A stretch of DNA of 64,000 nucleotides, from assembly GCA_001768235.1 (NCBI GenBank), contig MENK01000001.1:1-64000 (forward strand), read 5' to 3'. Shown piece after piece: positions 1-64,000 of the stretch. Origin of the DNA: Bacteroidetes bacterium GWB2_32_14. GTDB taxonomy: Bacteria; Bacteroidota; Bacteroidia; Bacteroidales; UBA12077. The notes under the pieces are model-generated. The model was not told where the DNA came from, ran no database searches, and saw only the letters and a list, made by a program, of their open reading frames with translations. Position 1 is the stretch's first letter; every line of letters starts with the position of its first letter. The translations under genes were made by a program, and so were the position numbers.

Positions 1-38
1 AAAGATTATAAACTCTTTTAGAGTTAAAAGTTTTTAAA

Positions 39-64
39 AGCCACCACCTTTGGTGGTGGTTGTT
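39..64. terminator. GC-rich hairpin, possible terminator of an upstream gene
   Basis: An 8-bp CCACCACC/GGTGGTGG stem with a three-base loop is followed by TTGTTT on the + strand. It probably ends transcription of a gene lying to the left of the window. The remainder of the first 273 bases holds no recognisable gene. Confidence 0.5.
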
Positions 65-273
65 TACTTTTATAAAGCAGAACTTATTTATTCCGCAAGG
101 TTACAGAAGCTTTCATTCGCAAAAGATCCTTGCCATAATTGCTTTTCATGAGTGAAAAAGTGAATATCAAAGTTACAATAAAGAAAATGATTATTATTCC
201 CAAGTCTGGATTCCCGGGTGCTGTTCGTGAATGGCTTTTAGTTTTTATTAACATTTTTTATCGTATTTAATAT

Positions 274-1482
274 TTATTTGGGATTATTTATGATTCCTGA
301 TAAAAGTAACAGGTTTGAGTTATTTTCTTTTATTGCAAAAAGAAAAGGAGAATCAAAACAAATATGAGTTATGCCTGCTGAATTGAAGTTGTCAATATTA
401 TCGGAATTAAGTGCAGGTACAACTCCATCAGGCCGAATGTTAAATGATGATAATGTATAAAAATTATCAATACCGAAATCTGATGCTGAAATACCAGTGT
501 ATCCGTTATTATCATCAATAATAAAACTTAAATTCGAATTTTTTATATACGAATTTATATCAAGTTCGGATTGTAATTCCAATTTGGGAATAGTTAAATC
601 TATTGCAGTTTTCGATAATTGGTTTATCCAATAGTTCCAGTTTGCAGAATTAAGGTTTAGAGTTACTTCACGAATACTGCTATTCTCTTTTATGCGAAAT
701 GCCAGGAGACTTAAATTTTCATCTGAATAAGGTATTTCAATAAGTTCAAAAAGCTCGTTTGAAAAATAGTTATAAAATCCATTTACTTTTAACATGTCAA
801 CAGTTATAGAATCAGAATCGGCTGTTTTAAATTTGGCTTTTACAGTATTGTCAAATTTCTTTCTCCATTGCATGTTTAAAGAAAAGGTATGAATAAGCAT
901 TGATGTTTTGCTTTCATCATCTTCATAATTATATGAAAATTCATTATTTGACGTTGTATAAATCCACTCCGAAATCTTTTCGATATCATCTTCATCCTGA
1001 AAATAAACAGAATCGATATGATATCCATAAAAAAAGTCGCCAATATTTTTGAAGTGTTCATTTACACCGATTCCATTTTCATACCAAAAACTATTTGCAA
1101 ACAGGAGTTCTGGTGAATACATATTTATTGCTTCAATAATTTTCCTATACGAATTATTAATTATATCAAGAGTATAGTTGGCCGGGTTAATGTAATAATT
1201 TATATAATCATAAGTAGTTCCCGATGCCCCGTTTAATAAATAATTAAGACTGGCAGAGATTTCGAAGGGAGAAAAAAAGATATTTTCGTTCGATTTATTT
1301 TGCTGGGTTATTCTGAAGATGTCAAACCCAAAATTATTTGAAGCATCTACAATTTTTTTATCCTGGGTTGATAATATAAAATCGTCAATAGATGAATCTA
1401 ACCCGTATTCGTCGCATGATACCAGTACAAGTAAAAATAAAGTTAAGTAGAAGAGAAAGATATTCTTTTTTATAAAATGCAT
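274..1482 (-). CDS. serpin-family lipoprotein
   Basis: A 402-residue protein with a lipoprotein signal peptide (hydrophobic stretch, then a lipobox ending in Cys23), so the mature protein should be membrane-anchored on the periplasmic or surface side. The serpin signature is visible from about residue 50 (NNFGFDIF, then IFFSPFEISASLNYLLNGASG) to the C-terminus (FDSPFLFAI..LLLLSGIINNP), which matches the shutter and final strands of serpins. Serpins trap serine or cysteine proteases through a cleavable reactive-centre loop. Here the loop hinge at about residues 350-370 (GVVPALNSDN) lacks the run of small residues needed for loop insertion, so inhibition is uncertain. It is divergent from the sigma factor gene and has no obvious operon partner. 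Confidence 0.85.
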   Translation of the reverse strand: MHFIKKNIFLFYLTLFLLVLVSCDEYGLDSSIDDFILSTQDKKIVDASNNFGFDIFRITQQNKSNENIFFSPFEISASLNYLLNGASGTTYDYINYYINPANYTLDIINNSYRKIIEAINMYSPELLFANSFWYENGIGVNEHFKNIGDFFYGYHIDSVYFQDEDDIEKISEWIYTTSNNEFSYNYEDDESKTSMLIHTFSLNMQWRKKFDNTVKAKFKTADSDSITVDMLKVNGFYNYFSNELFELIEIPYSDENLSLLAFRIKENSSIREVTLNLNSANWNYWINQLSKTAIDLTIPKLELQSELDINSYIKNSNLSFIIDDNNGYTGISASDFGIDNFYTLSSFNIRPDGVVPALNSDNIDNFNSAGITHICFDSPFLFAIKENNSNLLLLSGIINNPK

Positions 1483-1531
1483 TATTAATAAAATTTAGAA
1501 GCAAGGAAAAGACGAGTAAATAATCTAAATG

Positions 1532-1570
1532 GTTGCGTTAGTAATAAAAATATTTAATTTCTAACGCAAC
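1532..1570. repeat. 10-bp inverted repeat between divergent genes
   Basis: GTTGCGTTAG (1532-1541) and its exact reverse complement CTAACGCAAC (1561-1570) flank a 19-base AT-rich loop. It lies between the divergent serpin and sigma factor genes, upstream of the sigma promoter. A T-rich run follows on the + strand, so it could be a terminator or a regulator binding site. Confidence 0.5.
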
Positions 1571-1630
1571 TATTCTTTTTAAATGAACATCTAAAAATTA
1601 ATTAATGAAAAGAAAAATGTTTGCAAGCTT

Positions 1631-1659
1631 TTTGCAGGTGAAAATTATTCATAAATTTG
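1631..1659 (+). promoter_or_regulatory. Bacteroidota-type promoter of the ECF sigma gene
   Basis: TTTG at 1631-1634 and TAAATTTG at 1652-1659, 17 bases apart, match the -33/-7 pattern used by the primary sigma factor of Bacteroidota. The -7 box ends 30 bases before the TTG start codon, the same distance seen at other promoters in this window. Confidence 0.55.
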
Positions 1660-1689
1660 TTTAAACCGGGGTTTTAAAAAATTTGAATT

Positions 1690-2238
1690 TTGGATAATCT
1701 TCCTGAAATACTTAAAGCTTGTATTAAGGGCGACAGAATTGCTCAGAAACGTTTGTATCAGCTTTTGGCTGATAAAATGTATGGTGTATGTTTAAGATAT
1801 GCAGCAAACGAAGATGAAGCAAAAGATATTTTACAGGATGGATTTATAAAAGTATTTTTAAACTTAAAACAATTTAATTTTAAAGGTTCTTTCGAAGGCT
1901 GGGTGAGACGTATAATTGTAAACACTGCTCTTGAGAAGTTTCGAGATAAGAATTATTTATTTGCTGTAAATATGACACAGAGCTACGAAACAGGTGATAG
2001 TGAATACGATCATATTTTAAGTGAATTATCGGCAAATGATTTATTACTGCTGATTAGTGAATTGTCACCCCAATACCGGATGGTGTTTAATTTATATGCC
2101 ATTGAAGGGTACTCTCATAAAGAAATCAGTGAGATTATGAATATTAAAGAAGGAACTTCAAAATCGAATTTATCAAGAGCCAGGGAGATATTAAAAGAAA
2201 AGATTAGCAAACATTACTGTATTCCGGTAAATTTTTAA
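1690..2238 (+). CDS. ECF-type RNA polymerase sigma factor
   Basis: A 182-residue sigma-70 family protein with only regions 2 and 4. Region 2 (about residues 15-90) includes EDEAKDILQDGFIKVF and FEGWVRRIIVNTALEKFR; region 4 (about 125-175) includes the helix-turn-helix in EGYSHKEISEIMNIKEGTSKS. It should direct RNA polymerase to a small stress or envelope regulon. The start is TTG at 1690, consistent with the promoter 30 bases upstream. The next gene starts 8 bases after the stop and encodes a membrane protein that probably acts as its anti-sigma or signal-sensing partner. Confidence 0.92.
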   Translation: MDNLPEILKACIKGDRIAQKRLYQLLADKMYGVCLRYAANEDEAKDILQDGFIKVFLNLKQFNFKGSFEGWVRRIIVNTALEKFRDKNYLFAVNMTQSYETGDSEYDHILSELSANDLLLLISELSPQYRMVFNLYAIEGYSHKEISEIMNIKEGTSKSNLSRAREILKEKISKHYCIPVNF

Positions 2239-2246
2239 TTAAAAAA

Positions 2247-3602
2247 ATGAGTAAACAAATTGACGATATATTTAAGAAAAATTTAAAAAATTACAGGCAA
2301 CCTGTACCAGGTGATGTGTGGGATAATATTGAGCAGGCATTAAATCAAAATAAGAAAAAAGGAGTTCAATTATATAAACTTTTTGCAGCTGCCGGTATTC
2401 TTTTAATTGTTGCATTGAGTATGCTTTTTGTACTTAACCAAACAAACAACACGATATCTGAAAATAACAATATTTCGCAAACCGGACAAAAAGAATTAAA
2501 AACAGGAAGCAATACCGAAACTTCAAACCAGAATGAACCGATTATTATTGATGAAGTTAAGAATGAGAATAAAAACCCCAAGAGTGAGATTTTATATTCA
2601 CATGGTATTGAAAAAACTGTTGCAGAATTAAAAGTTGACAAATCTCAATCAAAAGAGTTAAATAAAGAAACTCTGGAAAAGCTGATTTCAAAATCGATAA
2701 GCATCAATGTTTTAAACAAAACAGCCGGAATAGCAATAAGCTACAAGCATTCTAATCCAAAAGAGATTCAGGATTTAGTATTAGCAGTCAATACTAAAAA
2801 TGATAAAATAAAAACTCCTGTAAAATGGGTTGTTGGTGGCGAGTTTGCACCATCTTATTCATACAGGTATCTGAGCGGGGCTGAAAATGATTTAGAGAAA
2901 ACATATTTTAACTCGGTTGAAACACCCGTATCGTCATATTCCGGAGGGCTAAACGTTCAGGTTGTTCTTCATAAACGATTATCAGTTCAAACAGGCGTTT
3001 ATTATGCTACAATGGGGCAAAGCATCAACCATTTAAATGTGTATTCAAATAAAGCCTTCGATCAGGTCGAAGCAAAATACCAAAAAGATTTGTTAAACAC
3101 ATTTACTTTATCAAATTCAATAGGCACTGTAGAATTTAATTCAAGGTATATTTTCGTTGATGAAACAAATTTTCGGGTTAATATAAATTCCGACAATAAA
3201 TATTTCTTCGATGCAACAGATCCTGCATTTGATGAGGTAAATGCCGAAATTCACCAAAATCTTGAATATATTGAAATTCCCTTGTACTTGAACTATAAGG
3301 TTGTTGATCGAAAAATTGATTTAAATATCACCGGTGGTGTTGGTGCAAATATGTTAGTTGGTAACAACGTTTACCTGATAAGTGGAAATAATAAAGAGAA
3401 TATAGGTAAAACGAATGGAGTAAAAACCATGAACTATAGCGGGATATTTGCTTTGGGCCTTGAATTCCCATTATTGAGAAATTTAAGTTTCAGGCTGCAG
3501 CCCGCAGTAAAATACTATATAAATACAGTTAACCCTGATTCAGATATTGAATCCCATCCATATTCTTTTGCTGTATTTTCCGGGTTTAACTTTTCTTTAT
3601 AA
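2247..3602 (+). CDS. putative anti-sigma partner with a C-terminal beta-barrel domain
   Basis: A 451-residue protein in three parts. The N-terminal 40 residues are hydrophilic and carry a motif common in Bacteroidota sigma partners (DDIFKKNLKNY..PGDVWDNIEQAL). One transmembrane helix follows at about 43-64. After a Lys/Glu/Asn-rich linker, residues from about 185 look like a PorT-type outer-membrane beta-barrel (GGEFAPSYSYRY, repeated aromatic beta-strand patterns, C-terminal FSL). Cotranscription with the ECF sigma gene suggests the N-terminus binds the sigma factor. How one chain can carry both an inner-membrane helix and a barrel fold is unclear; the C-terminal domain might be a periplasmic barrel-like fold or might reach the outer membrane. 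Confidence 0.7.
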   Translation: MSKQIDDIFKKNLKNYRQPVPGDVWDNIEQALNQNKKKGVQLYKLFAAAGILLIVALSMLFVLNQTNNTISENNNISQTGQKELKTGSNTETSNQNEPIIIDEVKNENKNPKSEILYSHGIEKTVAELKVDKSQSKELNKETLEKLISKSISINVLNKTAGIAISYKHSNPKEIQDLVLAVNTKNDKIKTPVKWVVGGEFAPSYSYRYLSGAENDLEKTYFNSVETPVSSYSGGLNVQVVLHKRLSVQTGVYYATMGQSINHLNVYSNKAFDQVEAKYQKDLLNTFTLSNSIGTVEFNSRYIFVDETNFRVNINSDNKYFFDATDPAFDEVNAEIHQNLEYIEIPLYLNYKVVDRKIDLNITGGVGANMLVGNNVYLISGNNKENIGKTNGVKTMNYSGIFALGLEFPLLRNLSFRLQPAVKYYINTVNPDSDIESHPYSFAVFSGFNFSL

Positions 3603-3698
3603 TTATTTGCCCTTGATAGTAAAAACTCAGCATTTTTTGCAACCTTTGAACATGGATATCTGTTAAACTTTTACAAGCTTTAATCTAATTCATTTACT

Positions 3699-4712
3699 AT
3701 GCTTTCCATATTTAGAATACAAATAATATCTTTTGTTAAAAAAAATAAATATTTAACATTATTTCTAATTTTTATATTAGCAATCCCCTTTGTTTTTAGC
3801 TTTTTTAAAAAAGGAGTTGATAGTGATGATAAAGATTACACCGACTTTTTTCAAAGAAAATACTCCGTTTTTGCGTTAAATATTCCAAATAATTTATCGT
3901 TTGCTGGCGAAAATGTACCATTAGATCATTTTGATGTACGCGAAGCTCTCGATCAGGAAATGCTTGTAAATACATATTGGCAATCGCAGACTCTTTTATT
4001 CATTAAAAGAGCAAAACGCTATTTCCCTGAAATCGAACCCATACTAAAGAAAAACAATATTCCCGATGATTTTAAATACCTTGTTTTGGCCGAAAGCGAT
4101 TTGAAAAATGTTGTTTCACCTTCGGGTGCAGTAGGAGTATGGCAACTTTTAGAAGGCACGGCAAAAGACCACGGGCTCGAAGTTAATGACAATGTTGATG
4201 AACGTTACCATATTGAAAAAGCCACAGAAGTTGCATGTGATTTTTTATTAAAATCGAAAGAACTTTTTGGTTCCTGGACAATGGCAGCTGCATCGTACAA
4301 CATGGGGAGAACAGGCTTGCTGAAGCAGGTTAAGAGGCAGGGGCAGTCCGATTATTACAATCTATTGTTAAACGACGAAACTGCACGTTATATCTATAGA
4401 ATTCTTGCCATCAAACTTATCCTGGAAAACCCCCAGGATTATGGGTTCTATCTTCGTGAAAAAGACATGTATTATCCAGTGCCCACTTATACCATAAAAG
4501 TGGATTCATCAATTTCAGATTTTGCATTGTTCTCAGAAAAATACAACATCAACTACAAAATATTAAAACACTTCAATCCATGGTTGCGTGATTCTTTTCT
4601 TGATAATAAAAGGGGAAAAGAATATTTAATAAAAATACCGGAAAACGGGTACAGAAGTTATTCAAAAATTAGTGATCAAATTAAATTTGATACTACTTTT
4701 GTAGCAAATTAA
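3699..4712 (+). CDS. membrane-anchored lytic transglycosylase (SLT domain)
   Basis: A 337-residue protein with an N-terminal membrane helix (about 18-36) and a periplasmic SLT-type transglycosylase domain at about 105-260. The catalytic glutamate sits in LAESDLKN (Glu132), followed by SPSGAVGVWQLLEGTAKDHG and the AAASYNMG motif of this family (MltD-like). It cleaves the MurNAc-GlcNAc bond of peptidoglycan, forming 1,6-anhydroMurNAc. The C-terminal 75 residues look like a short LysM-like or accessory segment (YTIKVDSSISDFA), with no full LysM repeat recognised. It lies just upstream of uvrA, with 25 bases between them. Confidence 0.88.
   Translation: MLSIFRIQIISFVKKNKYLTLFLIFILAIPFVFSFFKKGVDSDDKDYTDFFQRKYSVFALNIPNNLSFAGENVPLDHFDVREALDQEMLVNTYWQSQTLLFIKRAKRYFPEIEPILKKNNIPDDFKYLVLAESDLKNVVSPSGAVGVWQLLEGTAKDHGLEVNDNVDERYHIEKATEVACDFLLKSKELFGSWTMAAASYNMGRTGLLKQVKRQGQSDYYNLLLNDETARYIYRILAIKLILENPQDYGFYLREKDMYYPVPTYTIKVDSSISDFALFSEKYNINYKILKHFNPWLRDSFLDNKRGKEYLIKIPENGYRSYSKISDQIKFDTTFVAN
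4694..4701 (+). promoter_or_regulatory. -7 element for uvrA inside the end of the preceding gene
   Basis: TACTTTTG matches TAnnTTTG and ends 36 bases before the uvrA TTG start. No good -33 TTTG is present 19 bases upstream, so support is partial. Confidence 0.3.
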
Positions 4713-4737
4713 GAAGTATTGTATTAAAAGTTACATT

Positions 4738-7602
4738 TTGAATAACGATAAAATAAAAGAACAGGAAAGTATTGTTGAGAAAAGGAACGAATTAACAGTC
4801 CTGGGTGCTCGTGTACATAACCTGAAGAATATTGATATAACAATTCCCCGGAATAAACTTACAGTTATTACAGGGCTGAGCGGAAGCGGTAAATCATCGC
4901 TTGCTTTTGATACTATTTATGCTGAAGGACAACGCCGGTATATCGAAACACTTTCGGCGTATGCCCGCCAGTTTCTGGGTACCATGGAACGTCCCGATGT
5001 TGACCAGATAACCGGGTTAAGTCCTGTAATTTCTATTGAACAGAAAACAACTAACAAAAATCCACGATCAACTGTTGGAACCGTTACCGAAATTTACGAT
5101 TTCTTACGATTGCTTTTTGCCCGTGCATCAGATGCTTATTCGCATGTTACAGGCGAAAAAATGGTAAAATATACCGACGATCAAATTATTCAACTGATAA
5201 TTGAAAAATTCAGGAATAAAGATATTCTTGTGCTTTCACCTCTTGTACAAGGACGAAAAGGCCATTACAAAGAATTGTTCGAGCAAATCAGAAAAAAAGG
5301 ATTCTTATATGCCAGGATAAACGGTGATATCAAAGAACTTGTTCATGGTTTGCGCCTCGACAGGTACAAAACGCATTATATCGAAACAGTCATTGATAAA
5401 TTAAAAGTAAGCCAAAACGACGAGAAACGGTTAAAACGTACTGTTCAAACTGCTATGGAACATGGCAGGGGAATTATCATGGTTATGGAAAAAGATAGCC
5501 AGAATGTAAAATATTTTAGCCGTAAATTAATGTGTCCCACGAGCGGATTGTCTTATAACGAACCTGCTCCTCATACCTTCTCATTTAACTCCCCACAGGG
5601 TGCGTGTCCGAAATGTAACGGACTGGGAACAATCAGCGAGATAGATATCAAAAAAATTATTCCTGATTCGAATTTAAGCATTAAAAATGGAGGCGTTTTA
5701 CCTCTGGGGAAATATAAAAATACACTTATTTTCTGGCAGCTAGAAGCTATTGCACTCAAATACAGGTTTACGCTCGATACTCCGATAAAAGAAATTCCTG
5801 AAAATGCATTAAATATCATTTTATATGGTTCTGAAGAATCCTTTAAACTGATCAATACTCCTCTCGGGCAATCTTCGAACTACTTTCTGAATTTCGAAGG
5901 TGTGGTTAATTATATCAATAATTATCAACAGGATACTATGTCGGAAAGCACTAAGAATTGGAGCGAACAATATATTAAAAAAGTATCCTGCCCCGAATGC
6001 AATGGTTCAAGATTAAAACAAGAATCCCTGTTTTTTAAAATTGCAAACAAGAATATTGCCGAACTCTCGGCCATGGATATTGACCAGCTCTACCAGTGGT
6101 TTAATACTATTGAAGATCAGTTATCAGAAAAACAAAAAACGATTGCCCGTGATGTAATCAAAGAAATTAAAGAACGATTATCATTTCTGCTTGACGTTGG
6201 ATTAAATTATTTATCGATTAACAGGAGTTCTGCAAGTTTATCGGGAGGCGAAAGCCAGCGTATTCGTTTGGCAACACAGGTTGGCTCTAAATTAGTGAAT
6301 GTACTTTATATTCTCGATGAGCCGAGCATAGGTTTGCACCAGCGCGATAACCGTAAACTGATAAGTTCGTTAAAACAACTCCGCGATACAGGTAATTCAG
6401 TTATTGTTGTTGAACACGATAAAGAAATGATACTCTCTGCCGATTATGTGGTAGATATGGGTCCCAAGGCTGGAAGGCACGGGGGCAGAATCGTTGCTCA
6501 CGGAACTCCCGATGAGATAATGAATTCAAATACTTTAACAGCCGATTATTTAAATCACAGAAAACAAATTGTAGTTCCTGAAACAAGAAGACCCGGGAAC
6601 GGACTTTCTTTAATTCTTAAAGGAGCAAAAGGGCATAACCTGAAAAATCTAACGGCAGAATTTCCTTTAGGTAAATTTATTTGTATAACCGGAGTTTCGG
6701 GAAGTGGAAAATCATCACTGATTAATGAAACATTACATCCTATATTAAGCAGGCATTTTTACAGATCGTCGGCACAACCTCTTGATTATGAATCTTTAGA
6801 TGGGATAAAAAACATAGATAAAGTAATTGAGGTTGATCAATCACCCCTGGGGCGTACCCCACGTTCAAACCCTGCAACATACACCGGTGTGTTTACTGAT
6901 ATCCGGAAATTATTTGAGCAAATACCCGAATCAAAAATCAGGGGGTATAAAGCCGGAAGGTTTTCGTTTAATGTTAAAGGAGGCAGGTGCGAAACCTGTC
7001 AGGGTGCAGGTGTGCAAACAATTGAAATGAATTTTTTACCCGATGTATATGTTCATTGCAAAGATTGTAATGGTAAAAGATACAATCGCGAAACCCTTGA
7101 AGTTAAATTTAAAGGGAAATCAATAAGTGATGTGCTAGACATGACTATTAACCAGGCTCTCGAGTTTTTTCAACAGGTACCATCAATTAAACAGCGAATA
7201 AAAGCTTTACAGGAAGTAGGATTAGGTTACATTACACTGGGACAACCTTCTACAACACTTTCCGGGGGTGAATCGCAACGGGTTAAGCTGGCTACCGAAC
7301 TTGCAAAACGAAATACAGGAAATACACTTTATATTCTCGACGAACCAACTACAGGGTTGCATTTCGAAGATATCCGTATTTTACTCGATGTTCTGAATAG
7401 CATTGTTGACAAGGGAAATACTGTAATTGTAATTGAACATAACATGGATGTGATTAAAGTAGCCGATTATGTTATTGATATTGGAAAAGAAGGTGGTGCT
7501 AAAGGTGGCGAAATAATTTGCAAGGGTACACCCGAAGAGATTAGCAAAAATAAAAATAGTTACACGGCTCAATTTTTAAAACACGAACTATTAAAAAAGT
7601 AA
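4738..7602 (+). CDS. uvrA: excinuclease ABC subunit A
   Basis: A full-length 954-residue UvrA, the damage-recognition ATPase of nucleotide excision repair, which loads UvrB onto lesions. Both ABC ATPase halves are present: Walker [10 protein letters not shown] near residue 45 and GVSGSGKSS near 655, with signature motifs [15 protein letters not shown] and [15 protein letters not shown] and Walker [11 protein letters not shown] and [10 protein letters not shown]. Zinc-binding Cys pairs occur as CPKCNG, CPECNG, CETCQG and CKDCNG. The start is TTG; no nearer ATG gives the usual UvrA N-terminus ([17 protein letters not shown]). Confidence 0.98.
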
Positions 7603-7648
7603 AAAATAAACTATTTTAGTATAATTATTTGATTAAAAACTAACCTAT

Positions 7649-8356
7649 ATGACAAACGAAGAATTAATTAAAGATGCATTTGACAATAAAACATGGAACG
7701 AAATTCAAACATCAGATTCATGGACAATATTTAAAGTGATGGCCGAGTTTGTCGAGGGATTTTCAAAATTAGCACGAATCGGGCCTTGTGTTTCCATTTT
7801 TGGTTCTGCACGTACAAAGCCTGATAATAAATATTTTAAACTGGCCGAAGAAATCGCCTTGAAACTAACTCAGCATGGTTATGGCATTATAACCGGGGGC
7901 GGGCCAGGTATTATGGAAGCTGGTAATATGGGAGCTAAAATGGGAAACGGAAAATCAGTTGGTTTAAATATCGATTTACCTTTTGAACAATCGGCAAACT
8001 TATTTATTGATCCCGATAAACTCATTAGTTTCGAACACTTTTTTGTTCGAAAAGTGATGTTTGTTCGTTATGCCCAGGGATTTATTGTTCTCCCGGGCGG
8101 ATTTGGTACACTCGACGAGTTGTTCGAAGCTATTACCCTGATCCAGACTGAAAAAATTGGGCAGTTTCCAATTATCCTTGTTGGGTCAGAATACTGGAAA
8201 GGATTAATCGATTGGATTAAGGAAGTAGTAATGGGAGTGGAGCATAATATAAATCCTAAAGATTTAGAACTAATTTCTATTGTTGATACTGCCGATGAAG
8301 CTGTAGAAAAAATAAATGATTTTTATTCTAAATATTTATTAAGTCCAAACTTCTAA
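7649..8356 (+). CDS. LOG-family Rossmann-fold protein (putative nucleotide 5'-monophosphate phosphoribohydrolase)
   Basis: A 235-residue protein of the TIGR00730/LOG group. It shows the glycine-rich GGGPGIMEAGNMGA (about residue 88) and the diagnostic PGGFGTLDELFE (about 152), which form the phosphate-binding and catalytic site in lysine-decarboxylase-like and cytokinin-activating LOG enzymes. Members release the base from nucleoside monophosphates; the substrate here cannot be told from sequence. It follows uvrA by 46 bases in the same direction and may be cotranscribed. Confidence 0.88.
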   Translation: MTNEELIKDAFDNKTWNEIQTSDSWTIFKVMAEFVEGFSKLARIGPCVSIFGSARTKPDNKYFKLAEEIALKLTQHGYGIITGGGPGIMEAGNMGAKMGNGKSVGLNIDLPFEQSANLFIDPDKLISFEHFFVRKVMFVRYAQGFIVLPGGFGTLDELFEAITLIQTEKIGQFPIILVGSEYWKGLIDWIKEVVMGVEHNINPKDLELISIVDTADEAVEKINDFYSKYLLSPNF

Positions 8357-8392
8357 TTTCCTTAGCAGGGAGTTACCAACATTTTTAATATT

Positions 8393-8412
8393 TTATTAAC
8401 AATTGTTAATAA
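8393..8412. repeat. perfect 20-bp palindrome
   Basis: TTATTAACAATTGTTAATAA is its own reverse complement. It lies between the LOG gene and the SPOR-domain gene, about 80 bases before the latter's start. It could be a regulator binding site or a weak hairpin; AT-rich sequence makes chance palindromes more likely. Confidence 0.4.
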
Positions 8413-8489
8413 GCCCTGTTGATATTTTGTTATTATTGCATTTAATGCTTATTTTTATTCGGTAACTTGGCGTTTTAAATTTAGTGTTT

Positions 8490-9821
8490 ATGATAAAACA
8501 TTTATTGCTTCTTTTAAACATGGGTGTAATGCTAATTCTGAATTCCATTTTTTCAGATAATGTTTCACTCAGTTTAAATAGTGTAAACGAGGTAGAAGCA
8601 GGAAATGAGATTTATGTTGAAATTACATTAAGCAAATCCGATTTTGAAAGTTTTGCCCGATTTCAGCAGGAAATTCCTGCAGGATTAACTCCTGTACCTG
8701 TGAATACTGCTAATGCCGATTTTAGTTTTAGCGATCAGAAAATTAAATTTATCTGGTTAAGACTACCCGCCGAACAGGAAATAACAATTTCGTATAAACT
8801 TCAGGTTGACCAACGCCTTAAAGGCCGTTTTGATCTTAACGGACAGTTCTCATACATATCAAACAACGAACGTAAATCGGTTCAGGTTACTCCTAAAACA
8901 GTCAATATTTTACCATCAACAACCATAGATCAAAACCTGATTGTTGATATTGCCGATTTTAGAAATTTAGTTGCTCCTGTTCAATTAAAGACAGACATTG
9001 CCCAGGTTAAATGTATCAGGCAAATGCCTTATAAGGCACAAGGATCTAACGAGTATATGGTTAATCTGTTGGTAAGTAAAGGAACGAAAGAAAAATTTGC
9101 AAAAATACAGGAAACTATACCTGCCGGTTTTACTGCTGTTGCAGTTGACAACAAAGATGCCATTTTTACTTTTAAAGATCAAACTGTAAAATTATTGTGG
9201 ATGAATTTACCCGCAGAACCTTATTTTGTTGTTTCCTACAAATTAGTTCCTGAACCCGAAAAGACAGACAAACCAGTATTAGCAGGTACATTTTCATATA
9301 TCGAGCAAGACAACACGATAAGTATTGATATTCTTGAAAAAGATGTTAATCTTACAAATAAATCATCTGAGAACCTGTTGGCTGTTATATCGTCAACAGC
9401 CGAAACACAAACTATCCCGGTTACAACAACTCAACCCCTTGATTATTCAGGTAAAGTAAATATTGAAATTGCCGAAAGTGCATTAAAATTATTACGTGAA
9501 GATACAAGGCTTACAAGTATGCTGGAACCTGAAACAGGAATTTATTACAGGGTTCAGATTGCAGCAGGCCATCGGCCAATAGATATTAACAGGTATTTTA
9601 AAAAATACAATCTCGATAAAGAAGTACGTACCGAATTGCACGAAGGATGGCGGAAATACTCTGTTGGTTCATTTTATGTTTATAAAGCAGCCCGCGATTA
9701 CAGGGTTCATATTTGGAATACAACACCTATTGATGACGCTTTTGTTGCAGCATACAACAATGGGAAACGAATAACAGTGCAGGAAGCTTTAATGATTACA
9801 AATCATGACTGGTACCAATAA
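8490..9821 (+). CDS. exported protein with duplicated beta-domains and a C-terminal SPOR-like domain
   Basis: A protein of about 443 residues with an N-terminal signal sequence. Two homologous beta-rich domains follow (about 25-150 and 170-290). Each contains an IPAG[LF]T motif, an [FK]xDQ..K..W stretch, a LPAE motif and a SYKL strand, so they arose by internal duplication. The C-terminal 110 residues form a SPOR-like peptidoglycan-binding domain (YYRVQIAAGHRPIDINRYF, GWRKYSVGSFYVYKAARDY, FVAAYNNGKRI). It is probably periplasmic or septal. ATG at 8490 was chosen over an in-frame GTG two codons upstream. It is followed after 20 bases by a beta-barrel gene, probably in one transcript. Confidence 0.75.
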   Translation: MIKHLLLLLNMGVMLILNSIFSDNVSLSLNSVNEVEAGNEIYVEITLSKSDFESFARFQQEIPAGLTPVPVNTANADFSFSDQKIKFIWLRLPAEQEITISYKLQVDQRLKGRFDLNGQFSYISNNERKSVQVTPKTVNILPSTTIDQNLIVDIADFRNLVAPVQLKTDIAQVKCIRQMPYKAQGSNEYMVNLLVSKGTKEKFAKIQETIPAGFTAVAVDNKDAIFTFKDQTVKLLWMNLPAEPYFVVSYKLVPEPEKTDKPVLAGTFSYIEQDNTISIDILEKDVNLTNKSSENLLAVISSTAETQTIPVTTTQPLDYSGKVNIEIAESALKLLREDTRLTSMLEPETGIYYRVQIAAGHRPIDINRYFKKYNLDKEVRTELHEGWRKYSVGSFYVYKAARDYRVHIWNTTPIDDAFVAAYNNGKRITVQEALMITNHDWYQ

Positions 9822-9841
9822 CCCTAACTTGATCTTGGACA

Positions 9842-11179
9842 ATGAGATTAATTAAATACGTAATTCTATTTTCAATTCTGACTTTCGGTTCACGAATGCT
9901 ATTTGCTCAGGGCGGATACGAAGATTTACTTTTTACCGAAGTGGAAGTGGAAAATCCCGTGTATATGCCTGTGATTGGACTTGGTGCGGGATTTATTAAT
10001 TACTACGGAGAACTTGAAAACGATACAAAAAATATTTTACAGGGAACTCCAACGTTTCGTTTAAATTTGTATCAACCCCTTGGGAAAAAGCATTACATGA
10101 AAGGAAATATTAATGTTATATATGGTAAAATATCGGGATATGAACGTTCATTTGAAGATACCTCTAAAAACCTGAATTTTTCAGACGATATATTTACTAT
10201 TGGAGCAAACCTGGAATATAATTTTGGTAATATTTTTAAAGGAGATCGAAAAATAAGGCCCTTTTTATCATTAGGTGGTGAGTATATTACCTTCTCCACG
10301 ATGAATACTGATTTGGAAAATAGTGAAGGAGAATATATTTATTTACCCGATGGAACAATCCGTGTAGATGATGTAGTTGCTAAGCGAGATTATATTTACG
10401 AAACCAATTTTCAAACATTGAATCGTTTTGGAAGAGATAAACAAACAACATCTGTTATTGCTCTGGTTGGAGATGCAGGATTAGATTTTAAAATTACAAA
10501 TCGTGTTTCATTAAGATTAGCTGGTTCGTTACATTATACATTTACTGATGAAATTGACGATGTTAGCAACGAGAATACCAAAGGAAGAATTGGTGACAGT
10601 AAAAACGATATGTTTTCATTCACTTATGTTGCATTAAATCTTGACTTGTTTTCTGAAGCCAAAACTAAAATCATGGAAAGCTTATTCCTTGATGTTTCTG
10701 GCGATTTTGATTATACCATTATTGCAGATTCTGATAATGACGGGGTATTGGATTTAGCAGATAATTGTTTCAATACACCAGAAGGAATTGAAGTAGATTC
10801 TGTAGGTTGCCCGTTTGATGATGATAAAGACGGTGTTCCTAACTTTAAAGATAACGATTTAGCTTCTGTAACTAATGCTATTGTTGATGAAAACGGTGTT
10901 GAGTTAACCCCGGATCAAATTCTTGCCAATTTACTTCAGGATATTCAGGCTGTTATGAGAACCGATGCTTACATGATTCCTATTGGCCTGGGATGGTCGA
11001 AATATTCACAGATGTCGAATGTTGAAATTCCTGAAAAGTTCAAACCACTTGATATTGATAACGATGGGTATATTTCATTTGAAGAACTCTTGAAAGCCAT
11101 AAATAATTTCTTCGATTCCGATGGTGAGTTTAAACCTGACGATATTTACGAACTGAATGATTTCTTTTTTGCCCAGTAA
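9842..11179 (+). CDS. outer-membrane beta-barrel protein with calcium-binding repeats
   Basis: A 445-residue protein with a signal peptide ending near LFAQG. About 250 residues of outer-membrane barrel-like strands follow (GLGAGFINYYGE, YNFGNIFKG, FVALNLDLF-like alternation). Near residue 295 a thrombospondin-type-3-like calcium loop appears (DSDNDGVLDLADNC, then DDDKDGVPNFKDND). Near 400 there is an EF-hand (DIDNDGYISFEELLKAI). Barrels with such repeats usually continue into an OmpA domain; here that domain is absent and an EF-hand region takes its place. It is likely cotranscribed with the SPOR-domain gene before it. Confidence 0.75.
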   Translation: MRLIKYVILFSILTFGSRMLFAQGGYEDLLFTEVEVENPVYMPVIGLGAGFINYYGELENDTKNILQGTPTFRLNLYQPLGKKHYMKGNINVIYGKISGYERSFEDTSKNLNFSDDIFTIGANLEYNFGNIFKGDRKIRPFLSLGGEYITFSTMNTDLENSEGEYIYLPDGTIRVDDVVAKRDYIYETNFQTLNRFGRDKQTTSVIALVGDAGLDFKITNRVSLRLAGSLHYTFTDEIDDVSNENTKGRIGDSKNDMFSFTYVALNLDLFSEAKTKIMESLFLDVSGDFDYTIIADSDNDGVLDLADNCFNTPEGIEVDSVGCPFDDDKDGVPNFKDNDLASVTNAIVDENGVELTPDQILANLLQDIQAVMRTDAYMIPIGLGWSKYSQMSNVEIPEKFKPLDIDNDGYISFEELLKAINNFFDSDGEFKPDDIYELNDFFFAQ

Positions 11180-11633
11180 TATAGTCTAAACAGTTTAAGC
11201 ATAGAAAAAATGCAGGAATTTCGTACAGCATTTCTGTTCACCGCTACCAAAGTTTAAAACAGTTTCGTCCTAAAATAAGGTTACTAGTTTTTTTATAATC
11301 CTATAACAGGTTTACAAAAATATAAAATCCTAAAAAACTTTTTGTGGGATTAGGTTTAAAGTAGTTTTTCCATTTTCTGTAAGTTTTGTTTTTAAGGAAT
11401 GCAAATGACCTGTAAGGGAAAACACATTGTAATAAAATTGCAAATGTGTTTGCTAAATGTTAAAAAAGGAGCTTCTTTATCAATGCAGAATGTTTTATTT
11501 ACTATACTTCAGATTGATTTTTGCTAAATTTGCTATCAAATAATTTTTTGTGATCAATTATACAAACTTTTACCAAAAATAAATTCAGATTCAATATTCT
11601 TTTTAATACAGTAATTAATTAACTTCTTTTATC
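11180..11633. other. 454-base intergenic region
   Basis: No coding potential or RNA gene was recognised. The only element I can name is a TAnnTTTG-like -7 box (TAAATTTG, 11525-11532) about 100 bases before the ABC transporter gene, without a clear -33 partner. Confidence 0.4.
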
Positions 11634-12326
11634 GTGGAAATCATTAAAACAACTAATCTTTCCAGAAAGTACCTTAAAGGTACAATTGAAATACCTGCAT
11701 TATCAGGTATAAACATTACTATTCAGCATGGAGAATTTGTTTCTATTGTTGGTAAATCAGGTTCTGGAAAATCAACCCTGTTAAATATAATCGGAGGGCT
11801 CGATAAACCTGATAATGGCAATATTTTTTATGATGGTAAAGATTTAGCTCATTTCAAGAGATCTGAATTAGCATTTTACCGATGCCATGAAGTAGGAATG
11901 ATTTTCCAGTCATTTAATCTAATTCATCATTTAACAGCTGTTGGTAACATTTCGTTAGCTCTAACATTCGGAGGATTACCCAAAAAACTTCGGGTGGATA
12001 CATCTTACAACCTTTTAAAGTCGGTTGGAATGGAACACCGGTTAAATCACAAACCCAAAGAACTATCGGGTGGAGAAATGCAACGGGTAGCAATAGCCCG
12101 GGCACTTGCAAATAATCCAAAGATTTTACTTGCCGACGAACCTACAGGAAATCTTGATACTACAACTTCGAAAGAAATTATTTTATTATTACAAAGCCTG
12201 AACAAAGAAAAAGGGGTTACAATAATCATGGTTACCCACGACCTGGAAACTGCACAAAAAATATCGAACCGGGTTATCAAACTTAAAGACGGACAAATTA
12301 TTGATGGTTTAAATAATGAACTTTAA
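11634..12326 (+). CDS. ABC transporter ATP-binding protein (LolD/MacB type)
   Basis: A 230-residue ATPase with Walker A GKSGSGKSTLL (about residue 40), the Q-loop in MIFQSFNLIHHLTA, signature LSGGEMQRVAIARAL and Walker B ILLADEPTGNLD. This is the LolD/MacB/FtsE group, which powers mechanotransmission across the membrane rather than channel-type transport. GTG is used as start; no suitable ATG is nearby. The partner permease begins 3 bases after its stop codon, so the two form a transporter. Substrate unknown: macrolide or peptide efflux and lipoprotein handling are the usual roles. Confidence 0.93.
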   Translation: MEIIKTTNLSRKYLKGTIEIPALSGINITIQHGEFVSIVGKSGSGKSTLLNIIGGLDKPDNGNIFYDGKDLAHFKRSELAFYRCHEVGMIFQSFNLIHHLTAVGNISLALTFGGLPKKLRVDTSYNLLKSVGMEHRLNHKPKELSGGEMQRVAIARALANNPKILLADEPTGNLDTTTSKEIILLLQSLNKEKGVTIIMVTHDLETAQKISNRVIKLKDGQIIDGLNNEL

Positions 12327-12329
12327 ATT

Positions 12330-13736
12330 ATGAATATACTTGACTTACTAGACTTATCATTCTCAAATCTTTGGCGTACAAAAGTAAGAACAATTCTTAC
12401 CATAGTCGGGGTTATTGTTGGTATTGGTGCATTATCATCGATGGTTTCGTTTGGAACAGGAATGCAAAAAAACATTACCGACACTTTTGCAGCAAACGAT
12501 TTATTTACCAGTATTCGGGTTTTCCCGAAAAATGCTAATCCATACTCTCTTGCTTCTGGTAACATTGTACTTGAAAGCGAGCAGAACGAACTAACCCCGC
12601 TTAATGATTCTACCTTGAATATTATTCAAAATTTAAATAAGATTGAAATTGCATTTCCTGAAATTATGATTCCTGTAAAATTAAAATACAAGACCTTTCA
12701 GGCAAATGTGAACTTACAGGCTTTACCTGCAGCTATGGGCCAGTTTAAACCATACAGCAATTTACAATATGGAAGATTTTTCTCATCTGATTCTGCCTAT
12801 GAAGCAATTATTGATACACGAACGCTTAAAAAAATGAATCTTGTACTGCAGGAAAGCCAGGGCAATATTTCGTTATCGGCCGAAGATTCTGCAAAAGGTT
12901 GTATATTAGTACATCCCGACTCTGTTTTAGGAACGACATATACTATTTTTTCGGCCGCGCAGGGATTATCAACTATGAATCCCCCGGGTATCGGGGTATC
13001 CTCTTTCTCTTTGGGACAACCAAAAACAAAAGTTAAAATAGTTGGAATCCTTGATAACAACTCTGATTTTTCACCAACAAATTTTAGCGGAGGCATAATT
13101 ATTCCTGCTAAAACATCATATTCAATTCCTCAACTTGGTTTCTCATCGGTTTGGGATTTGTTATCACCAAATAAACAAAAGAATAAGTACAATTCTTTTT
13201 ATGTGCGGGTAAAAGGCATAAATGATGTTGACAAGATGAGTGCCGAGATAAAAGCATTGGGATTCAGCACTTTTTCAATAGCAGATCAATTGAAAGAGAT
13301 AAAACGTAATTTTTTAATTATGGATGGTATTTTGGGAGCCATTGGAACTATTGCCTTATTTGTAGCAGCATTAGGCATTATAAACACCATGTTGATGTCG
13401 ATTCTTGAACGAACGCGGGAAATAGGAATTATGAAATCGATTGGCGGAGCTGAAAGAGATATACGCCGGATTTTTATGATCGAGGCTTCGTTTATTGGTC
13501 TTATCGGTGGGATTTTTGGACTTATACTGGGTTACGGAGTAACACGCCTTGCAAATATTGTTATAAACGCTCAGTTAGCCCCTTTAGGTGAAAAAAATAT
13601 AGATTTGTTTTATTTCTCATGGGAGATTATTTTGGGTTCAATGATATTTGCAGTTTTGGTAAGCTTGTTGGCTGGTATTTACCCCGCATACAGGGCTGCA
13701 AGAATCGATCCCGTAAAAGCACTCCGCCATGATTAG
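12330..13736 (+). CDS. ABC transporter permease (MacB/FtsX family)
   Basis: A 468-residue permease. An N-terminal membrane helix (about 20-42, TILTIVGVIVGIGALSSMVSF) is followed by a large periplasmic MacB-type domain (about 45-330). Three C-terminal helices form the FtsX domain, with the typical ERTREIGIMKSIGG coupling motif and the closing GIYPAYRAARIDPVKALR. It pairs with the ATPase directly upstream. The stand-alone pair and the FtsX topology point to a mechanotransmission ABC system; no MacA-like adaptor is next to it. Confidence 0.93.
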   Translation: MNILDLLDLSFSNLWRTKVRTILTIVGVIVGIGALSSMVSFGTGMQKNITDTFAANDLFTSIRVFPKNANPYSLASGNIVLESEQNELTPLNDSTLNIIQNLNKIEIAFPEIMIPVKLKYKTFQANVNLQALPAAMGQFKPYSNLQYGRFFSSDSAYEAIIDTRTLKKMNLVLQESQGNISLSAEDSAKGCILVHPDSVLGTTYTIFSAAQGLSTMNPPGIGVSSFSLGQPKTKVKIVGILDNNSDFSPTNFSGGIIIPAKTSYSIPQLGFSSVWDLLSPNKQKNKYNSFYVRVKGINDVDKMSAEIKALGFSTFSIADQLKEIKRNFLIMDGILGAIGTIALFVAALGIINTMLMSILERTREIGIMKSIGGAERDIRRIFMIEASFIGLIGGIFGLILGYGVTRLANIVINAQLAPLGEKNIDLFYFSWEIILGSMIFAVLVSLLAGIYPAYRAARIDPVKALRHD

Positions 13737-13830
13737 GATGCTTTCTTTAAATAAGATATCTGAAACTAAATCAATTTATTGTAAAAGGCATTGAAAATAT
13801 CCATTAAGCCTAAAAAGCTATTCATATAAA

Positions 13831-13864
13831 AAAAAGCAGCCAGAATTAATGGCTGCTTTTTTTA
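13831..13864. terminator. bidirectional terminator between convergent genes
   Basis: AAGCAGCCA and TGGCTGCTT pair around a short GAATTAA-type loop, with a run of A before and a run of T after. It can therefore end transcription of both the ABC permease gene (+) and the DUF1573 gene (-). Confidence 0.85.
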
Positions 13865-13878
13865 ATACGAAATAATAA

Positions 13879-14961
13879 TTATTCAATAATTTCTGCACTA
13901 ATCATCAGGCGTATATTTGAATTTCCAGGATCATTAGTAATAACATATATTGATTTACGTTGAACACCTTTTCTCCCACCCGGAGAAAAAATTGCTTTAA
14001 ACGAGCTGCTTTCGCCTGGTTTTAATGTTGTTTTTTCCGGTTCAACTGTTGTACACCCACAGGTTGACTTAATTTTACGTATTATTAAATCGCTTTTTCC
14101 TGTATTTTTAAACTTAAATAAATGTTCAACTTTTTCATCACCTTTAATCTTTCCAAACTCATGTGATGTCTTATCGAATTCTATTTTAGGAGCATTTTTC
14201 AACTGCTCCGGGGTAAAGTTTGAAAAATCTTCCTTAACATTAGCGCTTATAGTAATTACACTGTTATTAGGACTTTGATCATTAATTAAGACCTTAACTT
14301 TATCTGTAATAAAATCCCAATCGTTAACACGTTTGGCATCGTATTCACCAATTATATATCCTTTCTCTCCGGGTTTTAAAACTGCAGGAACAGGTGTTAG
14401 TTTTAAATATGATGGAGCATTTTCGAAAGTAACTTTCATGTCTGTTTTCGATGAATTAAAAATCTTCAGGGTATCTTTCTTAACTGTATTAACATAAACC
14501 GTTACAAAAGAAAAATGAGTTGTTTCAAGCCTTAATTCACCAATTGTTTTTGGATAAATATCTTCAACCGTTTTTTCCCTGGCAATAACTTCGCCTGTAA
14601 TTCTTAAAGTAATCCTGGAATTTATAGCGTTCGATTCAACTGTAATGCTTTTATTAAAATCTCCCGGCCTGTTTTTAGGATCAAACACAGCGTTTACAAA
14701 ACCTTTTTCACCGGGCATTATCGGTTTTTCTGTCCATGATGGGGATGTACACCCGCAAGATGCTTTTACACTGTTTATTATTAAAGGGCTTTCACCAGTA
14801 TTTGTAAAAACAAACTTGTATTCAACTGTACCCTGATCTTCTTTAAATTTCCCGAAATCGTGGGTTTCTTTTTCAAACGATATGGCTGCTGATTTTTGTT
14901 GTGCATTGGTAACACATATTGTAAGCAAACCCAATAATAGTGTTAAAAATATTCTTTTCAT
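13879..14961 (-). CDS. exported DUF1573 tandem-domain protein
   Basis: A 360-residue protein with a cleavable signal peptide (ends near TNAQQ). Two DUF1573 immunoglobulin-like domains lie at about 25-125 and 255-355, each with the family motif (SVKASCGCTSPSW and KSTCGCTTVEPEK) and the HDFGK/HEFGKIK lead-in; a third, degenerate beta-domain lies between them. Such proteins are ASPM/SPD-2/Hydin-like and very common in Bacteroidota, but have no established function. The protein is presumably periplasmic. Single gene on the minus strand with a terminator directly downstream. Confidence 0.85.
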   Translation of the reverse strand: MKRIFLTLLLGLLTICVTNAQQKSAAISFEKETHDFGKFKEDQGTVEYKFVFTNTGESPLIINSVKASCGCTSPSWTEKPIMPGEKGFVNAVFDPKNRPGDFNKSITVESNAINSRITLRITGEVIAREKTVEDIYPKTIGELRLETTHFSFVTVYVNTVKKDTLKIFNSSKTDMKVTFENAPSYLKLTPVPAVLKPGEKGYIIGEYDAKRVNDWDFITDKVKVLINDQSPNNSVITISANVKEDFSNFTPEQLKNAPKIEFDKTSHEFGKIKGDEKVEHLFKFKNTGKSDLIIRKIKSTCGCTTVEPEKTTLKPGESSSFKAIFSPGGRKGVQRKSIYVITNDPGNSNIRLMISAEIIE

Positions 14962-15112
14962 TGCTCTATATTTTAATTAAAACAAAATTTTAACCAACTT
15001 TAACAAAGGTAAAAATAAAATTATAGATTAGATTATCATTAACAATCTTTAACTTTTAGTAATATTGTGTTTAATTCATGCGGGTAATCAAACAAAAAAT
15101 ATACAATAAAGT

Positions 15113-18100
15113 TTGAAAAATTATTCTTTTACAATACTCGGTTTTTACCTGATGTTCCTGTTCACACAAGAAGCAAACGCCCAGTTTTACAATGGGCATC
15201 AAATGGATTTTGGTAAAAACAGGGTTCAGTATTCTGATTTTTACTGGTCGTTTTTAAAATACGATAAATACGATATTTATTTTTATGAAGATGGGGAAGA
15301 TATTGCAAAATTCACCGGGGATTATGTAAATGATGAAATTCAAAAACTAGAGCAAAGACTAAATCATAAATTAAATAAACGTTTGATTTTTACAGTTTAT
15401 AATAAATTTTCTGATTTTAAACAAAGTAATATAGGACTGGTTACAGGGAAAGAAGAATTCAATACAGGAGGAATAACAAAAATTAAAAACAATAAGGTTA
15501 GCCTGTTTTTCCAGGGCAATCATCTTGAATATGAAAAGCAGGTTCGCGAATCCATTGCAGAAGTAATTATTATGGAAATGTTGTATGGAACCAAATTTAG
15601 CGAAAACCTTTCTGCGTCAAGCATGCTAAATATTCCTGATTGGTTTTTAAAAGGATTAAGTTCCTATTTATCTGATGATTGGAATATAGATATTGAAAAC
15701 AGGGTTAAAGACGGTATCCAGGCTAATTCGTATAAAAAGTTCAATCACATTACCGGTGATGATGCAATATATGCCGGGCATTCTTTTTGGAAATACCTGA
15801 ACGACTATTATGGAAATACTGTAATTACCGATATAATTTATTTAACTCGTATTCATAAAAATGTAAACAGGGCATTATACCAGGTATTAGGCATACATTT
15901 TAAAGATTTAACACTACAATGGTTCAATTATTATTCAAATTACTATGCCAACGATATTTTCAGAACCGATTCATTACAAACTAATCATTCGATAATAAAA
16001 AAACCTAAACGAACACGGGTATATTACCATGCAAAAATAAGCCCCTGTGGAAATTATATCGCGTATGTTTCGAACGAACTTGGACAATATAAAATCTGGA
16101 TTTATGATTCTGAATCAGAAAAAACCAAAGTTATTAAAAAAGAAGGTTACAGTATCAGGCAAATTAACGACTATACGTATCCAATAATTGAATGGCATCC
16201 AAGCGGCAAATACCTGACATTAATTTCAGAAAAAAACGGAGGTTTAAAACTCACCCAATATTCACTTGGCGATAAAAATTTCATAGAACGTAATCTCTTG
16301 TATTTCGATAAAATACTGGATTTCTCGTACTCTTCTGATGCATCAAAAATGGTTTTTTCTGCTGTTAAAAAAGGAAACACTGATATTTTTGTTTACGACA
16401 TAGCTTCATCATCGAGCGAACAAATAACAAGCGATATTGCTGATGATTTTAATCCTTCATTTGTACAAAATGACACGAAAATTCTGTTTTCATCAAACAG
16501 GTTAAATGACACATTAAACCCAAAATACACTCCCAATACATATTCAAATCATTTTGATTTTTATATCTATAATTACAAATCGAAAGATGATTTGCTAACG
16601 AATCTTACAAATACACCATACAGTAATGAAATCAGTGCTTTTGAAATAGGCTCAAACCAATATACCTATTTAAATGACAAAAACGGAATAAGAAATTTAT
16701 ACATTGGAAATTACGATAGTACAATAAGTTTTATCGACACTGCAATACATTATCAATATTTTTTAAACGAAAAAGCATTAACCAACAAATCAAGAAATAT
16801 CCTTGAGCATCATATTAACGGGGAAAAAACAAAACAACTGCAATTAAGTTATAGCAACAAATTGTATAATATAGATATAAAAGAAAACTTTCTTTCAGAA
16901 AAACTATCAGATCAGAATCTTCCGCAAACAACCTATCAGAAAATATTAAACAAAGATTTTGAAAACGAAGAAAAAAAATCTTTAATAAATAATAAAACAT
17001 CAACGTTTGATTCGATTTATATTTTTTCTGATGAAGAAAATTACGTTGATATTAACAATTATATTTTTGAAATAGAAAAACCATATTTTCCTTTCAAATA
17101 CCAAAACATTCCAATTGATACAACAAACTTAAAAAGCCAAACATCAAAAATACAGATTTATCAACGCACATTTTTTATAGATCATTTTGTAAGTCAGGTT
17201 GATTTCAGTTTCTTAAACTCTTCGTACCAGGCATTTACCGGCGGAGCGGTTTACTTTAACCCCGGATTAAATGCTTTACTTAAAATTGGTGCTTTCGACC
17301 TGTTAGAAGATTATAAAATTATTGCAGGAGTGCGATTCTCAGCCGATTTTAATAGCAATGAATACCTTGTTAGTCTTGAGAATCTTAAGAAAAAAGTAGA
17401 TGAACAAATTGTTTTTCATCGACAGAATTTTGAAAATCCTACTGACACGTTTATTACAAAAACACTTACACACAAACTGATGTATGTAAGAAATATGCCC
17501 TTCAATCAGGTTTCTGGAATTAAGGGTACAATAACAGCGCGTCACGATAAGCTGACATATTTATCGACCGATAGAATCAGTTTACAAAAAAAGGACAATC
17601 ACAAAATCTGGGCTGGATTAAAACTGGAATATATTTTCGATAACACCATTAGCACAGGAGTGAATCTGTATAATGGAACACGATATAAGATATTTGCAGA
17701 ATATTATAATCAGGTAAATAAATCGGAAACTGACTTATATGTTGTCGGGGTCGATTTCAGGCATTACCAAAAAATTCATCGTGATTTAATATTTGCAAGC
17801 CGTTTTGCAGCAAGTACATCTTTTGGCAAAAACAAATTGATCTATTACTTGGGGGGTGTTGATAACTGGACAAACTTTTCAGCAAACACACCTAGTTTTA
17901 TACCTCTTAGCGAAATACCTATTGATGAAAATGAAACGTATGCTTTTCAGTCGGTTGCCACTAACATGCGAGGATTTCCACAGAATATAAGAAACGGGAA
18001 CAGCTTTGCTCTTATAAATACCGAACTAAGATGGCCTATTGTTAAGTACTTTTCGGGTTATCCTGTAAACTCAGCTTTTTGGTCAAACATGCAGCTAATC

Positions 18101-18358
18101 GGTTTTTTTGATGTTGGAACAGCCTGGAGCGGTTTAACTCCATACTCTGAAGAAAATGCTTATGACAAAAAAGTTGTGCATAATAAGCCTATAACAATTA
18201 TTATCGATACAGAAAAAGAACCCATAGTTGCGGGATATGGTTTTGGAGCCAGGATTATGGTTTTCGGTTATTTTATGCGGTTCGACTGGGCATGGGGAAT
18301 TGAAAATGCGGAAATAATGCCGCGTATTTTTTATTTTTCGTTAAATTTAGATTTTTAA
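15113..18358 (+). CDS. giant propeller and outer-membrane-barrel protein with a degenerate peptidase-like domain
   Basis: A 1081-residue exported protein (signal peptide ends at EANAQ; TTG start chosen because it gives this signal peptide directly). Residues about 45-290 resemble the peptidase-MA-like domain, including IPDWFLKGLSSYLSDDW, but the zinc-binding HExxH is replaced by an IIMEM sequence, so catalysis is unlikely. A TolB-like beta-propeller follows (about 300-520: ISPCGNYIAYVSNELGQYKIWIYD, ASKMVFSAVKKGNTDIFVYD). The last 350 residues look like a BamA/TamA-type surface-antigen barrel (GFGARIMVFGYFMRFDWAWG, C-terminal FSLNLDF). It probably sits in the outer membrane with the propeller in the periplasm; role unknown. 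Confidence 0.75.
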   Translation: MKNYSFTILGFYLMFLFTQEANAQFYNGHQMDFGKNRVQYSDFYWSFLKYDKYDIYFYEDGEDIAKFTGDYVNDEIQKLEQRLNHKLNKRLIFTVYNKFSDFKQSNIGLVTGKEEFNTGGITKIKNNKVSLFFQGNHLEYEKQVRESIAEVIIMEMLYGTKFSENLSASSMLNIPDWFLKGLSSYLSDDWNIDIENRVKDGIQANSYKKFNHITGDDAIYAGHSFWKYLNDYYGNTVITDIIYLTRIHKNVNRALYQVLGIHFKDLTLQWFNYYSNYYANDIFRTDSLQTNHSIIKKPKRTRVYYHAKISPCGNYIAYVSNELGQYKIWIYDSESEKTKVIKKEGYSIRQINDYTYPIIEWHPSGKYLTLISEKNGGLKLTQYSLGDKNFIERNLLYFDKILDFSYSSDASKMVFSAVKKGNTDIFVYDIASSSSEQITSDIADDFNPSFVQNDTKILFSSNRLNDTLNPKYTPNTYSNHFDFYIYNYKSKDDLLTNLTNTPYSNEISAFEIGSNQYTYLNDKNGIRNLYIGNYDSTISFIDTAIHYQYFLNEKALTNKSRNILEHHINGEKTKQLQLSYSNKLYNIDIKENFLSEKLSDQNLPQTTYQKILNKDFENEEKKSLINNKTSTFDSIYIFSDEENYVDINNYIFEIEKPYFPFKYQNIPIDTTNLKSQTSKIQIYQRTFFIDHFVSQVDFSFLNSSYQAFTGGAVYFNPGLNALLKIGAFDLLEDYKIIAGVRFSADFNSNEYLVSLENLKKKVDEQIVFHRQNFENPTDTFITKTLTHKLMYVRNMPFNQVSGIKGTITARHDKLTYLSTDRISLQKKDNHKIWAGLKLEYIFDNTISTGVNLYNGTRYKIFAEYYNQVNKSETDLYVVGVDFRHYQKIHRDLIFASRFAASTSFGKNKLIYYLGGVDNWTNFSANTPSFIPLSEIPIDENETYAFQSVATNMRGFPQNIRNGNSFALINTELRWPIVKYFSGYPVNSAFWSNMQLIGFFDVGTAWSGLTPYSEENAYDKKVVHNKPITIIIDTEKEPIVAGYGFGARIMVFGYFMRFDWAWGIENAEIMPRIFYFSLNLDF

Positions 18359-18368
18359 AAACTGGAAT

Positions 18369-18737
18369 ATGAGCATAAATGAATTGGTTCTTTTAATAAT
18401 TATTGGCTTGTTTGCAGGGTTTGTTGGCGGAGCTTTAGGATTAGGCGGAGGAATTATTATTGTTCCCGCATTGGTATTTATCATGGGTTTTACTCAACAC
18501 CAGGCACAAGGTACAAGTCTCGCGGCTTTGCTTTTACCTGTAGGTATCTTTGCTGTAATTCATTACGCAAAACATAATTATATCGACTATAAGTTTGCAG
18601 CTATATTGATTGTTGCATCTATACTTGGAAGTTACCTGGGTTCTTTAGTCTCGACTTATTTACCTGAAAAAACACTAAAAACAATTTTCGGAATTTTCAT
18701 GTTGCTGATTTCATTAAAAATGATTTTTAATAAATAA
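18369..18737 (+). CDS. half-length TauE/SafE family membrane transporter
   Basis: A 122-residue membrane protein with the N-terminal signature of the TauE/SafE anion exporters (GLFAGFVGGALGLGGGIIIVPAL, then QGTSLAALLLPVG) and about four transmembrane helices. Typical family members are 240-270 residues and contain two such repeats; this is one repeat with its own start and stop codons, so it may work as a homodimer. No second half lies nearby. The M20 amidohydrolase gene starts four bases downstream. Substrate is probably a small sulfur- or carbon-containing anion, but unknown. Confidence 0.8.
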   Translation: MSINELVLLIIIGLFAGFVGGALGLGGGIIIVPALVFIMGFTQHQAQGTSLAALLLPVGIFAVIHYAKHNYIDYKFAAILIVASILGSYLGSLVSTYLPEKTLKTIFGIFMLLISLKMIFNK

Positions 18738-18741
18738 ATGT

Positions 18742-19932
18742 ATGGATATAAAAGAAAAAATATCGATACTCACGGACAAATATTTTCAAAAAGCAGTTGA
18801 AATAAGGCAATACCTGCATAAACATCCCGAATTGTCATTTCATGAAAACGAGACATCAAAATATATATCCGATGTTCTTACATTAAATGGAATAGCATAT
18901 AAGAAAGGAATGGCAAAAACAGGTATTACAGGAATTATTGAAGGGAAAAATCCACTAAAAAAATGCATTGCTTTAAGAGCCGATATGGATGCCCTGCCTA
19001 TTGAAGAAAAAAACGACATTCCATTTAAATCCATTAATAATGGAGTAATGCATGCCTGTGGTCACGATGCTCATACAGCATCATTGCTTGGAGTAATTTT
19101 AATTCTTAATGACCTTAAAAATGATTTTGAAGGAACGATAAAATTTATTTTTCAACCGGCAGAAGAGAAACTTCCGGGCGGTGCCAAAGCTATGATTGAA
19201 GAAGGTATTCTCAAAGACCCTGTCCCTGACCTGATTCTTGCTCAACATGTATATCCTGAATTAGAATCAGGTAAATTGGGTTTTAAAGCAGGTAACTACA
19301 TGGCATCAAGCGATGAAATTTATATCACAGTTAAAGGAAAAGGCGGGCATGCTGCAATTCCTGATAAGATTGACAATACGGTTTTGATTGCTTCAAAACT
19401 AATTGTCGAGATGCAACAAATCTCTAGTACCCTATCTCCATCAGACATTCCAACGGTTCTTTCGTTTGGTAAAGTTATTGCCAATGGAGCAACAAATGTA
19501 ATTCCTGACGAAGTTAACATTGAAGGCACTTTCCGAACAATGAATGAGAATTGGAGAAGTAAAGCTCATGAATTAATTCAACAAACTGCTACCGAAATAG
19601 CACAAAAGCATACTATTTCGATTGATGTTAGTATTCTAAAAGGATATCCGGTACTTATAAATCACGAAGAATTTACGAATAAAGCAATTAAACTTGCGGA
19701 AGAACTTCTGGGAAAAGAAAATGTAAAGCCACTTGAATTCAGAATGACTTCTGAAGATTTTGCATATTACTCCCAACATATACCTGCAGTTTTCTATAGA
19801 TTAGGTATTACAAAACCCGGAGCAACATCTTTTTATCCATTACACTCGCCCAATTTTACTATTTACGAAGAATCTATAAAAACAGGAATGTCAGCAATGG
19901 CTTACCTTGCAGTTCAATTTTTAAAATCATAG
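18742..19932 (+). CDS. M20-family amidohydrolase (N-acyl amino acid / hippurate hydrolase type)
   Basis: A 396-residue metallopeptidase-family amidohydrolase. Metal-binding motifs are intact: ALRADMDALPIEE (about residue 75), HACGHDAHTAS (about 102) and the PAEEKLPGGAKAMIEEG glutamate pair. A dimerisation domain (about 185-300) separates the two halves of the catalytic domain, which ends with the MTSEDFAYYSQ and LHSPNF histidine region. Enzymes of this group remove acyl groups from amino acids or open N-acetyl-diaminopimelate. No signal peptide, so cytoplasmic. Closely linked to the TauE-like gene upstream. Confidence 0.9.
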   Translation: MDIKEKISILTDKYFQKAVEIRQYLHKHPELSFHENETSKYISDVLTLNGIAYKKGMAKTGITGIIEGKNPLKKCIALRADMDALPIEEKNDIPFKSINNGVMHACGHDAHTASLLGVILILNDLKNDFEGTIKFIFQPAEEKLPGGAKAMIEEGILKDPVPDLILAQHVYPELESGKLGFKAGNYMASSDEIYITVKGKGGHAAIPDKIDNTVLIASKLIVEMQQISSTLSPSDIPTVLSFGKVIANGATNVIPDEVNIEGTFRTMNENWRSKAHELIQQTATEIAQKHTISIDVSILKGYPVLINHEEFTNKAIKLAEELLGKENVKPLEFRMTSEDFAYYSQHIPAVFYRLGITKPGATSFYPLHSPNFTIYEESIKTGMSAMAYLAVQFLKS

Positions 19933-20057
19933 ATTCGAAATTTAACTATTGTTTCAGTATCCCTTTTTTGATTTAAACATATTATTTAGAATGATTCTAA
20001 ATTTAAAAATATTAGCCTTTTAATAGTCATTTTGTTTTTCTATTCAATTTTTGGAAA

Positions 20058-20065
20058 TACTTTTG
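20058..20065 (+). promoter_or_regulatory. -7 element of the ferredoxin gene
   Basis: TACTTTTG matches TAnnTTTG and ends 41 bases before the ferredoxin ATG. A TTTG at 20031-20034 is 23 bases upstream, slightly too far for the usual 19. Confidence 0.35.
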
Positions 20066-20106
20066 TAAGTAAATAAAATATAATTGTAAACTTAAAATTA
20101 ATAACT

Positions 20107-20274
20107 ATGGCTTATAAAATAAGTGACGACTGTACAGCTTGTGGTACTTGTATTGACGAATGCCCGGTTGAAGCAATATCTGAAGGTGATATCTATAAGA
20201 TTGATCCTGATACTTGTACTGATTGTGGTGCATGTGCTGATGTTTGCCCAGTTGAGGCTATTCATCCAGCATAA
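20107..20274 (+). CDS. small 2[4Fe-4S] ferredoxin
   Basis: A 55-residue ferredoxin, too short for many gene finders. Two CxxCxxCxxxCP clusters are visible: CTACGTCIDECP (residues 9-20) and CTDCGACADVCP (37-48), each followed by VEAI. This is the clostridial-type low-potential electron carrier used by pyruvate:ferredoxin oxidoreductase, hydrogenases and Rnf-type complexes, so it suggests anaerobic metabolism. It forms its own unit, with a promoter-like box upstream and a strong terminator 21 bases downstream. Confidence 0.97.
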   Translation: MAYKISDDCTACGTCIDECPVEAISEGDIYKIDPDTCTDCGACADVCPVEAIHPA

Positions 20275-20295
20275 CACGAAGAACTAAAAAAGTTG

Positions 20296-20319
20296 AACCC
20301 GCTCTTAGCGGGTTTTTTT
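20296..20319 (+). terminator. intrinsic terminator of the ferredoxin gene
   Basis: AACCCGC pairs with GCGGGTT around a TCTTA loop, followed by TTTTT. It lies 21 bases after the ferredoxin stop codon. Confidence 0.92.
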
Positions 20320-20407
20320 GCATTATACTATTTATTTTAATGCTTTTATAAACAAATAAATTGTATTTTCGTTTCCTGAAAAATTCAAAATTTTTAAATC
20401 AAAAAAT

Positions 20408-21145
20408 ATGTCATTAGTTGAAGAATTTGATAAAAGAGGCAACTGGTTTTTTAAGTATCGTAGTTATTTACCTGTTGTTTTATATCCATTGGCCACCCTT
20501 GTAGTATTCCTTGAATTTAAACAAGATTTTCTTGTTTCTGATTTCCGATGGTCCTTAATTTGTTTAATTATTTCCTTTGCGGGCTTGTTCGTAAGAGTTT
20601 TAGTTATCGGATTCATGCCTAAAGGAACATCAGGAAGAAATACATCAAAGCAGGTAGCGGAAACCTTAAACACAAAAGGAATTTATTCCGTGGTCAGGCA
20701 CCCGCTATACCTTGGAAACTTCCTGATGTGGTTTGGAATAATACTCTATGTAAACAATATCTGGTTTGCTATTTCGAGTATTCTTTTATTCTGGCTATAT
20801 TATGAACGAATCATGTTTGCCGAAGAACAATTCTTAAAAAGAAAATTTGGCGAACAATATCTTGAATGGTCGTTAAAAACACCTCCTTTTTTTCCAAGAC
20901 TAAAAGGATGGCAAAATGCAGATCTTGAGTTTTCTTTTAAAAATGTATTGAAACGAGAATACAATGGATTATTTGCTATTGGCATATCATTTGCCTACCT
21001 GAATATTTTAAAGAATTATATAGAATTAGATAAATTTGAGATATCTAAGTTTTGGTTATTCACTCTAATCATCACTTTTGTTATTTTTATTTTTTTGCGA
21101 ACATTAAAGAAAACAACACGGATACTGCATGTAAGTGGAAGATAA
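20408..21145 (+). CDS. isoprenylcysteine carboxyl methyltransferase-like membrane protein
   Basis: A 245-residue multi-pass membrane protein of the PEMT/ICMT superfamily. The cofactor-binding hallmark is GIYSVVRHPLYLGNFLMWFG (about 98-117) followed by the Glu-rich ERIMFAEEQFLKRKFGEQYLEW (about 135-158). Such enzymes transfer a methyl group from S-adenosylmethionine to lipid or lipid-linked substrates at the membrane; the bacterial substrates are mostly unknown (phospholipid head groups and lipid A phosphate are precedents). Flanked by strong terminators, so probably a single-gene unit. Confidence 0.8.
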   Translation: MSLVEEFDKRGNWFFKYRSYLPVVLYPLATLVVFLEFKQDFLVSDFRWSLICLIISFAGLFVRVLVIGFMPKGTSGRNTSKQVAETLNTKGIYSVVRHPLYLGNFLMWFGIILYVNNIWFAISSILLFWLYYERIMFAEEQFLKRKFGEQYLEWSLKTPPFFPRLKGWQNADLEFSFKNVLKREYNGLFAIGISFAYLNILKNYIELDKFEISKFWLFTLIITFVIFIFLRTLKKTTRILHVSGR

Positions 21146-21203
21146 AAACAAAAAGCTGTTCAAAATTGAAATAAATCCCCCAAGTTGGACTATTAATAAT
21201 TAA

Positions 21204-21250
21204 TTTATAGTGAATGAGTTCGGTATTTTACCGGACTCATTCACTATAAA
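21204..21250. terminator. 22-bp hairpin between convergent genes
   Basis: A near-perfect 22-bp stem (21204-21225 with 21229-21250, one G-T pair) around a TTT loop. Flanking T and A runs let it serve both the methyltransferase gene (+) and the S9 peptidase gene (-), whose stop codon is only 8 bases away. Confidence 0.85.
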
Positions 21251-21257
21251 CGAGCTT

Positions 21258-23348
21258 TTATTCTTCGTCTTTTAACCACTGGTCTAGCCAGCCAAAGAAC
21301 TCGCGTTGCCATAATATTCCATTCTGAGGTTGGAGAACCCAATGGTTTTCGTTATGGAAATGCAAATATTTGCTTGGTATTCCTTTAAGCTGGGCTGCAT
21401 TGAATGCACTCATTCCCTGGGTAAATGCTATTCTGAAATCCTGCTCCCCATGAACTACCATTATAGGAGTGTTCCATTTATCAACAAAGCGATGTGGTGA
21501 GTTTTCGTAAGTTTTTTTTGTCGATTTATCCCAATATGGGCCACCCAAATCCCAGTTTACAAAAAACATTTCTTCTGTTTCAAGGTACTGGGCTTCCAGG
21601 TTAAACATTCCATCATGTGCAATGAATGCGTCAAACCTGTTGTCGTGGTTTCCGGCAAGCCAGTAAACAGAAAAACCACCATAGCTTGCACCAACAGCAC
21701 CCAGGTTTTTATTATCAACGAAAGGCTCTTTTGCTATTTCATCTATAGCGCTCAAATAATCTTTCATATTCTGGCCACCATAGTCCCGGCTTATTTGCTC
21801 ATTCCATTCCGAACCAAACGAAGGAACACCACGACGGTTTGGAGCAACTACAATGTAATTATTTGCAGCCATCATCTGGAAATTCCATCGGTACGAGAAA
21901 AACTGGCTTACTGATGATTGTGGGCCACCCTGGCAATATAGAATAGCGGGATATTTCTTATTCGCATCGAAATGAGGCGGATAAATTACCCAAACCAGCA
22001 TTTGTTTATTATCTGTTGTTTTTATCCATCGTTCTTCAACATTGCCAAAGCTGAGCTGGTCAAGTAAGTTTTTATTTATAAACGAAAGTTGAGTTTCTTC
22101 TCCTGATACAGGATTTATACTATAAATTTCTGTTGGCATAGATATGGATTGCTTGGTTCCGATAAGCGTATTTCCAACAGGTTCAACCGATAAGTAGTTG
22201 TGATTGCCTTTTGTTACCGGGCTTATTTGTCCTGAACCAACATCGAGTTTATATATTTGATATTTAGCCTGAAAATCGCTTGTGAAATAAATTGTATTAT
22301 CATCTTTTGCCCAGGCTAAACCATGAGCATTCTGGTCAAAAGTAGAAGTATAATCTCTGTAACTCTTTGTTTCCAAATCATAAATAAATACGCGGTTTTT
22401 ATCCGATTCGTAACCATCGTTTTTCATACTTTCCCAGGCAATTTTTTTACCATTGTTTGAAAAAACAGGTGAAATATCATAGCCCATTAAACCTTCTGAA
22501 ATATTTTCAGTTTGTTTTGTTTCTAAATTGTACATGAATATTTCGGAGTTTGTAGAGAGAGAATAAGCTTTACCAACGAGTTTTTTTGATGTATAAGCAA
22601 TTGTTTTACCATCGGGGCTCCAGCTAATTTGCTCAATTCCGCCAAAAGGTTTAAGAGGGCTGTCGAATCTTTCGCCTTCCATAATATCAACTATATTACT
22701 AAGGCTTTTGCCATCGTAGTCAGCAAAAAATACATGGCTGTAAGTGTAATCGTGCCATTTATCCCAATGCCTGTACATTAAATCAGTTTCGATACGTGCA
22801 TCAGCTTTTGGAAGATCGGGATAAATATCAGTTACACTTTTATCCAGTTTAACATCTTTAATAAACAAGATTTTTGTTTGGTCAGGAGAATATTTAAATC
22901 CGTTAATTCCTCCTTCTATAGTTGATATTTGAACCCTGTTTTTGCCATCAGCATCCATTTCCCAAAGTTGCAACGATTCACTTTCAGTACTCAGGAATCC
23001 GATTTTTTTACCATCTGGTCTCCAAACATGTGAATACTCGCCCGATTCGGTGTTGGTTATATTTACAGCGTTGCCTCCTTCAACAGGAATGGTAAAAAGT
23101 TCACGATTGCCTTTGTTTTTTTCGATGTTGAAAAAAGATACTCCAAAAAGTATGGTTTTTCCATCGGGTGAAACCTGAACTTCACTGACACGGCCAAATG
23201 ACCATAAAACTTCAGGGGTCATGATATCCGATGTAAGTTTTATATTCTCAACGGGGTTATTTATTTCAAGTTTAGTTTGTTTTTCGGTTTTGCAAGAAAA
23301 TACAAAAAATGAAATAGTTGCAAATAGGAATAAGTTTGTTTTATTCAT
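21258..23348 (-). CDS. S9-family prolyl oligopeptidase-like lipoprotein
   Basis: A 696-residue exported serine peptidase. The signal sequence ends in a lipobox (FFVFSCK, Cys19), so it is lipid-anchored. A TolB/WD40-like beta-propeller (about 50-420; for example SPDGKTILFG, WRPDGKKIGFLS, SWSPDGKTIAYTS) shields the C-terminal alpha/beta-hydrolase domain. The catalytic triad is visible: Ser in GASYGGFS (about 555), Asp in GEQDFRI (about 636) and His in NENHWV (about 668). It cleaves short peptides, probably in the periplasm, for peptide feeding. It lies 8 bases downstream of recA in the same direction, an unusual pairing. Confidence 0.93.
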   Translation of the reverse strand: MNKTNLFLFATISFFVFSCKTEKQTKLEINNPVENIKLTSDIMTPEVLWSFGRVSEVQVSPDGKTILFGVSFFNIEKNKGNRELFTIPVEGGNAVNITNTESGEYSHVWRPDGKKIGFLSTESESLQLWEMDADGKNRVQISTIEGGINGFKYSPDQTKILFIKDVKLDKSVTDIYPDLPKADARIETDLMYRHWDKWHDYTYSHVFFADYDGKSLSNIVDIMEGERFDSPLKPFGGIEQISWSPDGKTIAYTSKKLVGKAYSLSTNSEIFMYNLETKQTENISEGLMGYDISPVFSNNGKKIAWESMKNDGYESDKNRVFIYDLETKSYRDYTSTFDQNAHGLAWAKDDNTIYFTSDFQAKYQIYKLDVGSGQISPVTKGNHNYLSVEPVGNTLIGTKQSISMPTEIYSINPVSGEETQLSFINKNLLDQLSFGNVEERWIKTTDNKQMLVWVIYPPHFDANKKYPAILYCQGGPQSSVSQFFSYRWNFQMMAANNYIVVAPNRRGVPSFGSEWNEQISRDYGGQNMKDYLSAIDEIAKEPFVDNKNLGAVGASYGGFSVYWLAGNHDNRFDAFIAHDGMFNLEAQYLETEEMFFVNWDLGGPYWDKSTKKTYENSPHRFVDKWNTPIMVVHGEQDFRIAFTQGMSAFNAAQLKGIPSKYLHFHNENHWVLQPQNGILWQREFFGWLDQWLKDEE

Positions 23349-23356
23349 GATTAAAT

Positions 23357-24385
23357 TTATTTAGTTACACCAAGCTGTTCTTTAATTTTCTTTTCTAGTT
23401 CGTCGGCTAATTCGGGGTTATCTTTTAACAATTGTTTAACAGCATCGCGCCCCTGGCCTAATTTTGTTTCGCCATAGCTAAACCATGAGCCGCTTTTCTT
23501 AATTATATTTAGTTCGGCTCCTAAATCAATTATCTCTCCTAATTTCGAAATCCCTTCACCATAGATAATGTCGAATTCTGCTTTCTTAAATGGAGGAGCC
23601 AGTTTATTTTTTACAATTTTAACTTTTGTTCTGTTTCCCGAAATTTCTTCTCCATCTTTAAGTTGCCCTGTTTTTCTTATATCTATACGAATTGTTGCGT
23701 AAAATTTAAGTGCGTTTCCACCGGTAGTTGTTTCTGGATTTCCGAACATAACGCCAATTTTATCGCGTAACTGGTTTATAAAAATACAGCAGGTATTTGT
23801 TTTATTAATGTTTGCTGTAAGTTTTCGTAATGCTTGCGACATAAGCCTTGCCTGTAAGCCCATTTTTGAATCGCCCATTTCGCCTTCAATTTCGGCTTTA
23901 GGTGTAAGAGCAGCAACAGAGTCGATAACAATAACATCAATAGCTCCCGAGCGGATAAGATGATCGGTAATTTCAAGAGCTTGTTCGCCATTATCGGGTT
24001 GCGAAATGAGTAGGTTTTCAACATCAACACCTAGTTTTTCAGCATAGGAACGGTCGAAAGCATGCTCAGCATCAATTATTGCAGCTATACCTCCTTTTTT
24101 CTGTGCTTCAGCTATTATGTGTATTGCAAGAGTTGTTTTTCCCGATGATTCGGGTCCGTATATTTCTACAACCCTTCCTCTTGGAATACCTCCTATGCCT
24201 AATGCGATATCGAGTGATATTGAACCCGATGGTATGGTAGGAACGTCGGCAACTGCTTTATCTCCCATTTTCATTATGGTTCCTTTGCCATAATCTTTAT
24301 CAATTTTATCCAGTGTAAGCTGTAGAGCTTTTAGTTTCTCACTATTTACTGCATTAACAGTGTTTCCCTTTTTTTCTTTTTCCAT
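23357..24385 (-). CDS. recA: recombinase A
   Basis: A 342-residue RecA, the strand-exchange ATPase of homologous recombination and SOS activation. Walker A is GPESSGKTT (about 73-81), Walker B is [13 protein letters not shown], and the DNA-binding loops are visible ([23 protein letters not shown], then [18 protein letters not shown]). The N-terminus [26 protein letters not shown] is typical. It is slightly short at the C-terminal acidic tail, as in other Bacteroidota. It lies between bcp (52 bases upstream) and the S9 peptidase. Confidence 0.98.
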
Positions 24386-24437
24386 GGTTTTTGTATGTTA
24401 TATATTTTTAATTCTTCGATTATGTAAGGTTAAATTT

Positions 24438-24902
24438 TTAGATTTTCAACTCATCAAATATCTGGTTTGCATGATCTTTAGTCTGAACTTTTTCAATTAT
24501 TCTCTCAATTTTATGATCTTCGGAGATTATAAAGGTTTTACGTAAAATACCCTCGTATGATTTTCCATACATTTTTTTCTCTCCCCATGCACCATACACC
24601 TTAATTATAGCTTTGTCGGTATCGGAAATTAACCTGAACGGAAGTTCATATTTCCCTGTAAATTTTTTGTGTGAAATTTCTGAGTCAGCACTTACACCAA
24701 TAATTTCGAATCCTTTTTCAATAAAAGTATTGTAATTATCCCGTAAATTGCATGCTTCAGATGTGCACCCCGGGGTGTTATCTTTTGGATAAAAATAGAG
24801 TACTACTTTTTTTCCTTTATACTGATCGAGCGAAATGGTTTCTCCGTTTTGATCAATACCCTTAAAAAACGGTGCTTTGTCGTTTATTTTTAATTCAGGC
24901 AT
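24438..24902 (-). CDS. bcp: thioredoxin-dependent thiol peroxidase (Bcp/PrxQ)
   Basis: A 154-residue peroxiredoxin of the BCP/PrxQ type. It contains NTPGCTSEACNLRDNY with the peroxidatic Cys46 and the resolving Cys five residues later, as in E. coli-type BCP. It reduces hydrogen peroxide and organic hydroperoxides using thioredoxin in the cytoplasm. Length and N-terminus (LKINDKAPFFKGIDQNGE) fit the family. First gene of a minus-strand run with recA and the S9 peptidase. Confidence 0.95.
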   Translation of the reverse strand: MPELKINDKAPFFKGIDQNGETISLDQYKGKKVVLYFYPKDNTPGCTSEACNLRDNYNTFIEKGFEIIGVSADSEISHKKFTGKYELPFRLISDTDKAIIKVYGAWGEKKMYGKSYEGILRKTFIISEDHKIERIIEKVQTKDHANQIFDELKI

Positions 24903-25078
24903 AATATGGTGTTTATATTGAATGTAAATTTAAAAAAAACCATCGATAAGACAGAATTTGTTAAATAATGTTTCCGTTTCTTTATCAACAATAAAAAATC
25001 AATTTGTTTAAAGGTTTGAATTTTAAAAATATAAGCTAACTTACATTACTTTTTCTTTTACCTCTGTTTGATGTGTAT

Positions 25079-25086
25079 TAACTTTG
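25079..25086 (+). promoter_or_regulatory. -7 element upstream of the TPR/PD40 gene
   Basis: TAACTTTG matches TAnnTTTG, with a T-run 19 bases upstream in place of TTTG. It is so close to the ATG at 25099 that the downstream ATG at 25114 is the more likely start. Confidence 0.4.
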
Positions 25087-25113
25087 TAATTTTAATTAAT
25101 GATTTTTTCGTTT

Positions 25114-27375
25114 ATGATGAACCGTTTTTGTAAGTCTCTAATTTTAGTATTGGTTGAACTGATTCTTGTGCAGGCAAATTTTGCTCAAAAAACGAATTCG
25201 AAGGATTATGATGCATTAAAATCGGCATATATCGATTTTAAAAATAAGAATTATGAAAACGCATATACCTATTTTCAGAGGATGTATGAACAGTATCCCA
25301 AGGATCCTGCATATAATTACTATACAGGTGTGTGTTTGTTATTTCTGGACAATAACCCTGAAAAGGCACTGAAAAGATTACGAATTGCTGCTACCAAAGA
25401 TGTACCTGAAGATGTCTATTTTTATCTTGGATTAGCATACCACAAAAGTTATTTATTTAATGATGCATTAAAAAATTTCGAAAGGTTTAAGGAAAAAGCT
25501 TCTAAAAATGAAATTCGGGATTACGATATTCAGAATCATATAAATATGCTTAATAATACCCTGTTATTAACGGGATCAATCAGGGAACCGGTTGTTTATA
25601 GTAGAGAGAGTTCAGATATTACCCATTTTTATGAATTATACCGGGTAAATGGCCTGGATGGGAAATTTGGTAACATGTTTCAATTTTTAAACCACTCGAA
25701 AGATAGTTTGAATCACGAATCAATCATGTTTATTCCGAATAAAACAGAGCGTAATGAAGTGGTATATTTTTCATTAAAAAATGAAAAGCGTGGAGATATG
25801 GATATTTTCAGATCGACACGAAAAAATGACGGAACATGGAGTGAACCGGAAAACCTGGGAGATATTATTAATTCTCCCTTCGATGATAGTTATCCGTATA
25901 TACATACTGATGGTTCAACTCTTTATTTTGCTACAAAAGGGCATTTTTCAATGGGGGGATATGATATTTATAAAACAATCTGGAATTGGGAAAAACAACA
26001 ATGGAGTGAGCCTGTAAATCTTGGATTTCCTGTTAATTCACCATTCGATGATTTTTTATTTGTCCCATCACCTGATGATAAATTTGCTTATTTTACATCT
26101 TCACGTTATACAAATAAGAACCTTTCAGTTATTAAAATCAAATACCCTTTTGATAATAAAACTATTGAAAACATACCTTATAATGAGCTTGTAAGCTTAT
26201 CTCAATTGAATGTTTCCGAGATAGTAAAAAAAGAGATGAATCAGGAACAAACGGTAAAAGTTAAAAACGAACTGAACGAAATAGTTAAAATTAAAAACAA
26301 GGAAAGCTTCCTGTATAAGTCGGAATATGACAGCTTGTTAAACCAGGCTATGAAATTTCAACTAAAGGCAGATTCCTTGCAATGGGTTGCTGATAATAAG
26401 CGTCAATTGCTTGAAAACACTCATTTCGAACCAGATAGATTAACTTTAACGAATGAAATCATTAAACTCGAAGAAGAAATTTATTTGGCCCAGAAAACAG
26501 CCGAGAATACTTATAAACGAGTACGCGAAGTTGAACAGATTAACCTGGCCCGGGAAAATGTATCTTACGAAACAGAACAAAGAGATAAAGAGCCGGTTCA
26601 AAATAATGAATCACAGAATAAATCTGAACTGGTATCAATAAAACAAACTAAAAATGACAGCTTGGCTTTAAGCCGATTAGAAATACCGGAACCAGATAAA
26701 TCAGAACAGTTGGTGAATGGTATTGATCCTGGCTTTTATATAAAAACCCCTTCAATATATAACGAAAAAAACCCGATTCCTGTTAATGAAAAATTACCTG
26801 ACGGAGTAATCTACATGATTCAGCTTGGAGCATACAGTACATCAAAAAATCCTTCTTCTTTTTTGGGATTTACTCCTTTAACAGCAATAAAAAAGGATGG
26901 AAGTAATATTAAAAAATATTACACGGGGAAATTTTTAAAATTAAAAGAAGCAGAGTTAAGTTTACCAAAAATAAAAGGCAATGGATTTAAAGACGCGTAT
27001 ATTGTTGCATTTAAAAATGGTAAAATTATTCCTGTAAACGAAGCTGTAAAATTTGAATCAATAAAAGATGAGAATTCCTTTAATGCTGAAAACAAAGATG
27101 AATTAAAGATAAAATATGTTATAAAATTTGAGTTGAATAAATCGGATTCACTTACACTTGTAAATATCAAGATTCAACTCCCGATGGATAAAAAAATCAA
27201 TACAGAAATTAAAGGCAATATTATTTTCACTCATGTTGAGTCCTTTAATAATTTTGATGAAGCTTATGCTGTTAAAAAGAAACTGGAGTCAATTATTGAA
27301 AATGAAATTGAAATTCATGCATTTTTTGCAAATAGCAGAATTCCTGTTGATCAGGCCAGAAAAATGACACAATAA
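25114..27375 (+). CDS. exported TPR, PD40-propeller and SPOR-like protein
   Basis: A protein of about 753 residues with a signal peptide ending near ANFAQ. TPR-like helices cover about 30-140 (FKNKNYENAYTYFQRMYEQYPKDPAYNYYTGV). PD40/WD40-like strands follow (DMDIFRSTRKNDGTWSEPENLG, DGSTLYFATKG, GGYDIYKT). A charged coiled-coil lies near 390-510, and the last 200 residues hold one SPOR-like unit (VIYMIQLGAYS) and a second related repeat. PorE-like T9SS components share the TPR and PD40 parts but end in an OmpA domain, absent here. I chose ATG 25114 because the promoter box leaves almost no leader for the ATG at 25099. Confidence 0.7.
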   Translation: MMNRFCKSLILVLVELILVQANFAQKTNSKDYDALKSAYIDFKNKNYENAYTYFQRMYEQYPKDPAYNYYTGVCLLFLDNNPEKALKRLRIAATKDVPEDVYFYLGLAYHKSYLFNDALKNFERFKEKASKNEIRDYDIQNHINMLNNTLLLTGSIREPVVYSRESSDITHFYELYRVNGLDGKFGNMFQFLNHSKDSLNHESIMFIPNKTERNEVVYFSLKNEKRGDMDIFRSTRKNDGTWSEPENLGDIINSPFDDSYPYIHTDGSTLYFATKGHFSMGGYDIYKTIWNWEKQQWSEPVNLGFPVNSPFDDFLFVPSPDDKFAYFTSSRYTNKNLSVIKIKYPFDNKTIENIPYNELVSLSQLNVSEIVKKEMNQEQTVKVKNELNEIVKIKNKESFLYKSEYDSLLNQAMKFQLKADSLQWVADNKRQLLENTHFEPDRLTLTNEIIKLEEEIYLAQKTAENTYKRVREVEQINLARENVSYETEQRDKEPVQNNESQNKSELVSIKQTKNDSLALSRLEIPEPDKSEQLVNGIDPGFYIKTPSIYNEKNPIPVNEKLPDGVIYMIQLGAYSTSKNPSSFLGFTPLTAIKKDGSNIKKYYTGKFLKLKEAELSLPKIKGNGFKDAYIVAFKNGKIIPVNEAVKFESIKDENSFNAENKDELKIKYVIKFELNKSDSLTLVNIKIQLPMDKKINTEIKGNIIFTHVESFNNFDEAYAVKKKLESIIENEIEIHAFFANSRIPVDQARKMTQ

Positions 27376-27443
27376 TCAAATCATTAATTAAATATGTTGT
27401 ATATTAGGCCTTTCAAAATTCAGGGCAACAATTTTATAAATTT

Positions 27444-27725
27444 ATGAATAGTAAACGAAAATTTGAAAATGATCCAAACCTCGAAATGGGTTCTAACGAT
27501 GGAAAGGATTATTCACTCATTTTACACAACGATGATGTAAACGATTTCGAGCATGTTATTAATTCATTAATTGATGTGTGTTCTCACGATTCTGTTCAGG
27601 CAGAGCAATGTGCCTATTTGGTTCATTATTGTGGCTCATGCGATATAAAAACAGGAAAGTATGATGGTTTGTTAACCATGAAAAACAAACTTGCAAAAAA
27701 GGGATTAACAGTATCAATTAGTTAA
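27444..27725 (+). CDS. clpS: ATP-dependent Clp protease adaptor ClpS
   Basis: A 93-residue ClpS. The conserved YSLILHNDDVNDFEHVI opens the fold, and the later AEQCAYLVHYCGSCDIKTG replaces the usual histidine-rich helix found in proteobacterial ClpS. ClpS binds ClpA/ClpC and delivers N-end-rule substrates with bulky N-terminal residues to ClpP. clpA is not in this window. It is followed 6 bases later by the NfeD gene, so the two may be cotranscribed. Confidence 0.9.
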   Translation: MNSKRKFENDPNLEMGSNDGKDYSLILHNDDVNDFEHVINSLIDVCSHDSVQAEQCAYLVHYCGSCDIKTGKYDGLLTMKNKLAKKGLTVSIS

Positions 27726-27731
27726 TTTGAT

Positions 27732-28193
27732 ATGTCGATAGCTCTCGTTGTTTTATTAATTGTATTAGGGATTATTCTTTTATTGGTGGAGTTTCTGATA
27801 ATCCCGGGTGTTACGGTTGCTGGTATTTCAGGTTTTATACTGATGATATCGGGAATTGTACTGGCATATATCTATTTGGGTATTCGGGAGGGAAACATTG
27901 TACTTTTAATAACATTGCTGATTAATGTTTTTAGCATTGTCCTTTTTTTTCGTTCAAAAACATGGAAAAAGGCAGGCCTTAAATCTGAAATTAAAGGAAA
28001 AGTAAATCTAATTGAAAGTGATATTCACCCGGGAATGATTGGGAAAACCATTTCACGATTAGCACCGGGAGGAAATGCTGTTTTCAATGATAAAATAGTT
28101 GAGGTACACTCACAAAATGGATTTATTGATCAAAATAAAGATATTGTAATAACACGCATTAAGGACAATAAAATATTTATAAAACTAAAATAA
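27732..28193 (+). CDS. NfeD-like membrane protein
   Basis: A 153-residue short-form NfeD protein. Two or three transmembrane helices occupy the first 80 residues (LVVLLIVLGIILLLVEFLIIPGV, GFILMISGIVLAYIYLG). A C-terminal OB-fold domain follows (GMIGKTISRLAPGGNAVFNDKIVEVHSQNGFID). NfeD proteins work with flotillin/SPFH proteins in membrane microdomains. The floA gene starts 6 bases downstream, the standard gene pairing for this family. Confidence 0.9.
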   Translation: MSIALVVLLIVLGIILLLVEFLIIPGVTVAGISGFILMISGIVLAYIYLGIREGNIVLLITLLINVFSIVLFFRSKTWKKAGLKSEIKGKVNLIESDIHPGMIGKTISRLAPGGNAVFNDKIVEVHSQNGFIDQNKDIVITRIKDNKIFIKLK

Positions 28194-28199
28194 ATTGAT

Positions 28200-29186
28200 A
28201 TGACAGGAATTAGCCCGGTTTTAGTAATAGGAATAGCAATTATCATCTTTTTTTGGCTATTCTTCTATTTTATTCCATTAGGACTCTGGTTTTCTGCGGT
28301 TTTCGCAAAAGTATATGTACCCATAGGGCAATTAATAGCGATGCGAATACGTAAAGTTCCGCCATCAGTAATACTAAATGCATTAGTGGCATCATCTAAA
28401 GCAGGATTAAAATTAAATAGTGATGAATTAGAAGCTCATTTTCTTGCCCGAGGGAATGTTCCGTTAGTTGTTAATGCACTAATTTCTGCTGATAAAGCAA
28501 ATATTGATCTTTCATTTAACATGGCAACAGCCATTGATTTGGCCGGCAGAGATGTATTGGAAGCAGTGCAGATGTCTGTTAATCCAAAGGTTATTGATAC
28601 TCCTCCTGTAACAGCCGTTTCCAAAGATGGGATTCAGCTGATTTGTAAAGCAAGAGTAACTGTTCGTGCCAACATTAAGCAACTTGTTGGAGGAGCCGGA
28701 GAGGAAACTGTGCTCGCGAGAGTTGGAGAAGGAATTGTTTCGTCAATTGGGTCTGCAGAATCGCATAAACAGGTATTGGAAAATCCGGATTCAATTTCGA
28801 AAGTGGTTTTAGAAAAAGGACTCGATGCGGGTACTGCTTTTGAAATTTTATCAATTGATATTGCTGATATTGATATTGGTAAAAATATTGGAGCTGAATT
28901 GCAGATGGATCAAGCGAATGCAGATAAAAATATTGCCCAGGCAAAAGCAGAGGAACGCAGAGCTATGGCTGTTGCTGTAGAGCAGGAAATGAAAGCTAAA
29001 GCACAGGAAGCAAGAGCGGAAGTAATTCGTGCAGAAGCTGAAATTCCTAAGGCAATATCTGAAGCTTTCAGAAAAGGAAATCTGGGTATTATGGATTACT
29101 ATAAGTTTAAAAACATTGAAGCTGATACAAATATGCGAGATTCAATAGCATCACCAAAAGAATATAAAGGTAAAAAGGATAAATAG
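28200..29186 (+). CDS. floA: flotillin-like protein FloA
   Basis: A 328-residue flotillin of the FloA/UPF0365 group. An N-terminal hydrophobic hairpin (about 5-50) anchors it to the inner face of the membrane. An SPFH core follows ([33 protein letters not shown]), then an Ala/Glu/Lys-rich coiled coil that drives oligomerisation ([19 protein letters not shown]). FloA organises membrane microdomains. It is encoded directly after nfeD, as usual, and ends a four-gene run beginning with the TPR/PD40 gene or clpS. Confidence 0.94.
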
Positions 29187-29241
29187 AAAGCATAAACAAG
29201 GGTTATTCATAAAACATTTAATGAATAATTTCTGGTATAAT

Positions 29242-29272
29242 TTTGCTGGTGTAAATCTATTTTATATTTTTG
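29242..29272 (+). promoter_or_regulatory. promoter of tRNA-Ser
   Basis: TTTG at 29242-29245 and TATTTTTG at 29265-29272 are exactly 19 bases apart, a complete Bacteroidota -33/-7 promoter. The tRNA begins 12 bases after the -7 box. Confidence 0.75.
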
Positions 29273-29283
29273 CGAAGATTTCA

Positions 29284-29372
<89 letters not shown>

Positions 29373-29385
29373 AAAAGGAATAACC

Positions 29386-29410
29386 ATCCCGCTTTTAGCG
29401 GGATTTTTTA
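29386..29410 (+). terminator. intrinsic terminator of tRNA-Ser
   Basis: ATCCCGC pairs with GCGGGAT around TTTTA and is followed by TTTTT. It starts 14 bases after the tRNA end. Confidence 0.92.
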
Positions 29411-29567
29411 TTTTTTCAGATGCCAGAGTAAAGAAAATTTTTAAATATTGTTGATAACCAGTAAGAATAATCTGCCAAATTCAGGAGAGTAAAAGTCCTG
29501 TAAAAAACATCAAGCAAATACACTTCCTTGAAAACAAAGCAGAAACTATTTTGGGTTATATTGTTTC

Positions 29568-29595
29568 ACTAACATTTTGTTACTAACATTTTGTT
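29568..29595 (+). repeat. tandem 14-bp direct repeat in a promoter region
   Basis: ACTAACATTTTGTT occurs twice back to back. The first copy supplies the -33 TTTG of the ATPase promoter. Confidence 0.85.
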
Positions 29596-29606
29596 ATATA
29601 TCTTTG
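29576..29606 (+). promoter_or_regulatory. promoter of the AAA ATPase gene
   Basis: TTTG at 29576-29579 and TATCTTTG at 29599-29606 are exactly 19 bases apart. The ATPase ATG follows 30 bases after the -7 box. The -33 element sits in the tandem repeat. Confidence 0.75.
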
Positions 29607-29636
29607 TTTTAGTATTTAAATAAACTGAAAATAAAA

Positions 29637-30782
29637 ATGGGGAAAGCTGCATTACTAAATCCATTTCCGACATCAGGATATTATGGCCCCGACTATTTTT
29701 GTGATAGGGAAAATGAAACATCACAATTAATAAGAGATATTAAAAACGGAAATTCAACGACTCTCATTGCCATTCGAAGAATTGGTAAAACAGGACTGAT
29801 TCATCATACACTGAAGATATTACCAAAAGAATGGAAGGGAATTTATATTGATATTCTTGCCACAGAAACCCTGACGGAATTTTTAAATACCCTTGCAACA
29901 TCCATTATTCAGGCAGTTCCACAGAAAAGCAGCATTGGTAAAAAGTTTTGGAACTTTATACAATCTTTAAGGCCCATTATTACATTTGACCTGCTAACAG
30001 GCATGCCACAGGCATCTTTTGATATTACTCAAAAGAATGCAGAATTAAATATAAGTGCTGTATTAAAATTTATCGACAGTCAGGATTTTAAGACTGTAAT
30101 TGCAATTGATGAGTTTCAGCAAATATTAAATTATCCTGAAAAAAACACAGATGCCTGGTTAAGAACAATTATCCAACAGTTAAAAAATGTTGTTTTTATA
30201 TTTTCGGGAAGTCAGCAACACATTATGACAGAATTATTTGCATCACCAAGCCGCCCGTTTTTCAGAAGTGCTCAATTTTTAAAACTTGGAAAAATAAACA
30301 AAGACATATATGCAGAATTTATTATTCGTAAGTTCGAAGAATATCATAAACATATTGACAAGCAGATAGTACATGAAATTATTGAATGGTGCAATGGCCA
30401 TACATATTATGTACAGCAACTTTTTAACAGGATTTTTTTTGTTACACAAGAAAACGCTACTATTGAGATATGGCATCAGCAAGCTAATCTGTTATTAAAT
30501 GAACAGGAACCTGTTTTTATAAATTACCGAAACCTGTTAACATCAGCACAATGGAAATTACTTAAAGCTATTGCCGTAGAAGGAGAAGTATATTCACCTA
30601 CATCAAAAGATTTTATTTCGAAATACGGATTGGGAAGTTCTGCAGCATTACTACGCTCATTAAATTCTTTACGAAAGTACGAACTTATATACAGTGATTC
30701 TGATTCAGGCAGAAAGACTTTTTATAGTGTATATGATGTATTTTTTCAGCAGTGGGGCAAAGAAAAAGCACGCAAAAAATAA
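29637..30782 (+). CDS. stand-alone AAA ATPase (archaeal-ATPase / ATPase_2 family)
   Basis: A 381-residue STAND-like P-loop ATPase. The N-terminus NPFPTSGYYGPDYFCDRE is followed by a P-loop of the form IAIRRIGKTGLIHH (about 45-58), Walker B TVIAIDEFQQIL (about 155-166) and sensor FIFSGSQQHIMTELF. A winged-helix C-terminal region (about 290-375) includes SSAALLRSLNSLRKYELIY. In Bacteroidota such genes are abundant, variable between strains and of unknown function. It sits alone just after tRNA-Ser with its own promoter, which suggests an accessory gene, though no integrase is present. Confidence 0.82.
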   Translation: MGKAALLNPFPTSGYYGPDYFCDRENETSQLIRDIKNGNSTTLIAIRRIGKTGLIHHTLKILPKEWKGIYIDILATETLTEFLNTLATSIIQAVPQKSSIGKKFWNFIQSLRPIITFDLLTGMPQASFDITQKNAELNISAVLKFIDSQDFKTVIAIDEFQQILNYPEKNTDAWLRTIIQQLKNVVFIFSGSQQHIMTELFASPSRPFFRSAQFLKLGKINKDIYAEFIIRKFEEYHKHIDKQIVHEIIEWCNGHTYYVQQLFNRIFFVTQENATIEIWHQQANLLLNEQEPVFINYRNLLTSAQWKLLKAIAVEGEVYSPTSKDFISKYGLGSSAALLRSLNSLRKYELIYSDSDSGRKTFYSVYDVFFQQWGKEKARKK

Positions 30783-30938
30783 CAGTCTTAAATACTCTTA
30801 AATTTTCAATCTTATTGATAGTACGAATTATTTGCCTGTTTTACCTTTAGTCGGGCAGATACTCAGATTAATAAGTGTTTTTATACCTGTAATGAAAAAC
30901 AAACCAAGTAATTCTAATCAAAAATCCTGAACGGCTTT

Positions 30939-32000
30939 TTATTTATACCCAACGGCAGCATAACCAACCCAATGGTGATTATTTGCAGGAGCTGTTACTC
31001 CCATTTTCAAATCATTAACTTTTAACACTGAATGGTCTATACTGGTTGAGTAACCAATAAAAGTTCCGTTTAATCCATTTCCATTATTCAGGTTATCAAG
31101 ATTTTGAGCAACAAGCAGGCCAAAGGGAACAGCGTAACGGCCACACCATGTCCATTTATATTCTTTATAATCCGTTTCCTGAACGGTGTAATTTATAAAC
31201 CGTTGAATCTTTTCAGATGTAATTTCATTAATCAGGCAATTTGTAATGATCTCCATTTCGTGGTTTCGTGCATTGATTAATCCTAAACTATCCGTTCCAT
31301 AAGATGCATAATTTTTACCTCCCCAGTCTTTGTCTCCATAATGAACAGCGTCGGTTGAAATCAAAATAGCAAGGTCTTGTCCCCATTGCAAATTCTTTTC
31401 TTTCATAATTTCAAATACAACAGATGACAAGGATTCTGATATCTGCTGCATTTTATCATAAGTCATATATGGAATCAACACAGGGATAATCTCGATATTC
31501 CTGTTTTTAAACTGCAAAAAAGGAATTAATGCTTCCAGCGAATGCTCAACGCTTTGCATCTCGTCATGAACAAGATACAAGCTATCAGGTAAACCAGTAA
31601 TAATTTGATCACGTATTTCAGAAACCAGGATATTCCCGTAAGGTGCTTTCCAGGCATCGAAGGAATCAAATATGATTTTATTTTCGAGATTATAATTCTT
31701 TGCTTTGTGGGCAACGCCAAAAAGAATAACTGTTTTGGCTTTTATTCCGCTTAAAACTTTAGGATACATATCTCCCACATAAGAATAATCATCGTGTGGT
31801 GATATGGCTGCTTTCCATTGCTGATCGCTAGAAGAATCATATTTTAAACGACTCATTATACTGTCCATTTGCCAATTGAACCGGGCAAATCCAACAGTAT
31901 CGACAACAGGCCGTATTTTTAATTGAGAAGTTTCCTTTGTGCCACAATTAGTTATGGCTATCATCGCAATAAATGAAATCAGGATGTAGTGCTTTTTCAT
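30939..32000 (-). CDS. Memo-like (AmmeMemoRadiSam protein B) exported lipoprotein
   Basis: About 353 residues, starting at the internal Met that opens a lipoprotein signal (MKKHYILISFIAMIAITNCG); an in-frame ATG at 32045 would add 15 residues in front of it. The rest matches the Memo/LigB superfamily: SPHDDYSYVG (where cytoplasmic Memo has PHAGY), FGVAHKAKNY, EHSLEALIPFLQF, ISTDAVHYG and a late WCGRYAVPFG. The His, His and Cys that bind metal in Memo appear to be conserved. Memo proteins are normally cytoplasmic; this one has a lipobox. No radical-SAM or AMMECR1 partner gene is adjacent, so the substrate is unknown. Confidence 0.78.
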   Translation of the reverse strand: MKKHYILISFIAMIAITNCGTKETSQLKIRPVVDTVGFARFNWQMDSIMSRLKYDSSSDQQWKAAISPHDDYSYVGDMYPKVLSGIKAKTVILFGVAHKAKNYNLENKIIFDSFDAWKAPYGNILVSEIRDQIITGLPDSLYLVHDEMQSVEHSLEALIPFLQFKNRNIEIIPVLIPYMTYDKMQQISESLSSVVFEIMKEKNLQWGQDLAILISTDAVHYGDKDWGGKNYASYGTDSLGLINARNHEMEIITNCLINEITSEKIQRFINYTVQETDYKEYKWTWCGRYAVPFGLLVAQNLDNLNNGNGLNGTFIGYSTSIDHSVLKVNDLKMGVTAPANNHHWVGYAAVGYK

Positions 32001-32098
32001 TGGAATCTTTTTTATCAAAAATAAAAAATCCATACTAAAATGCATGGATCTTTTTGAATAAATAATATCTCGATATGCTGTATTAAAAAAATTCCCGT

Positions 32099-33769
32099 CT
32101 AGAATAACCCTACAATATTTCCGTTTTCATCAATATCAATTTTTTCTGCCGACGGGATGCTTGGCAAGCCCGGCATTCGCATTATTGTTCCCGCGATAGG
32201 AACAATAAACCCGGCTCCTGACGACAATTCAATTTCCCTGATTTTAACAGTAAAATCACGAGGCCGGTTTCTCTTGTACTGGTCGTCGGATAATGATTTT
32301 TGAGTTTTTGCTATACATACAGCAAGATTGTTCAATCCCAACTCATTGATTTTCTTTAATTGATTTTTTGCTTCGATTGAATACTCCACATTCTTTGCCC
32401 CATACATTTTGGTTGCAATAGCCTCGATTTTTTCTTCATAACTCCATTCAGGGTAATACAAAGGTTTGAAGCATGTAGGGCAATCGGAAACAGCCTTAAC
32501 CACTTTTTCGGCCAACTCAGTTGCTCCATCACCACCTTTAGCCCATGCATCATTTAGTGCAACAGTAATTCCTAATGTTTCACAATGTTTCTCGAGCAAT
32601 TCAATTTCTGCTGTAGTATCCGAATCAAATTTATTAATAGCTACCACGGGTTTAAATCCGTAATAACTCATATTTTCGATATGTTTATCGAGGTTCTCGA
32701 AACCTGTTTCAAGTGCTTTTAAGTTTTCTTTTGCTAATTCAGATAATTTTGCCCCGCCGTGGTATTTAAGGGCACGAATTGTTGCAACAATAACTACAGC
32801 ATTGGGCATTAACTCGCCGCCCTGCGATTTGATATTAAAGAATTTCTCTGCGCCTAACTCACTTGCAAAACCAGCTTCGGTAACCACATAATCTGTTAAT
32901 GACAACCCCATTTTTGTAGCAATAATGGTATTTGTTCCCTGGGCAATATTGGCAAACGGGCCACCATGAATGATTGCAGGATTTCCTTCTAAAGTCTGAA
33001 CCAGGTTTGGTTTGATAGCGTCTTTCAAAAGAACTGTCATTGCTCCCTGGGCTTTTAGGTCACGTGCAAAAATGGGTTTGTCGTCGTAAGTATATCCAAT
33101 AAAAATATTACCCAGTCTTTTCTTTAAGTCCTGCAAATTTTCGGAAACGCATAAAGTAGCCATTACCTCCGATGCGGCAGTAATGTTAAATCCTGTTTCA
33201 CGGGGCACTCCTTGTTTAGGGCCACCCAAACCAATTACAATATCACGTAAGGAACGCTCGTTCATATCCATTACCCGTTTCCATTCTACAGTTCGTGGAT
33301 CAATCCCTAAATTGCCTTCTTTTAACTGAATATTATTATCTATAAGTGCAGCTAACAAGTTGTGTGCTTTTTCCACGGCAGACAAGTCGCCGGTAAAATG
33401 TAAATTGATATCTTCCATCGGAATAACCTGAGAAAATCCACCACCGGCAGCACCGCCTTTTATTCCAAATACAGGCCCTAATGATGGTTCGCGTAAAACA
33501 ACCATAGCCTTTTTCCCGATTTTATTCAAAGCCTGTGTTAATCCTATAGATGTTGTGGTTTTTCCTTCACCAGCAGGGGTGGGAGTAATTGCTGTAACAA
33601 GAATTAATTTTGCCTTTTTAACTTTTTCTTCATCAATTAACTTTAATGGAAGCTTAGCTTTATATTTTCCATACAACTCCAAATCGTCTTCCTGAATACC
33701 AATTTGTTTTGCGATATTTACTATTGGCTGAATTTTTGCACCCTGAGCTATTTCAATGTCTGATTTCAT
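32099..33769 (-). CDS. fhs: formate-tetrahydrofolate ligase
   Basis: A full-length 556-residue Fhs, which makes 10-formyl-tetrahydrofolate from formate, ATP and tetrahydrofolate. The ATP site is TPTPAGEGKTTTSIGL (about 62-77). Other family blocks are visible: REPSLGPVFGIKGGAAGGG, FTGDLSAVEKAHNLLAALID, EAGFASELGAEKFF and the C-terminal GAGFIVPIAGTIMRMPGLP. The enzyme feeds purine synthesis or one-carbon metabolism in anaerobes. Minus strand, between the chemoreceptor and the Memo-like gene; probably its own unit. Confidence 0.97.
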   Translation of the reverse strand: MKSDIEIAQGAKIQPIVNIAKQIGIQEDDLELYGKYKAKLPLKLIDEEKVKKAKLILVTAITPTPAGEGKTTTSIGLTQALNKIGKKAMVVLREPSLGPVFGIKGGAAGGGFSQVIPMEDINLHFTGDLSAVEKAHNLLAALIDNNIQLKEGNLGIDPRTVEWKRVMDMNERSLRDIVIGLGGPKQGVPRETGFNITAASEVMATLCVSENLQDLKKRLGNIFIGYTYDDKPIFARDLKAQGAMTVLLKDAIKPNLVQTLEGNPAIIHGGPFANIAQGTNTIIATKMGLSLTDYVVTEAGFASELGAEKFFNIKSQGGELMPNAVVIVATIRALKYHGGAKLSELAKENLKALETGFENLDKHIENMSYYGFKPVVAINKFDSDTTAEIELLEKHCETLGITVALNDAWAKGGDGATELAEKVVKAVSDCPTCFKPLYYPEWSYEEKIEAIATKMYGAKNVEYSIEAKNQLKKINELGLNNLAVCIAKTQKSLSDDQYKRNRPRDFTVKIREIELSSGAGFIVPIAGTIMRMPGLPSIPSAEKIDIDENGNIVGLF

Positions 33770-34018
33770 AATGAAAGTAAATTAGTGGATTATTAAATCA
33801 ATATTGTTTCTTATAAAATTAATAAATTTACATAACTACATGCATTGATTTGTTAATTTTTTATACTAAAACAGTTCACAAAAAGTTTTGTTCAACTTTT
33901 ATTTTATCTGTTTGATTATAAGCGCATTAATTGTTAAACAAAATGATTCGCTGGATAAATCCAAATTATATTACCATTTATACCTGGCAATTGGGCAAGA
34001 ATAAGTTCTTGTATCGGA

Positions 34019-35977
34019 TTAGTTTACTTTAAAATAATTTATTACTCCTTTTAGTACATCGGCATTGGTTGATAATTGGCTTGCATTGGATGCAATATCC
34101 TTTGAAATTAAAAGGTTCTCATCCGTAATCTCTTTTAACCGGACCATATCGGGATTTCCATTTCGGGAACCATTGTATCCCGAATCAATAATTTGGTGAA
34201 TGAGAATTGATGTCTGCTGAATTTCTGTAACAACAGACTGAAGAATAAGCAATGATTCCTCCGCGATTTTAATGCTTTCCTGAGAAGTAATATCAATACC
34301 AATAGTTGCAGACTTACTTTGTTCGGCAAGTTTTTGAATCTCTTTGGCCACAATGGCAAATCCTTTACCATGTTCGCCTGCCCGGGCAGCTTCAACAGCT
34401 GCATTAACCGAAATAAAATTTGTCTGTCGGTAAATATCTTCAATAACCCGGGTTTTTTGTATAATCCCTTTTAACGATTCTACCGTTTTATTTACTTTTT
34501 CCAGTCCCTCATTAACATGGCTAACCGCTTTCTCTGAAATCATTTTTATCTGGCTCATCGATCTGTTAACATCCAGGGTAAAACGATCCTGTTCAGTTCC
34601 GCTATTCATAATTCTTTGAGAGTTATCATTTAGCGAATTTGCGGTATTAATTAATTCTTGAATGCTCGATGATATTTCTGAAATAATCGCTCTTAATTTC
34701 CGGGTCATCTGCTGCAACGAAATAATTAAATCGCCATCTTTACTTAACATAGTACTTTCCATATCGGCTGACAAATTCCCATTCGAAATTTTTTTGGCTA
34801 AATCTTCAATCTCCATAAAGGATGAAGTCATTTTATTTATTACATCTGCCAATTCTCCAATTTCATCTTTTCTTGAAATATCAAGTGTTTTACTAAAATC
34901 TCCCTTGCTGCATTTTTGGGCGTGTTGCGCTACTTTAATCAAAGGTTGGGTAATATTATGGGCAATAAACCATACAATAGTTACCAATAGTAACAATCCA
35001 ATAATTCCAATGATGATAACGTAATTTATACTTTTATTTGCTTCGTGTAGCAAAACATTAACCGGCACCGCGATTCCCATCGACCAGGTATTTTTTGATT
35101 CTCCTATCTTTATGGGAGCAAATGAAAAGTATGATGGCGTTTTTAACGTATAGTGATCGCTAACATAACTAAAGAACATTCCTTTTCGGATATTTTCAAT
35201 GGTTTTTTCAGCTATTGATTTATCTATATAAATATCTTTTACCGATTTATTTATAAATTCTTTATTTGGGTGAGCAACAATAATGCCATCATACGAAATT
35301 AAAAATGCATAACTGTTTTCGTAAGGTTTTAGTTTTTCAATTTTACCCTGAAAATGTTCCAGCGAGATATCAACGCCAACAATACCAATATATTTTTTAT
35401 TTTTCAAGATTGGCGAAATAAAACTTGTCATTAATATTTCATCATCTTTTTTCCCTGTAAAAGAATAAAAGTAAGGTTCTTCCACGCTTTCGGCTGCTTC
35501 CCTTTTTATTCTTTCGTAATCGCCTGAATCTCCATCCAGGTTTTTTAACTCATTTTCATTTTCTATGAGGTTTCCGTTTCGCCAAAAATTTTCGACATAC
35601 CGACCATATGGACGTTTCCATTCAGGATTGATGTATTGTAGCTCCCAGCTATCCCACAAAGCATAAAACTGTGGATTCTTTTCGAAAACGCCCTTGTATA
35701 ATGCTTTTACAATTTCTGTGCGTTTGTCTGACGAAAATACATCATAATTCTCGAAAGCCTGAGCCAATGTTCTAACAGTAATCATGTCTGAATTAAATTC
35801 ACCTTTTGTAATATTAGCATTTTCACTTATATACGCATCTATATAATTTGTTGCATCGTTGTATGCCGTATTTTTTATTTTTAATGATATAAAAGCTATA
35901 GAAACAGAATAAACAAGGATGACAGATCCCAAAACAAATAACAAGATTTTGGATCGTATTTTTAAACGAAATGCCAT
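34019..35977 (-). CDS. methyl-accepting chemotaxis protein with Cache sensor domain
   Basis: A 652-residue receptor. Transmembrane helix 1 (about 12-34) is followed by a periplasmic dCache-type sensor (about 35-315; YINPEWKRPYGRYVENFWRNG, KYIGIVGVDISLEHFQGKI), transmembrane helix 2 (about 318-340), a HAMP domain (ITQPLIKVAQHAQKCSKGDFS) and a signalling coiled coil. The hairpin tip is present in RQTNFISVNAAVEAARAGEHGKGFAIVAKEIQKLA. No other che gene is in the window, so it is an orphan receptor. An AGGAGG Shine-Dalgarno lies 7 bases before the ATG, rare in this phylum. Confidence 0.93.
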   Translation of the reverse strand: MAFRLKIRSKILLFVLGSVILVYSVSIAFISLKIKNTAYNDATNYIDAYISENANITKGEFNSDMITVRTLAQAFENYDVFSSDKRTEIVKALYKGVFEKNPQFYALWDSWELQYINPEWKRPYGRYVENFWRNGNLIENENELKNLDGDSGDYERIKREAAESVEEPYFYSFTGKKDDEILMTSFISPILKNKKYIGIVGVDISLEHFQGKIEKLKPYENSYAFLISYDGIIVAHPNKEFINKSVKDIYIDKSIAEKTIENIRKGMFFSYVSDHYTLKTPSYFSFAPIKIGESKNTWSMGIAVPVNVLLHEANKSINYVIIIGIIGLLLLVTIVWFIAHNITQPLIKVAQHAQKCSKGDFSKTLDISRKDEIGELADVINKMTSSFMEIEDLAKKISNGNLSADMESTMLSKDGDLIISLQQMTRKLRAIISEISSSIQELINTANSLNDNSQRIMNSGTEQDRFTLDVNRSMSQIKMISEKAVSHVNEGLEKVNKTVESLKGIIQKTRVIEDIYRQTNFISVNAAVEAARAGEHGKGFAIVAKEIQKLAEQSKSATIGIDITSQESIKIAEESLLILQSVVTEIQQTSILIHQIIDSGYNGSRNGNPDMVRLKEITDENLLISKDIASNASQLSTNADVLKGVINYFKVN

Positions 35978-35984
35978 AAATTAT

Positions 35985-35990
35985 CCTCCT
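35985..35990 (-). promoter_or_regulatory. strong Shine-Dalgarno sequence of the chemoreceptor gene
   Basis: AGGAGG on the minus strand, 7 bases before the ATG at 35977. Most genes in this window lack such a motif, as expected for Bacteroidota, so it stands out and supports this start. Confidence 0.8.
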
Positions 35991-36173
35991 TAAAATTACC
36001 GTGAGTGAATTTTAAATTTACAATTTTTTACTATTAAAGCAATAGCCATAAAATATAAATTTGATAAAGGGAATAAAATAGATTGAACAGGATATCTTTC
36101 CTGTACCAAATCAAGGCATAACAATCCAAAACTGGTAGCTCGAAATAATAAACTCTTTTAGCTTATAGCTGAT

Positions 36174-37184
36174 TTAAGGTTCGTAACGGGATTCGGTCAG
36201 GATTTTCTGATATCGATCATCCATCATGAGTTGTTCCAGTGTAATACCCGGGTTGCGGGCCATATATTTAACGACTATTTCGTGGCCTAACCAAACGACA
36301 GCTCTTCCGGGTGATTCTTTTGGAAATCCTGCTGTAAATGGTGCCGGGTTTATAAATTTGTTTATTGTCATATAATCTGTAGAAAACAAGATTTTCTGAT
36401 CGATTAAATTATTCCACATTTCTTTCTCGTGTTGTTTGCACCAGTTTAGTTGTTTCCCGGTAAAACCAAACTTTAGTGTATCGTTTACATTCGGGAACAT
36501 GGCATCAAGAAAATACTGAATCTTACCATGATAAACCATATTGTTTACCAGGTTATCAACAGAATCATTATACGTAAATTCTGTTAATGCCCATGCTTTT
36601 AATGCATCGGTTGGAATTTTTGACGGGTGCATATTTACCTGTATGTATTCCGAAATTCCAAGCCGGTCGTAGAATTCACAGTCAGACCCCAGGTATTTAT
36701 CCAGCCCGATTGACAGGATACTATCGGCTACAACCATTGACTGATTAAAACCACCAATAAAGGTATAGATTGCAGGGATTTTTCGTTTAGGAAAATAATA
36801 TTTGTAATATGTAAATGCATTATTCAGCTCATCTTCAATATTTGTAATTGTTGGAAAAATCTCTATTGTTTTATCATGTATTTTATTTATTGTATAATCC
36901 GTTACAAATGCCTGCAGGTAATCGGGATATGCAGGATTTGAAGAATTACTTAAATTAATAACCCGCAGATTGTATAATTCGAAGAATTCCCCGTATTTTT
37001 CTTTAAGATTTGGGATTGCATTTTTTACATCACCTAAATCAATGTCGAATAAATCTTTATCGAGACGTTTAATTTCAATACCGGCATCAATTTTTGATAT
37101 ATCAACATCGAATTTATTTTTTTTAGTACAAGAATAAGGTACAGCGATAATAATTAAACAAAAGATGAATAGCTTACGTGTCAT
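36174..37184 (-). CDS. gldB: gliding motility lipoprotein GldB
   Basis: A 336-residue lipoprotein (signal ends in VPYSC, Cys19) matching GldB: IEIKRLDKDLFDID, then EKYGEFFELYNLRVI, a long alpha-helical middle, GRAVVWLGHEIVVKYMARNPGITLEQLM and a short C-terminus. GldB is needed for gliding in Flavobacterium but is also found in non-gliding Bacteroidota, where its role is unclear. A PorT-like barrel gene and nadE are divergent next to it; gldB-nadE neighbourhoods are known in the phylum. Confidence 0.9.
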   Translation of the reverse strand: MTRKLFIFCLIIIAVPYSCTKKNKFDVDISKIDAGIEIKRLDKDLFDIDLGDVKNAIPNLKEKYGEFFELYNLRVINLSNSSNPAYPDYLQAFVTDYTINKIHDKTIEIFPTITNIEDELNNAFTYYKYYFPKRKIPAIYTFIGGFNQSMVVADSILSIGLDKYLGSDCEFYDRLGISEYIQVNMHPSKIPTDALKAWALTEFTYNDSVDNLVNNMVYHGKIQYFLDAMFPNVNDTLKFGFTGKQLNWCKQHEKEMWNNLIDQKILFSTDYMTINKFINPAPFTAGFPKESPGRAVVWLGHEIVVKYMARNPGITLEQLMMDDRYQKILTESRYEP

Positions 37185-37264
37185 AAAATTTAAATTAATT
37201 TAAAAAAAAGGTCTGAATTTTGTGTACAAACAACAAAATCTCTTTTCCCAAACTGTTTTTTAAC

Positions 37265-37272
37265 TATTTTTG
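37265..37272 (+). promoter_or_regulatory. -7 element of the beta-barrel/nadE unit
   Basis: TATTTTTG matches TAnnTTTG and ends 28 bases before the ATG of the beta-barrel gene. The -33 region is T-rich (TTTT) rather than TTTG. Confidence 0.45.
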
Positions 37273-37300
37273 TAATAACTAAAAACTGAGGCCTAAAAGT

Positions 37301-37960
37301 ATGAAAAAGTATTTAATAATTTTAACAATAACATTGACTTCCCTAAGTGTATTCTCACAAAATATGCGGTTTACTGTTTTTGTAGATCCAAAGTTTTCAT
37401 GGATGACCCCGGATTTAAAAGATGTTAGCAGCGAAGGATCAAAGCTTGGTGTAAATATCGGATTAAATGTGGATAATTTCTTTGCTCCAAATTATGCTTT
37501 CATGACAGGTATTTCAATTGATAATACAGGTGGTTTTTTAAAATATAATCTTGATGAAAAAAAACCTATAGAAACAAATGGTGGAATAGATTCAATACCT
37601 ACAGGTAGTACACTTGAATATAAACTGCAGTACATAACAGTTCCTCTTGGATTAAAATTAAAAACCAATGAAATAGGATATTTCACCTTTTTCACACACC
37701 TGGGGATTAATGCGGGTGTTAATATAAAAGCAACAGGCAATGTAGATAATTACGAACTCGAAAATGAAAACATAAGTGATGAAATAAAGTTATTTAACCT
37801 GGCTTATTATATTGGAGCCGGGGTTGAATATTCTATAGGAGGCAATAGCGCCATTGTGCTTGGGCTAACCTATAGCAATGGTTTTATTGATATTACGACA
37901 GATTCAAACAATAAAGTAACATGCAGTAATGTTGCAATCCGTATTGGTATTTTATTTTAA
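37301..37960 (+). CDS. PorT-family outer-membrane beta-barrel protein
   Basis: A 219-residue protein with a signal peptide ending in SVFSQ and an eight-strand-like barrel (FTVFVDPKFSWM, GLNVDNFFAPNYAFMTGISI, LQYITVPLGLKLKTNE, HLGINAGVNIKA, AYYIGAGVEYSIGG, C-terminal VAIRIGILF). This is the outer-membrane beta-barrel domain shared with PorT/SprT; whether it serves the type IX secretion system cannot be decided from sequence. The nadE gene starts 24 bases later in the same direction. Confidence 0.85.
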   Translation: MKKYLIILTITLTSLSVFSQNMRFTVFVDPKFSWMTPDLKDVSSEGSKLGVNIGLNVDNFFAPNYAFMTGISIDNTGGFLKYNLDEKKPIETNGGIDSIPTGSTLEYKLQYITVPLGLKLKTNEIGYFTFFTHLGINAGVNIKATGNVDNYELENENISDEIKLFNLAYYIGAGVEYSIGGNSAIVLGLTYSNGFIDITTDSNNKVTCSNVAIRIGILF

Positions 37961-37984
37961 AATCCTTTACAAAAACTTACAATT

Positions 37985-39643
37985 ATGAAAATCGCACTTG
38001 CCCAATTAAATTATCACATTGGGAATTTTGAGAGAAATACTGCTAAAATCGTAGAGAAAATTGAAGAAGCAAAAAACGATTCTGTTGATTTAATTGTATT
38101 TTCAGAGATGTCTGTATGTGGATATCCGCCACAAGATTTGCTCGAAAAAAAATCATTTATTGATCATTGCCAGGAAGCTGTCGATGAAATTGTTTCGAAT
38201 ACAAAAAACATAGCCGTTATTATTGGATCTCCAACTGTTAATTTTCATCCTAAAGGGAAAAAATTACACAATTCCGCTTTATTTATTCACGATGGTGAAA
38301 TTCAATTTATCCAACATAAAACACTTTTACCAACATACGATATTTTTGATGAATACAGGTACTTTGAGCCCAACGATAAGTTTAATGTAATTGAGTACAA
38401 AGGAGAAAAAATTGCCATTACCATCTGCGAGGACTTATGGGATGAGCAACCCGTAAGCAATACATTTGCAAGAAATCAGCTTTACACAGTTACTCCAATG
38501 GAAAAGTTGATTGAACACAAGCCTGACTTTGTTATAAACATTGCAGCATCTCCTTTTTCTTATACAAAAATATGGGGCCGAAAAAATATTTTTATACGAA
38601 ATTCAAAGAAATATAAACTCCCGATTTTTAATGTAAACCAGGTTGGCGCTCAAACCGAACTGATTTTCGACGGTGGATCAATGGTTATAAATTCTGATGG
38701 AACTATAGCCGATGAATTAAAGTTGTTTGCCGAAGACTATAAAGTTTACAATCTCGAAGAAATTAAAAGAAAAAAATTAAAAAAACATATTAACGAGGAT
38801 CCTTATGTAATTGCTAAAATTCATGATGCTTTAGTACTGGGAATTCGCGATTATTTTAAAAAAGTGAATTTAACCAAGGCTACTTTGGGGTTATCAGGAG
38901 GAATTGATTCTGCTGTTGCATTGGCAATTGCATCAGAAGCTCTGGGGCACGAGAATATGAGAGTGCTTTTATTGCCATCAAAATTCTCATCCGATCATTC
39001 AATTGCAGATGCTGTAAAACTTGCAGAAAACCTGGGTGTTCGATATGATATTATTAATATCCAGGATGTTGTTGACAATTTTAATAAAAGCCTGCAAACA
39101 ATTTTTAAAGGATTAAAAGAAGATATTACAGAAGAAAACATACAAGCCAGGGCACGGGGAACAATTCTAATGGCCCTGTCAAATAAATTCGGACACATAT
39201 TACTAAATACATCTAATAAAAGCGAGTCAGCCGTGGGTTATGGAACACTTTACGGGGATATGGCCGGGGGATTATCTGTTTTAGGCGATGTTTATAAAAC
39301 AGATGTATATAAACTGGCTCAATACATTAACCGCGAGAAAGAAATTATTCCTCTTCATTCGATTCAAAAAGCACCATCGGCAGAATTAAGGCCAGATCAA
39401 AAAGACAGCGACTCGTTACCCGAATATGAGGTACTCGATAAAATACTATTCGAATATATTGAACTACAAAAAACACCCGATGAAATAATTTCAGAAGGCT
39501 GGGAAAAGAGTGTAGTTGAAAGGATAATTAAACTGGTTGACAGCAACGAGTTTAAGCGATACCAGGCTCCGCCAATTTTACGCATTTCGTCGAAAGCATT
39601 TGGAGCAGGAAGAAGAATTCCCCTGGTTGCTAAACTTTATTAA
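37985..39643 (+). CDS. nadE: glutamine-dependent NAD+ synthetase
   Basis: A 552-residue two-domain enzyme. The N-terminal nitrilase-type glutaminase (about 1-260) has the catalytic triad Glu in VFSEMSVCGYPP, Lys in HKTLLPTYD and Cys in ITICEDLWD. The C-terminal synthetase (about 270-552) has the ATP-pyrophosphatase loop LGLSGGIDSAVALAIA and the later NKSESAVGYGTLYGDMAGG. It converts nicotinate adenine dinucleotide to NAD+ with ammonia from glutamine. ATG start 24 bases after the beta-barrel gene. Confidence 0.97.
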   Translation: MKIALAQLNYHIGNFERNTAKIVEKIEEAKNDSVDLIVFSEMSVCGYPPQDLLEKKSFIDHCQEAVDEIVSNTKNIAVIIGSPTVNFHPKGKKLHNSALFIHDGEIQFIQHKTLLPTYDIFDEYRYFEPNDKFNVIEYKGEKIAITICEDLWDEQPVSNTFARNQLYTVTPMEKLIEHKPDFVINIAASPFSYTKIWGRKNIFIRNSKKYKLPIFNVNQVGAQTELIFDGGSMVINSDGTIADELKLFAEDYKVYNLEEIKRKKLKKHINEDPYVIAKIHDALVLGIRDYFKKVNLTKATLGLSGGIDSAVALAIASEALGHENMRVLLLPSKFSSDHSIADAVKLAENLGVRYDIINIQDVVDNFNKSLQTIFKGLKEDITEENIQARARGTILMALSNKFGHILLNTSNKSESAVGYGTLYGDMAGGLSVLGDVYKTDVYKLAQYINREKEIIPLHSIQKAPSAELRPDQKDSDSLPEYEVLDKILFEYIELQKTPDEIISEGWEKSVVERIIKLVDSNEFKRYQAPPILRISSKAFGAGRRIPLVAKLY

Positions 39644-39736
39644 CAGCGATAAAATTATTTTTTCCCCTTTGTATTCTTTAATTATTCCTGTTTTTCGATT
39701 TTAAAGAAAATATTTTATAGTTTTGATTGAAATATT

Positions 39737-39744
39737 TACATTTG
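39737..39744 (+). promoter_or_regulatory. -7 element of the Crp/Fnr regulator gene
   Basis: TACATTTG matches TAnnTTTG and ends 33 bases before the ATG. TTTA stands about 19 bases upstream in place of TTTG. Confidence 0.45.
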
Positions 39745-39777
39745 TATGTTTTTCAACATATTTAAAAAATTTAGTTC

Positions 39778-40470
39778 ATGATCTCTGAAAGCCATAATAT
39801 TATCGATAGTCAAATGTCTGTTTTTAGTGTTCTGAATACCGAAGAAAAGGAACAGCTTAAACGAAACAGTTCATGTACTCATTATAAAAAAGGCGATATT
39901 ATTTATAAAGAGGGCGATAAACCTACCGGTTTAATTTGTTTATCGAAAGGGAAAGTAAAAATCTATAAAGAAGGAGTTGGAGGACGTGAGCAAATTGTAC
40001 GAATGGCAAAACCTGTTGGATTTATTGGTTACAGAGCATTATTTGCCGAGCAGAATTATATCGCATCAGCCGAAGCAATAGAAGATTGTGTTATTTGTAC
40101 TATCGAGAAAGAAACTCTTTATCAATTACTCAGGAAAAACTCCGAGCTTTCATTCAATATTATCAGGTCGTTGGCATCAGAACTCGGTTTTTCGAATAAC
40201 AGAACAGTTACTCTCACTCAAAAACATATCCGGGGCAGATTGGCAGAATCGCTCATTTTTCTTAAAGATACTTACGGATTCGAAGAAGATGGTTCAACTA
40301 TTCGTGTTTACTTATCTCGCGAAGATATAGCCAACTTATCGAATATGACAACTTCAAACGCGATTCGTACACTTTCCACATTTGCAAGCGAACATATTAT
40401 TAATTTAGATGGCCGAAAGATTAAAATTATTGATTTAAAATCACTCGAAAGAGTAAGTGAAATTGGCTAA
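39778..40470 (+). CDS. Crp/Fnr-family transcription regulator
   Basis: A 230-residue regulator. A cyclic-nucleotide-binding-like beta-roll (about 25-140; YKKGDIIYKEGDKPTGLICLSKGKVKIYKEG) is followed by a C-terminal winged helix (about 150-225; IRGRLAESLIFLKDTYG, LSREDIANLSNMTTSNAIRTL). Four evenly spaced N-terminal cysteines of an Fnr iron-sulfur cluster are absent, so it is not a classical oxygen-sensing Fnr. The effector is unknown. Its stop codon is one base from the stop of the convergent serine hydrolase gene, with no terminator between them. Confidence 0.92.
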   Translation: MISESHNIIDSQMSVFSVLNTEEKEQLKRNSSCTHYKKGDIIYKEGDKPTGLICLSKGKVKIYKEGVGGREQIVRMAKPVGFIGYRALFAEQNYIASAEAIEDCVICTIEKETLYQLLRKNSELSFNIIRSLASELGFSNNRTVTLTQKHIRGRLAESLIFLKDTYGFEEDGSTIRVYLSREDIANLSNMTTSNAIRTLSTFASEHIINLDGRKIKIIDLKSLERVSEIG

Positions 40471-40471
40471 A

Positions 40472-41908
40472 CTAATTATCATTTAATGTTATTAATTCAA
40501 AGAAATTCTTTTCGTTCATTTTATTTGAAGCTAATTCTCCTTTAACATACATTTCTTTAAAAAGTTTTAATTTTGTTGCAATCTCAGGCTTATCACTATT
40601 ATTGAGCAATTGATACGTCTTTGAAATTTTTAATGTATCAAGTACAATTTTCTTCCCAGGTTTGTTCAAATTATACATATCAATAGCACTTTCGACACCA
40701 GAGGTAATAATTGTATTCACAATATCGTGTGTTATATCTGTTTCGGTTGAATCGTATAAAATATCCTGAATACCTCTTATTATAGTGCTATTAAACGCTG
40801 AAGATGTATTATTTAAAACAATAACTGTATTTCGGTCTTCAATATACCTGTAAATGCTTGTTCTGAAACCATTCCATCGACCATGATGATACACAACCTT
40901 CTTGTCATTTTTATTTGTTATTCTGAATCCAAAACCATATGGAATATCGTATTTATCACGTATTTTAAAGCCCGACAATGCTTCATTCAGTGTTTCATAC
41001 GAAACAAGTTCGTTAGAATACAATGCCTGATCCCATTTAAATAAATCTTCTGTTGTTGAATAAACTCCTTTATCGCCAACACTTCCGTCATTTACTGTTT
41101 CAGGGAGTAACCTGTATTTTTTTCCACGATATGCAAATCCACATAATTTGTCTTTTGAATTCTTCTCCAGGCAACTATAAACAAATGTATTTCTCATATC
41201 TAAAGGTTCAAAAATCTCCTCATCCATGAATTTTGAAAAAGCAATTCCTGATATTTTCTCAACAACCGATGCAAGTACTATGTAGCCTGTGTTGGAGTAA
41301 TTAAACTTACGCCCGGGGGTAAAATACAATTCAAGTTTATAATTGGCTAATAATTTAATGATATCATCGTTATAAGGCACTTTATCACTTTTCCAATAAT
41401 TGTCAACCAGCCACATATAGTTTGGTAAACCAGAAGTATGATTAAGCAGCATTCTAATTGTTATTCCTTTATATGGAAAATCCGGAATATATTTAGTTAC
41501 ACTATCATCATAGTTAAGTTGGTTACGTTCTTTTAAAATCATAATTGCCATCGCGGTAAACTGTTTACTTACCGATGCCAGTTGATAAACCGATTCGTTT
41601 GTTAGTTTTTCTCTTCTGATTACATCTGAATAACCAAACGGTTTGTTGAAAATACATTCACCTTTGTACGAAACCAAAACATTCCCGTTAAATCGATACC
41701 GTGAAGTAATTGAATTCATCAGGGAATCAATTTTTATGGCCTTTTCCTGATAAAAAATTGAATTTATTTCGCTTATGATTTTTCCTGATAGGATCTCGTT
41801 TTTTTCAATTCCGGCTCCAAATAACTGCAGCCTGATACTGGAATTTATAATAGCAATGGTAATAAAAAGGAGAAAGAAAATTCCTATTTTGATATATTTT
41901 GATTTCAT
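40472..41908 (-). CDS. serine hydrolase (class C beta-lactamase-like, membrane-anchored)
   Basis: About 478 residues from ATG 41908, which places a single hydrophobic signal anchor at the N-terminus (KIGIFFLLFITIAIINSS). An in-frame ATG at 41971 would add 21 residues and looks less likely. Penicillin-binding motifs are intact: SxxK in ASVSKQFTA, YxN in FNYSNTGY and HxG in YHHGRWNG. This is the beta-lactamase/D-aminopeptidase/esterase superfamily. A helical C-terminal extension of about 100 residues has no recognised domain. Periplasmic; substrate not predictable. Confidence 0.88.
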   Translation of the reverse strand: MKSKYIKIGIFFLLFITIAIINSSIRLQLFGAGIEKNEILSGKIISEINSIFYQEKAIKIDSLMNSITSRYRFNGNVLVSYKGECIFNKPFGYSDVIRREKLTNESVYQLASVSKQFTAMAIMILKERNQLNYDDSVTKYIPDFPYKGITIRMLLNHTSGLPNYMWLVDNYWKSDKVPYNDDIIKLLANYKLELYFTPGRKFNYSNTGYIVLASVVEKISGIAFSKFMDEEIFEPLDMRNTFVYSCLEKNSKDKLCGFAYRGKKYRLLPETVNDGSVGDKGVYSTTEDLFKWDQALYSNELVSYETLNEALSGFKIRDKYDIPYGFGFRITNKNDKKVVYHHGRWNGFRTSIYRYIEDRNTVIVLNNTSSAFNSTIIRGIQDILYDSTETDITHDIVNTIITSGVESAIDMYNLNKPGKKIVLDTLKISKTYQLLNNSDKPEIATKLKLFKEMYVKGELASNKMNEKNFFELITLNDN

Positions 41909-42137
41909 ATTTGAAACGGCCCTTAATAAACAAAAATTAAAGGGGTAAATTAACATAAAAAAAAGTTTCATTCAAAACCCGGGTATCCTTCAAAGCATTA
42001 ATTTTGACGAAAAATTACCATTTAAACCGTTATTATAAAAACAGGCTATTCTCAAAAGAACTTAATTTTAAATCCATTAGCGGGTTTTTAACATAGGTAT
42101 TAAAAAATCGCAGGTAAAACAGAGCGTTTGTGGAAAA

Positions 42138-44618
42138 CTATTCCTGGTAATAAACCCGTTTCACACGCGAAGGTATTCCTGCAAATATTTCGTAAGGAAT
42201 TGTTTCAAGGGTTCTTGCTATTTCATTAACCGGAATTTCTTTCCCGAAAACTTCCACTTCATCACCTTCATGTATAGTGCAACCTGTAATGTCGGCCATG
42301 CACATATCCATGCATATATTTCCTACAATAGGTACAATATGCCCGTTTATAAATAATTTCCCTTTCCCGTTGCTCAGTTTACGGTTTAATCCATCGGCAT
42401 ACCCAATAGGAATAATCGCTATAGTCATATCGTTTATAGCTTTTCCTTTTCTGCCATAACCAATTGTTTCACTTTTTGGCACATGCTTAATTTGAATAAC
42501 AGTACTTTTAAGTGTACTCACTATTTCAAGTTGTTCCTGCTGCATTGATGAAATACCATATAATCCAATACCTAACCGAACCATATCAAACTGGCCATAG
42601 GGAAACCGTTCAATACCCGAAGAGTTTAAAACATGTCGAATTACGGGATAATTCAGTTTAGATATAATTTTTGAACTCAGGTTGTCAAACAACTTAATTT
42701 GGGTATCAGTAAATTCATCGTGAATATTTTCATCACTAGCTGCTAAATGTGAAAAAATGGATGCAACTTTTATATTTTTACTTTGAACAATATTGTTTAT
42801 TAAAGTATCAATCTCATTTGGCATAAAACCCAGGCGGTGCATTCCTGTATCGAGCTTAATATGAACAGGATAATCAGGGATGCCCACATTTTCAAGAGTT
42901 TTCTGAAACTGATTAAGCACCAGGGAACTATAAATCTCCGGTTCAAGGTTATACTCGATCATTAAATTAAAGCTGTTTTGCTCCGGGTTCATAACGATTA
43001 TCGGGAGTTTAATGCCTGCTTCGCGTAATTCAACGCCCTCGTCGGCAAATGCAACCCCCAGGTAATCGACTCCATGATACTGCAAAACGCCTGCAATTTC
43101 ATAAGTTCCACTACCATACGACAAGGCTTTAACCATAACCATGAGCCTGGTTTTTGGATTCAGCCTCGATTTAAAGTAATTTAAATTATGAACCAGGGCA
43201 TTCAGGTTGATTTCAAGAACTGTACGATGAACTTTTTCTTCCAATAACGCAGATATTTTTTCAAATGCAAAATTTCGTGAACCTTTTAAAAGTATCGAAC
43301 TATCAGAAAAAGTCTTTTTTGATAAATCACTTAAAAATTCATTCGTTGTGGAATAAAAGCTTTTTGGAATATCAAAAACATCTGCCTGAGATACAATTGA
43401 TTTTCCTATACCAATAATCTGATCAACCTGATATTTCTTAATTAAACTGGCTACTTCGGAATATAGAACTGTTTCGCTTTTTCCACTCTGCAAAATATCT
43501 GACAGTATAAGTACTTTTTTGGAATGTTGATTCTGCTGGCTCAGGTAATTCAATGCTATGTTTAAGGAATTTAAATCGGAATTATAACTGTCGTTAATAA
43601 TCGAACATCCGTTCATTCCTTTTTTCAGTTCCATACGCATGGCAACAGGCAGCAATGATTCAAACTGCGATTTAAAATCAGAAAGTTTAAATCCTAGAAC
43701 ACACAAACAAGCAATAACATGCATGGCATCTTCAACAGAAGCATTATCGGTAAAGGGAATAGTTAGTTCAACCTGTTCAGATTCATAAGCTATTTTTAAG
43801 CTGGTTTTATCATTAATTTTTGAATTTGAAACAAGCCGGAGACCTGCCCCGGGATTTACTGACCAGCTAAACAGTTTTTTTTGTGATAATTCAGGAGCAT
43901 CAGATATTAATTTATCTATCAGCACATGATCTTTGCAGTAAACAAGTATTTCAGAATGTTTAAATAGTTTGAGTTTTTCTATTGCTTTGTGTTTGTAATC
44001 CCTGAAATTCTCCTGGTGCGATTCTCCAATATTTGTTATCACACCTATTGTTGGTTGAATCATTTTCTCCAGTTTCTCCATCTCTCCAGAGAGTGAAATG
44101 CCGGCTTCAAATATGGCAATATTGAAGGTTTTATTCATTAACCAAACCGATAGCGGAACTCCAACCTGCGAATTAAAACTTTTAGGACTGCGAATAATAT
44201 TTATTTTTGAATGCAGAATTTGAAAAATCCACTCTTTTACAATCGTTTTCCCGTTACTCCCGGTTATGCCAATAACAGGATAATTGAACTGTTTCCGATA
44301 ATGTGCTGCAAGATTCTGCAATGCTTCAAGTGCTTTTCTTACAACAAGAAAATTTGCATTCGGGTAATCTTTACTATTTTCAGGTATTTGCTCAACAACA
44401 AAATTTCTGACCCCTTTGTTGTACAAATCATTAATATACTTGTGGCCATCGTGCCGTTCGCCACGAATAGCAAAAAAAAGCGCATCCTGAGATGAAACAA
44501 AATTCCTGCTATCAATAATCAAATTCCTGATTTCACAATTCTCTTTAAGGGTTAATTGAGCATGAATTATTTTTGATATTTCGGAAATGGTGTAATTCAC
44601 TTTTACTGATTTTAACAC
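42138..44618 (-). CDS. murF-alr: bifunctional MurF ligase and alanine racemase
   Basis: An 826-residue fusion typical of Bacteroidota. Residues 1 to about 455 are UDP-MurNAc-tripeptide:D-Ala-D-Ala ligase (ATP site GITGSNGKTIVKEW, then NDSYNSDLNSL). Residues about 460-826 are a PLP-dependent alanine racemase, with the PLP lysine in MVMVKALSYGSG (about 496), the second-site tyrosine near ETIGYGRKG and the closing GNICMDMCMADIT. One protein thus makes D-Ala and joins the D-Ala-D-Ala dipeptide to the peptidoglycan precursor. Single-gene unit on the minus strand. Confidence 0.96.
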   Translation of the reverse strand: MLKSVKVNYTISEISKIIHAQLTLKENCEIRNLIIDSRNFVSSQDALFFAIRGERHDGHKYINDLYNKGVRNFVVEQIPENSKDYPNANFLVVRKALEALQNLAAHYRKQFNYPVIGITGSNGKTIVKEWIFQILHSKINIIRSPKSFNSQVGVPLSVWLMNKTFNIAIFEAGISLSGEMEKLEKMIQPTIGVITNIGESHQENFRDYKHKAIEKLKLFKHSEILVYCKDHVLIDKLISDAPELSQKKLFSWSVNPGAGLRLVSNSKINDKTSLKIAYESEQVELTIPFTDNASVEDAMHVIACLCVLGFKLSDFKSQFESLLPVAMRMELKKGMNGCSIINDSYNSDLNSLNIALNYLSQQNQHSKKVLILSDILQSGKSETVLYSEVASLIKKYQVDQIIGIGKSIVSQADVFDIPKSFYSTTNEFLSDLSKKTFSDSSILLKGSRNFAFEKISALLEEKVHRTVLEINLNALVHNLNYFKSRLNPKTRLMVMVKALSYGSGTYEIAGVLQYHGVDYLGVAFADEGVELREAGIKLPIIVMNPEQNSFNLMIEYNLEPEIYSSLVLNQFQKTLENVGIPDYPVHIKLDTGMHRLGFMPNEIDTLINNIVQSKNIKVASIFSHLAASDENIHDEFTDTQIKLFDNLSSKIISKLNYPVIRHVLNSSGIERFPYGQFDMVRLGIGLYGISSMQQEQLEIVSTLKSTVIQIKHVPKSETIGYGRKGKAINDMTIAIIPIGYADGLNRKLSNGKGKLFINGHIVPIVGNICMDMCMADITGCTIHEGDEVEVFGKEIPVNEIARTLETIPYEIFAGIPSRVKRVYYQE

Positions 44619-44716
44619 AAAGATCGTTTTTTAGAATAAAAATCTGAATCTTTTAAACTAAATTTTATGATCTTGAAATTTTTTAAAGAAATAGAGTTTA
44701 TTAGAATACTATTAAA

Positions 44717-45361
44717 TCAGAATTTATATTTAAATCCAAATGATAAAAGAATACTGGTTAATGATTTTTCAATTGATATCGGTGAAACATTAGCAGTCTC
44801 AACTGGTATTTTTTTAAATGTACCTTGTAATATTTCAAATTCGCCATAAAAATTTAAGTTTTTAAAAAATAAAGGAAACTGAACTCCTGCTCCTAAATTT
44901 AATCCTATATCAGACGATTTTTTCTCATAATCATCAGGATAATTCAGGTATTCTGTTTCGGTTTCTAAGGCAAAAAACAAACCTCCCTGGATATATCCCT
45001 TAGAATCGCTCTTCCCAAATTGCCACTTGTATAGAACAGGAATAAGAATAAACTCAGCATTATATATTGCATCTTTTTCACCGGAGAAATCTGACCAATT
45101 CCATGAATCTGTAATACAATTTACTTTTACATATTTAACTTTGGTTTTAATACTCCTGTTTTTAGAAAAGAAAAAATCAAAACTCAGGCCTAAAAATTCG
45201 TTGAGGTATTTATCCTCATAAGAATCACTTTGAGTAAGGTTAAAACCACCTTCAAAACCAACAAACACAGGATATCTTTTACCCGGTGATATATTTGTCG
45301 ATTCTTGTGCTGATACACTAATACCAAATAGAAAGAAAAGAGGAAGAAATAAATTTTTCAT
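44717..45361 (-). CDS. outer-membrane beta-barrel protein
   Basis: A 214-residue exported protein (signal ends near GISVSAQ). Alternating hydrophobic strands with aromatic ends match an outer-membrane beta-barrel: PVFVGFEGGFNLTQSD, LGLSFDFFFSKNRS, ILIPVLYKWQFGKS, GYIQGGLFFALE, IGLNLGAGVQFPLF and the terminal LLSFGFKYKF. No specific family or function recognised. It stands alone between murF-alr and the thymidine kinase gene. Confidence 0.75.
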   Translation of the reverse strand: MKNLFLPLFFLFGISVSAQESTNISPGKRYPVFVGFEGGFNLTQSDSYEDKYLNEFLGLSFDFFFSKNRSIKTKVKYVKVNCITDSWNWSDFSGEKDAIYNAEFILIPVLYKWQFGKSDSKGYIQGGLFFALETETEYLNYPDDYEKKSSDIGLNLGAGVQFPLFFKNLNFYGEFEILQGTFKKIPVETANVSPISIEKSLTSILLSFGFKYKF

Positions 45362-45439
45362 GATATATGTGAGTTTAATTTTCGCCTTTAATATAAAGAT
45401 AACGAAAATTAAATTGATAAATAGCGATTTGTACTTGGG

Positions 45440-46039
45440 TTAATTCTGTTTTTCGTTTTTATTTCTGCTCATTACTTTATTAAAACAAACCCTGCAAAGT
45501 GGCTCGTATTCTGTTTTTTCGCCCAACAAAACCAGTTTATCGCTTTTTGCAATTCGATGTGAATATTGAGCCAGGTTTCCACAATGCATACAAATGGCAT
45601 GAACTTTTGTAACATATTCGGCTTCAGCCATAAGTGCAGGAATAGGGCCGAAAGGATTTCCCAGGTAATCCATATCGAGTCCGGCAACAATAACCCGAAT
45701 TCCGTTATTAGCAAGTTGATTACATACTTCAACCAGGTTTTTATCAAAAAACTGGGCCTCGTCAATGCCAACTACATCAACATCGCCGGTAAGCAACAAA
45801 ATATTTCCTGATGATTCTACCGGTGTAGAACGTATGGTTGTTTCGTCGTGCGAAACAACATTTTCTTCGGAATAGCGGGTATCAATTATGGGTTTAAATA
45901 TCTCAACCTTTAACTTGGCATATTCGGCCCTGCGTAAACGACGAATTAATTCTTCCGTTTTACCGGAAAACATCGATCCGCAAATTACTTCGACCCACCC
46001 CCTGTTTTTGGATTTTTTATTTGTACCTTCGAAAAACAT
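45440..46039 (-). CDS. tdk: thymidine kinase
   Basis: A 199-residue type II thymidine kinase, which phosphorylates thymidine in nucleotide salvage. The P-loop is [16 protein letters not shown] (about 21-36), the lid/Walker B is [10 protein letters not shown] (about 93-102) and the zinc-binding cysteines are in CMHCGN and EPLCRVCF. The extra basic N-terminus ([12 protein letters not shown]) is common in the phylum. It is divergent from the coiled hypothetical gene at 46094, sharing a 54-base intergenic space. Confidence 0.96.
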
Positions 46040-46067
46040 CGTATATCAATTTCTTAACTTTTATCGT

Positions 46068-46075
46068 TATTTTTG
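46068..46075 (+). promoter_or_regulatory. -7 element upstream of the 46094 gene
   Basis: TATTTTTG matches TAnnTTTG and ends 18 bases before the ATG. A -33 TTTG is not clear. Confidence 0.4.
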
Positions 46076-46093
46076 TAAAAAATAGTATTCATT

Positions 46094-46834
46094 ATGAACA
46101 AGTCCGATCTTCACAAGAATATAATTAAAGAAATCCAGGAGCTATACTCATTTGTAAATAGATTCGAAAATCCAAACCAGGTTCATCAAATCGATATCGA
46201 CCTTGCAATGTCAAAAGTAAGAAATCTTTACGACATCTTGTTAAAATTAAATTCGCAGGAGTCGTACATTTCTGAATATCATAAAGAAGAGAAATCAACA
46301 ATTCATAAACAATCTGAAAAAGAAGATAATGTAAAGGAAAAGAATGTTTCTACGAATAAACCTGTTATTATTGAAAAAACGCTGCCTGAACCTGAAATAA
46401 TCTTTGAAAAAAATATCAAAAAAGAGGAAATTAAGAAAGGCCCTGTTGTTGACGAAGAAAAACAGAAGAAAGTAAATCAAAAAAAACAAGATTCAACAAC
46501 CGAAATCATTGCCGACAGATTTCAATCAAAAACTTTTATGCATGATACAATCTCAAAAGGCAAAACTGATACAAGGGATGTTTCCAGCAAAATGAAATCA
46601 AAACCCATTAAAGATATAAATTCTGCTATTGGCTTAAATGATAAATTTGTTTTTATCCGCGAGTTATTTAACGGGAATAAAGAACAATTTAGCGAAACCA
46701 TACAATTGCTGAATAATTTTGACACCTTTGAAAATGCTATTGGCTTCTTAAAAGATAATTTTAAATGGGATTTTGAAGAAGCAACTGTCGAAAAATTAGT
46801 TGAACTGGTTCACAGAAAATATACAAGTTCTTAG
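46094..46834 (+). CDS. hypothetical protein with conserved C-terminal helical domain
   Basis: A 246-residue cytoplasmic protein in three parts. The first 60 residues are helical (LHKNIIKEIQELYSFVNRFE). A Lys/Glu-rich low-complexity linker covers about 70-150. The last 70 residues form a compact domain (AIGLNDKFVFIRELFNGNKEQF, then AIGFLKDNFKWDFE) that I have the impression recurs in uncharacterised Bacteroidota proteins. No signal peptide or catalytic motif. The domain could be a protein-protein adaptor, but no function is assigned. Confidence 0.75.
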   Translation: MNKSDLHKNIIKEIQELYSFVNRFENPNQVHQIDIDLAMSKVRNLYDILLKLNSQESYISEYHKEEKSTIHKQSEKEDNVKEKNVSTNKPVIIEKTLPEPEIIFEKNIKKEEIKKGPVVDEEKQKKVNQKKQDSTTEIIADRFQSKTFMHDTISKGKTDTRDVSSKMKSKPIKDINSAIGLNDKFVFIRELFNGNKEQFSETIQLLNNFDTFENAIGFLKDNFKWDFEEATVEKLVELVHRKYTSS

Positions 46835-47029
46835 TATGCAGGTATCAGTATCGAGTGCCAAAACACTATCGAGATCAGGATAGTCGAAATATTATTATTT
46901 TTTTATTCATTTCAATAATTTGAAAAATCATTCTGTATTGGAGCTTTAACTTCGAAATTCGACAGTTATTATTCAACATTTAAAATTCAAAATTTATACC
47001 TTTAGCAAATAATTGGAAATCATACTTAA

Positions 47030-47755
47030 ATGAGTAAACTCTATTTAGTTCCCACTCCTATTGGTAATCTCGAAGATATTACACTACGGGCAATACGAAT
47101 TCTGAAAGAAGTTGATTTAATCTTAGCCGAGGATACACGCAAGACAAGTATTTTGCTAAAACATTATTCAATTGAAAAACCAATACTTGCACATCATAAG
47201 TTTAACGAGCATAAAACAGTATCTAACCTTGTTGAACGGATAAAATCGGGCGAATCTATTGCTGTTGTAACTGATGCCGGCACACCTGGGATTTCAGATC
47301 CGGGATTTTTAATTGCCCGGGCCTGCATTGAATCAGGTATTAATGTTGAATGTTTACCCGGGGCTACAGCTTTTATTCCCGCACTTGTAAATTCTGCATT
47401 ACCCAACGATCGTTTTTCATTCGAAGGGTTTTTACCACAAAAAAAGGGCCGACAAAAGCGACTTGCAGAACTCACGCAAGAACAAAAAACAATGATTTTT
47501 TATGAATCACCTTACCGATTGGTAAAAACCTTGACCCAGCTTGCTGAAACTTTAGGCGAAGACCGTCGTGCTTGTGTTTCGCGTGAATTAACCAAAATAT
47601 ATGAAGAAAACATTCGCGGAACATTAAAAGAGTTAATCGGGTATTACAACAAATCGGCTGTAAAGGGAGAGATTGTTATTGTTGTTGAAGGGGCGTCAAG
47701 TTATAATAAGATGTTAAACTCGGCTCCGGAAGACAATGAAGATGATGAAGAATAA
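47030..47755 (+). CDS. rsmI: 16S rRNA (cytidine(1402)-2'-O)-methyltransferase
   Basis: A 241-residue RsmI, a tetrapyrrole-methylase-fold enzyme that 2'-O-methylates C1402 in the decoding centre of 16S rRNA. It begins with LYLVPTPIGNLEDITLRAIRIL and carries ILAEDTRKT, VTDAGTPGISDPGFLIARACIE and LPGATAFIPALVNSALP, all diagnostic. The acidic C-terminus (EDNEDDEE) is a minor extension. Its stop codon forms part of a hairpin before the convergent helicase gene. Confidence 0.97.
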   Translation: MSKLYLVPTPIGNLEDITLRAIRILKEVDLILAEDTRKTSILLKHYSIEKPILAHHKFNEHKTVSNLVERIKSGESIAVVTDAGTPGISDPGFLIARACIESGINVECLPGATAFIPALVNSALPNDRFSFEGFLPQKKGRQKRLAELTQEQKTMIFYESPYRLVKTLTQLAETLGEDRRACVSRELTKIYEENIRGTLKELIGYYNKSAVKGEIVIVVEGASSYNKMLNSAPEDNEDDEE

Positions 47756-47777
47756 GCCATCTTTTTGAGATGGCTTA
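47753..47777. terminator. 10-bp hairpin between convergent rsmI and helicase genes
   Basis: TAAGCCATCT pairs perfectly with AGATGGCTTA around a five-base TTTTG loop; the rsmI stop codon is the first base triplet of the stem. No T-run follows on either strand, so termination is plausible but not certain. Confidence 0.5.
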
Positions 47778-47787
47778 CATGTATTGT

Positions 47788-49683
47788 TTATCTTCTTTTT
47801 GTTCGTGGCCTTTTTCCAGAATCTGATTTCCTGGAAGATTTTTCTCTGTCGAACTGTTTCCATTCGGGGCGCTCTCTATCAGGCGATTTTCTTTCAGCAC
47901 GGTCCCTGTCGGACGACTTTCTTGCAGGTCGTTCCCTTTCGTATGATTTCCTTTCGGGACGTTCCCTGTCGAATGATTTTCTTTCCGAACGTTCTCTTCC
48001 AAAAGGTTTTCTTTCACTTCTTCCTGAATCACCTGCCGGTTTTTCATTTGCAATTTCCGAACTTACTTTTACGCCATCAAAATCGATATTATTTAATCCA
48101 TCAAGCACCTTACTTGTATATTGTTCATCAATTTCGAAAAACGAAAATGATTTCATGATATCAATTCTGCCAACAGGAATATTTCTATCACGAGTAGCTT
48201 CATTTACCAGTCCCATTAGGCGTTGAGGATTTAATCCATGATTTTTACCGATATTTACAAATAAGCGTTTAAAATCTTTCGATCGGCTGTCGCTTCTATC
48301 ATTTCTATCGCCTCGCCTGCCTTTATCCCTGTCTCTGTATTCAGTAAATTTTTCATCAGGAGCATTCAAATCAGATGCATTTTTATAGTATTCTAAGAAA
48401 CGATTAAACTCAAGAGAAACAAAATGTTTAATTAATTCATCTCGTTCGAGCCACTCCAATTTTTTATTCACTTCGGGTAAAAACTCATCAATTAATTCAT
48501 GGTTAACCTCAACTTTTTCCATCTTTTCAATTAAATGAAAAAGTTGTTTTTTGCATATTTCCTTACCTGTAGGCACAGGGAGTGCTTCAAACTTCTTATT
48601 TATTTTTTTCTCAATTTCTTTAATTCTGTATTTCTCCTTCAAATGCACAATAGCAACAGAGATACCAGCTTTACCAGCACGACCGGTACGTCCACTCCTA
48701 TGTGTATATACTTCCATATCATCGGGCAGGTTATAATTGATAACGTGAGTAAGATCATTCACATCGAGTCCGCGAGCTGCAACATCGGTAGCAACAAGCA
48801 TTTGCATACTCTTTAAACGAAAACGGTTCATTACATGGTCACGTTGTGCCTGCGACAAGTCTCCATGTAAAGCATCTGCATTGTAACCATCTTTAATAAG
48901 CCACTCGGCAACTTCTTTAGTTTCTGCACGAGTACGGCAAAATATAATTCCATAAATATCAGGATTCATATCGGCTATACGTTTCAAAGCCAAATAGCGG
49001 TCACGAGCCTGAACAATATAATAGGCATGTTTTATATTTTCAGCACCTTCATTCTTTTTTCCCACTGTAATCTCAATCGGATTACTCATATATTTTTTTG
49101 CAATTGTAGCAACTTCTTTAGGCATAGTAGCCGAAAAAAGCAGTGTTCTGCGACTTGCAGGTACCGATTCGAGAATCTCATTCAAATCATCACGAAAACC
49201 CATGTTTAGCATCTCGTCAGCCTCATCAAGCACAACAGTTTTAACTGCCGAAATATCGGCAGTACGACGGTGGATAAGGTCAAGAATTCGGCCCGGAGTA
49301 GCAACAATAATGTGTGTTCCCATTCGTAACCCGCGAATCTGGGCATCGATATTTGCTCCGCCATATACAGGCAATATCTTAATACCTTTCACATACTTTG
49401 AGTATGCCATCAAATCTTTCGCAATCTGAACACATAACTCCCGGGTAGGTGACAAAATAAGTGCCTGTGGAAATTTATCAGCAGTATTTATTTGCTGAAG
49501 AATTGGAAGGCCAAAAGCAGCTGTTTTTCCTGTTCCTGTTTGTGCCAAAGCAACAATGTCGTTTGATTTTTCAAGTAAAGCCGGAATTACTTGTGTTTGA
49601 ACCGGCATGGGTTCATTAAAGCCCAAATCGTTAATACCTTGCAAGATATCTTGGTTGATACCCAGCTCTTCAAATTTATTCAT
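47788..49683 (-). CDS. DEAD-box RNA helicase with DbpA-type RNA-binding domain
   Basis: A 631-residue helicase of the DeaD/CsdA type. RecA-like core: Q-motif region, AQTGTGKTAAFGLP (about 46), DEAD in VVLDEADEML, SAT in LFSATMP and HRSGRTGRAGK (about 330). A DbpA RNA-binding domain follows (about 465-550; KRLFVNIGKNHGLNPQRLMGLVNE). The tail is a basic low-complexity region with six 10-residue units (RERPERKS-like). It unwinds rRNA or mRNA during ribosome assembly or cold stress. An AAGGAG motif lies 4 bases before the ATG. Confidence 0.95.
   Translation of the reverse strand: MNKFEELGINQDILQGINDLGFNEPMPVQTQVIPALLEKSNDIVALAQTGTGKTAAFGLPILQQINTADKFPQALILSPTRELCVQIAKDLMAYSKYVKGIKILPVYGGANIDAQIRGLRMGTHIIVATPGRILDLIHRRTADISAVKTVVLDEADEMLNMGFRDDLNEILESVPASRRTLLFSATMPKEVATIAKKYMSNPIEITVGKKNEGAENIKHAYYIVQARDRYLALKRIADMNPDIYGIIFCRTRAETKEVAEWLIKDGYNADALHGDLSQAQRDHVMNRFRLKSMQMLVATDVAARGLDVNDLTHVINYNLPDDMEVYTHRSGRTGRAGKAGISVAIVHLKEKYRIKEIEKKINKKFEALPVPTGKEICKKQLFHLIEKMEKVEVNHELIDEFLPEVNKKLEWLERDELIKHFVSLEFNRFLEYYKNASDLNAPDEKFTEYRDRDKGRRGDRNDRSDSRSKDFKRLFVNIGKNHGLNPQRLMGLVNEATRDRNIPVGRIDIMKSFSFFEIDEQYTSKVLDGLNNIDFDGVKVSSEIANEKPAGDSGRSERKPFGRERSERKSFDRERPERKSYERERPARKSSDRDRAERKSPDRERPEWKQFDREKSSRKSDSGKRPRTKRR
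47839..48018 (-). repeat. six 30-bp coding repeats in the helicase tail
   Basis: Residues about 556-615 of the helicase are six imperfect 10-residue units of the form [PSA]ERKSxDRER, encoded by 30-bp DNA repeats. They create false ORFs on the opposite strand. Confidence 0.85.
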
Positions 49684-49778
49684 TTTTCTCCTTTTTCTGT
49701 GCTGTCGGGCGCACTAGCTAAGCCAACAGCCAGAAAGCACCCCCAATAAACACCATTATTAATAAGGGCGCAAAGGTA
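49684..49778 (-). promoter_or_regulatory. structured leader and -7 element of the helicase gene
   Basis: TACCTTTG on the minus strand (49771-49778) matches TAnnTTTG. The predicted leader of about 85 bases is much richer in GC than the rest of the region and can fold: GTGCT with AGCAC, and TGTTGG with CCGACA inside it. This resembles the long structured leaders of cold-shock helicase genes elsewhere; regulation is inferred only. Confidence 0.45.
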
Positions 49779-49943
49779 GAATAATTATTTGATTTTAAAC
49801 TATGTAATGCAATTTTTTTTAATCCGGTTTGTTTTTAATGCAAAAAAATTAGCAAAACCAACAAACAACTAATTTTAAATTGATTTGAATTTTATATATT
49901 ATCTTTGTAGCTAGTATAAAATCATAGCTTTTAACAATTTTTT

Positions 49944-50591
49944 ATGAGTAAAGTTAAAAAAACAAGTAAGAGAAAGAAACGTGAAGAAATTGTTAACAGC
50001 AGTTCGCATGGAGTTGGATTACTCATAGCATTTGCCTGTGTAACTTTATTGATTATTAGAGCTGCAAACCATGGTACTGTCTGGCATATTGTTACATTTA
50101 GTATATTTGGTGCCGGATTAATTAACCTTTATACTGCATCAACACTTTTTCATAGTGTAACAAACATAAAAACAAAATATCATTTAAACCGTTTCGATCA
50201 CTCATCTATCTATATCCTGATTGCAGCTACATATACCCCTTTTGCACTGGTAGGAATTAAGGGCGCATTTGGATGGGTAATCTTTGGAATTGTTTGGAGT
50301 ATGGCAATTGCGGGAGTTGTATTTAAAATTTGGTTTTACTCGCCAAAATATCGTAGCATTTCAGCCTGGTTATATGTTATTATGGGATGGACCGGGATTA
50401 TTGCAATTGTTCCAATTGTCAGACATTATCCTGCTACATCGCTTTGGTTTCTACTGGCTGGTTGTTTATCATACATGAGTGGAGTAATATTTTACCTGGT
50501 CGAAAAAATACCTTACGGACATGGAATATTCCATTTATTCATTTTGGGTGGAAGCATCTGCCACTTCTTTTCGCTGCTATTTATGATTTAA
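49944..50591 (+). CDS. hemolysin III / PAQR-family membrane protein
   Basis: A 215-residue protein with seven predicted transmembrane helices. Family metal-site motifs are present: EEIVNSSSHGVGLL near the start, ASTLFHS (about 73), HLNRFDHSSIYILIAATYTPF (about 84) and a C-terminal HGIFHLFILGGSICHF. Family members are putative zinc-dependent hydrolases of the PAQR/CREST group; the haemolytic activity named in the family is not established here. Start ATG 49944. About 270 bases without a recognisable gene follow before tRNA-Pro. Confidence 0.92.
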   Translation: MSKVKKTSKRKKREEIVNSSSHGVGLLIAFACVTLLIIRAANHGTVWHIVTFSIFGAGLINLYTASTLFHSVTNIKTKYHLNRFDHSSIYILIAATYTPFALVGIKGAFGWVIFGIVWSMAIAGVVFKIWFYSPKYRSISAWLYVIMGWTGIIAIVPIVRHYPATSLWFLLAGCLSYMSGVIFYLVEKIPYGHGIFHLFILGGSICHFFSLLFMI

Positions 50592-50826
50592 AGCATGGTT
50601 TCGATGAATCAGGAAACCAGCCAAAGTTTGGTACTAAAGCCGAGTCTCCGTGTTGTTTAATTTTATTACGCAAATAACTCTATGCTGCTGTAAATCACTA
50701 GCCATAATATTTATAGAACCCAAATGAAACTTTCGTTATCATCTTCATTATCTGAATCCATAAAAACACATTAATTTCTCTCGGGAATAAAAGGGTTGAT
50801 CAATAATTACAACTTATTTATATTAA

Positions 50827-50854
50827 CGAAAAGGAGACTAAATTAAGTCTCCTT
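50827..50854 (-). terminator. terminator of tRNA-Pro(GGG)
   Basis: AAGGAGACT pairs perfectly with AGTCTCCTT around a six-base loop. On the minus strand it lies just past the tRNA and is followed by TTTT. Confidence 0.85.
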
Positions 50855-50860
50855 GTATTG

Positions 50861-50934
50861 TCGGGGTGAGAAGACTCGAACTTCCGACCCCTTGCACCCC
50901 ATGCAAGTACGCTAGCCAACTGCGCCACACCCCG
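50861..50934 (-). tRNA. tRNA-Pro (GGG)
   Basis: A 74-base tRNA on the minus strand. Acceptor CGGGGTG pairs with CACCCCG, discriminator A. The anticodon stem CTTGC/GCAAG encloses loop ATGGGGT, anticodon GGG for CCC/CCU proline codons. D-arm and T-arm (GTTCGAGTC) are intact. CCA is not encoded. Confidence 0.93.
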
Positions 50935-51126
50935 ATTTGGACTGCAATATTAATATTTTTAAACTTAATCTGCAAAGAGAAATATAAAATTAAATCTCGC
51001 ACTTGCTAAAACCTTGTACAAAATAATTTTACATACTGATAAACATCATAAAATAAACCATTTAGTACTTGTATTTTTACATGTTTTTTATCCTGAGAAA
51101 TTATAATAATATAAATAACAAGAGAT

Positions 51127-54100
51127 ATGCATAAAATAACAGAACATCCAATATTAGATATTGTAGAAAATGGGAAAGTAGAATTTTTGTACGAAGGAAA
51201 GAAAGTGGTTGGTGAAAAAGGTTTTACAATAGCAGCGGCTCTTCACCAGGCGGGATATCCTGTTCATAGTCACAGTTTACAAGATCGTAATCGGAGCCTT
51301 GAATGCGGTATTGGTAAATGTGGTGCTTGCGAAATGCTTGTAAATGGTCAACTAAAACGAATCTGTATCACAAAAGTTGATGATGTAAAAATCGTAAACG
51401 AATTACCAAAGGATTACACTCCCGGCGTTTCAAATTACGATACACAACCTGGAATCAAAATTTACAAAACCCGGGTGGCAATTATAGGTGCCGGCCCTGC
51501 AGGACTTGCTACACGTGAAGAATTAAACAAGCATAAAATTGATAATATTGTTATTGATAACAATGACAAAATAGGCGGTCAATTCCTGATGCAGACCCAC
51601 CAATTTTTCTTTTTTGAAAAAGAAAAAAAATTTGGTGGTATGCGTGGTTTTGATATTGCCAAAACACTTGCAGGTAAAAACCTTGATGGAATTTTTCTGA
51701 ATTCAACCGTTTGGGATATTCTTGAAGGTAACCGTATTGCAATAAAAAACATAGCAACTGACGAAATATATTATATTGATTCCGAGTATTTAGTTATCGC
51801 AACCGGGGCAGTCCCATTCTTGCCGGCTTTCGAAAACGACGACCTGCCAGGAGTATATACGGCAGCCGTTGTCCAGAAAATGATGAACAATGAGTTTACC
51901 TTGTTGGGAAAAAATGTCTTGACTGTAGGTGCAGGAAATATAGGATATTTAACTTCGTACCAGTTGATGCAGGCAGGAGCAAATGTAAAAGCAATTATCG
52001 AAGCTTTACCTAACGAAGGAGGTTTCCCTGTTCAGGCCAATCGTGTTCGACGTTTGGGAATACCGGTAATATTATCGCACATTCTTTTAAAAGCAATACC
52101 CAACGAAGACCATACAGGCATTATTGGTGCTGTTGTTGCTGAATGCAAAAACTTTGAACCTGTTGCTGGCACTGAAAAAATCATTACAGGAATTGATGCC
52201 ATTAATATCTGTACAGGATTAGTTCCTGATGATCAACTGTTAATTAAAGGAAGGGAAATCTTTGGAAGAAATGTTTACGGTGCCGGTGATGCAATTCGAA
52301 TAGGCGAAGGTACAAGTGCTGTAGTTCGTGGAAAACAGGTAGCTTTTGAAATACTCGACGATATGCAGGAAAGATTCAATTATAATGAATTTCTGACCAC
52401 TTCTAAGGAATATATCGATTCTCAGCAACATCCCCTGCGTGTAATTGAAAAACCCCATATTCCTGCCATTGAAAGGATGGAAGAAAAACCATTTGTCTTG
52501 ATCGACTGTTTATACGGATTTGCATGTAACCCGTGCGAATTTGCATGCCCTCATAAAGCCATTACAAAAACATCAACAAGTACAGTACCTCAAATCGATT
52601 TCAATAAATGTATCGGTTGTATGGACTGTGTTTATCAGTGTCCTGGCCTTGCTATTTTTGGTTACAGTTTGAAAAAAGACTGGGTTTTCCTACCTATAGA
52701 ATACCAGGTTGATGAAAAATCAGAAGTTTACCTTGTTGATAACCAGGGTAAAAAGCTTGGCGAAGGCATAGTTGAAAAAATCCTTAAAAAGCCAAATAAA
52801 ACAAATGTTGCCAGAGTAAAAGCATTGAATATTAAAGGCGCTGATTTGACCAATGTTCGTGGTTTTATTGTAAAAGACAGATACCCGCAACCTGTTGAAT
52901 TAAAACTATTTAACCAGGAAGTTAAATCCGAAACTTATGTTTGTCATTGCGATGATGTAAAACTGGAAGAGATTCTGAAAGTAATTGGTGATCGTAAATT
53001 TATTTCTGTTGATGAAATAAAACATACCACAAGATTGGGTATGGGTGCATGTCGAGGTAAGCGATGTATCAGGCGGTTGAAACAAATTGTGAGGCCTTAC
53101 GGGATAACTATTGTTGGCGATGCCACCCCGCGTGGGCCACTTTCTAACCAGGTTTCACTTGGTGAATTATATCCCCGCAAAACAAAAGAAAAAATAATTG
53201 CATTTAGCAATAAAAATGCACCCAAAGTAATTAAAGTCCAATCGCTTGTTGCCGGCGGAGGCATAGGTGGAAGCGCATTGTTCCGTTATTTGGCTGAAGC
53301 AGGCCAGAAACCGGTACTCATTAATTATGGCCGCGGTGCTTCATGGCGCAATATTGCAGGTGGACGCCCTAATTTCAGCTTACCCGAACTTTCCGATATT
53401 GCTGTTAAAAATTTGGAGATATTTAAAGATTTACAAAAAATACATAATATTGATTTTCATCCTATCAATTATGTAACTTTTGCGCATGACGATGCCATGT
53501 ATAAGGCTTTAGAAGCATCAATGGCCTGGTCGAATGCGTTTATGATTGAACCAAAAGATTTTAAAAATCATATATCGCCATTCATTAATACAAAACAGGC
53601 CAAGTACAAGGCTGCATTGGTAACCAAAGATTGCTGGCAGGCAACGCCTGGCAAAGTTGTTGATTTAATCAGAACCCTGGGTATTGAAAATGGAGGGTCG
53701 GTACTTGAAGACTGCAAGTTAATAGATGTACAAAAAGACGGGAAGACCTATAAAGTTGTAGTACAAAACCACGATAAAGAGTTTGTTGAATATCAAACTG
53801 AAATTTTTATTAATGCATTAGGCCCCGAAGGAGCAAAGTTTGCCAAACAAATGGGGCTTGAACTTAACATTTACCCGGTAAAGCACCAGGCATTTATAAC
53901 AAGACGCTTACCTATGTTAGGAGTGAACGGGATACCATTACCAATGATTATTGACAGAAGGAATTTTAAAGGATTCACCGCTGTTTATGGGCAACAACTG
54001 GCAGAAACAGGCCAGGTAATAGGTTGTGCATCACCGGGGATTGAACCTTTAGAGACTGATAAAAACCTGAAAATTAACTCGAAAGAATTTCTTGAAATAG

Positions 54101-54360
54101 TTTCAGAAGTATTTGTCGATTGGTTACCCGAACTTTCGTCGGTTGGTTTCCAGGCTATTTGGGCAGGATACTACGTTGAACCCCGAATGGTATTGGATAC
54201 TGAACATGGTATGTTTATTGGTTTGCGTGGTCAGGGATTTATGCTTGGCCAATATCTTGCAAAAATGTATGTTGACAGGCTGATGAACAAGCCTGTACCC
54301 GTGTATTTCGACAGGCTAAATTTAAAAGGAGACGGATTGCTTGAAAAAGCGTTTAAATAA
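51127..54360 (+). CDS. fused flavin/iron-sulfur amine or amino acid dehydrogenase (SoxA/HcnABC/LhpABC-like)
   Basis: A 1077-residue single-chain oxidoreductase. Modules in order: a 2Fe-2S domain with Cys60, 65, 68, 80; a pyridine-nucleotide-disulfide oxidoreductase domain (GAGPAG near 121; second dinucleotide site VGAGNIG near 270); two 4Fe-4S sites at about 460-510 (CNPCEFACP and CIGCMDCVYQCP); a BFD-like 2Fe-2S domain at about 603-660 (VCHC, GACRGKRC); and a DAO-type FAD domain from about 705 to the end (GGGIGGSALFRYLAEAG). In hydrogen cyanide synthase and proline or hydroxyproline dehydrogenases these parts are separate subunits. Expected reaction: oxidation of an amino acid or amine, with electrons passed to ferredoxin or quinone. 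Monocistronic, with a terminator behind it. Confidence 0.88.
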   Translation: MHKITEHPILDIVENGKVEFLYEGKKVVGEKGFTIAAALHQAGYPVHSHSLQDRNRSLECGIGKCGACEMLVNGQLKRICITKVDDVKIVNELPKDYTPGVSNYDTQPGIKIYKTRVAIIGAGPAGLATREELNKHKIDNIVIDNNDKIGGQFLMQTHQFFFFEKEKKFGGMRGFDIAKTLAGKNLDGIFLNSTVWDILEGNRIAIKNIATDEIYYIDSEYLVIATGAVPFLPAFENDDLPGVYTAAVVQKMMNNEFTLLGKNVLTVGAGNIGYLTSYQLMQAGANVKAIIEALPNEGGFPVQANRVRRLGIPVILSHILLKAIPNEDHTGIIGAVVAECKNFEPVAGTEKIITGIDAINICTGLVPDDQLLIKGREIFGRNVYGAGDAIRIGEGTSAVVRGKQVAFEILDDMQERFNYNEFLTTSKEYIDSQQHPLRVIEKPHIPAIERMEEKPFVLIDCLYGFACNPCEFACPHKAITKTSTSTVPQIDFNKCIGCMDCVYQCPGLAIFGYSLKKDWVFLPIEYQVDEKSEVYLVDNQGKKLGEGIVEKILKKPNKTNVARVKALNIKGADLTNVRGFIVKDRYPQPVELKLFNQEVKSETYVCHCDDVKLEEILKVIGDRKFISVDEIKHTTRLGMGACRGKRCIRRLKQIVRPYGITIVGDATPRGPLSNQVSLGELYPRKTKEKIIAFSNKNAPKVIKVQSLVAGGGIGGSALFRYLAEAGQKPVLINYGRGASWRNIAGGRPNFSLPELSDIAVKNLEIFKDLQKIHNIDFHPINYVTFAHDDAMYKALEASMAWSNAFMIEPKDFKNHISPFINTKQAKYKAALVTKDCWQATPGKVVDLIRTLGIENGGSVLEDCKLIDVQKDGKTYKVVVQNHDKEFVEYQTEIFINALGPEGAKFAKQMGLELNIYPVKHQAFITRRLPMLGVNGIPLPMIIDRRNFKGFTAVYGQQLAETGQVIGCASPGIEPLETDKNLKINSKEFLEIVSEVFVDWLPELSSVGFQAIWAGYYVEPRMVLDTEHGMFIGLRGQGFMLGQYLAKMYVDRLMNKPVPVYFDRLNLKGDGLLEKAFK

Positions 54361-54374
54361 AACAGGGATAATAA

Positions 54375-54410
54375 AAAATGGAGACCAATGTTGGCCTCCA
54401 TTTTGTTTTG
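54375..54410 (+). terminator. terminator of the fused dehydrogenase gene
   Basis: A 13-bp stem (54375-54387 with 54392-54404, one mismatch) around ATGT, ending in TTTTGTTTT, 14 bases after the stop codon. Confidence 0.9.
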
Positions 54411-54426
54411 TCGGGGTGGCAGGATT
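54406..54426 (-). pseudogene. truncated copy of the 3' end of tRNA-Pro
   Basis: Twenty-one bases here are identical to 54573-54593, which covers the last 16 bases of tRNA-Pro(UGG) plus 5 flanking bases. The rest of the tRNA is missing. It lies 167 bases from the intact copy, right after the dehydrogenase terminator. It could be the remnant of an integration event at the tRNA 3' end or of a decayed tandem tRNA copy. Confidence 0.6.
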
Positions 54427-54487
54427 ATTACATGATCCTGATGAGGAAATCGATTAAAAGAAAAACCTTTTGCTTCGCAAAATAGGA

Positions 54488-54547
54488 GCTTTTATATTTT
54501 TTTCTCAGCCTCGAAGCAAGCTTCGGTCTGCCATAAAATATAAAAGC
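54488..54547. repeat. 13-bp inverted repeat enclosing a smaller hairpin
   Basis: GCTTTTATATTTT (54488-54500) is the exact reverse complement of 54535-54547, with an inner CGAAGC/GCTTCG pair. It lies in the gene-free stretch between the tRNA-Pro remnant and the tRNA terminator. Confidence 0.7.
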
Positions 54548-54569
54548 CCTGCACTTTCGTGCAAGGCTT
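54541..54569 (-). terminator. terminator of tRNA-Pro(UGG)
   Basis: On the minus strand AGCCTTGCAC and GTGCAGGGCT pair (one mismatch) around a GAAA loop, followed by TTTTATATTTT, 9 bases beyond the tRNA. Confidence 0.85.
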
Positions 54570-54577
54570 TTCTTTTG

Positions 54578-54652
54578 TCGGGGTGGCAGGATTCGAACCT
54601 GCGACCTCCTGCTCCCAAAGCAGGCGCGATGACCGGACTACGCTACACCCCG
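54578..54652 (-). tRNA. tRNA-Pro (UGG)
   Basis: A 75-base tRNA on the minus strand. Acceptor CGGGGTG/CACCCCG with discriminator A; anticodon stem CCTGC/GCAGG with loop TTTGGGA, anticodon UGG. T-arm GGTTCGAATCC is intact. CCA is not encoded. Confidence 0.95.
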
Positions 54653-54673
54653 AAATGTAATTTATCGCGGATG

Positions 54674-54704
54674 CAAAGAAAAAAATACTTTATGAATAAT
54701 CAAA
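54674..54704 (-). promoter_or_regulatory. promoter of tRNA-Pro(UGG)
   Basis: On the minus strand TTTG (54701-54704) and TTTCTTTG (54674-54681, one change from TAnnTTTG) are exactly 19 bases apart; the tRNA starts 21 bases downstream. Confidence 0.6.
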
Positions 54705-54781
54705 GGAAAAAGGAACTTTTTTATTAGCAATTATCAAAAAACCCTTTTATTAAGCATATTACTCTTTTATAAATCTTCTTA

Positions 54782-55180
54782 TCAGAGTTTTTGTTTATTT
54801 AATATCTTTCCATTTTGATCCAACAACAAATCGAAACGGGTAAGTTCCTTGTCTCTGAATATAATTTCATAAAAGGTTTCAGAATCTTCATCAATAATTA
54901 TTGCATTCATTATTTCGCCGAAACTATCTGCTATTTCAAAAATTTTTTGGGGAAGCTGCTCAACAGGAATATTTGTTTTAACATGGATAAGATTTCCCTT
55001 TTGGTCATAGCTTGCAATTTTCTCGTATTCATATTCATAAAAAATTGCCTCATACGAATTGTTTTCAATATACCACTCAATATTTAAAGGGTTTGAGAAG
55101 TAGCTGAAAAAATGCTCCGTAACCTCATCAGGGGGAGTTATTGATTCTTCATTAAAATTATTTTTAAAAAATATATCCAC
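54782..55180 (-). CDS. small PepSY-like protein, putative sigma-factor partner
   Basis: A 132-residue protein without signal peptide or membrane helix. The first 30 residues (MDIFFKNNFNEESITPPDEVTEHF) resemble the N-terminal motif of the sigma partner at 2247. The remainder looks like a PepSY-like/BLIP-like beta domain (EWYIENNSYEAIFYEYEYEK, SYDQKGNLIHVKTNIP, FYEIIFRDKELTRFDLLLDQNG), a fold usually periplasmic in Bacteroidota but here apparently cytoplasmic. It follows the ECF sigma gene by 52 bases in the same direction, so it may bind that sigma factor. The assignment rests on fold resemblance and position. Confidence 0.65.
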   Translation of the reverse strand: MDIFFKNNFNEESITPPDEVTEHFFSYFSNPLNIEWYIENNSYEAIFYEYEYEKIASYDQKGNLIHVKTNIPVEQLPQKIFEIADSFGEIMNAIIIDEDSETFYEIIFRDKELTRFDLLLDQNGKILNKQKL

Positions 55181-55232
55181 TATAACCAGTTTTTATAATA
55201 TTGACGATAATTTACTTACAGGTCACAAAAAT

Positions 55233-55799
55233 TTAACTCATATATTTCTTTTTATATAAAAAGAGCAATCGCGCTTTAGCTCTTTTAATTCTCATTTTTG
55301 CAGCACTTTCACTAATCCTGAGAGCTTCTGAAATATGTTTAATAGAAAAATTATCGTTGTATTTCATCATGAGCAATGCTTTTTCTTCTGTATGCAAAAG
55401 ATCAAGTATTTCCATCATCCTGTCATAGCTAATATCTGAAATAACTTCTTCTGATTCATCAATAATTTCAGGGATTTCGTTTTCGCGGTTCCATTCAGGG
55501 TAATGTAATTTCTTTTTTAATCTTAAATAATCAATACAATGATTATAAGTAATAGAATATAACCATGACGAAAATGATGATTTCCCCTTGAAAGATTCCA
55601 AATTTTCATATACTTTGGTAAAAATATCATGGGCAGTTTCCCTGGCTAGTTCTTTGTTTTTCAACAAACTATAACACTTATCCAAAACTTTAGGATGGTA
55701 TTTTTCATAAAGAATCTGAAACAAATCAATTTCTTTCTCAGATATAATCTTTGAAATTATTTCTTCGTCTTTTAATTCTTTACTTAATCTGAAATACAT
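55233..55799 (-). CDS. ECF-type RNA polymerase sigma factor
   Basis: A 188-residue sigma-70 family protein with region 2 (LARETAHDIFTKVYENLESFKG and SFSSWLYSITYNHCIDYLR) and region 4 (LLMMKYNDNFSIKHISEALRISESAAKMRIKRAKARL). It should control a small regulon. The small PepSY-like gene downstream is its probable partner. A 266-base spacer separates it from the divergent RidA-like gene; no recognisable promoter pair was found there. Confidence 0.93.
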   Translation of the reverse strand: MYFRLSKELKDEEIISKIISEKEIDLFQILYEKYHPKVLDKCYSLLKNKELARETAHDIFTKVYENLESFKGKSSFSSWLYSITYNHCIDYLRLKKKLHYPEWNRENEIPEIIDESEEVISDISYDRMMEILDLLHTEEKALLMMKYNDNFSIKHISEALRISESAAKMRIKRAKARLLFLYKKKYMS

Positions 55800-56065
55800 G
55801 GTTGAAATTTTCGAAATTTTAAAGGTGTAAAATTAATCATGTAAATAAAAATCAAAAAATTTTATGGAAATATTCTAAAAAAAGTTACGCACCAGTTATA
55901 TTGTTTAATGAGAAAACATTAAAAAAAACGAATTAAATAAAATGAATTATACATTAACAGTAGTTAGCAGGTATTGCCGAACAAATTGCATCGTTGATAT
56001 GTTTTCATACTAACAAAGGACTGTTCTTTAATATATTATATTTTCTTAAAGTAAATCGCGGGATT

Positions 56066-56581
56066 ATGAAAAAGATACTTACTATTTTATTAATCTGTTC
56101 CATTACATTCGGATTTAACAGACAATCACATGGACAAAATTTAACAGATAACCAGATAAACAACAGAGAAATGAGCAAAAAAGTACAATACATCAATCCT
56201 GACGGACTTTCAAAAAATCCTGCATTTTCACAAGTTGTGACGACACAGGGAAATGGAAAGACCATTTATATTGGCGGACAAGACGCGGTAAATGCGCAGG
56301 GAGAAATAGTTGGCAAAGGAGATATTGCTGAACAGACAGAACAAGTGATGAAAAATTTGCAAACAGCACTTTCAGCCTGTGGGGCGACTTTTGACAACAT
56401 TATAAAATTATCCATATATATTGTACATGGACAAGATTTATATCGTGGGTTTCAGGCTTCACAAAAGTATTTGGGTAATCTGAAAAATCCTCCTGCAGTT
56501 ACAGGTTTTTTTGTTGCCGCGTTGGCTCATCCAGATTATTTAGTTGAAGTAGAAGCTATTGCATTTATTCCTGAAGAATAA
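56066..56581 (+). CDS. exported RidA-like (YjgF/YER057c) protein lacking the catalytic arginine
   Basis: About 171 residues from ATG 56066, which opens a signal peptide (KKILTILLICSITFGF, cleavage after SHGQ); an in-frame ATG at 55994 would bury it. The mature part is a RidA-like domain (YIGGQDAVNAQGEIVGKGDIAEQTEQVMKNL, VEVEAIAFIP). RidA proteins are normally cytoplasmic and deaminate reactive imines using an Arg in the PAR motif before VARL; here the aligned position reads PAVTGFFVAAL, so that Arg is missing. Imine deaminase activity is therefore doubtful and the export is unusual. Confidence 0.82.
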   Translation: MKKILTILLICSITFGFNRQSHGQNLTDNQINNREMSKKVQYINPDGLSKNPAFSQVVTTQGNGKTIYIGGQDAVNAQGEIVGKGDIAEQTEQVMKNLQTALSACGATFDNIIKLSIYIVHGQDLYRGFQASQKYLGNLKNPPAVTGFFVAALAHPDYLVEVEAIAFIPEE

Positions 56582-56794
56582 AGTTTACAAAGTGAAAACA
56601 CCAGAAACCCTATTAAACTAATCAATGACTTTGACTTTCAAATTGTATAAATGAAAAACCTCTATAAAAAAAATAAAATTCTGGATTAAGTTTATAATTT
56701 AAAAATAGTGTAAAAAAAAATCTTTTAAATGAGTTACTTTAGGAATAAACTGCGTCATAATATCAAATTTTTGTAATATAAAAAGCCAAAAATC

Positions 56795-56825
56795 TTGTTT
56801 ATAAGCTGATTATATTCGATATTTG
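56795..56825 (+). promoter_or_regulatory. promoter of the coiled-coil lipoprotein gene
   Basis: TTG at 56795-56797 and GATATTTG at 56818-56825 (one change from TAnnTTTG), 20 bases apart. The -7 box ends 38 bases before the ATG. Confidence 0.5.
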
Positions 56826-56863
56826 CAAAAAATAATTAACATTTAAATTCAAAAAAAACGATT

Positions 56864-57454
56864 ATGAAAAACAAATTATTCCTAGGATTAGTAGCAATTA
56901 TGTTTGTTACAGTATTTGCAAGTTGTGATAAAGTACCACAAGCAGAAATAGATGCAGCAAATGCAGCTTTAGTTGAAGCTCAAACAGCTGGTGCTGAAAT
57001 GTACATACCACAAGATTATTTAATAGTAAAAGATTCATTAAACGCTATTCTTGAGAAAGTTGAAGTTCAGAAATCAAAATTCTTCAAAAAATTTGGCGAA
57101 TGTAAAGAACAATTAGTAGGTGTTACAACTCTTGCTACTGACTTAAAAGCTAAAACTGAAGTTAGAAAAGAAGAAGTTAAAAAAGAACTTGAAGTTGCTT
57201 TAGAAGAAGTAAAAGTTGTTATGGAAGAAAATAACACTCTTTTAACAAAAGCTCCAAAAGGTAAAGAAGGTAAAGCTGCTTTAGAACAAATTAAAGCTGA
57301 ATTAGTTGTTTTAGAAACTTCTATCGTTGAAGCTACAAACATGTTAACCAATGGTGATTTCTTAGCTGGTTTAGATAAAGTAAAAGCTACAAAAGAAAAA
57401 GCTGCTTCTATTAATGAAGAATTAAAAGCTGCTATTGCAAAAGTTAGAAGATAA
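56864..57454 (+). CDS. coiled-coil outer-membrane lipoprotein, Lpp-like candidate
   Basis: A 196-residue lipoprotein (lipobox VFASC, Cys21) that is almost entirely helical and rich in Ala, Lys and Glu (VRKEEVKKELEVALEEVKVVME), so an extended coiled coil. Codon use is strongly biased (GCT, GAA, AAA, TTA), unlike its neighbours, which suggests very high expression. Residues about 28-75 match the start of the periplasmic part of the next gene's product: EIDAANAALVEAQTAGAEMY here, EIEDARKAILEAQKAGADQY there. It is followed by its own terminator and two L,D-transpeptidase genes. It ends in KVRR, so a C-terminal lysine for peptidoglycan attachment, as in Braun lipoprotein, is not present. Confidence 0.8.
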   Translation: MKNKLFLGLVAIMFVTVFASCDKVPQAEIDAANAALVEAQTAGAEMYIPQDYLIVKDSLNAILEKVEVQKSKFFKKFGECKEQLVGVTTLATDLKAKTEVRKEEVKKELEVALEEVKVVMEENNTLLTKAPKGKEGKAALEQIKAELVVLETSIVEATNMLTNGDFLAGLDKVKATKEKAASINEELKAAIAKVRR

Positions 57455-57489
57455 TATTTCCTTAATCAGATAAACTTTTTTAAGGTAAG

Positions 57490-57541
57490 AGTGTCTCAAA
57501 AGTGAATAGTTTTTTTGAACTTTCTTTTTGAGGCACTTTTT
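57490..57541 (+). terminator. terminator or attenuator after the lipoprotein gene
   Basis: A 12-bp stem (57490-57501 with 57526-57537, one G-T pair) with a T-run behind it, 36 bases past the lipoprotein stop. An in-frame TTG start for the next gene would fall inside this hairpin, supporting the ATG at 57564. Confidence 0.8.
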
Positions 57542-57563
57542 ATTAAATGCCCTCTCTGAAATC

Positions 57564-58691
57564 ATGAAAAGTACGATTGTAAAACGAATTTTATTAATTA
57601 CCGCTCTTATAATTTTTATTGCAGGTATCGTTTTTTTAGTTCTAATATTACGAACACCTGAACCACCTTCTAAAGAAATTGAAGATGCCCGAAAGGCAAT
57701 TCTTGAAGCTCAAAAAGCCGGTGCCGACCAATATGCATTACTTCAATTTAAAAAAGCCCAAGTCAGCTACGACTCGGCAATGTATTATTTTCGAAGAGAA
57801 AACGAAAAAATATTTTTTAAACGCAACTTCGATTTATGCACAAAAAATGCTGTTTCATCAGCAAAAAATGCGAAGGAAGCTAAAAAAGCTGCAATTGCAA
57901 TATCCCGAAACTTTAAATCCTACCTTGAAACAAAAATTGACTCCCTCGATGATTTTTTAAATCATTTTAAAGATATTTTTATAAAACTCCCTTTAGATAC
58001 ATACGTATTTAACGATTATACCAAGGGAAAAATATTACTTACAGAAAGCAAATATGCTTTCGAAAATTCGAATCTTTTCAGTTGCAATAAAAAAATTGAT
58101 TTGGCATTTGAACATATTTCGAAAGCTTATGATGTTGCAAAACTATTACTGAATAATTATTTCAGGTTTTATCCGGAATGGATGTCGTGGGCAGACGAGA
58201 CAATTAATTATTCAAAAAGTAATAAAACGAATGCAATAATTGTAGATAAATTCTCAAAAAAAGCTTACCTGTACGAGTCAGGAGTTTTAAAGTTCTCTAC
58301 AGATATTGAATTAGGTAAAAACTGGATTGGATTTAAAAAATTTAATGGCGATAAAGCTACTCCCGAGGGAAAATACACGATCATAAAAAAGAAAGTCGAT
58401 CCACATACAAAATACTACAAAGCTCTTCTTCTTGATTATCCTAACATTGATGATAAAAAAAGATTTCAGGAAGCCCGAAAAAAAGGACTTATTCCAAAAA
58501 ATAAAGACATTGGCAACATGATTGAAATTCATGGTGGTGGAGGACAAGGAGCAAACTGGACCGACGGTTGTGTAGCATTAAAAAACTCCGATATTGACAA
58601 AATTTACAATATGATAAGTGAAGGAACTCCTGTAACTATTGTAGGTTCGTTATTAAGCCTTTCCGAAATATTGAATAACAATGTATTATGA
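57564..58691 (+). CDS. L,D-transpeptidase with helical periplasmic domain
   Basis: A protein of about 375 residues from ATG 57564. A membrane anchor (about 8-30) is followed by a helical domain (about 38-220) whose first part matches the neighbouring lipoprotein, then a YkuD catalytic domain. The YkuD signature is complete: EIHGGGGQG and TDGCVALKN, with catalytic Cys at about 336. Such enzymes form 3-3 crosslinks in peptidoglycan or attach proteins to it, in the periplasm. It overlaps the next gene by 4 bases (ATGA), so translation is coupled. Confidence 0.88.
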   Translation: MKSTIVKRILLITALIIFIAGIVFLVLILRTPEPPSKEIEDARKAILEAQKAGADQYALLQFKKAQVSYDSAMYYFRRENEKIFFKRNFDLCTKNAVSSAKNAKEAKKAAIAISRNFKSYLETKIDSLDDFLNHFKDIFIKLPLDTYVFNDYTKGKILLTESKYAFENSNLFSCNKKIDLAFEHISKAYDVAKLLLNNYFRFYPEWMSWADETINYSKSNKTNAIIVDKFSKKAYLYESGVLKFSTDIELGKNWIGFKKFNGDKATPEGKYTIIKKKVDPHTKYYKALLLDYPNIDDKKRFQEARKKGLIPKNKDIGNMIEIHGGGGQGANWTDGCVALKNSDIDKIYNMISEGTPVTIVGSLLSLSEILNNNVL

Positions 58692-59443
58692 AAAATAATT
58701 TAGATACACCCCCCGGGTTAATTAAAATCAATCAAAATAAGATTATCCTTTACTTAAAATCCACATGGGAAAAGTGGCTTAAACAGGTAATCAAAAACTT
58801 AATAATTATAATTATAGTGCTTCTCGGTACTATTTGGCTGTTATTTTATTTTGTTCCAATCGCCCAGGAAATGTCATTATTTTTCTTACCAGAAACACAC
58901 AAAGAATTTATTTCGGCTGATAACATGAATTCTGATAAATTTAAAGATAAAATCATCAAAAACACTTTAAAAATACAAAGAAAACTTGATTCTAACTTTC
59001 CCCGATCAGCATATATTATTATTAATACAACAGAAAACAGATTTTATTTATACTCGGGAAAACGATTAATCCGAAAAGGAATGTGTTCAACCGGAAGTTA
59101 TACTTTACTTCAGGCAGGTGAAAACAAGCAATGGATATTTAAAACACCACGAGGGTTAATGCGCATTCATGGAAAAACAACTTCACCTGTATGGAAAAAG
59201 CCTGATTGGGCTTTTATTGAAGAAGGCTTACCTGTTCCCCCGGCAAACGATGATTCCCGATTTGAATATGGAACTTTAGGTGATTACGCTCTTAGCCTGG
59301 GTGACGGATATTTAATTCATGGTACATTATACAAAAGATTCCTTGGCCTACCTGTTACTCATGGTTGTATCCGTTTAAATGATGAAGATCTTGAATCCGT
59401 TTATAACACATTATCAATCGGTTCAAAAGTATTTATTTATTAA
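58688..59443 (+). CDS. L,D-transpeptidase (YkuD family), membrane-anchored
   Basis: A 251-residue protein with one membrane helix (about 36-58, LIIIIIVLLGTIWLLFYFV) and a YkuD domain (about 90-251). The catalytic site is YLIHGTLYKRFLGLP and THGCIRLNDEDLE (Cys at about 227). It resembles the ErfK/YbiS type and likely crosslinks peptidoglycan or links a protein to it. It overlaps the preceding transpeptidase gene, and a third membrane protein gene follows 15 bases later, so all three are one operon. Confidence 0.9.
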   Translation: MKNNLDTPPGLIKINQNKIILYLKSTWEKWLKQVIKNLIIIIIVLLGTIWLLFYFVPIAQEMSLFFLPETHKEFISADNMNSDKFKDKIIKNTLKIQRKLDSNFPRSAYIIINTTENRFYLYSGKRLIRKGMCSTGSYTLLQAGENKQWIFKTPRGLMRIHGKTTSPVWKKPDWAFIEEGLPVPPANDDSRFEYGTLGDYALSLGDGYLIHGTLYKRFLGLPVTHGCIRLNDEDLESVYNTLSIGSKVFIY

Positions 59444-59458
59444 TGATTAAATAAACCT

Positions 59459-60256
59459 ATGGAAGATATAGAATTTAAAAACGAAGAAATACAAAAAAAG
59501 TCACATCTGATTCAGTTCTTTTTAATCCCGATAATATTATTTGTAAGTTATATTCTTTTTTTAATGTTTTATTTCCCGGTAAAACAAGTAAAGGAATTTA
59601 ATAAAGCATTTACAGATTCTACCCTGTATTCAGAAGAAGAAAAAATTATTTTACTAGACGATAATTTTACATCACTTAAAACAAAAGAATCCTTTTTACA
59701 ATCGCGTCTTTTAATGTCAAAATCTGATACAATCTGTTTTTCGGTTGATTTAGTTGATAGTTTATTGATGCTCGAAGTTAAAGGAGTTGTTATACATGAA
59801 GCTAAAATTACAAAAATTGATATGAGTCGTTTTTTCTCACGTGTCGAGAATGTGGCCTTAATCAAGTTTTTATCAGAACCATTCATTATCGAAAACAAAT
59901 TAGCAACAATTGAAAAAGAACCAATTATATATAAAAAAGCACCTAAAGATACAATCGAAGCTGCACAACAAGTTTTTACACCCGATACTCTTGCCCAGGA
60001 AATTATTTGCATGACCCTGTTGTTCAATAAGAATTTTCAACTTGAAATAAACCAGTCGGAAGAAAAACCGGAGCATAAAAACTTATCGTACAGCATGAAA
60101 ACAAAATTCCAAAGCTTTAAATTTTTATTTAATAAAGCGTTCACTTTTGAAAATCCAACTTATATTCCTAAAATTAGTATTGAATTACCAAAAAAAGATA
60201 TAAAATCAATTTACAGGGCAATACCTTATCATTCTCAAATGGCATTGCATTTGTAA
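59459..60256 (+). CDS. hypothetical single-pass membrane protein of the transpeptidase operon
   Basis: A 265-residue protein with one N-terminal transmembrane helix (about 18-40, IQFFLIPIILFVSYILFLMFY) and a periplasmic domain rich in beta strands. No family is recognised. It is the last gene of the unit with two L,D-transpeptidases, so it may regulate or scaffold them. Short periplasmic segment repeats or catalytic residues were not seen. Confidence 0.7.
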   Translation: MEDIEFKNEEIQKKSHLIQFFLIPIILFVSYILFLMFYFPVKQVKEFNKAFTDSTLYSEEEKIILLDDNFTSLKTKESFLQSRLLMSKSDTICFSVDLVDSLLMLEVKGVVIHEAKITKIDMSRFFSRVENVALIKFLSEPFIIENKLATIEKEPIIYKKAPKDTIEAAQQVFTPDTLAQEIICMTLLFNKNFQLEINQSEEKPEHKNLSYSMKTKFQSFKFLFNKAFTFENPTYIPKISIELPKKDIKSIYRAIPYHSQMALHL

Positions 60257-60294
60257 GTGTCAGGTTTTTAATTTATTATATTAGCATTATATAA

Positions 60295-60594
60295 ATGTCG
60301 AAAAATACAATTATAACAGACAAACAAACAAAAATTGCCCGCTATGCAAAAGCAATGTCACACCCTATTCGTGTTCATATACTTGAAATACTTGCAAGCC
60401 AGTCGTGCTGCTATAGCGGTGATTTAACAGAAATACTACCCATTGCAAAATCCACTTTATCGCAACATTTAAAAGAACTTAAAAATGCAGGATTAATTCA
60501 AGGCGAAATAGAATTGCCAAAGATTAAATACTGTTTAAATAAAGAAAACTGGAACGAAGCAAAAAAATTATTCAGTATTTTTTTTAGCGAATAG
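60295..60594 (+). CDS. ArsR-family metal/thiol-responsive repressor
   Basis: A 99-residue winged-helix repressor. The AKAMSHPIRVHILEIL helix and the recognition segment AKSTLSQHLKELKNAGLIQG are typical of ArsR/SmtB. A Cys-Cys pair (SQSCCYSGDL, about residues 38-39) lies where ArsR-like proteins bind arsenite or other thiophilic ligands. It should release DNA on ligand binding. The downstream genes have thiol motifs, and two dyads (60610-60629, 62046-62063) are candidate operators; none was found before this gene itself. Confidence 0.92.
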   Translation: MSKNTIITDKQTKIARYAKAMSHPIRVHILEILASQSCCYSGDLTEILPIAKSTLSQHLKELKNAGLIQGEIELPKIKYCLNKENWNEAKKLFSIFFSE

Positions 60595-60603
60595 TTTTTT
60601 TAA

Positions 60604-60611
60604 TATCTTTG
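60604..60611 (+). promoter_or_regulatory. -7 element of the redox/permease operon
   Basis: TATCTTTG matches TAnnTTTG and ends 34 bases before the ATG. TTTT stands about 19 bases upstream. The dyad operator overlaps its last base, so repressor binding would block the polymerase. Confidence 0.5.
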
Positions 60612-60629
60612 TTCGCAATTCTACGAACA
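60610..60629. promoter_or_regulatory. dyad operator 1, TGTTCG-N8-CGAACA
   Basis: A perfect 6-bp inverted repeat with an 8-base spacer. A second copy with matching geometry lies at 62046-62063. It overlaps the -7 box and is likely bound by the ArsR protein encoded just upstream. Confidence 0.65.
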
Positions 60630-60645
60630 ACGAAATATTTAAATT

Positions 60646-60888
60646 ATGGAAATAAAAGTATTAGGAACAGGTTGCCCCAAATGCAAAACGCTTGAAAAGC
60701 TTACTAAAGAAACTGTTGAGAAATTAGGGCTTGATGCTGAGGTATCGAAAGTTGAAGATATTGTTGATATTATGAACTATGGAGTAATGCGAACACCTGC
60801 ACTGGTAATTAACAAGAAAGTAGTTTTAAGCGGCAGAATACCAACCGAAAAAGAATTAACTGAAATATTAACTTCAAATAATAAATAA
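60646..60888 (+). CDS. mini-thioredoxin (redox-active disulfide protein 2 family)
   Basis: An 80-residue thioredoxin-fold protein with LGTGCPKCKTLEKL (CPKC at residues 9-12) and the cis-proline segment VMRTPALVI. This small family (MTH895/TM0996 type) is often found with ArsP/YraQ-like permeases. It probably passes electrons to, or forms disulfides with, the lipoprotein and transporter encoded next. The next gene starts 3 bases after the stop codon. Confidence 0.92.
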   Translation: MEIKVLGTGCPKCKTLEKLTKETVEKLGLDAEVSKVEDIVDIMNYGVMRTPALVINKKVVLSGRIPTEKELTEILTSNNK

Positions 60889-60891
60889 ATC

Positions 60892-61320
60892 ATGAAAACT
60901 TTAAAAATTTTATTTTTAACCAGCCTCATTTTTCCTTTTTTATTTTCTTGTAATGCACAAAGTGCAGACAAAAAAGACAATTCAGAAACAACCATTGCAA
61001 AAGAAATACAGGTTTATTATTTTCACTTTACACGCCGTTGCCCAACCTGCATAGCTGTTGAGGAAAAAACAAATGAAATTCTAAAGCAGTTGTATGCTGA
61101 TGAAATTGAAAACGGAACAATCACGTTTAAATCAATTAACCTTGACGAAGGTGATTCAAAAGAAATTGCTGAGAAATTGGGCGTTTCCGGGCAAAGCTTG
61201 CTATTTGTTAAAGGGGATGAAAAAATTGATTTAACAAGCGAAGGATTTATGAATGCCCGTTCAAATCCCGAAAAATTACAAGAAAAAATTAAAGAAACTG
61301 TTGATGGTTTAATGCTATAA
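60892..61320 (+). CDS. thioredoxin-like lipoprotein (ArsF-type)
   Basis: A 142-residue lipoprotein (lipobox FLFSC, Cys20) with a thioredoxin-like fold: FHFTRRCPTCIAVEEKTNEILKQL (CPTC at about 50-53). The same domain in other bacteria is annotated as the ArsF-type subunit next to ArsG-like transporters, a link to aromatic arsenical or nitro-compound metabolism. Here I can show only the thiol motif and the gene context. Periplasmic, probably reduced by the membrane transporter encoded next. Confidence 0.85.
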   Translation: MKTLKILFLTSLIFPFLFSCNAQSADKKDNSETTIAKEIQVYYFHFTRRCPTCIAVEEKTNEILKQLYADEIENGTITFKSINLDEGDSKEIAEKLGVSGQSLLFVKGDEKIDLTSEGFMNARSNPEKLQEKIKETVDGLML

Positions 61321-61329
61321 TCAACCCAC

Positions 61330-62028
61330 ATGGATTTTTTAACTACATTAATCGAAAATAGTAATTTACCTATACTTTCTGCATTTATACTTGGGCTGAT
61401 GACTGCTATCAGCCCCTGCCCTCTGGCTACCAACATCACGGCAATAGGTTTTATCAGCCGCGATATACAAAGCCAGAAGAGAGTATTTATAAATGGATTG
61501 ATTTACACCTTAGGCCGTATTTTATCATACACAGGTTTAGCCTTTATTTTATATTTTAGCGCGAATACATTTAAGATATCTGGATTTTTCCAACAGTATG
61601 GTGAGAAATTTTTAGGACCGCTCTTAATTCTTATCAGCTTATTTATGTTAGGACTGATAAAACTAAATATCCCGGGATTTGGGAAATTCTCTGAGAAAAT
61701 GCAGCAAAAAGAAAAAACAAACTACTGGGATGTATTATTAATAGGCGTTTTATTTGCCCTGGCATTTTGCCCGTATAGTGGTGTTTTATACTTTGGAATG
61801 TTAATACCAATGACTATTTCAAGTTCTTCAGGGTTGTATTTACCAATATTCTATGCTATTGCTACAGGTTTACCTGTTATATTATTTGCATGGGTTATAG
61901 CTTATACAGTATCAGGAATAGGAAGCTTATACAATAAAATTAAAACATTTGAACTTTGGTTTCGTCGAATAATCGCAGTTTTGTTTTTATTAATAGGTAT
62001 CTATTATACAATCATCGTATTTATTTAA
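61330..62028 (+). CDS. CcdA/DsbD-like membrane transporter (ArsG-type)
   Basis: A 232-residue protein with six predicted transmembrane helices. The two pseudo-symmetric helices carry Cys-Pro motifs: ISPCPLATN (about 28) and AFCPYSGVLYFG (about 141). These paired cysteines are the hallmark of DsbD/CcdA-type electron carriers that move reducing power across the membrane. The gene order with the thioredoxin-like lipoprotein suggests it keeps that protein reduced, or exports a thiol-bound ligand. The following permease gene is separated by 45 bases containing the second dyad. Confidence 0.87.
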   Translation: MDFLTTLIENSNLPILSAFILGLMTAISPCPLATNITAIGFISRDIQSQKRVFINGLIYTLGRILSYTGLAFILYFSANTFKISGFFQQYGEKFLGPLLILISLFMLGLIKLNIPGFGKFSEKMQQKEKTNYWDVLLIGVLFALAFCPYSGVLYFGMLIPMTISSSSGLYLPIFYAIATGLPVILFAWVIAYTVSGIGSLYNKIKTFELWFRRIIAVLFLLIGIYYTIIVFI

Positions 62029-62038
62029 AAAAATTTAA

Positions 62039-62046
62039 TAAACTAG
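62039..62046 (+). promoter_or_regulatory. degenerate -7 box before the permease gene
   Basis: TAAACTAG sits in the same position relative to dyad 2 (immediately before GTTCG) as TATCTTTG does to dyad 1. It differs from TAnnTTTG at two positions. Confidence 0.3.
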
Positions 62047-62063
62047 TTCGTCTTTTTACGAAC
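62046..62063. promoter_or_regulatory. dyad operator 2, GTTCG-N8-CGAAC
   Basis: GTTCG and CGAAC pair as a dyad with an 8-base spacer, with the same arms and spacer length as 60610-60629. It lies 11 bases before the permease ATG. Confidence 0.65.
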
Positions 62064-62073
62064 AAACAAAATT

Positions 62074-63417
62074 ATGGAAACAAGAAAAGAAATAAAAATC
62101 CTTATTTGGATTGCTGTTATATTTGGGGTAGCCTTTTTCCTACCCATTGAAAGTGCCCGATTTAACACAGCCATTGCTGCCACCTTCGACCTTGTAAAAT
62201 GGTATGCGAGAGAACATGTCGTGCTTTGTTTATTACCTGCATTTTTCATTGCAGGAGTAATATCCATTTTTGTCAGTCAGGGTTCGGTATTACGGTATTT
62301 TGGTGCGAATGCAAAAAAATGGCTGGCCTACACTGTTGCCGCAGTTTCGGGAACTATTTTGGCTGTTTGCAGTTGTACCATTTTACCATTGTTCTCAAGT
62401 ATTCACAAACGTGGTGCAGGTTTAGGCCCGGCGATTGCCTTTTTATACTCAGGCCCGGCAATCAATATCCTTGCAATTATACTTACCGCACGTATCCTGG
62501 GTTTTGAAATGGGCGTTGCAAGAACTGTTGGTGCTGTTGCATTTAGTGTAATTATCGGAGTATCCATGTCGTTAATCTATAGAAAAGAAGAATCGGTAAA
62601 ACGTGAAGAACAGATGAATATCCAGTTACCACCAGAAAAAAGACCCATGTGGCAAACATCATTTCACTTTTTTACCCTTGTATTGATCCTGGTATTTGCT
62701 AATTGGGGTGCTCCTTCAAGCGGAGACACTTCCAGCACATGGTATTACATTTGGGCTTACAAATGGTATATAACAGGTTTTTTCAGTCTATTCCTTGGAT
62801 TTTCATTAATTTATATTTTAAAAATTAAATGGCAGTGGGTACTTTACGCAGCAATTGCAACGGTTCTTTCAGCTATATTAGCTACAAATCTTATTGAAAA
62901 TCAAAAGTTAGGTCCACTGGTTCCAATGCTTGTTGGTATTGCGTCGCTAAGCATTATAACCCTTTTCGATAAGAAAGATGAAGACAACAAAGAATGGACA
63001 ATTTCAACCTGGGGATTTGCAAAACAGATTTTGCCCTTATTAGCCATCGGTGTAATTACAGCAGGATTTTTATTGGGTTCAACACACGATGGAAAAACTA
63101 TTGCAGGTGTAATTCCCAATGAATGGATTTCTGCATTGGTAGGTGGAAACTCTATTTTCTCAAACCTTTTTGCTTCCATTGTTGGTGCATTCATGTATTT
63201 TGCTACATTAACCGAAGTACCTATTTTACAAGGTTTAATAGCTTCGGGCATGGGAAAAGGCCCTGCACTCGCGTTGCTATTAGCAGGACCATCTTTATCA
63301 TTACCCAATATGTTGGTAATTCGTGGTGTTATAGGTACACAGAAAACAGTGGTTTATGTATTACTGGTTGTAGTTATGGCAACTATTTCCGGGTTAATTT
63401 ATGGCGGGTTATTTTAA
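62074..63417 (+). CDS. ArsP/YraQ-type permease (DUF318)
   Basis: A 447-residue permease with about ten transmembrane helices. The family motif is CSCTILPLFSSIHKRGAGLG (about 107-126) followed by FLYSGPAINILAIILTARILG; a second half near the C-terminus mirrors it (TLTEVPILQGLIASGMGKGPALALLLAGPSLS). Relatives export trivalent organoarsenicals or copper and zinc; the paired CSC near the pore fits a thiophilic substrate. The actual substrate here is unknown. It is preceded by dyad 2 and followed by a second mini-thioredoxin. Confidence 0.92.
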   Translation: METRKEIKILIWIAVIFGVAFFLPIESARFNTAIAATFDLVKWYAREHVVLCLLPAFFIAGVISIFVSQGSVLRYFGANAKKWLAYTVAAVSGTILAVCSCTILPLFSSIHKRGAGLGPAIAFLYSGPAINILAIILTARILGFEMGVARTVGAVAFSVIIGVSMSLIYRKEESVKREEQMNIQLPPEKRPMWQTSFHFFTLVLILVFANWGAPSSGDTSSTWYYIWAYKWYITGFFSLFLGFSLIYILKIKWQWVLYAAIATVLSAILATNLIENQKLGPLVPMLVGIASLSIITLFDKKDEDNKEWTISTWGFAKQILPLLAIGVITAGFLLGSTHDGKTIAGVIPNEWISALVGGNSIFSNLFASIVGAFMYFATLTEVPILQGLIASGMGKGPALALLLAGPSLSLPNMLVIRGVIGTQKTVVYVLLVVVMATISGLIYGGLF

Positions 63418-63428
63418 ATAAATGATTT

Positions 63429-63671
63429 ATGTTAGATATTAAAGTACTCGGTACAGGTTGTCCCAATTGTATAAGGTTAGAAAATCTATGCAAAGAGATA
63501 GTTTCAGAAAGAAATTGGGAAGCCAAAATCGAAAAGATTACCGATTTTAACGAGTTTGGTAATTACGGAGTAATGATGACTCCCGGGCTGGTGATAAACG
63601 GAAAGGTTTTATCTCAAGGCAAAATACCTGTAAAAAGCACATTGGAACACTGGCTGGAAAAAGAATTATAA
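63429..63671 (+). CDS. second mini-thioredoxin with CPNC motif
   Basis: An 80-residue paralogue of the protein encoded at 60646: KVLGTGCPNCIRLENLCKEIV (CPNC) and GVMMTPGLVINGKVLSQGKIP. Active-site spacer differs (PN versus PK), so the two may have different redox partners. It begins 11 bases after the permease. Confidence 0.92.
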   Translation: MLDIKVLGTGCPNCIRLENLCKEIVSERNWEAKIEKITDFNEFGNYGVMMTPGLVINGKVLSQGKIPVKSTLEHWLEKEL

Positions 63672-63689
63672 TTAAATAAGTTGAAAACT

Positions 63690-63923
63690 ATGAAAATTTC
63701 GAAAAAGCACGAAATGAAAATCACTTTAGCGATTATGGTTATCGTAATGACCTGGATTGTAACATTCGTAAGTGTTTATATAAATTTTGGTTTCAGTAAT
63801 GAATTTGTAACAAAATGGATAAAAGCCTGGGGGCTTGCATTTATTGTTGCTCTTCCTGTTGTTATGGTAATAATGCCTGTAATAAAAAAAATAGTTTCAA
63901 AATTGGTTAACGAAAATGAATAA
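63690..63923 (+). CDS. DUF2798 small membrane protein
   Basis: About 77 residues from ATG 63690 (an in-frame TTG lies at 63681). Two transmembrane helices enclose a short loop (ITLAIMVIVMTWIVTFVSVY and IKAWGLAFIVALPVVMVIMPVI), the DUF2798 pattern. Function unknown; the family is often near transporter or redox genes. The next gene overlaps its end. Confidence 0.8.
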   Translation: MKISKKHEMKITLAIMVIVMTWIVTFVSVYINFGFSNEFVTKWIKAWGLAFIVALPVVMVIMPVIKKIVSKLVNENE

Positions 63924-64000
63924 TAAACAAAGTATAGATTACAATAAAACCACAATAGAACTATCAACCTTGCTTAATGCATTGTCGCATCCTGCCAGGT
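63916..64000 (+). CDS. second ArsR-family repressor, cut by the window end
   Basis: Starts at ATG 63916, overlapping the preceding gene by 8 bases; the 28 visible residues end LSTLLNALSHPAR, the first helix typical of ArsR/SmtB. The sequence continues past the window, so metal-site residues cannot be seen. It would give the cluster two ArsR regulators. Confidence 0.8.
   Translation, partial: MNNKQSIDYNKTTIELSTLLNALSHPAR

Follow-up and report, generated by a model that had tools for sequence, protein, structure and literature searches.

A four-gene operon of Bacteroidetes bacterium GWB2_32_14 as a candidate reversible tether between outer membrane and peptidoglycan

Introduction

DpaA-like enzymes are present in many diderm phyla without Lpp, where their purpose has been stated to be open, and no substrate is known for those of Lpp-less Bacteroidetes and Acidobacteria (PMC8263019). 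The first 64,000 nucleotides of contig MENK01000001.1 of Bacteroidetes bacterium GWB2_32_14 (GCA_001768235.1), hereafter the window, encode a lipoprotein (LP), two enzymes of the L,D-transpeptidase family (LDT1 and LDT2) and a membrane protein (MP4), which raises the question of whether such an enzyme could act here on a lipoprotein other than Lpp. No Lpp was found in this genome with the family model PF04728 (E. coli being positive as a control), and a single further YkuD gene is encoded besides those of the operon. The reading proposed here, at a probability of about 0.5, is that the four genes form one reversible tether between outer membrane and peptidoglycan, similar to the Lpp/LdtA-C/DpaA system with a different lipoprotein.

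Results

Organization and distribution of the operon

The four open reading frames of the original prediction were all recovered in place (Table 1), those of LDT1 and LDT2 overlapping by four bases. LP-LDT1-LDT2-MP4 is a fixed operon whose gene order is kept across phyla. In independent searches, LP and full-length LDT1 occurred together in 18/18 and 9/9 genomes, always as neighbours and neither alone, in agreement with the conserved neighbourhood expected across relatives; at one locus (L087), LDT1 and LDT2 are present and LP was not detected. The four-gene set is also encoded in Acidobacteriota, Zixibacteria, Calditrichota, Gemmatimonadota, Aminicenantes, Desulfobacterota and one Gammaproteobacterium, and its spread covers about eight phyla; Roseivirga seohaensis is a cultured carrier. 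The literature searched contained no account of the operon. The idea of a module made of a lipoprotein and two L,D-transpeptidase-family enzymes with a common domain is supported, and the module is larger than first claimed.

Table 1. Features of the operon and of its upstream region (positions in the window)
Feature	Position	Strand	Remarks
132-aa gene, accessory	54782..55180	-	downstream of sigma gene, conserved in 23 loci
Second ECF promoter motif copy	55203..55226	-	before 132-aa gene; 17/23 loci
Divergent ECF sigma factor gene	55233..55799	-	conserved beside LP, ~25 loci
LP ECF-type promoter motif	56733..56756	+	GTTACTT-N13-CGTC; in 23/23 loci with divergent sigma gene
LP, lipoprotein	56864..57454	+	196 aa; mature 176 aa
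LP Cys21 codon	56924-56926	+	lipobox FASC-21
LP Lys193 codon	57440-57442	+	four residues from C-terminus
Hairpin between LP and LDT1	57487..57540	+	strong, T-rich 3' side; z -4.87
LDT1	57564..58691	+	start ATG 57564; N-terminal TM helix, LP-homologous domain, YkuD domain
LP-homologous helical domain of LDT1	~57660-58163	+	from profile-profile comparison
DpaA-like YkuD catalytic domain of LDT1	58230-58640	+	Cys336 at 58569-58571
LDT2	58688..59443	+	N-terminal TM helix and YkuD domain, LdtA/B/C/E transpeptidase type
LDT2 catalytic Cys227	59366-59368	+	motif THGCIR
MP4	59459..60256	+	TM helix and periplasmic YkuD-like fold without catalytic Cys

The lipoprotein

The lipobox Cys21 is invariant in the LP family, and the mature length is 176-183 residues in 67 of 73 members. 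The protein had been described as nearly all coiled coil, a view revised here to a predicted three-helix bundle: the structure model (pLDDT 90) suggests an antiparallel three-helix rod, whose length would be approximately 75-80 angstrom judging from a predicted central helix of 52 residues, and the order of the helices would place the N- and C-terminus at opposite ends. From the fold search with this helical rod, the three-helix topology alone was used, the top matches (TBK1, EzrA and designed three-helix bundles) being within the noise range of helical proteins. LP was also rejected as a homologue of Lpp, the PF04728 model giving no match at E-values up to 10 and a 10-bit profile match to E. 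coli Lpp being too weak.

The observation that the lipoprotein lacks a C-terminal lysine holds for the LP of the window, which ends in KVRR, but not for the family, in which 36/72 members end in Lys (background 9.7%). Lys193 is near-invariant, and a Lys lies within the last six residues of 71/72 members. Since half of the LPs, including that of the window, have no terminal Lys, attachment would need an internal Lys of the tail. It is equally possible that the basic tail could bind peptidoglycan or lipid by charge.

Expression signals

The strongly biased codon use noticed in the lipoprotein gene was confirmed, with an effective codon number of 30 compared to 42-47 for the other three genes of the operon; the value for LP is below those of its neighbours in 66/73 loci. 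The hairpin that follows LP is likely a partial terminator, letting LP exceed the downstream products, and similar hairpins follow LP in many relatives, where the z-scores are biased by the choice of the best window and are used qualitatively only. Together, codon bias and hairpin suggest that LP is made in large excess. In the window, LP appears to be under the control of a dedicated ECF sigma factor, and elsewhere of a sigma-54-type promoter (strict motif TGGCAC-N5-TTGC in three loci only, looser TTG form in 11). A genome-wide scan with the ECF motif gave three matches in 3.66 Mb, which is no more than expected by chance, and therefore only the two local sites backed by conservation are claimed.

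A domain shared by LP and LDT1

The motif common to the lipoprotein and the first transpeptidase is real and carried by both sequences, namely 'AEIDAANAALVEAQTAGAEMYIPQDY..DSL..FFKKF' in LP and 'KEIEDARKAILEAQKAGADQYALLQF..DSA..FFKRNF' in LDT1. In profile-profile comparison (hhalign), the two families were aligned over 154-162 columns with a probability of 98.3-98.4 and a score of 91. Heptad-block shuffles scored no higher than 28.5 and column shuffles no higher than 17.4 (100 of each), and the reversed profile gave 15.7. These controls rule out a chance similarity between coiled coils, and the profile search proposed as a check of the domain similarity is thus significant: LP and the periplasmic domain of LDT1 are true homologues. 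The TM helix of LDT1 gives way to a lipobox in some non-Bacteroidota, which makes the geometry of a tether less simple.

Catalytic domains of LDT1 and LDT2

Equivalents of DpaA Lys83, Tyr109, Cys143 and Ala145 are kept in LDT1: Lys258 (19/19), Tyr284 (18/19), Cys336 and Ala338 (both 19/19), the last occupying the position of the transpeptidase Arg. An Ala two residues past the Cys was found in 79 of the 82 loci with a readable motif. LDT1 has not kept DpaA Tyr131, a residue of loop L3 that matters in E. coli, most members having Leu or Met in that column. In a single-sequence search of the PDB, DpaA (8IKR) was the sole significant match, and LDT1 and DpaA group together in the tree. By these criteria, the catalytic domain of LDT1 is of the DpaA type (detaching amidase) and not of the Lpp-attaching type. 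DpaA also lacks the Arg, and it detaches Lpp in E. coli (PMC8263019). The proposal that this first enzyme attaches the lipoprotein is not supported.

The YkuD domain of LDT2 (Pfam, E = 2e-19) scores best with LdtB/A/E/C, LdtB being the top match, and Cys-x-Arg is kept in all 81 LDT2s with a readable motif. From its sequence, LDT2 is a likelier attaching enzyme than LDT1.

MP4

MP4 is a pseudo-L,D-transpeptidase, that is, a catalytically dead protein with a YkuD-like fold. All matches listed by Foldseek and VIA are YkuD-fold proteins, which rules out a new fold; sequence searches of the PDB found nothing, and in 78 MP4s no alignment column has Cys above 9%. Its earlier description as a membrane protein of unknown family is right as to the membrane (a TM helix is present) and is replaced, by fold, as to the family. 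The original prediction had overlooked this dead third member of the enzyme family, as well as the basic, Lys-rich tail that LPs have throughout the family, the occurrence of the set in several phyla, and the dedicated sigma factor and promoter.

Discussion

In the tether proposed here, LP would be lipidated at Cys21 and located in the outer membrane, the far end of its predicted rod bringing the basic C-terminal tail, rich in Lys, to the cell wall. LDT2, membrane-anchored and with the catalytic Arg, would join a Lys of the tail to a peptidoglycan stem peptide, and we infer that LP is covalently attached in this way. As LDT1 has a rod homologous to LP, its DpaA-like amidase domain could lie in the same layer as LP or dock on it, and would there cut the link between LP and peptidoglycan, an activity suggested by the homology of rod and active site. 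MP4, as its dead relative, probably serves LDT2 as a scaffold or regulator. The own promoter of LP, the hairpin that follows it and its stronger codon bias would raise LP output above that of the enzymes, and tether density could be adjusted by the dedicated ECF sigma factor here and by sigma-54-like promoters in other lineages.

LP could instead be a partner or activator, docking on the LDT1 rod and switching peptidoglycan enzymes on, with its tail binding peptidoglycan non-covalently. LpoA and LpoB are outer-membrane lipoprotein activators of PBPs, each paired with an inner-membrane peptidoglycan enzyme, and this pairing resembles that of the cassette, although the enzyme class differs and here the lipoprotein and a domain of the enzyme are homologous. 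The homology of LP and the LDT1 rod over their whole length, their constant co-occurrence and the non-universal terminal Lys are consistent with activation, but an excess of LP would be unusual for an activator, and the conserved Lys tail with the DpaA-type active site indicates a Lys-linked protein substrate, making this reading rather unlikely.

It is still less probable that the cassette edits peptidoglycan, LDT1 being an LD-carboxypeptidase of the Csd6/Pgp2/Bd1075 type, LDT2 making 3-3 crosslinks and LP serving as an outer-membrane scaffold only. These LD-carboxypeptidases are YkuD enzymes that, like LDT1, have no transpeptidase Arg, and they score close behind DpaA as the next-best matches in the LDT1 profile search; it has been cautioned that carboxypeptidases may be found among the DpaA-like enzymes (PMC8263019). 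However, the column of Csd6 Trp158, the aromatic D-Ala pocket residue of LD-carboxypeptidases (PMC10653827), mapped through DpaA Met133, holds Glu (18/19) or Gln (1/19) in LDT1, the Tyr109 equivalent is retained, the single-sequence search matches DpaA only, and these enzymes differ from LDT1 in its LP-like rod. That the shared domain is no more than a reused helical spacer, like DUF4398 or the BB0323 N-domain, with co-transcribed LP and enzymes acting in unrelated ways, is very improbable. DUF4398 (PF14346) matches LDT1 at 16.1 bits (gathering cut-off 27.9), with sub-threshold matches (E up to 0.01) in 17/68 LPs and 6/18 LDT1s, and the LP rod resembles in fold the helical N-domain of Borrelia BB0323 (Foldseek probability 0.98 and VIA Z 11, in the noise range of helical bundles, homology not being established). 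BB0323 uses LysM for peptidoglycan, whereas the cassette has YkuD enzymes, and strict co-occurrence in fixed order across about eight phyla would be hard to explain without a joint function.

If the reversible tether exists, Lpp-style covalent anchoring would not be confined to some Gammaproteobacteria and would have a widespread counterpart based on a different lipoprotein, and the periplasm width of carriers may be set by LP, whose length is strictly kept. In Lpp-less diderm phyla, the operon offers candidates for the substrate and for the attaching enzyme, together with a probable regulator, which makes the purpose of DpaA-like enzymes there directly testable. More tentatively, it could represent a new, self-contained system of reversible covalent anchoring of the outer membrane that replaces Lpp in about eight phyla, in which the rod of LP itself became fused to the detaching enzyme, keeping both at one height in the periplasm, and a dead transpeptidase regulates the attaching one.

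Compared with the E. coli system, LP is likewise a helical lipoprotein with a Lys-rich C-terminus, signs of high expression and an inferred rod length comparable to that of Lpp, and LDT2 and LDT1 have Cys-x-Arg and Cys-x-Ala as do LdtA/B/C and DpaA (YafK, LdtF), respectively. In contrast, LP falls outside PF04728, is three times longer and is predicted to be an antiparallel three-helix bundle; the genes form one operon, the enzymes are membrane-anchored, the pseudoenzyme MP4 is present and LDT1 combines the DpaA-like domain with an LP-like rod in one protein. A model of Leptospira LipL71 weakly matches 7/68 LPs.

Gene organization and distribution of the cassette

The cassette comprises the genes for a lipoprotein (LP, lipobox Cys21), two L,D-transpeptidase-family proteins (LDT1 and LDT2) and a membrane protein (MP4). 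Pfam searches assigned LDT1 (8e-21) and LDT2 (2e-19) to YkuD and gave no above-cut-off match for LP or MP4.

Features of the cassette and its surroundings in the window
Feature	Position	Strand	Remarks
132-aa protein gene	54782-55180		no known family; conserved behind the ECF sigma gene (23 loci) and preceded by an ECF-type promoter motif of its own; may be a sensor or an anti-sigma partner
RidA-like (Ribonuc_L-PSP) gene	55994-56581		possible signal peptide; between sigma gene and LP
LP	56864-57454	+	window ORF
Hairpin, LP-LDT1 gap	57487-57540		strong, z -4.87
LDT1	57564-58691	+	window ORF
LDT2	58688-59443	+	window ORF
MP4	59459-60256	+	window ORF
ArsR-type regulator gene, then small thioredoxin-like, membrane and permease genes	60295-63417		looks like a redox- or metal-linked cluster

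Among 149 genomes of the order, in which LP and LDT1 were searched separately, LDT1 with its N-terminal helical domain (rod) was found in 18 and LP in the identical 18, adjacent to it (Fisher p 1e-23, phylogeny ignored). The predicted conservation of the neighbourhood was confirmed: the order LP-LDT1-LDT2 is kept in 18/18 members and MP4 is seen in 17/18, the contig of the remaining member ending inside LDT2. Across 395 genomes of the phylum, LP and LDT1 occur in the same nine (own genome counted), again adjacent; the other matches of the LDT1 profile are nearly all stand-alone YkuD genes from genomes that lack LP. When 84,980 named genomes were scanned, 62 loci with a rod-bearing LDT1 were recovered; the list gives the best-ranked matches rather than a random sample, and individual MAG labels in it may be wrong. 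It includes Bacteroidota (Bacteroidales, Prolixibacteraceae, Roseivirga and others) and MAGs labelled Zixibacteria, Acidobacteria/Terriglobia/Vicinamibacteria, Caldithrix, Gemmatimonadota, Aminicenantes, Desulfonema/Deltaproteobacteria and one Gammaproteobacterium. LP lies directly upstream of LDT1 in 60/62 loci, LDT2 directly downstream, and MP4 comes next in most, including outside Bacteroidota once its profile was iterated. The two loci without an upstream LP are L120, at a contig end, and L087, where no LP was detected in 6.8 kb upstream although LDT1, LDT2 and MP4 are present. The cassette is patchy even inside the window's genus, one genome of which (G097) has no LP or LDT1 match. In L131 (5231-6479), the LP gene is doubled in tandem ahead of LDT1.

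The lipoprotein and its homology with LDT1

AlphaFold2 (68 input sequences from many phyla) predicts LP to be an antiparallel three-helix rod (pLDDT 90; helices 26-70, broken, 78-129, and 134-194, broken), which superposes on designed antiparallel three-helix bundles at 1.7 angstrom over 88 residues. Its 52-residue central helix implies a modelled length of about 78 angstrom and, the helix number being odd, the lipid-bearing N-terminus and the C-terminus would lie at opposite ends. Mature length is 176-183 residues in 67/73 sequences. Surface export of Bacteroidota lipoproteins involves a run of acidic residues after the Cys; none follows the LP lipobox Cys, so LP is likely located at the periplasmic face of the outer membrane. 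The tail is basic, with Lys (36/72 distinct sequences; background 9.7%) or either Lys or Arg (56/72) as last residue, Lys among the last six in 71/72, and Lys193 near-invariant. The lack of a C-terminal lysine noted originally therefore holds for the window's LP and not for the family. Tails ending in CK or C occur in L114, L115, L121, L123 and L129 (Acidobacteria and unclassified MAGs), a C-terminal Cys beside Lys being absent from the other members listed.

The domain proposed to be common to LP and LDT1 was recovered: hhalign aligns the entire periplasmic helical domain of LDT1 with the entire mature LP (probability 98.4, 162 columns), and the score is 91 once signal peptide and catalytic domain are cut off, against maxima of 28.5 and 17.4 in 100 heptad-block and 100 column shuffles and 15.7 for a reversed profile. 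By profile comparison, the two are homologues. Short frames of about 130 aa matching this domain alone are present in G444, G209 and G237 of the same phylum, and are possible stand-alone rod relatives without enzyme or cassette. In several non-Bacteroidota (L113, L114, L115, L121, L123, L125 and others), LDT1 has a lipobox and no TM helix, and may itself be a lipoprotein.

Active sites and the reversible-tether reading

LDT1 had been suggested to attach or position LP; its active site does not favour attachment. DpaA, the E. coli YkuD enzyme detaching Lpp, is its sole significant PDB match in a single-sequence search (8IKR, 7e-5) and the first in a profile search (9e-9). DpaA Lys83, Tyr109, Cys143 and Ala145 correspond to LDT1 Lys258 (kept in 19/19), Tyr284 (18/19), Cys336 (19/19) and Ala338 (19/19); DpaA Tyr131 is not conserved in the alignment. 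The Cys+2 position holds Ala or Asn in DpaA-type enzymes and Arg in transpeptidases (PMC8263019), and in DpaA K83A abolishes activity and Y109A leaves 0.7% (PMC10653827). LDT1 groups in the tree with DpaA, itself on a long branch, and with stand-alone DpaA-like proteins (100/98); LDT2 falls elsewhere. LDT2 scores 49, 44, 42 and 37 bits with the L,D-transpeptidases LdtB, LdtA, LdtE and LdtC and 4 with DpaA, and its Cys-x-Arg is kept in 81/81 readable cases.

MP4, originally a membrane protein of unknown family, is a pseudoenzyme with the L,D-transpeptidase fold and without the catalytic Cys. Its AlphaFold2 model (pLDDT 82.5) has a TM helix and a periplasmic domain, for which all Foldseek matches listed have this fold (probability up to 0.99, best E 3.9e-3). 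VIA gave YkuD throughout, with Z up to 7.7 across about 105 residues; a Z below 8 is weak alone, and the fold was accepted because a competing fold is absent, a sequence search with the MP4 profile picks up LDT2 genes as well (E 3.5e-5 to 9e-5) and the MP4-LDT2 profile alignment is colinear (E 8e-4). Cys reaches at most 9% in every MP4 column (78 sequences).

Gene order, co-occurrence, homologies, active-site residues and promoter motif are most simply read as those of a reversible tether, in which the LP rod would reach from the outer membrane, LDT2 would attach it, LDT1 would detach it and MP4 would assist. A covalent bond, the direction of the individual reactions, localisation, and contact of LP with LDT1 are presumed in this scheme. 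Its main rivals are that LP is a non-covalent activator and that LDT1 is a carboxypeptidase; LD-carboxypeptidases follow DpaA in the LDT1 profile search, and LDT1 has Glu where they have Trp158. As a reversible tether, the cassette would work like Lpp/Ldt/DpaA, but LP falls outside the Lpp family; Lpp is absent from this genome (E. coli control positive), which encodes only one YkuD gene besides LDT1 and LDT2. No account of the operon turned up in the literature searched; it supplies a candidate substrate for DpaA-like enzymes.

Expression and regulation of LP

The strong codon bias reported for LP was reproduced, exceeding that of the other three cassette genes in 66/73 loci. A divergent ECF sigma gene adjoins LP in about 25 loci, and GTKACYT-N13-CGTC lies 72-144 bases upstream of LP in 23/23 tested loci with this gene (0.01 expected) and in 4/57 without it. 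A second such site precedes the 132-aa gene in 17/23 loci. The RidA-like gene looks like an insertion, since several relatives (e.g. L055) have the sigma gene immediately divergent from LP. Sigma-54-like sites occur in 11 other loci (0.2 expected), some of them next to NtrC-type regulator genes. LP thus seems to be the gene under control, with different regulatory circuits plugged into it.
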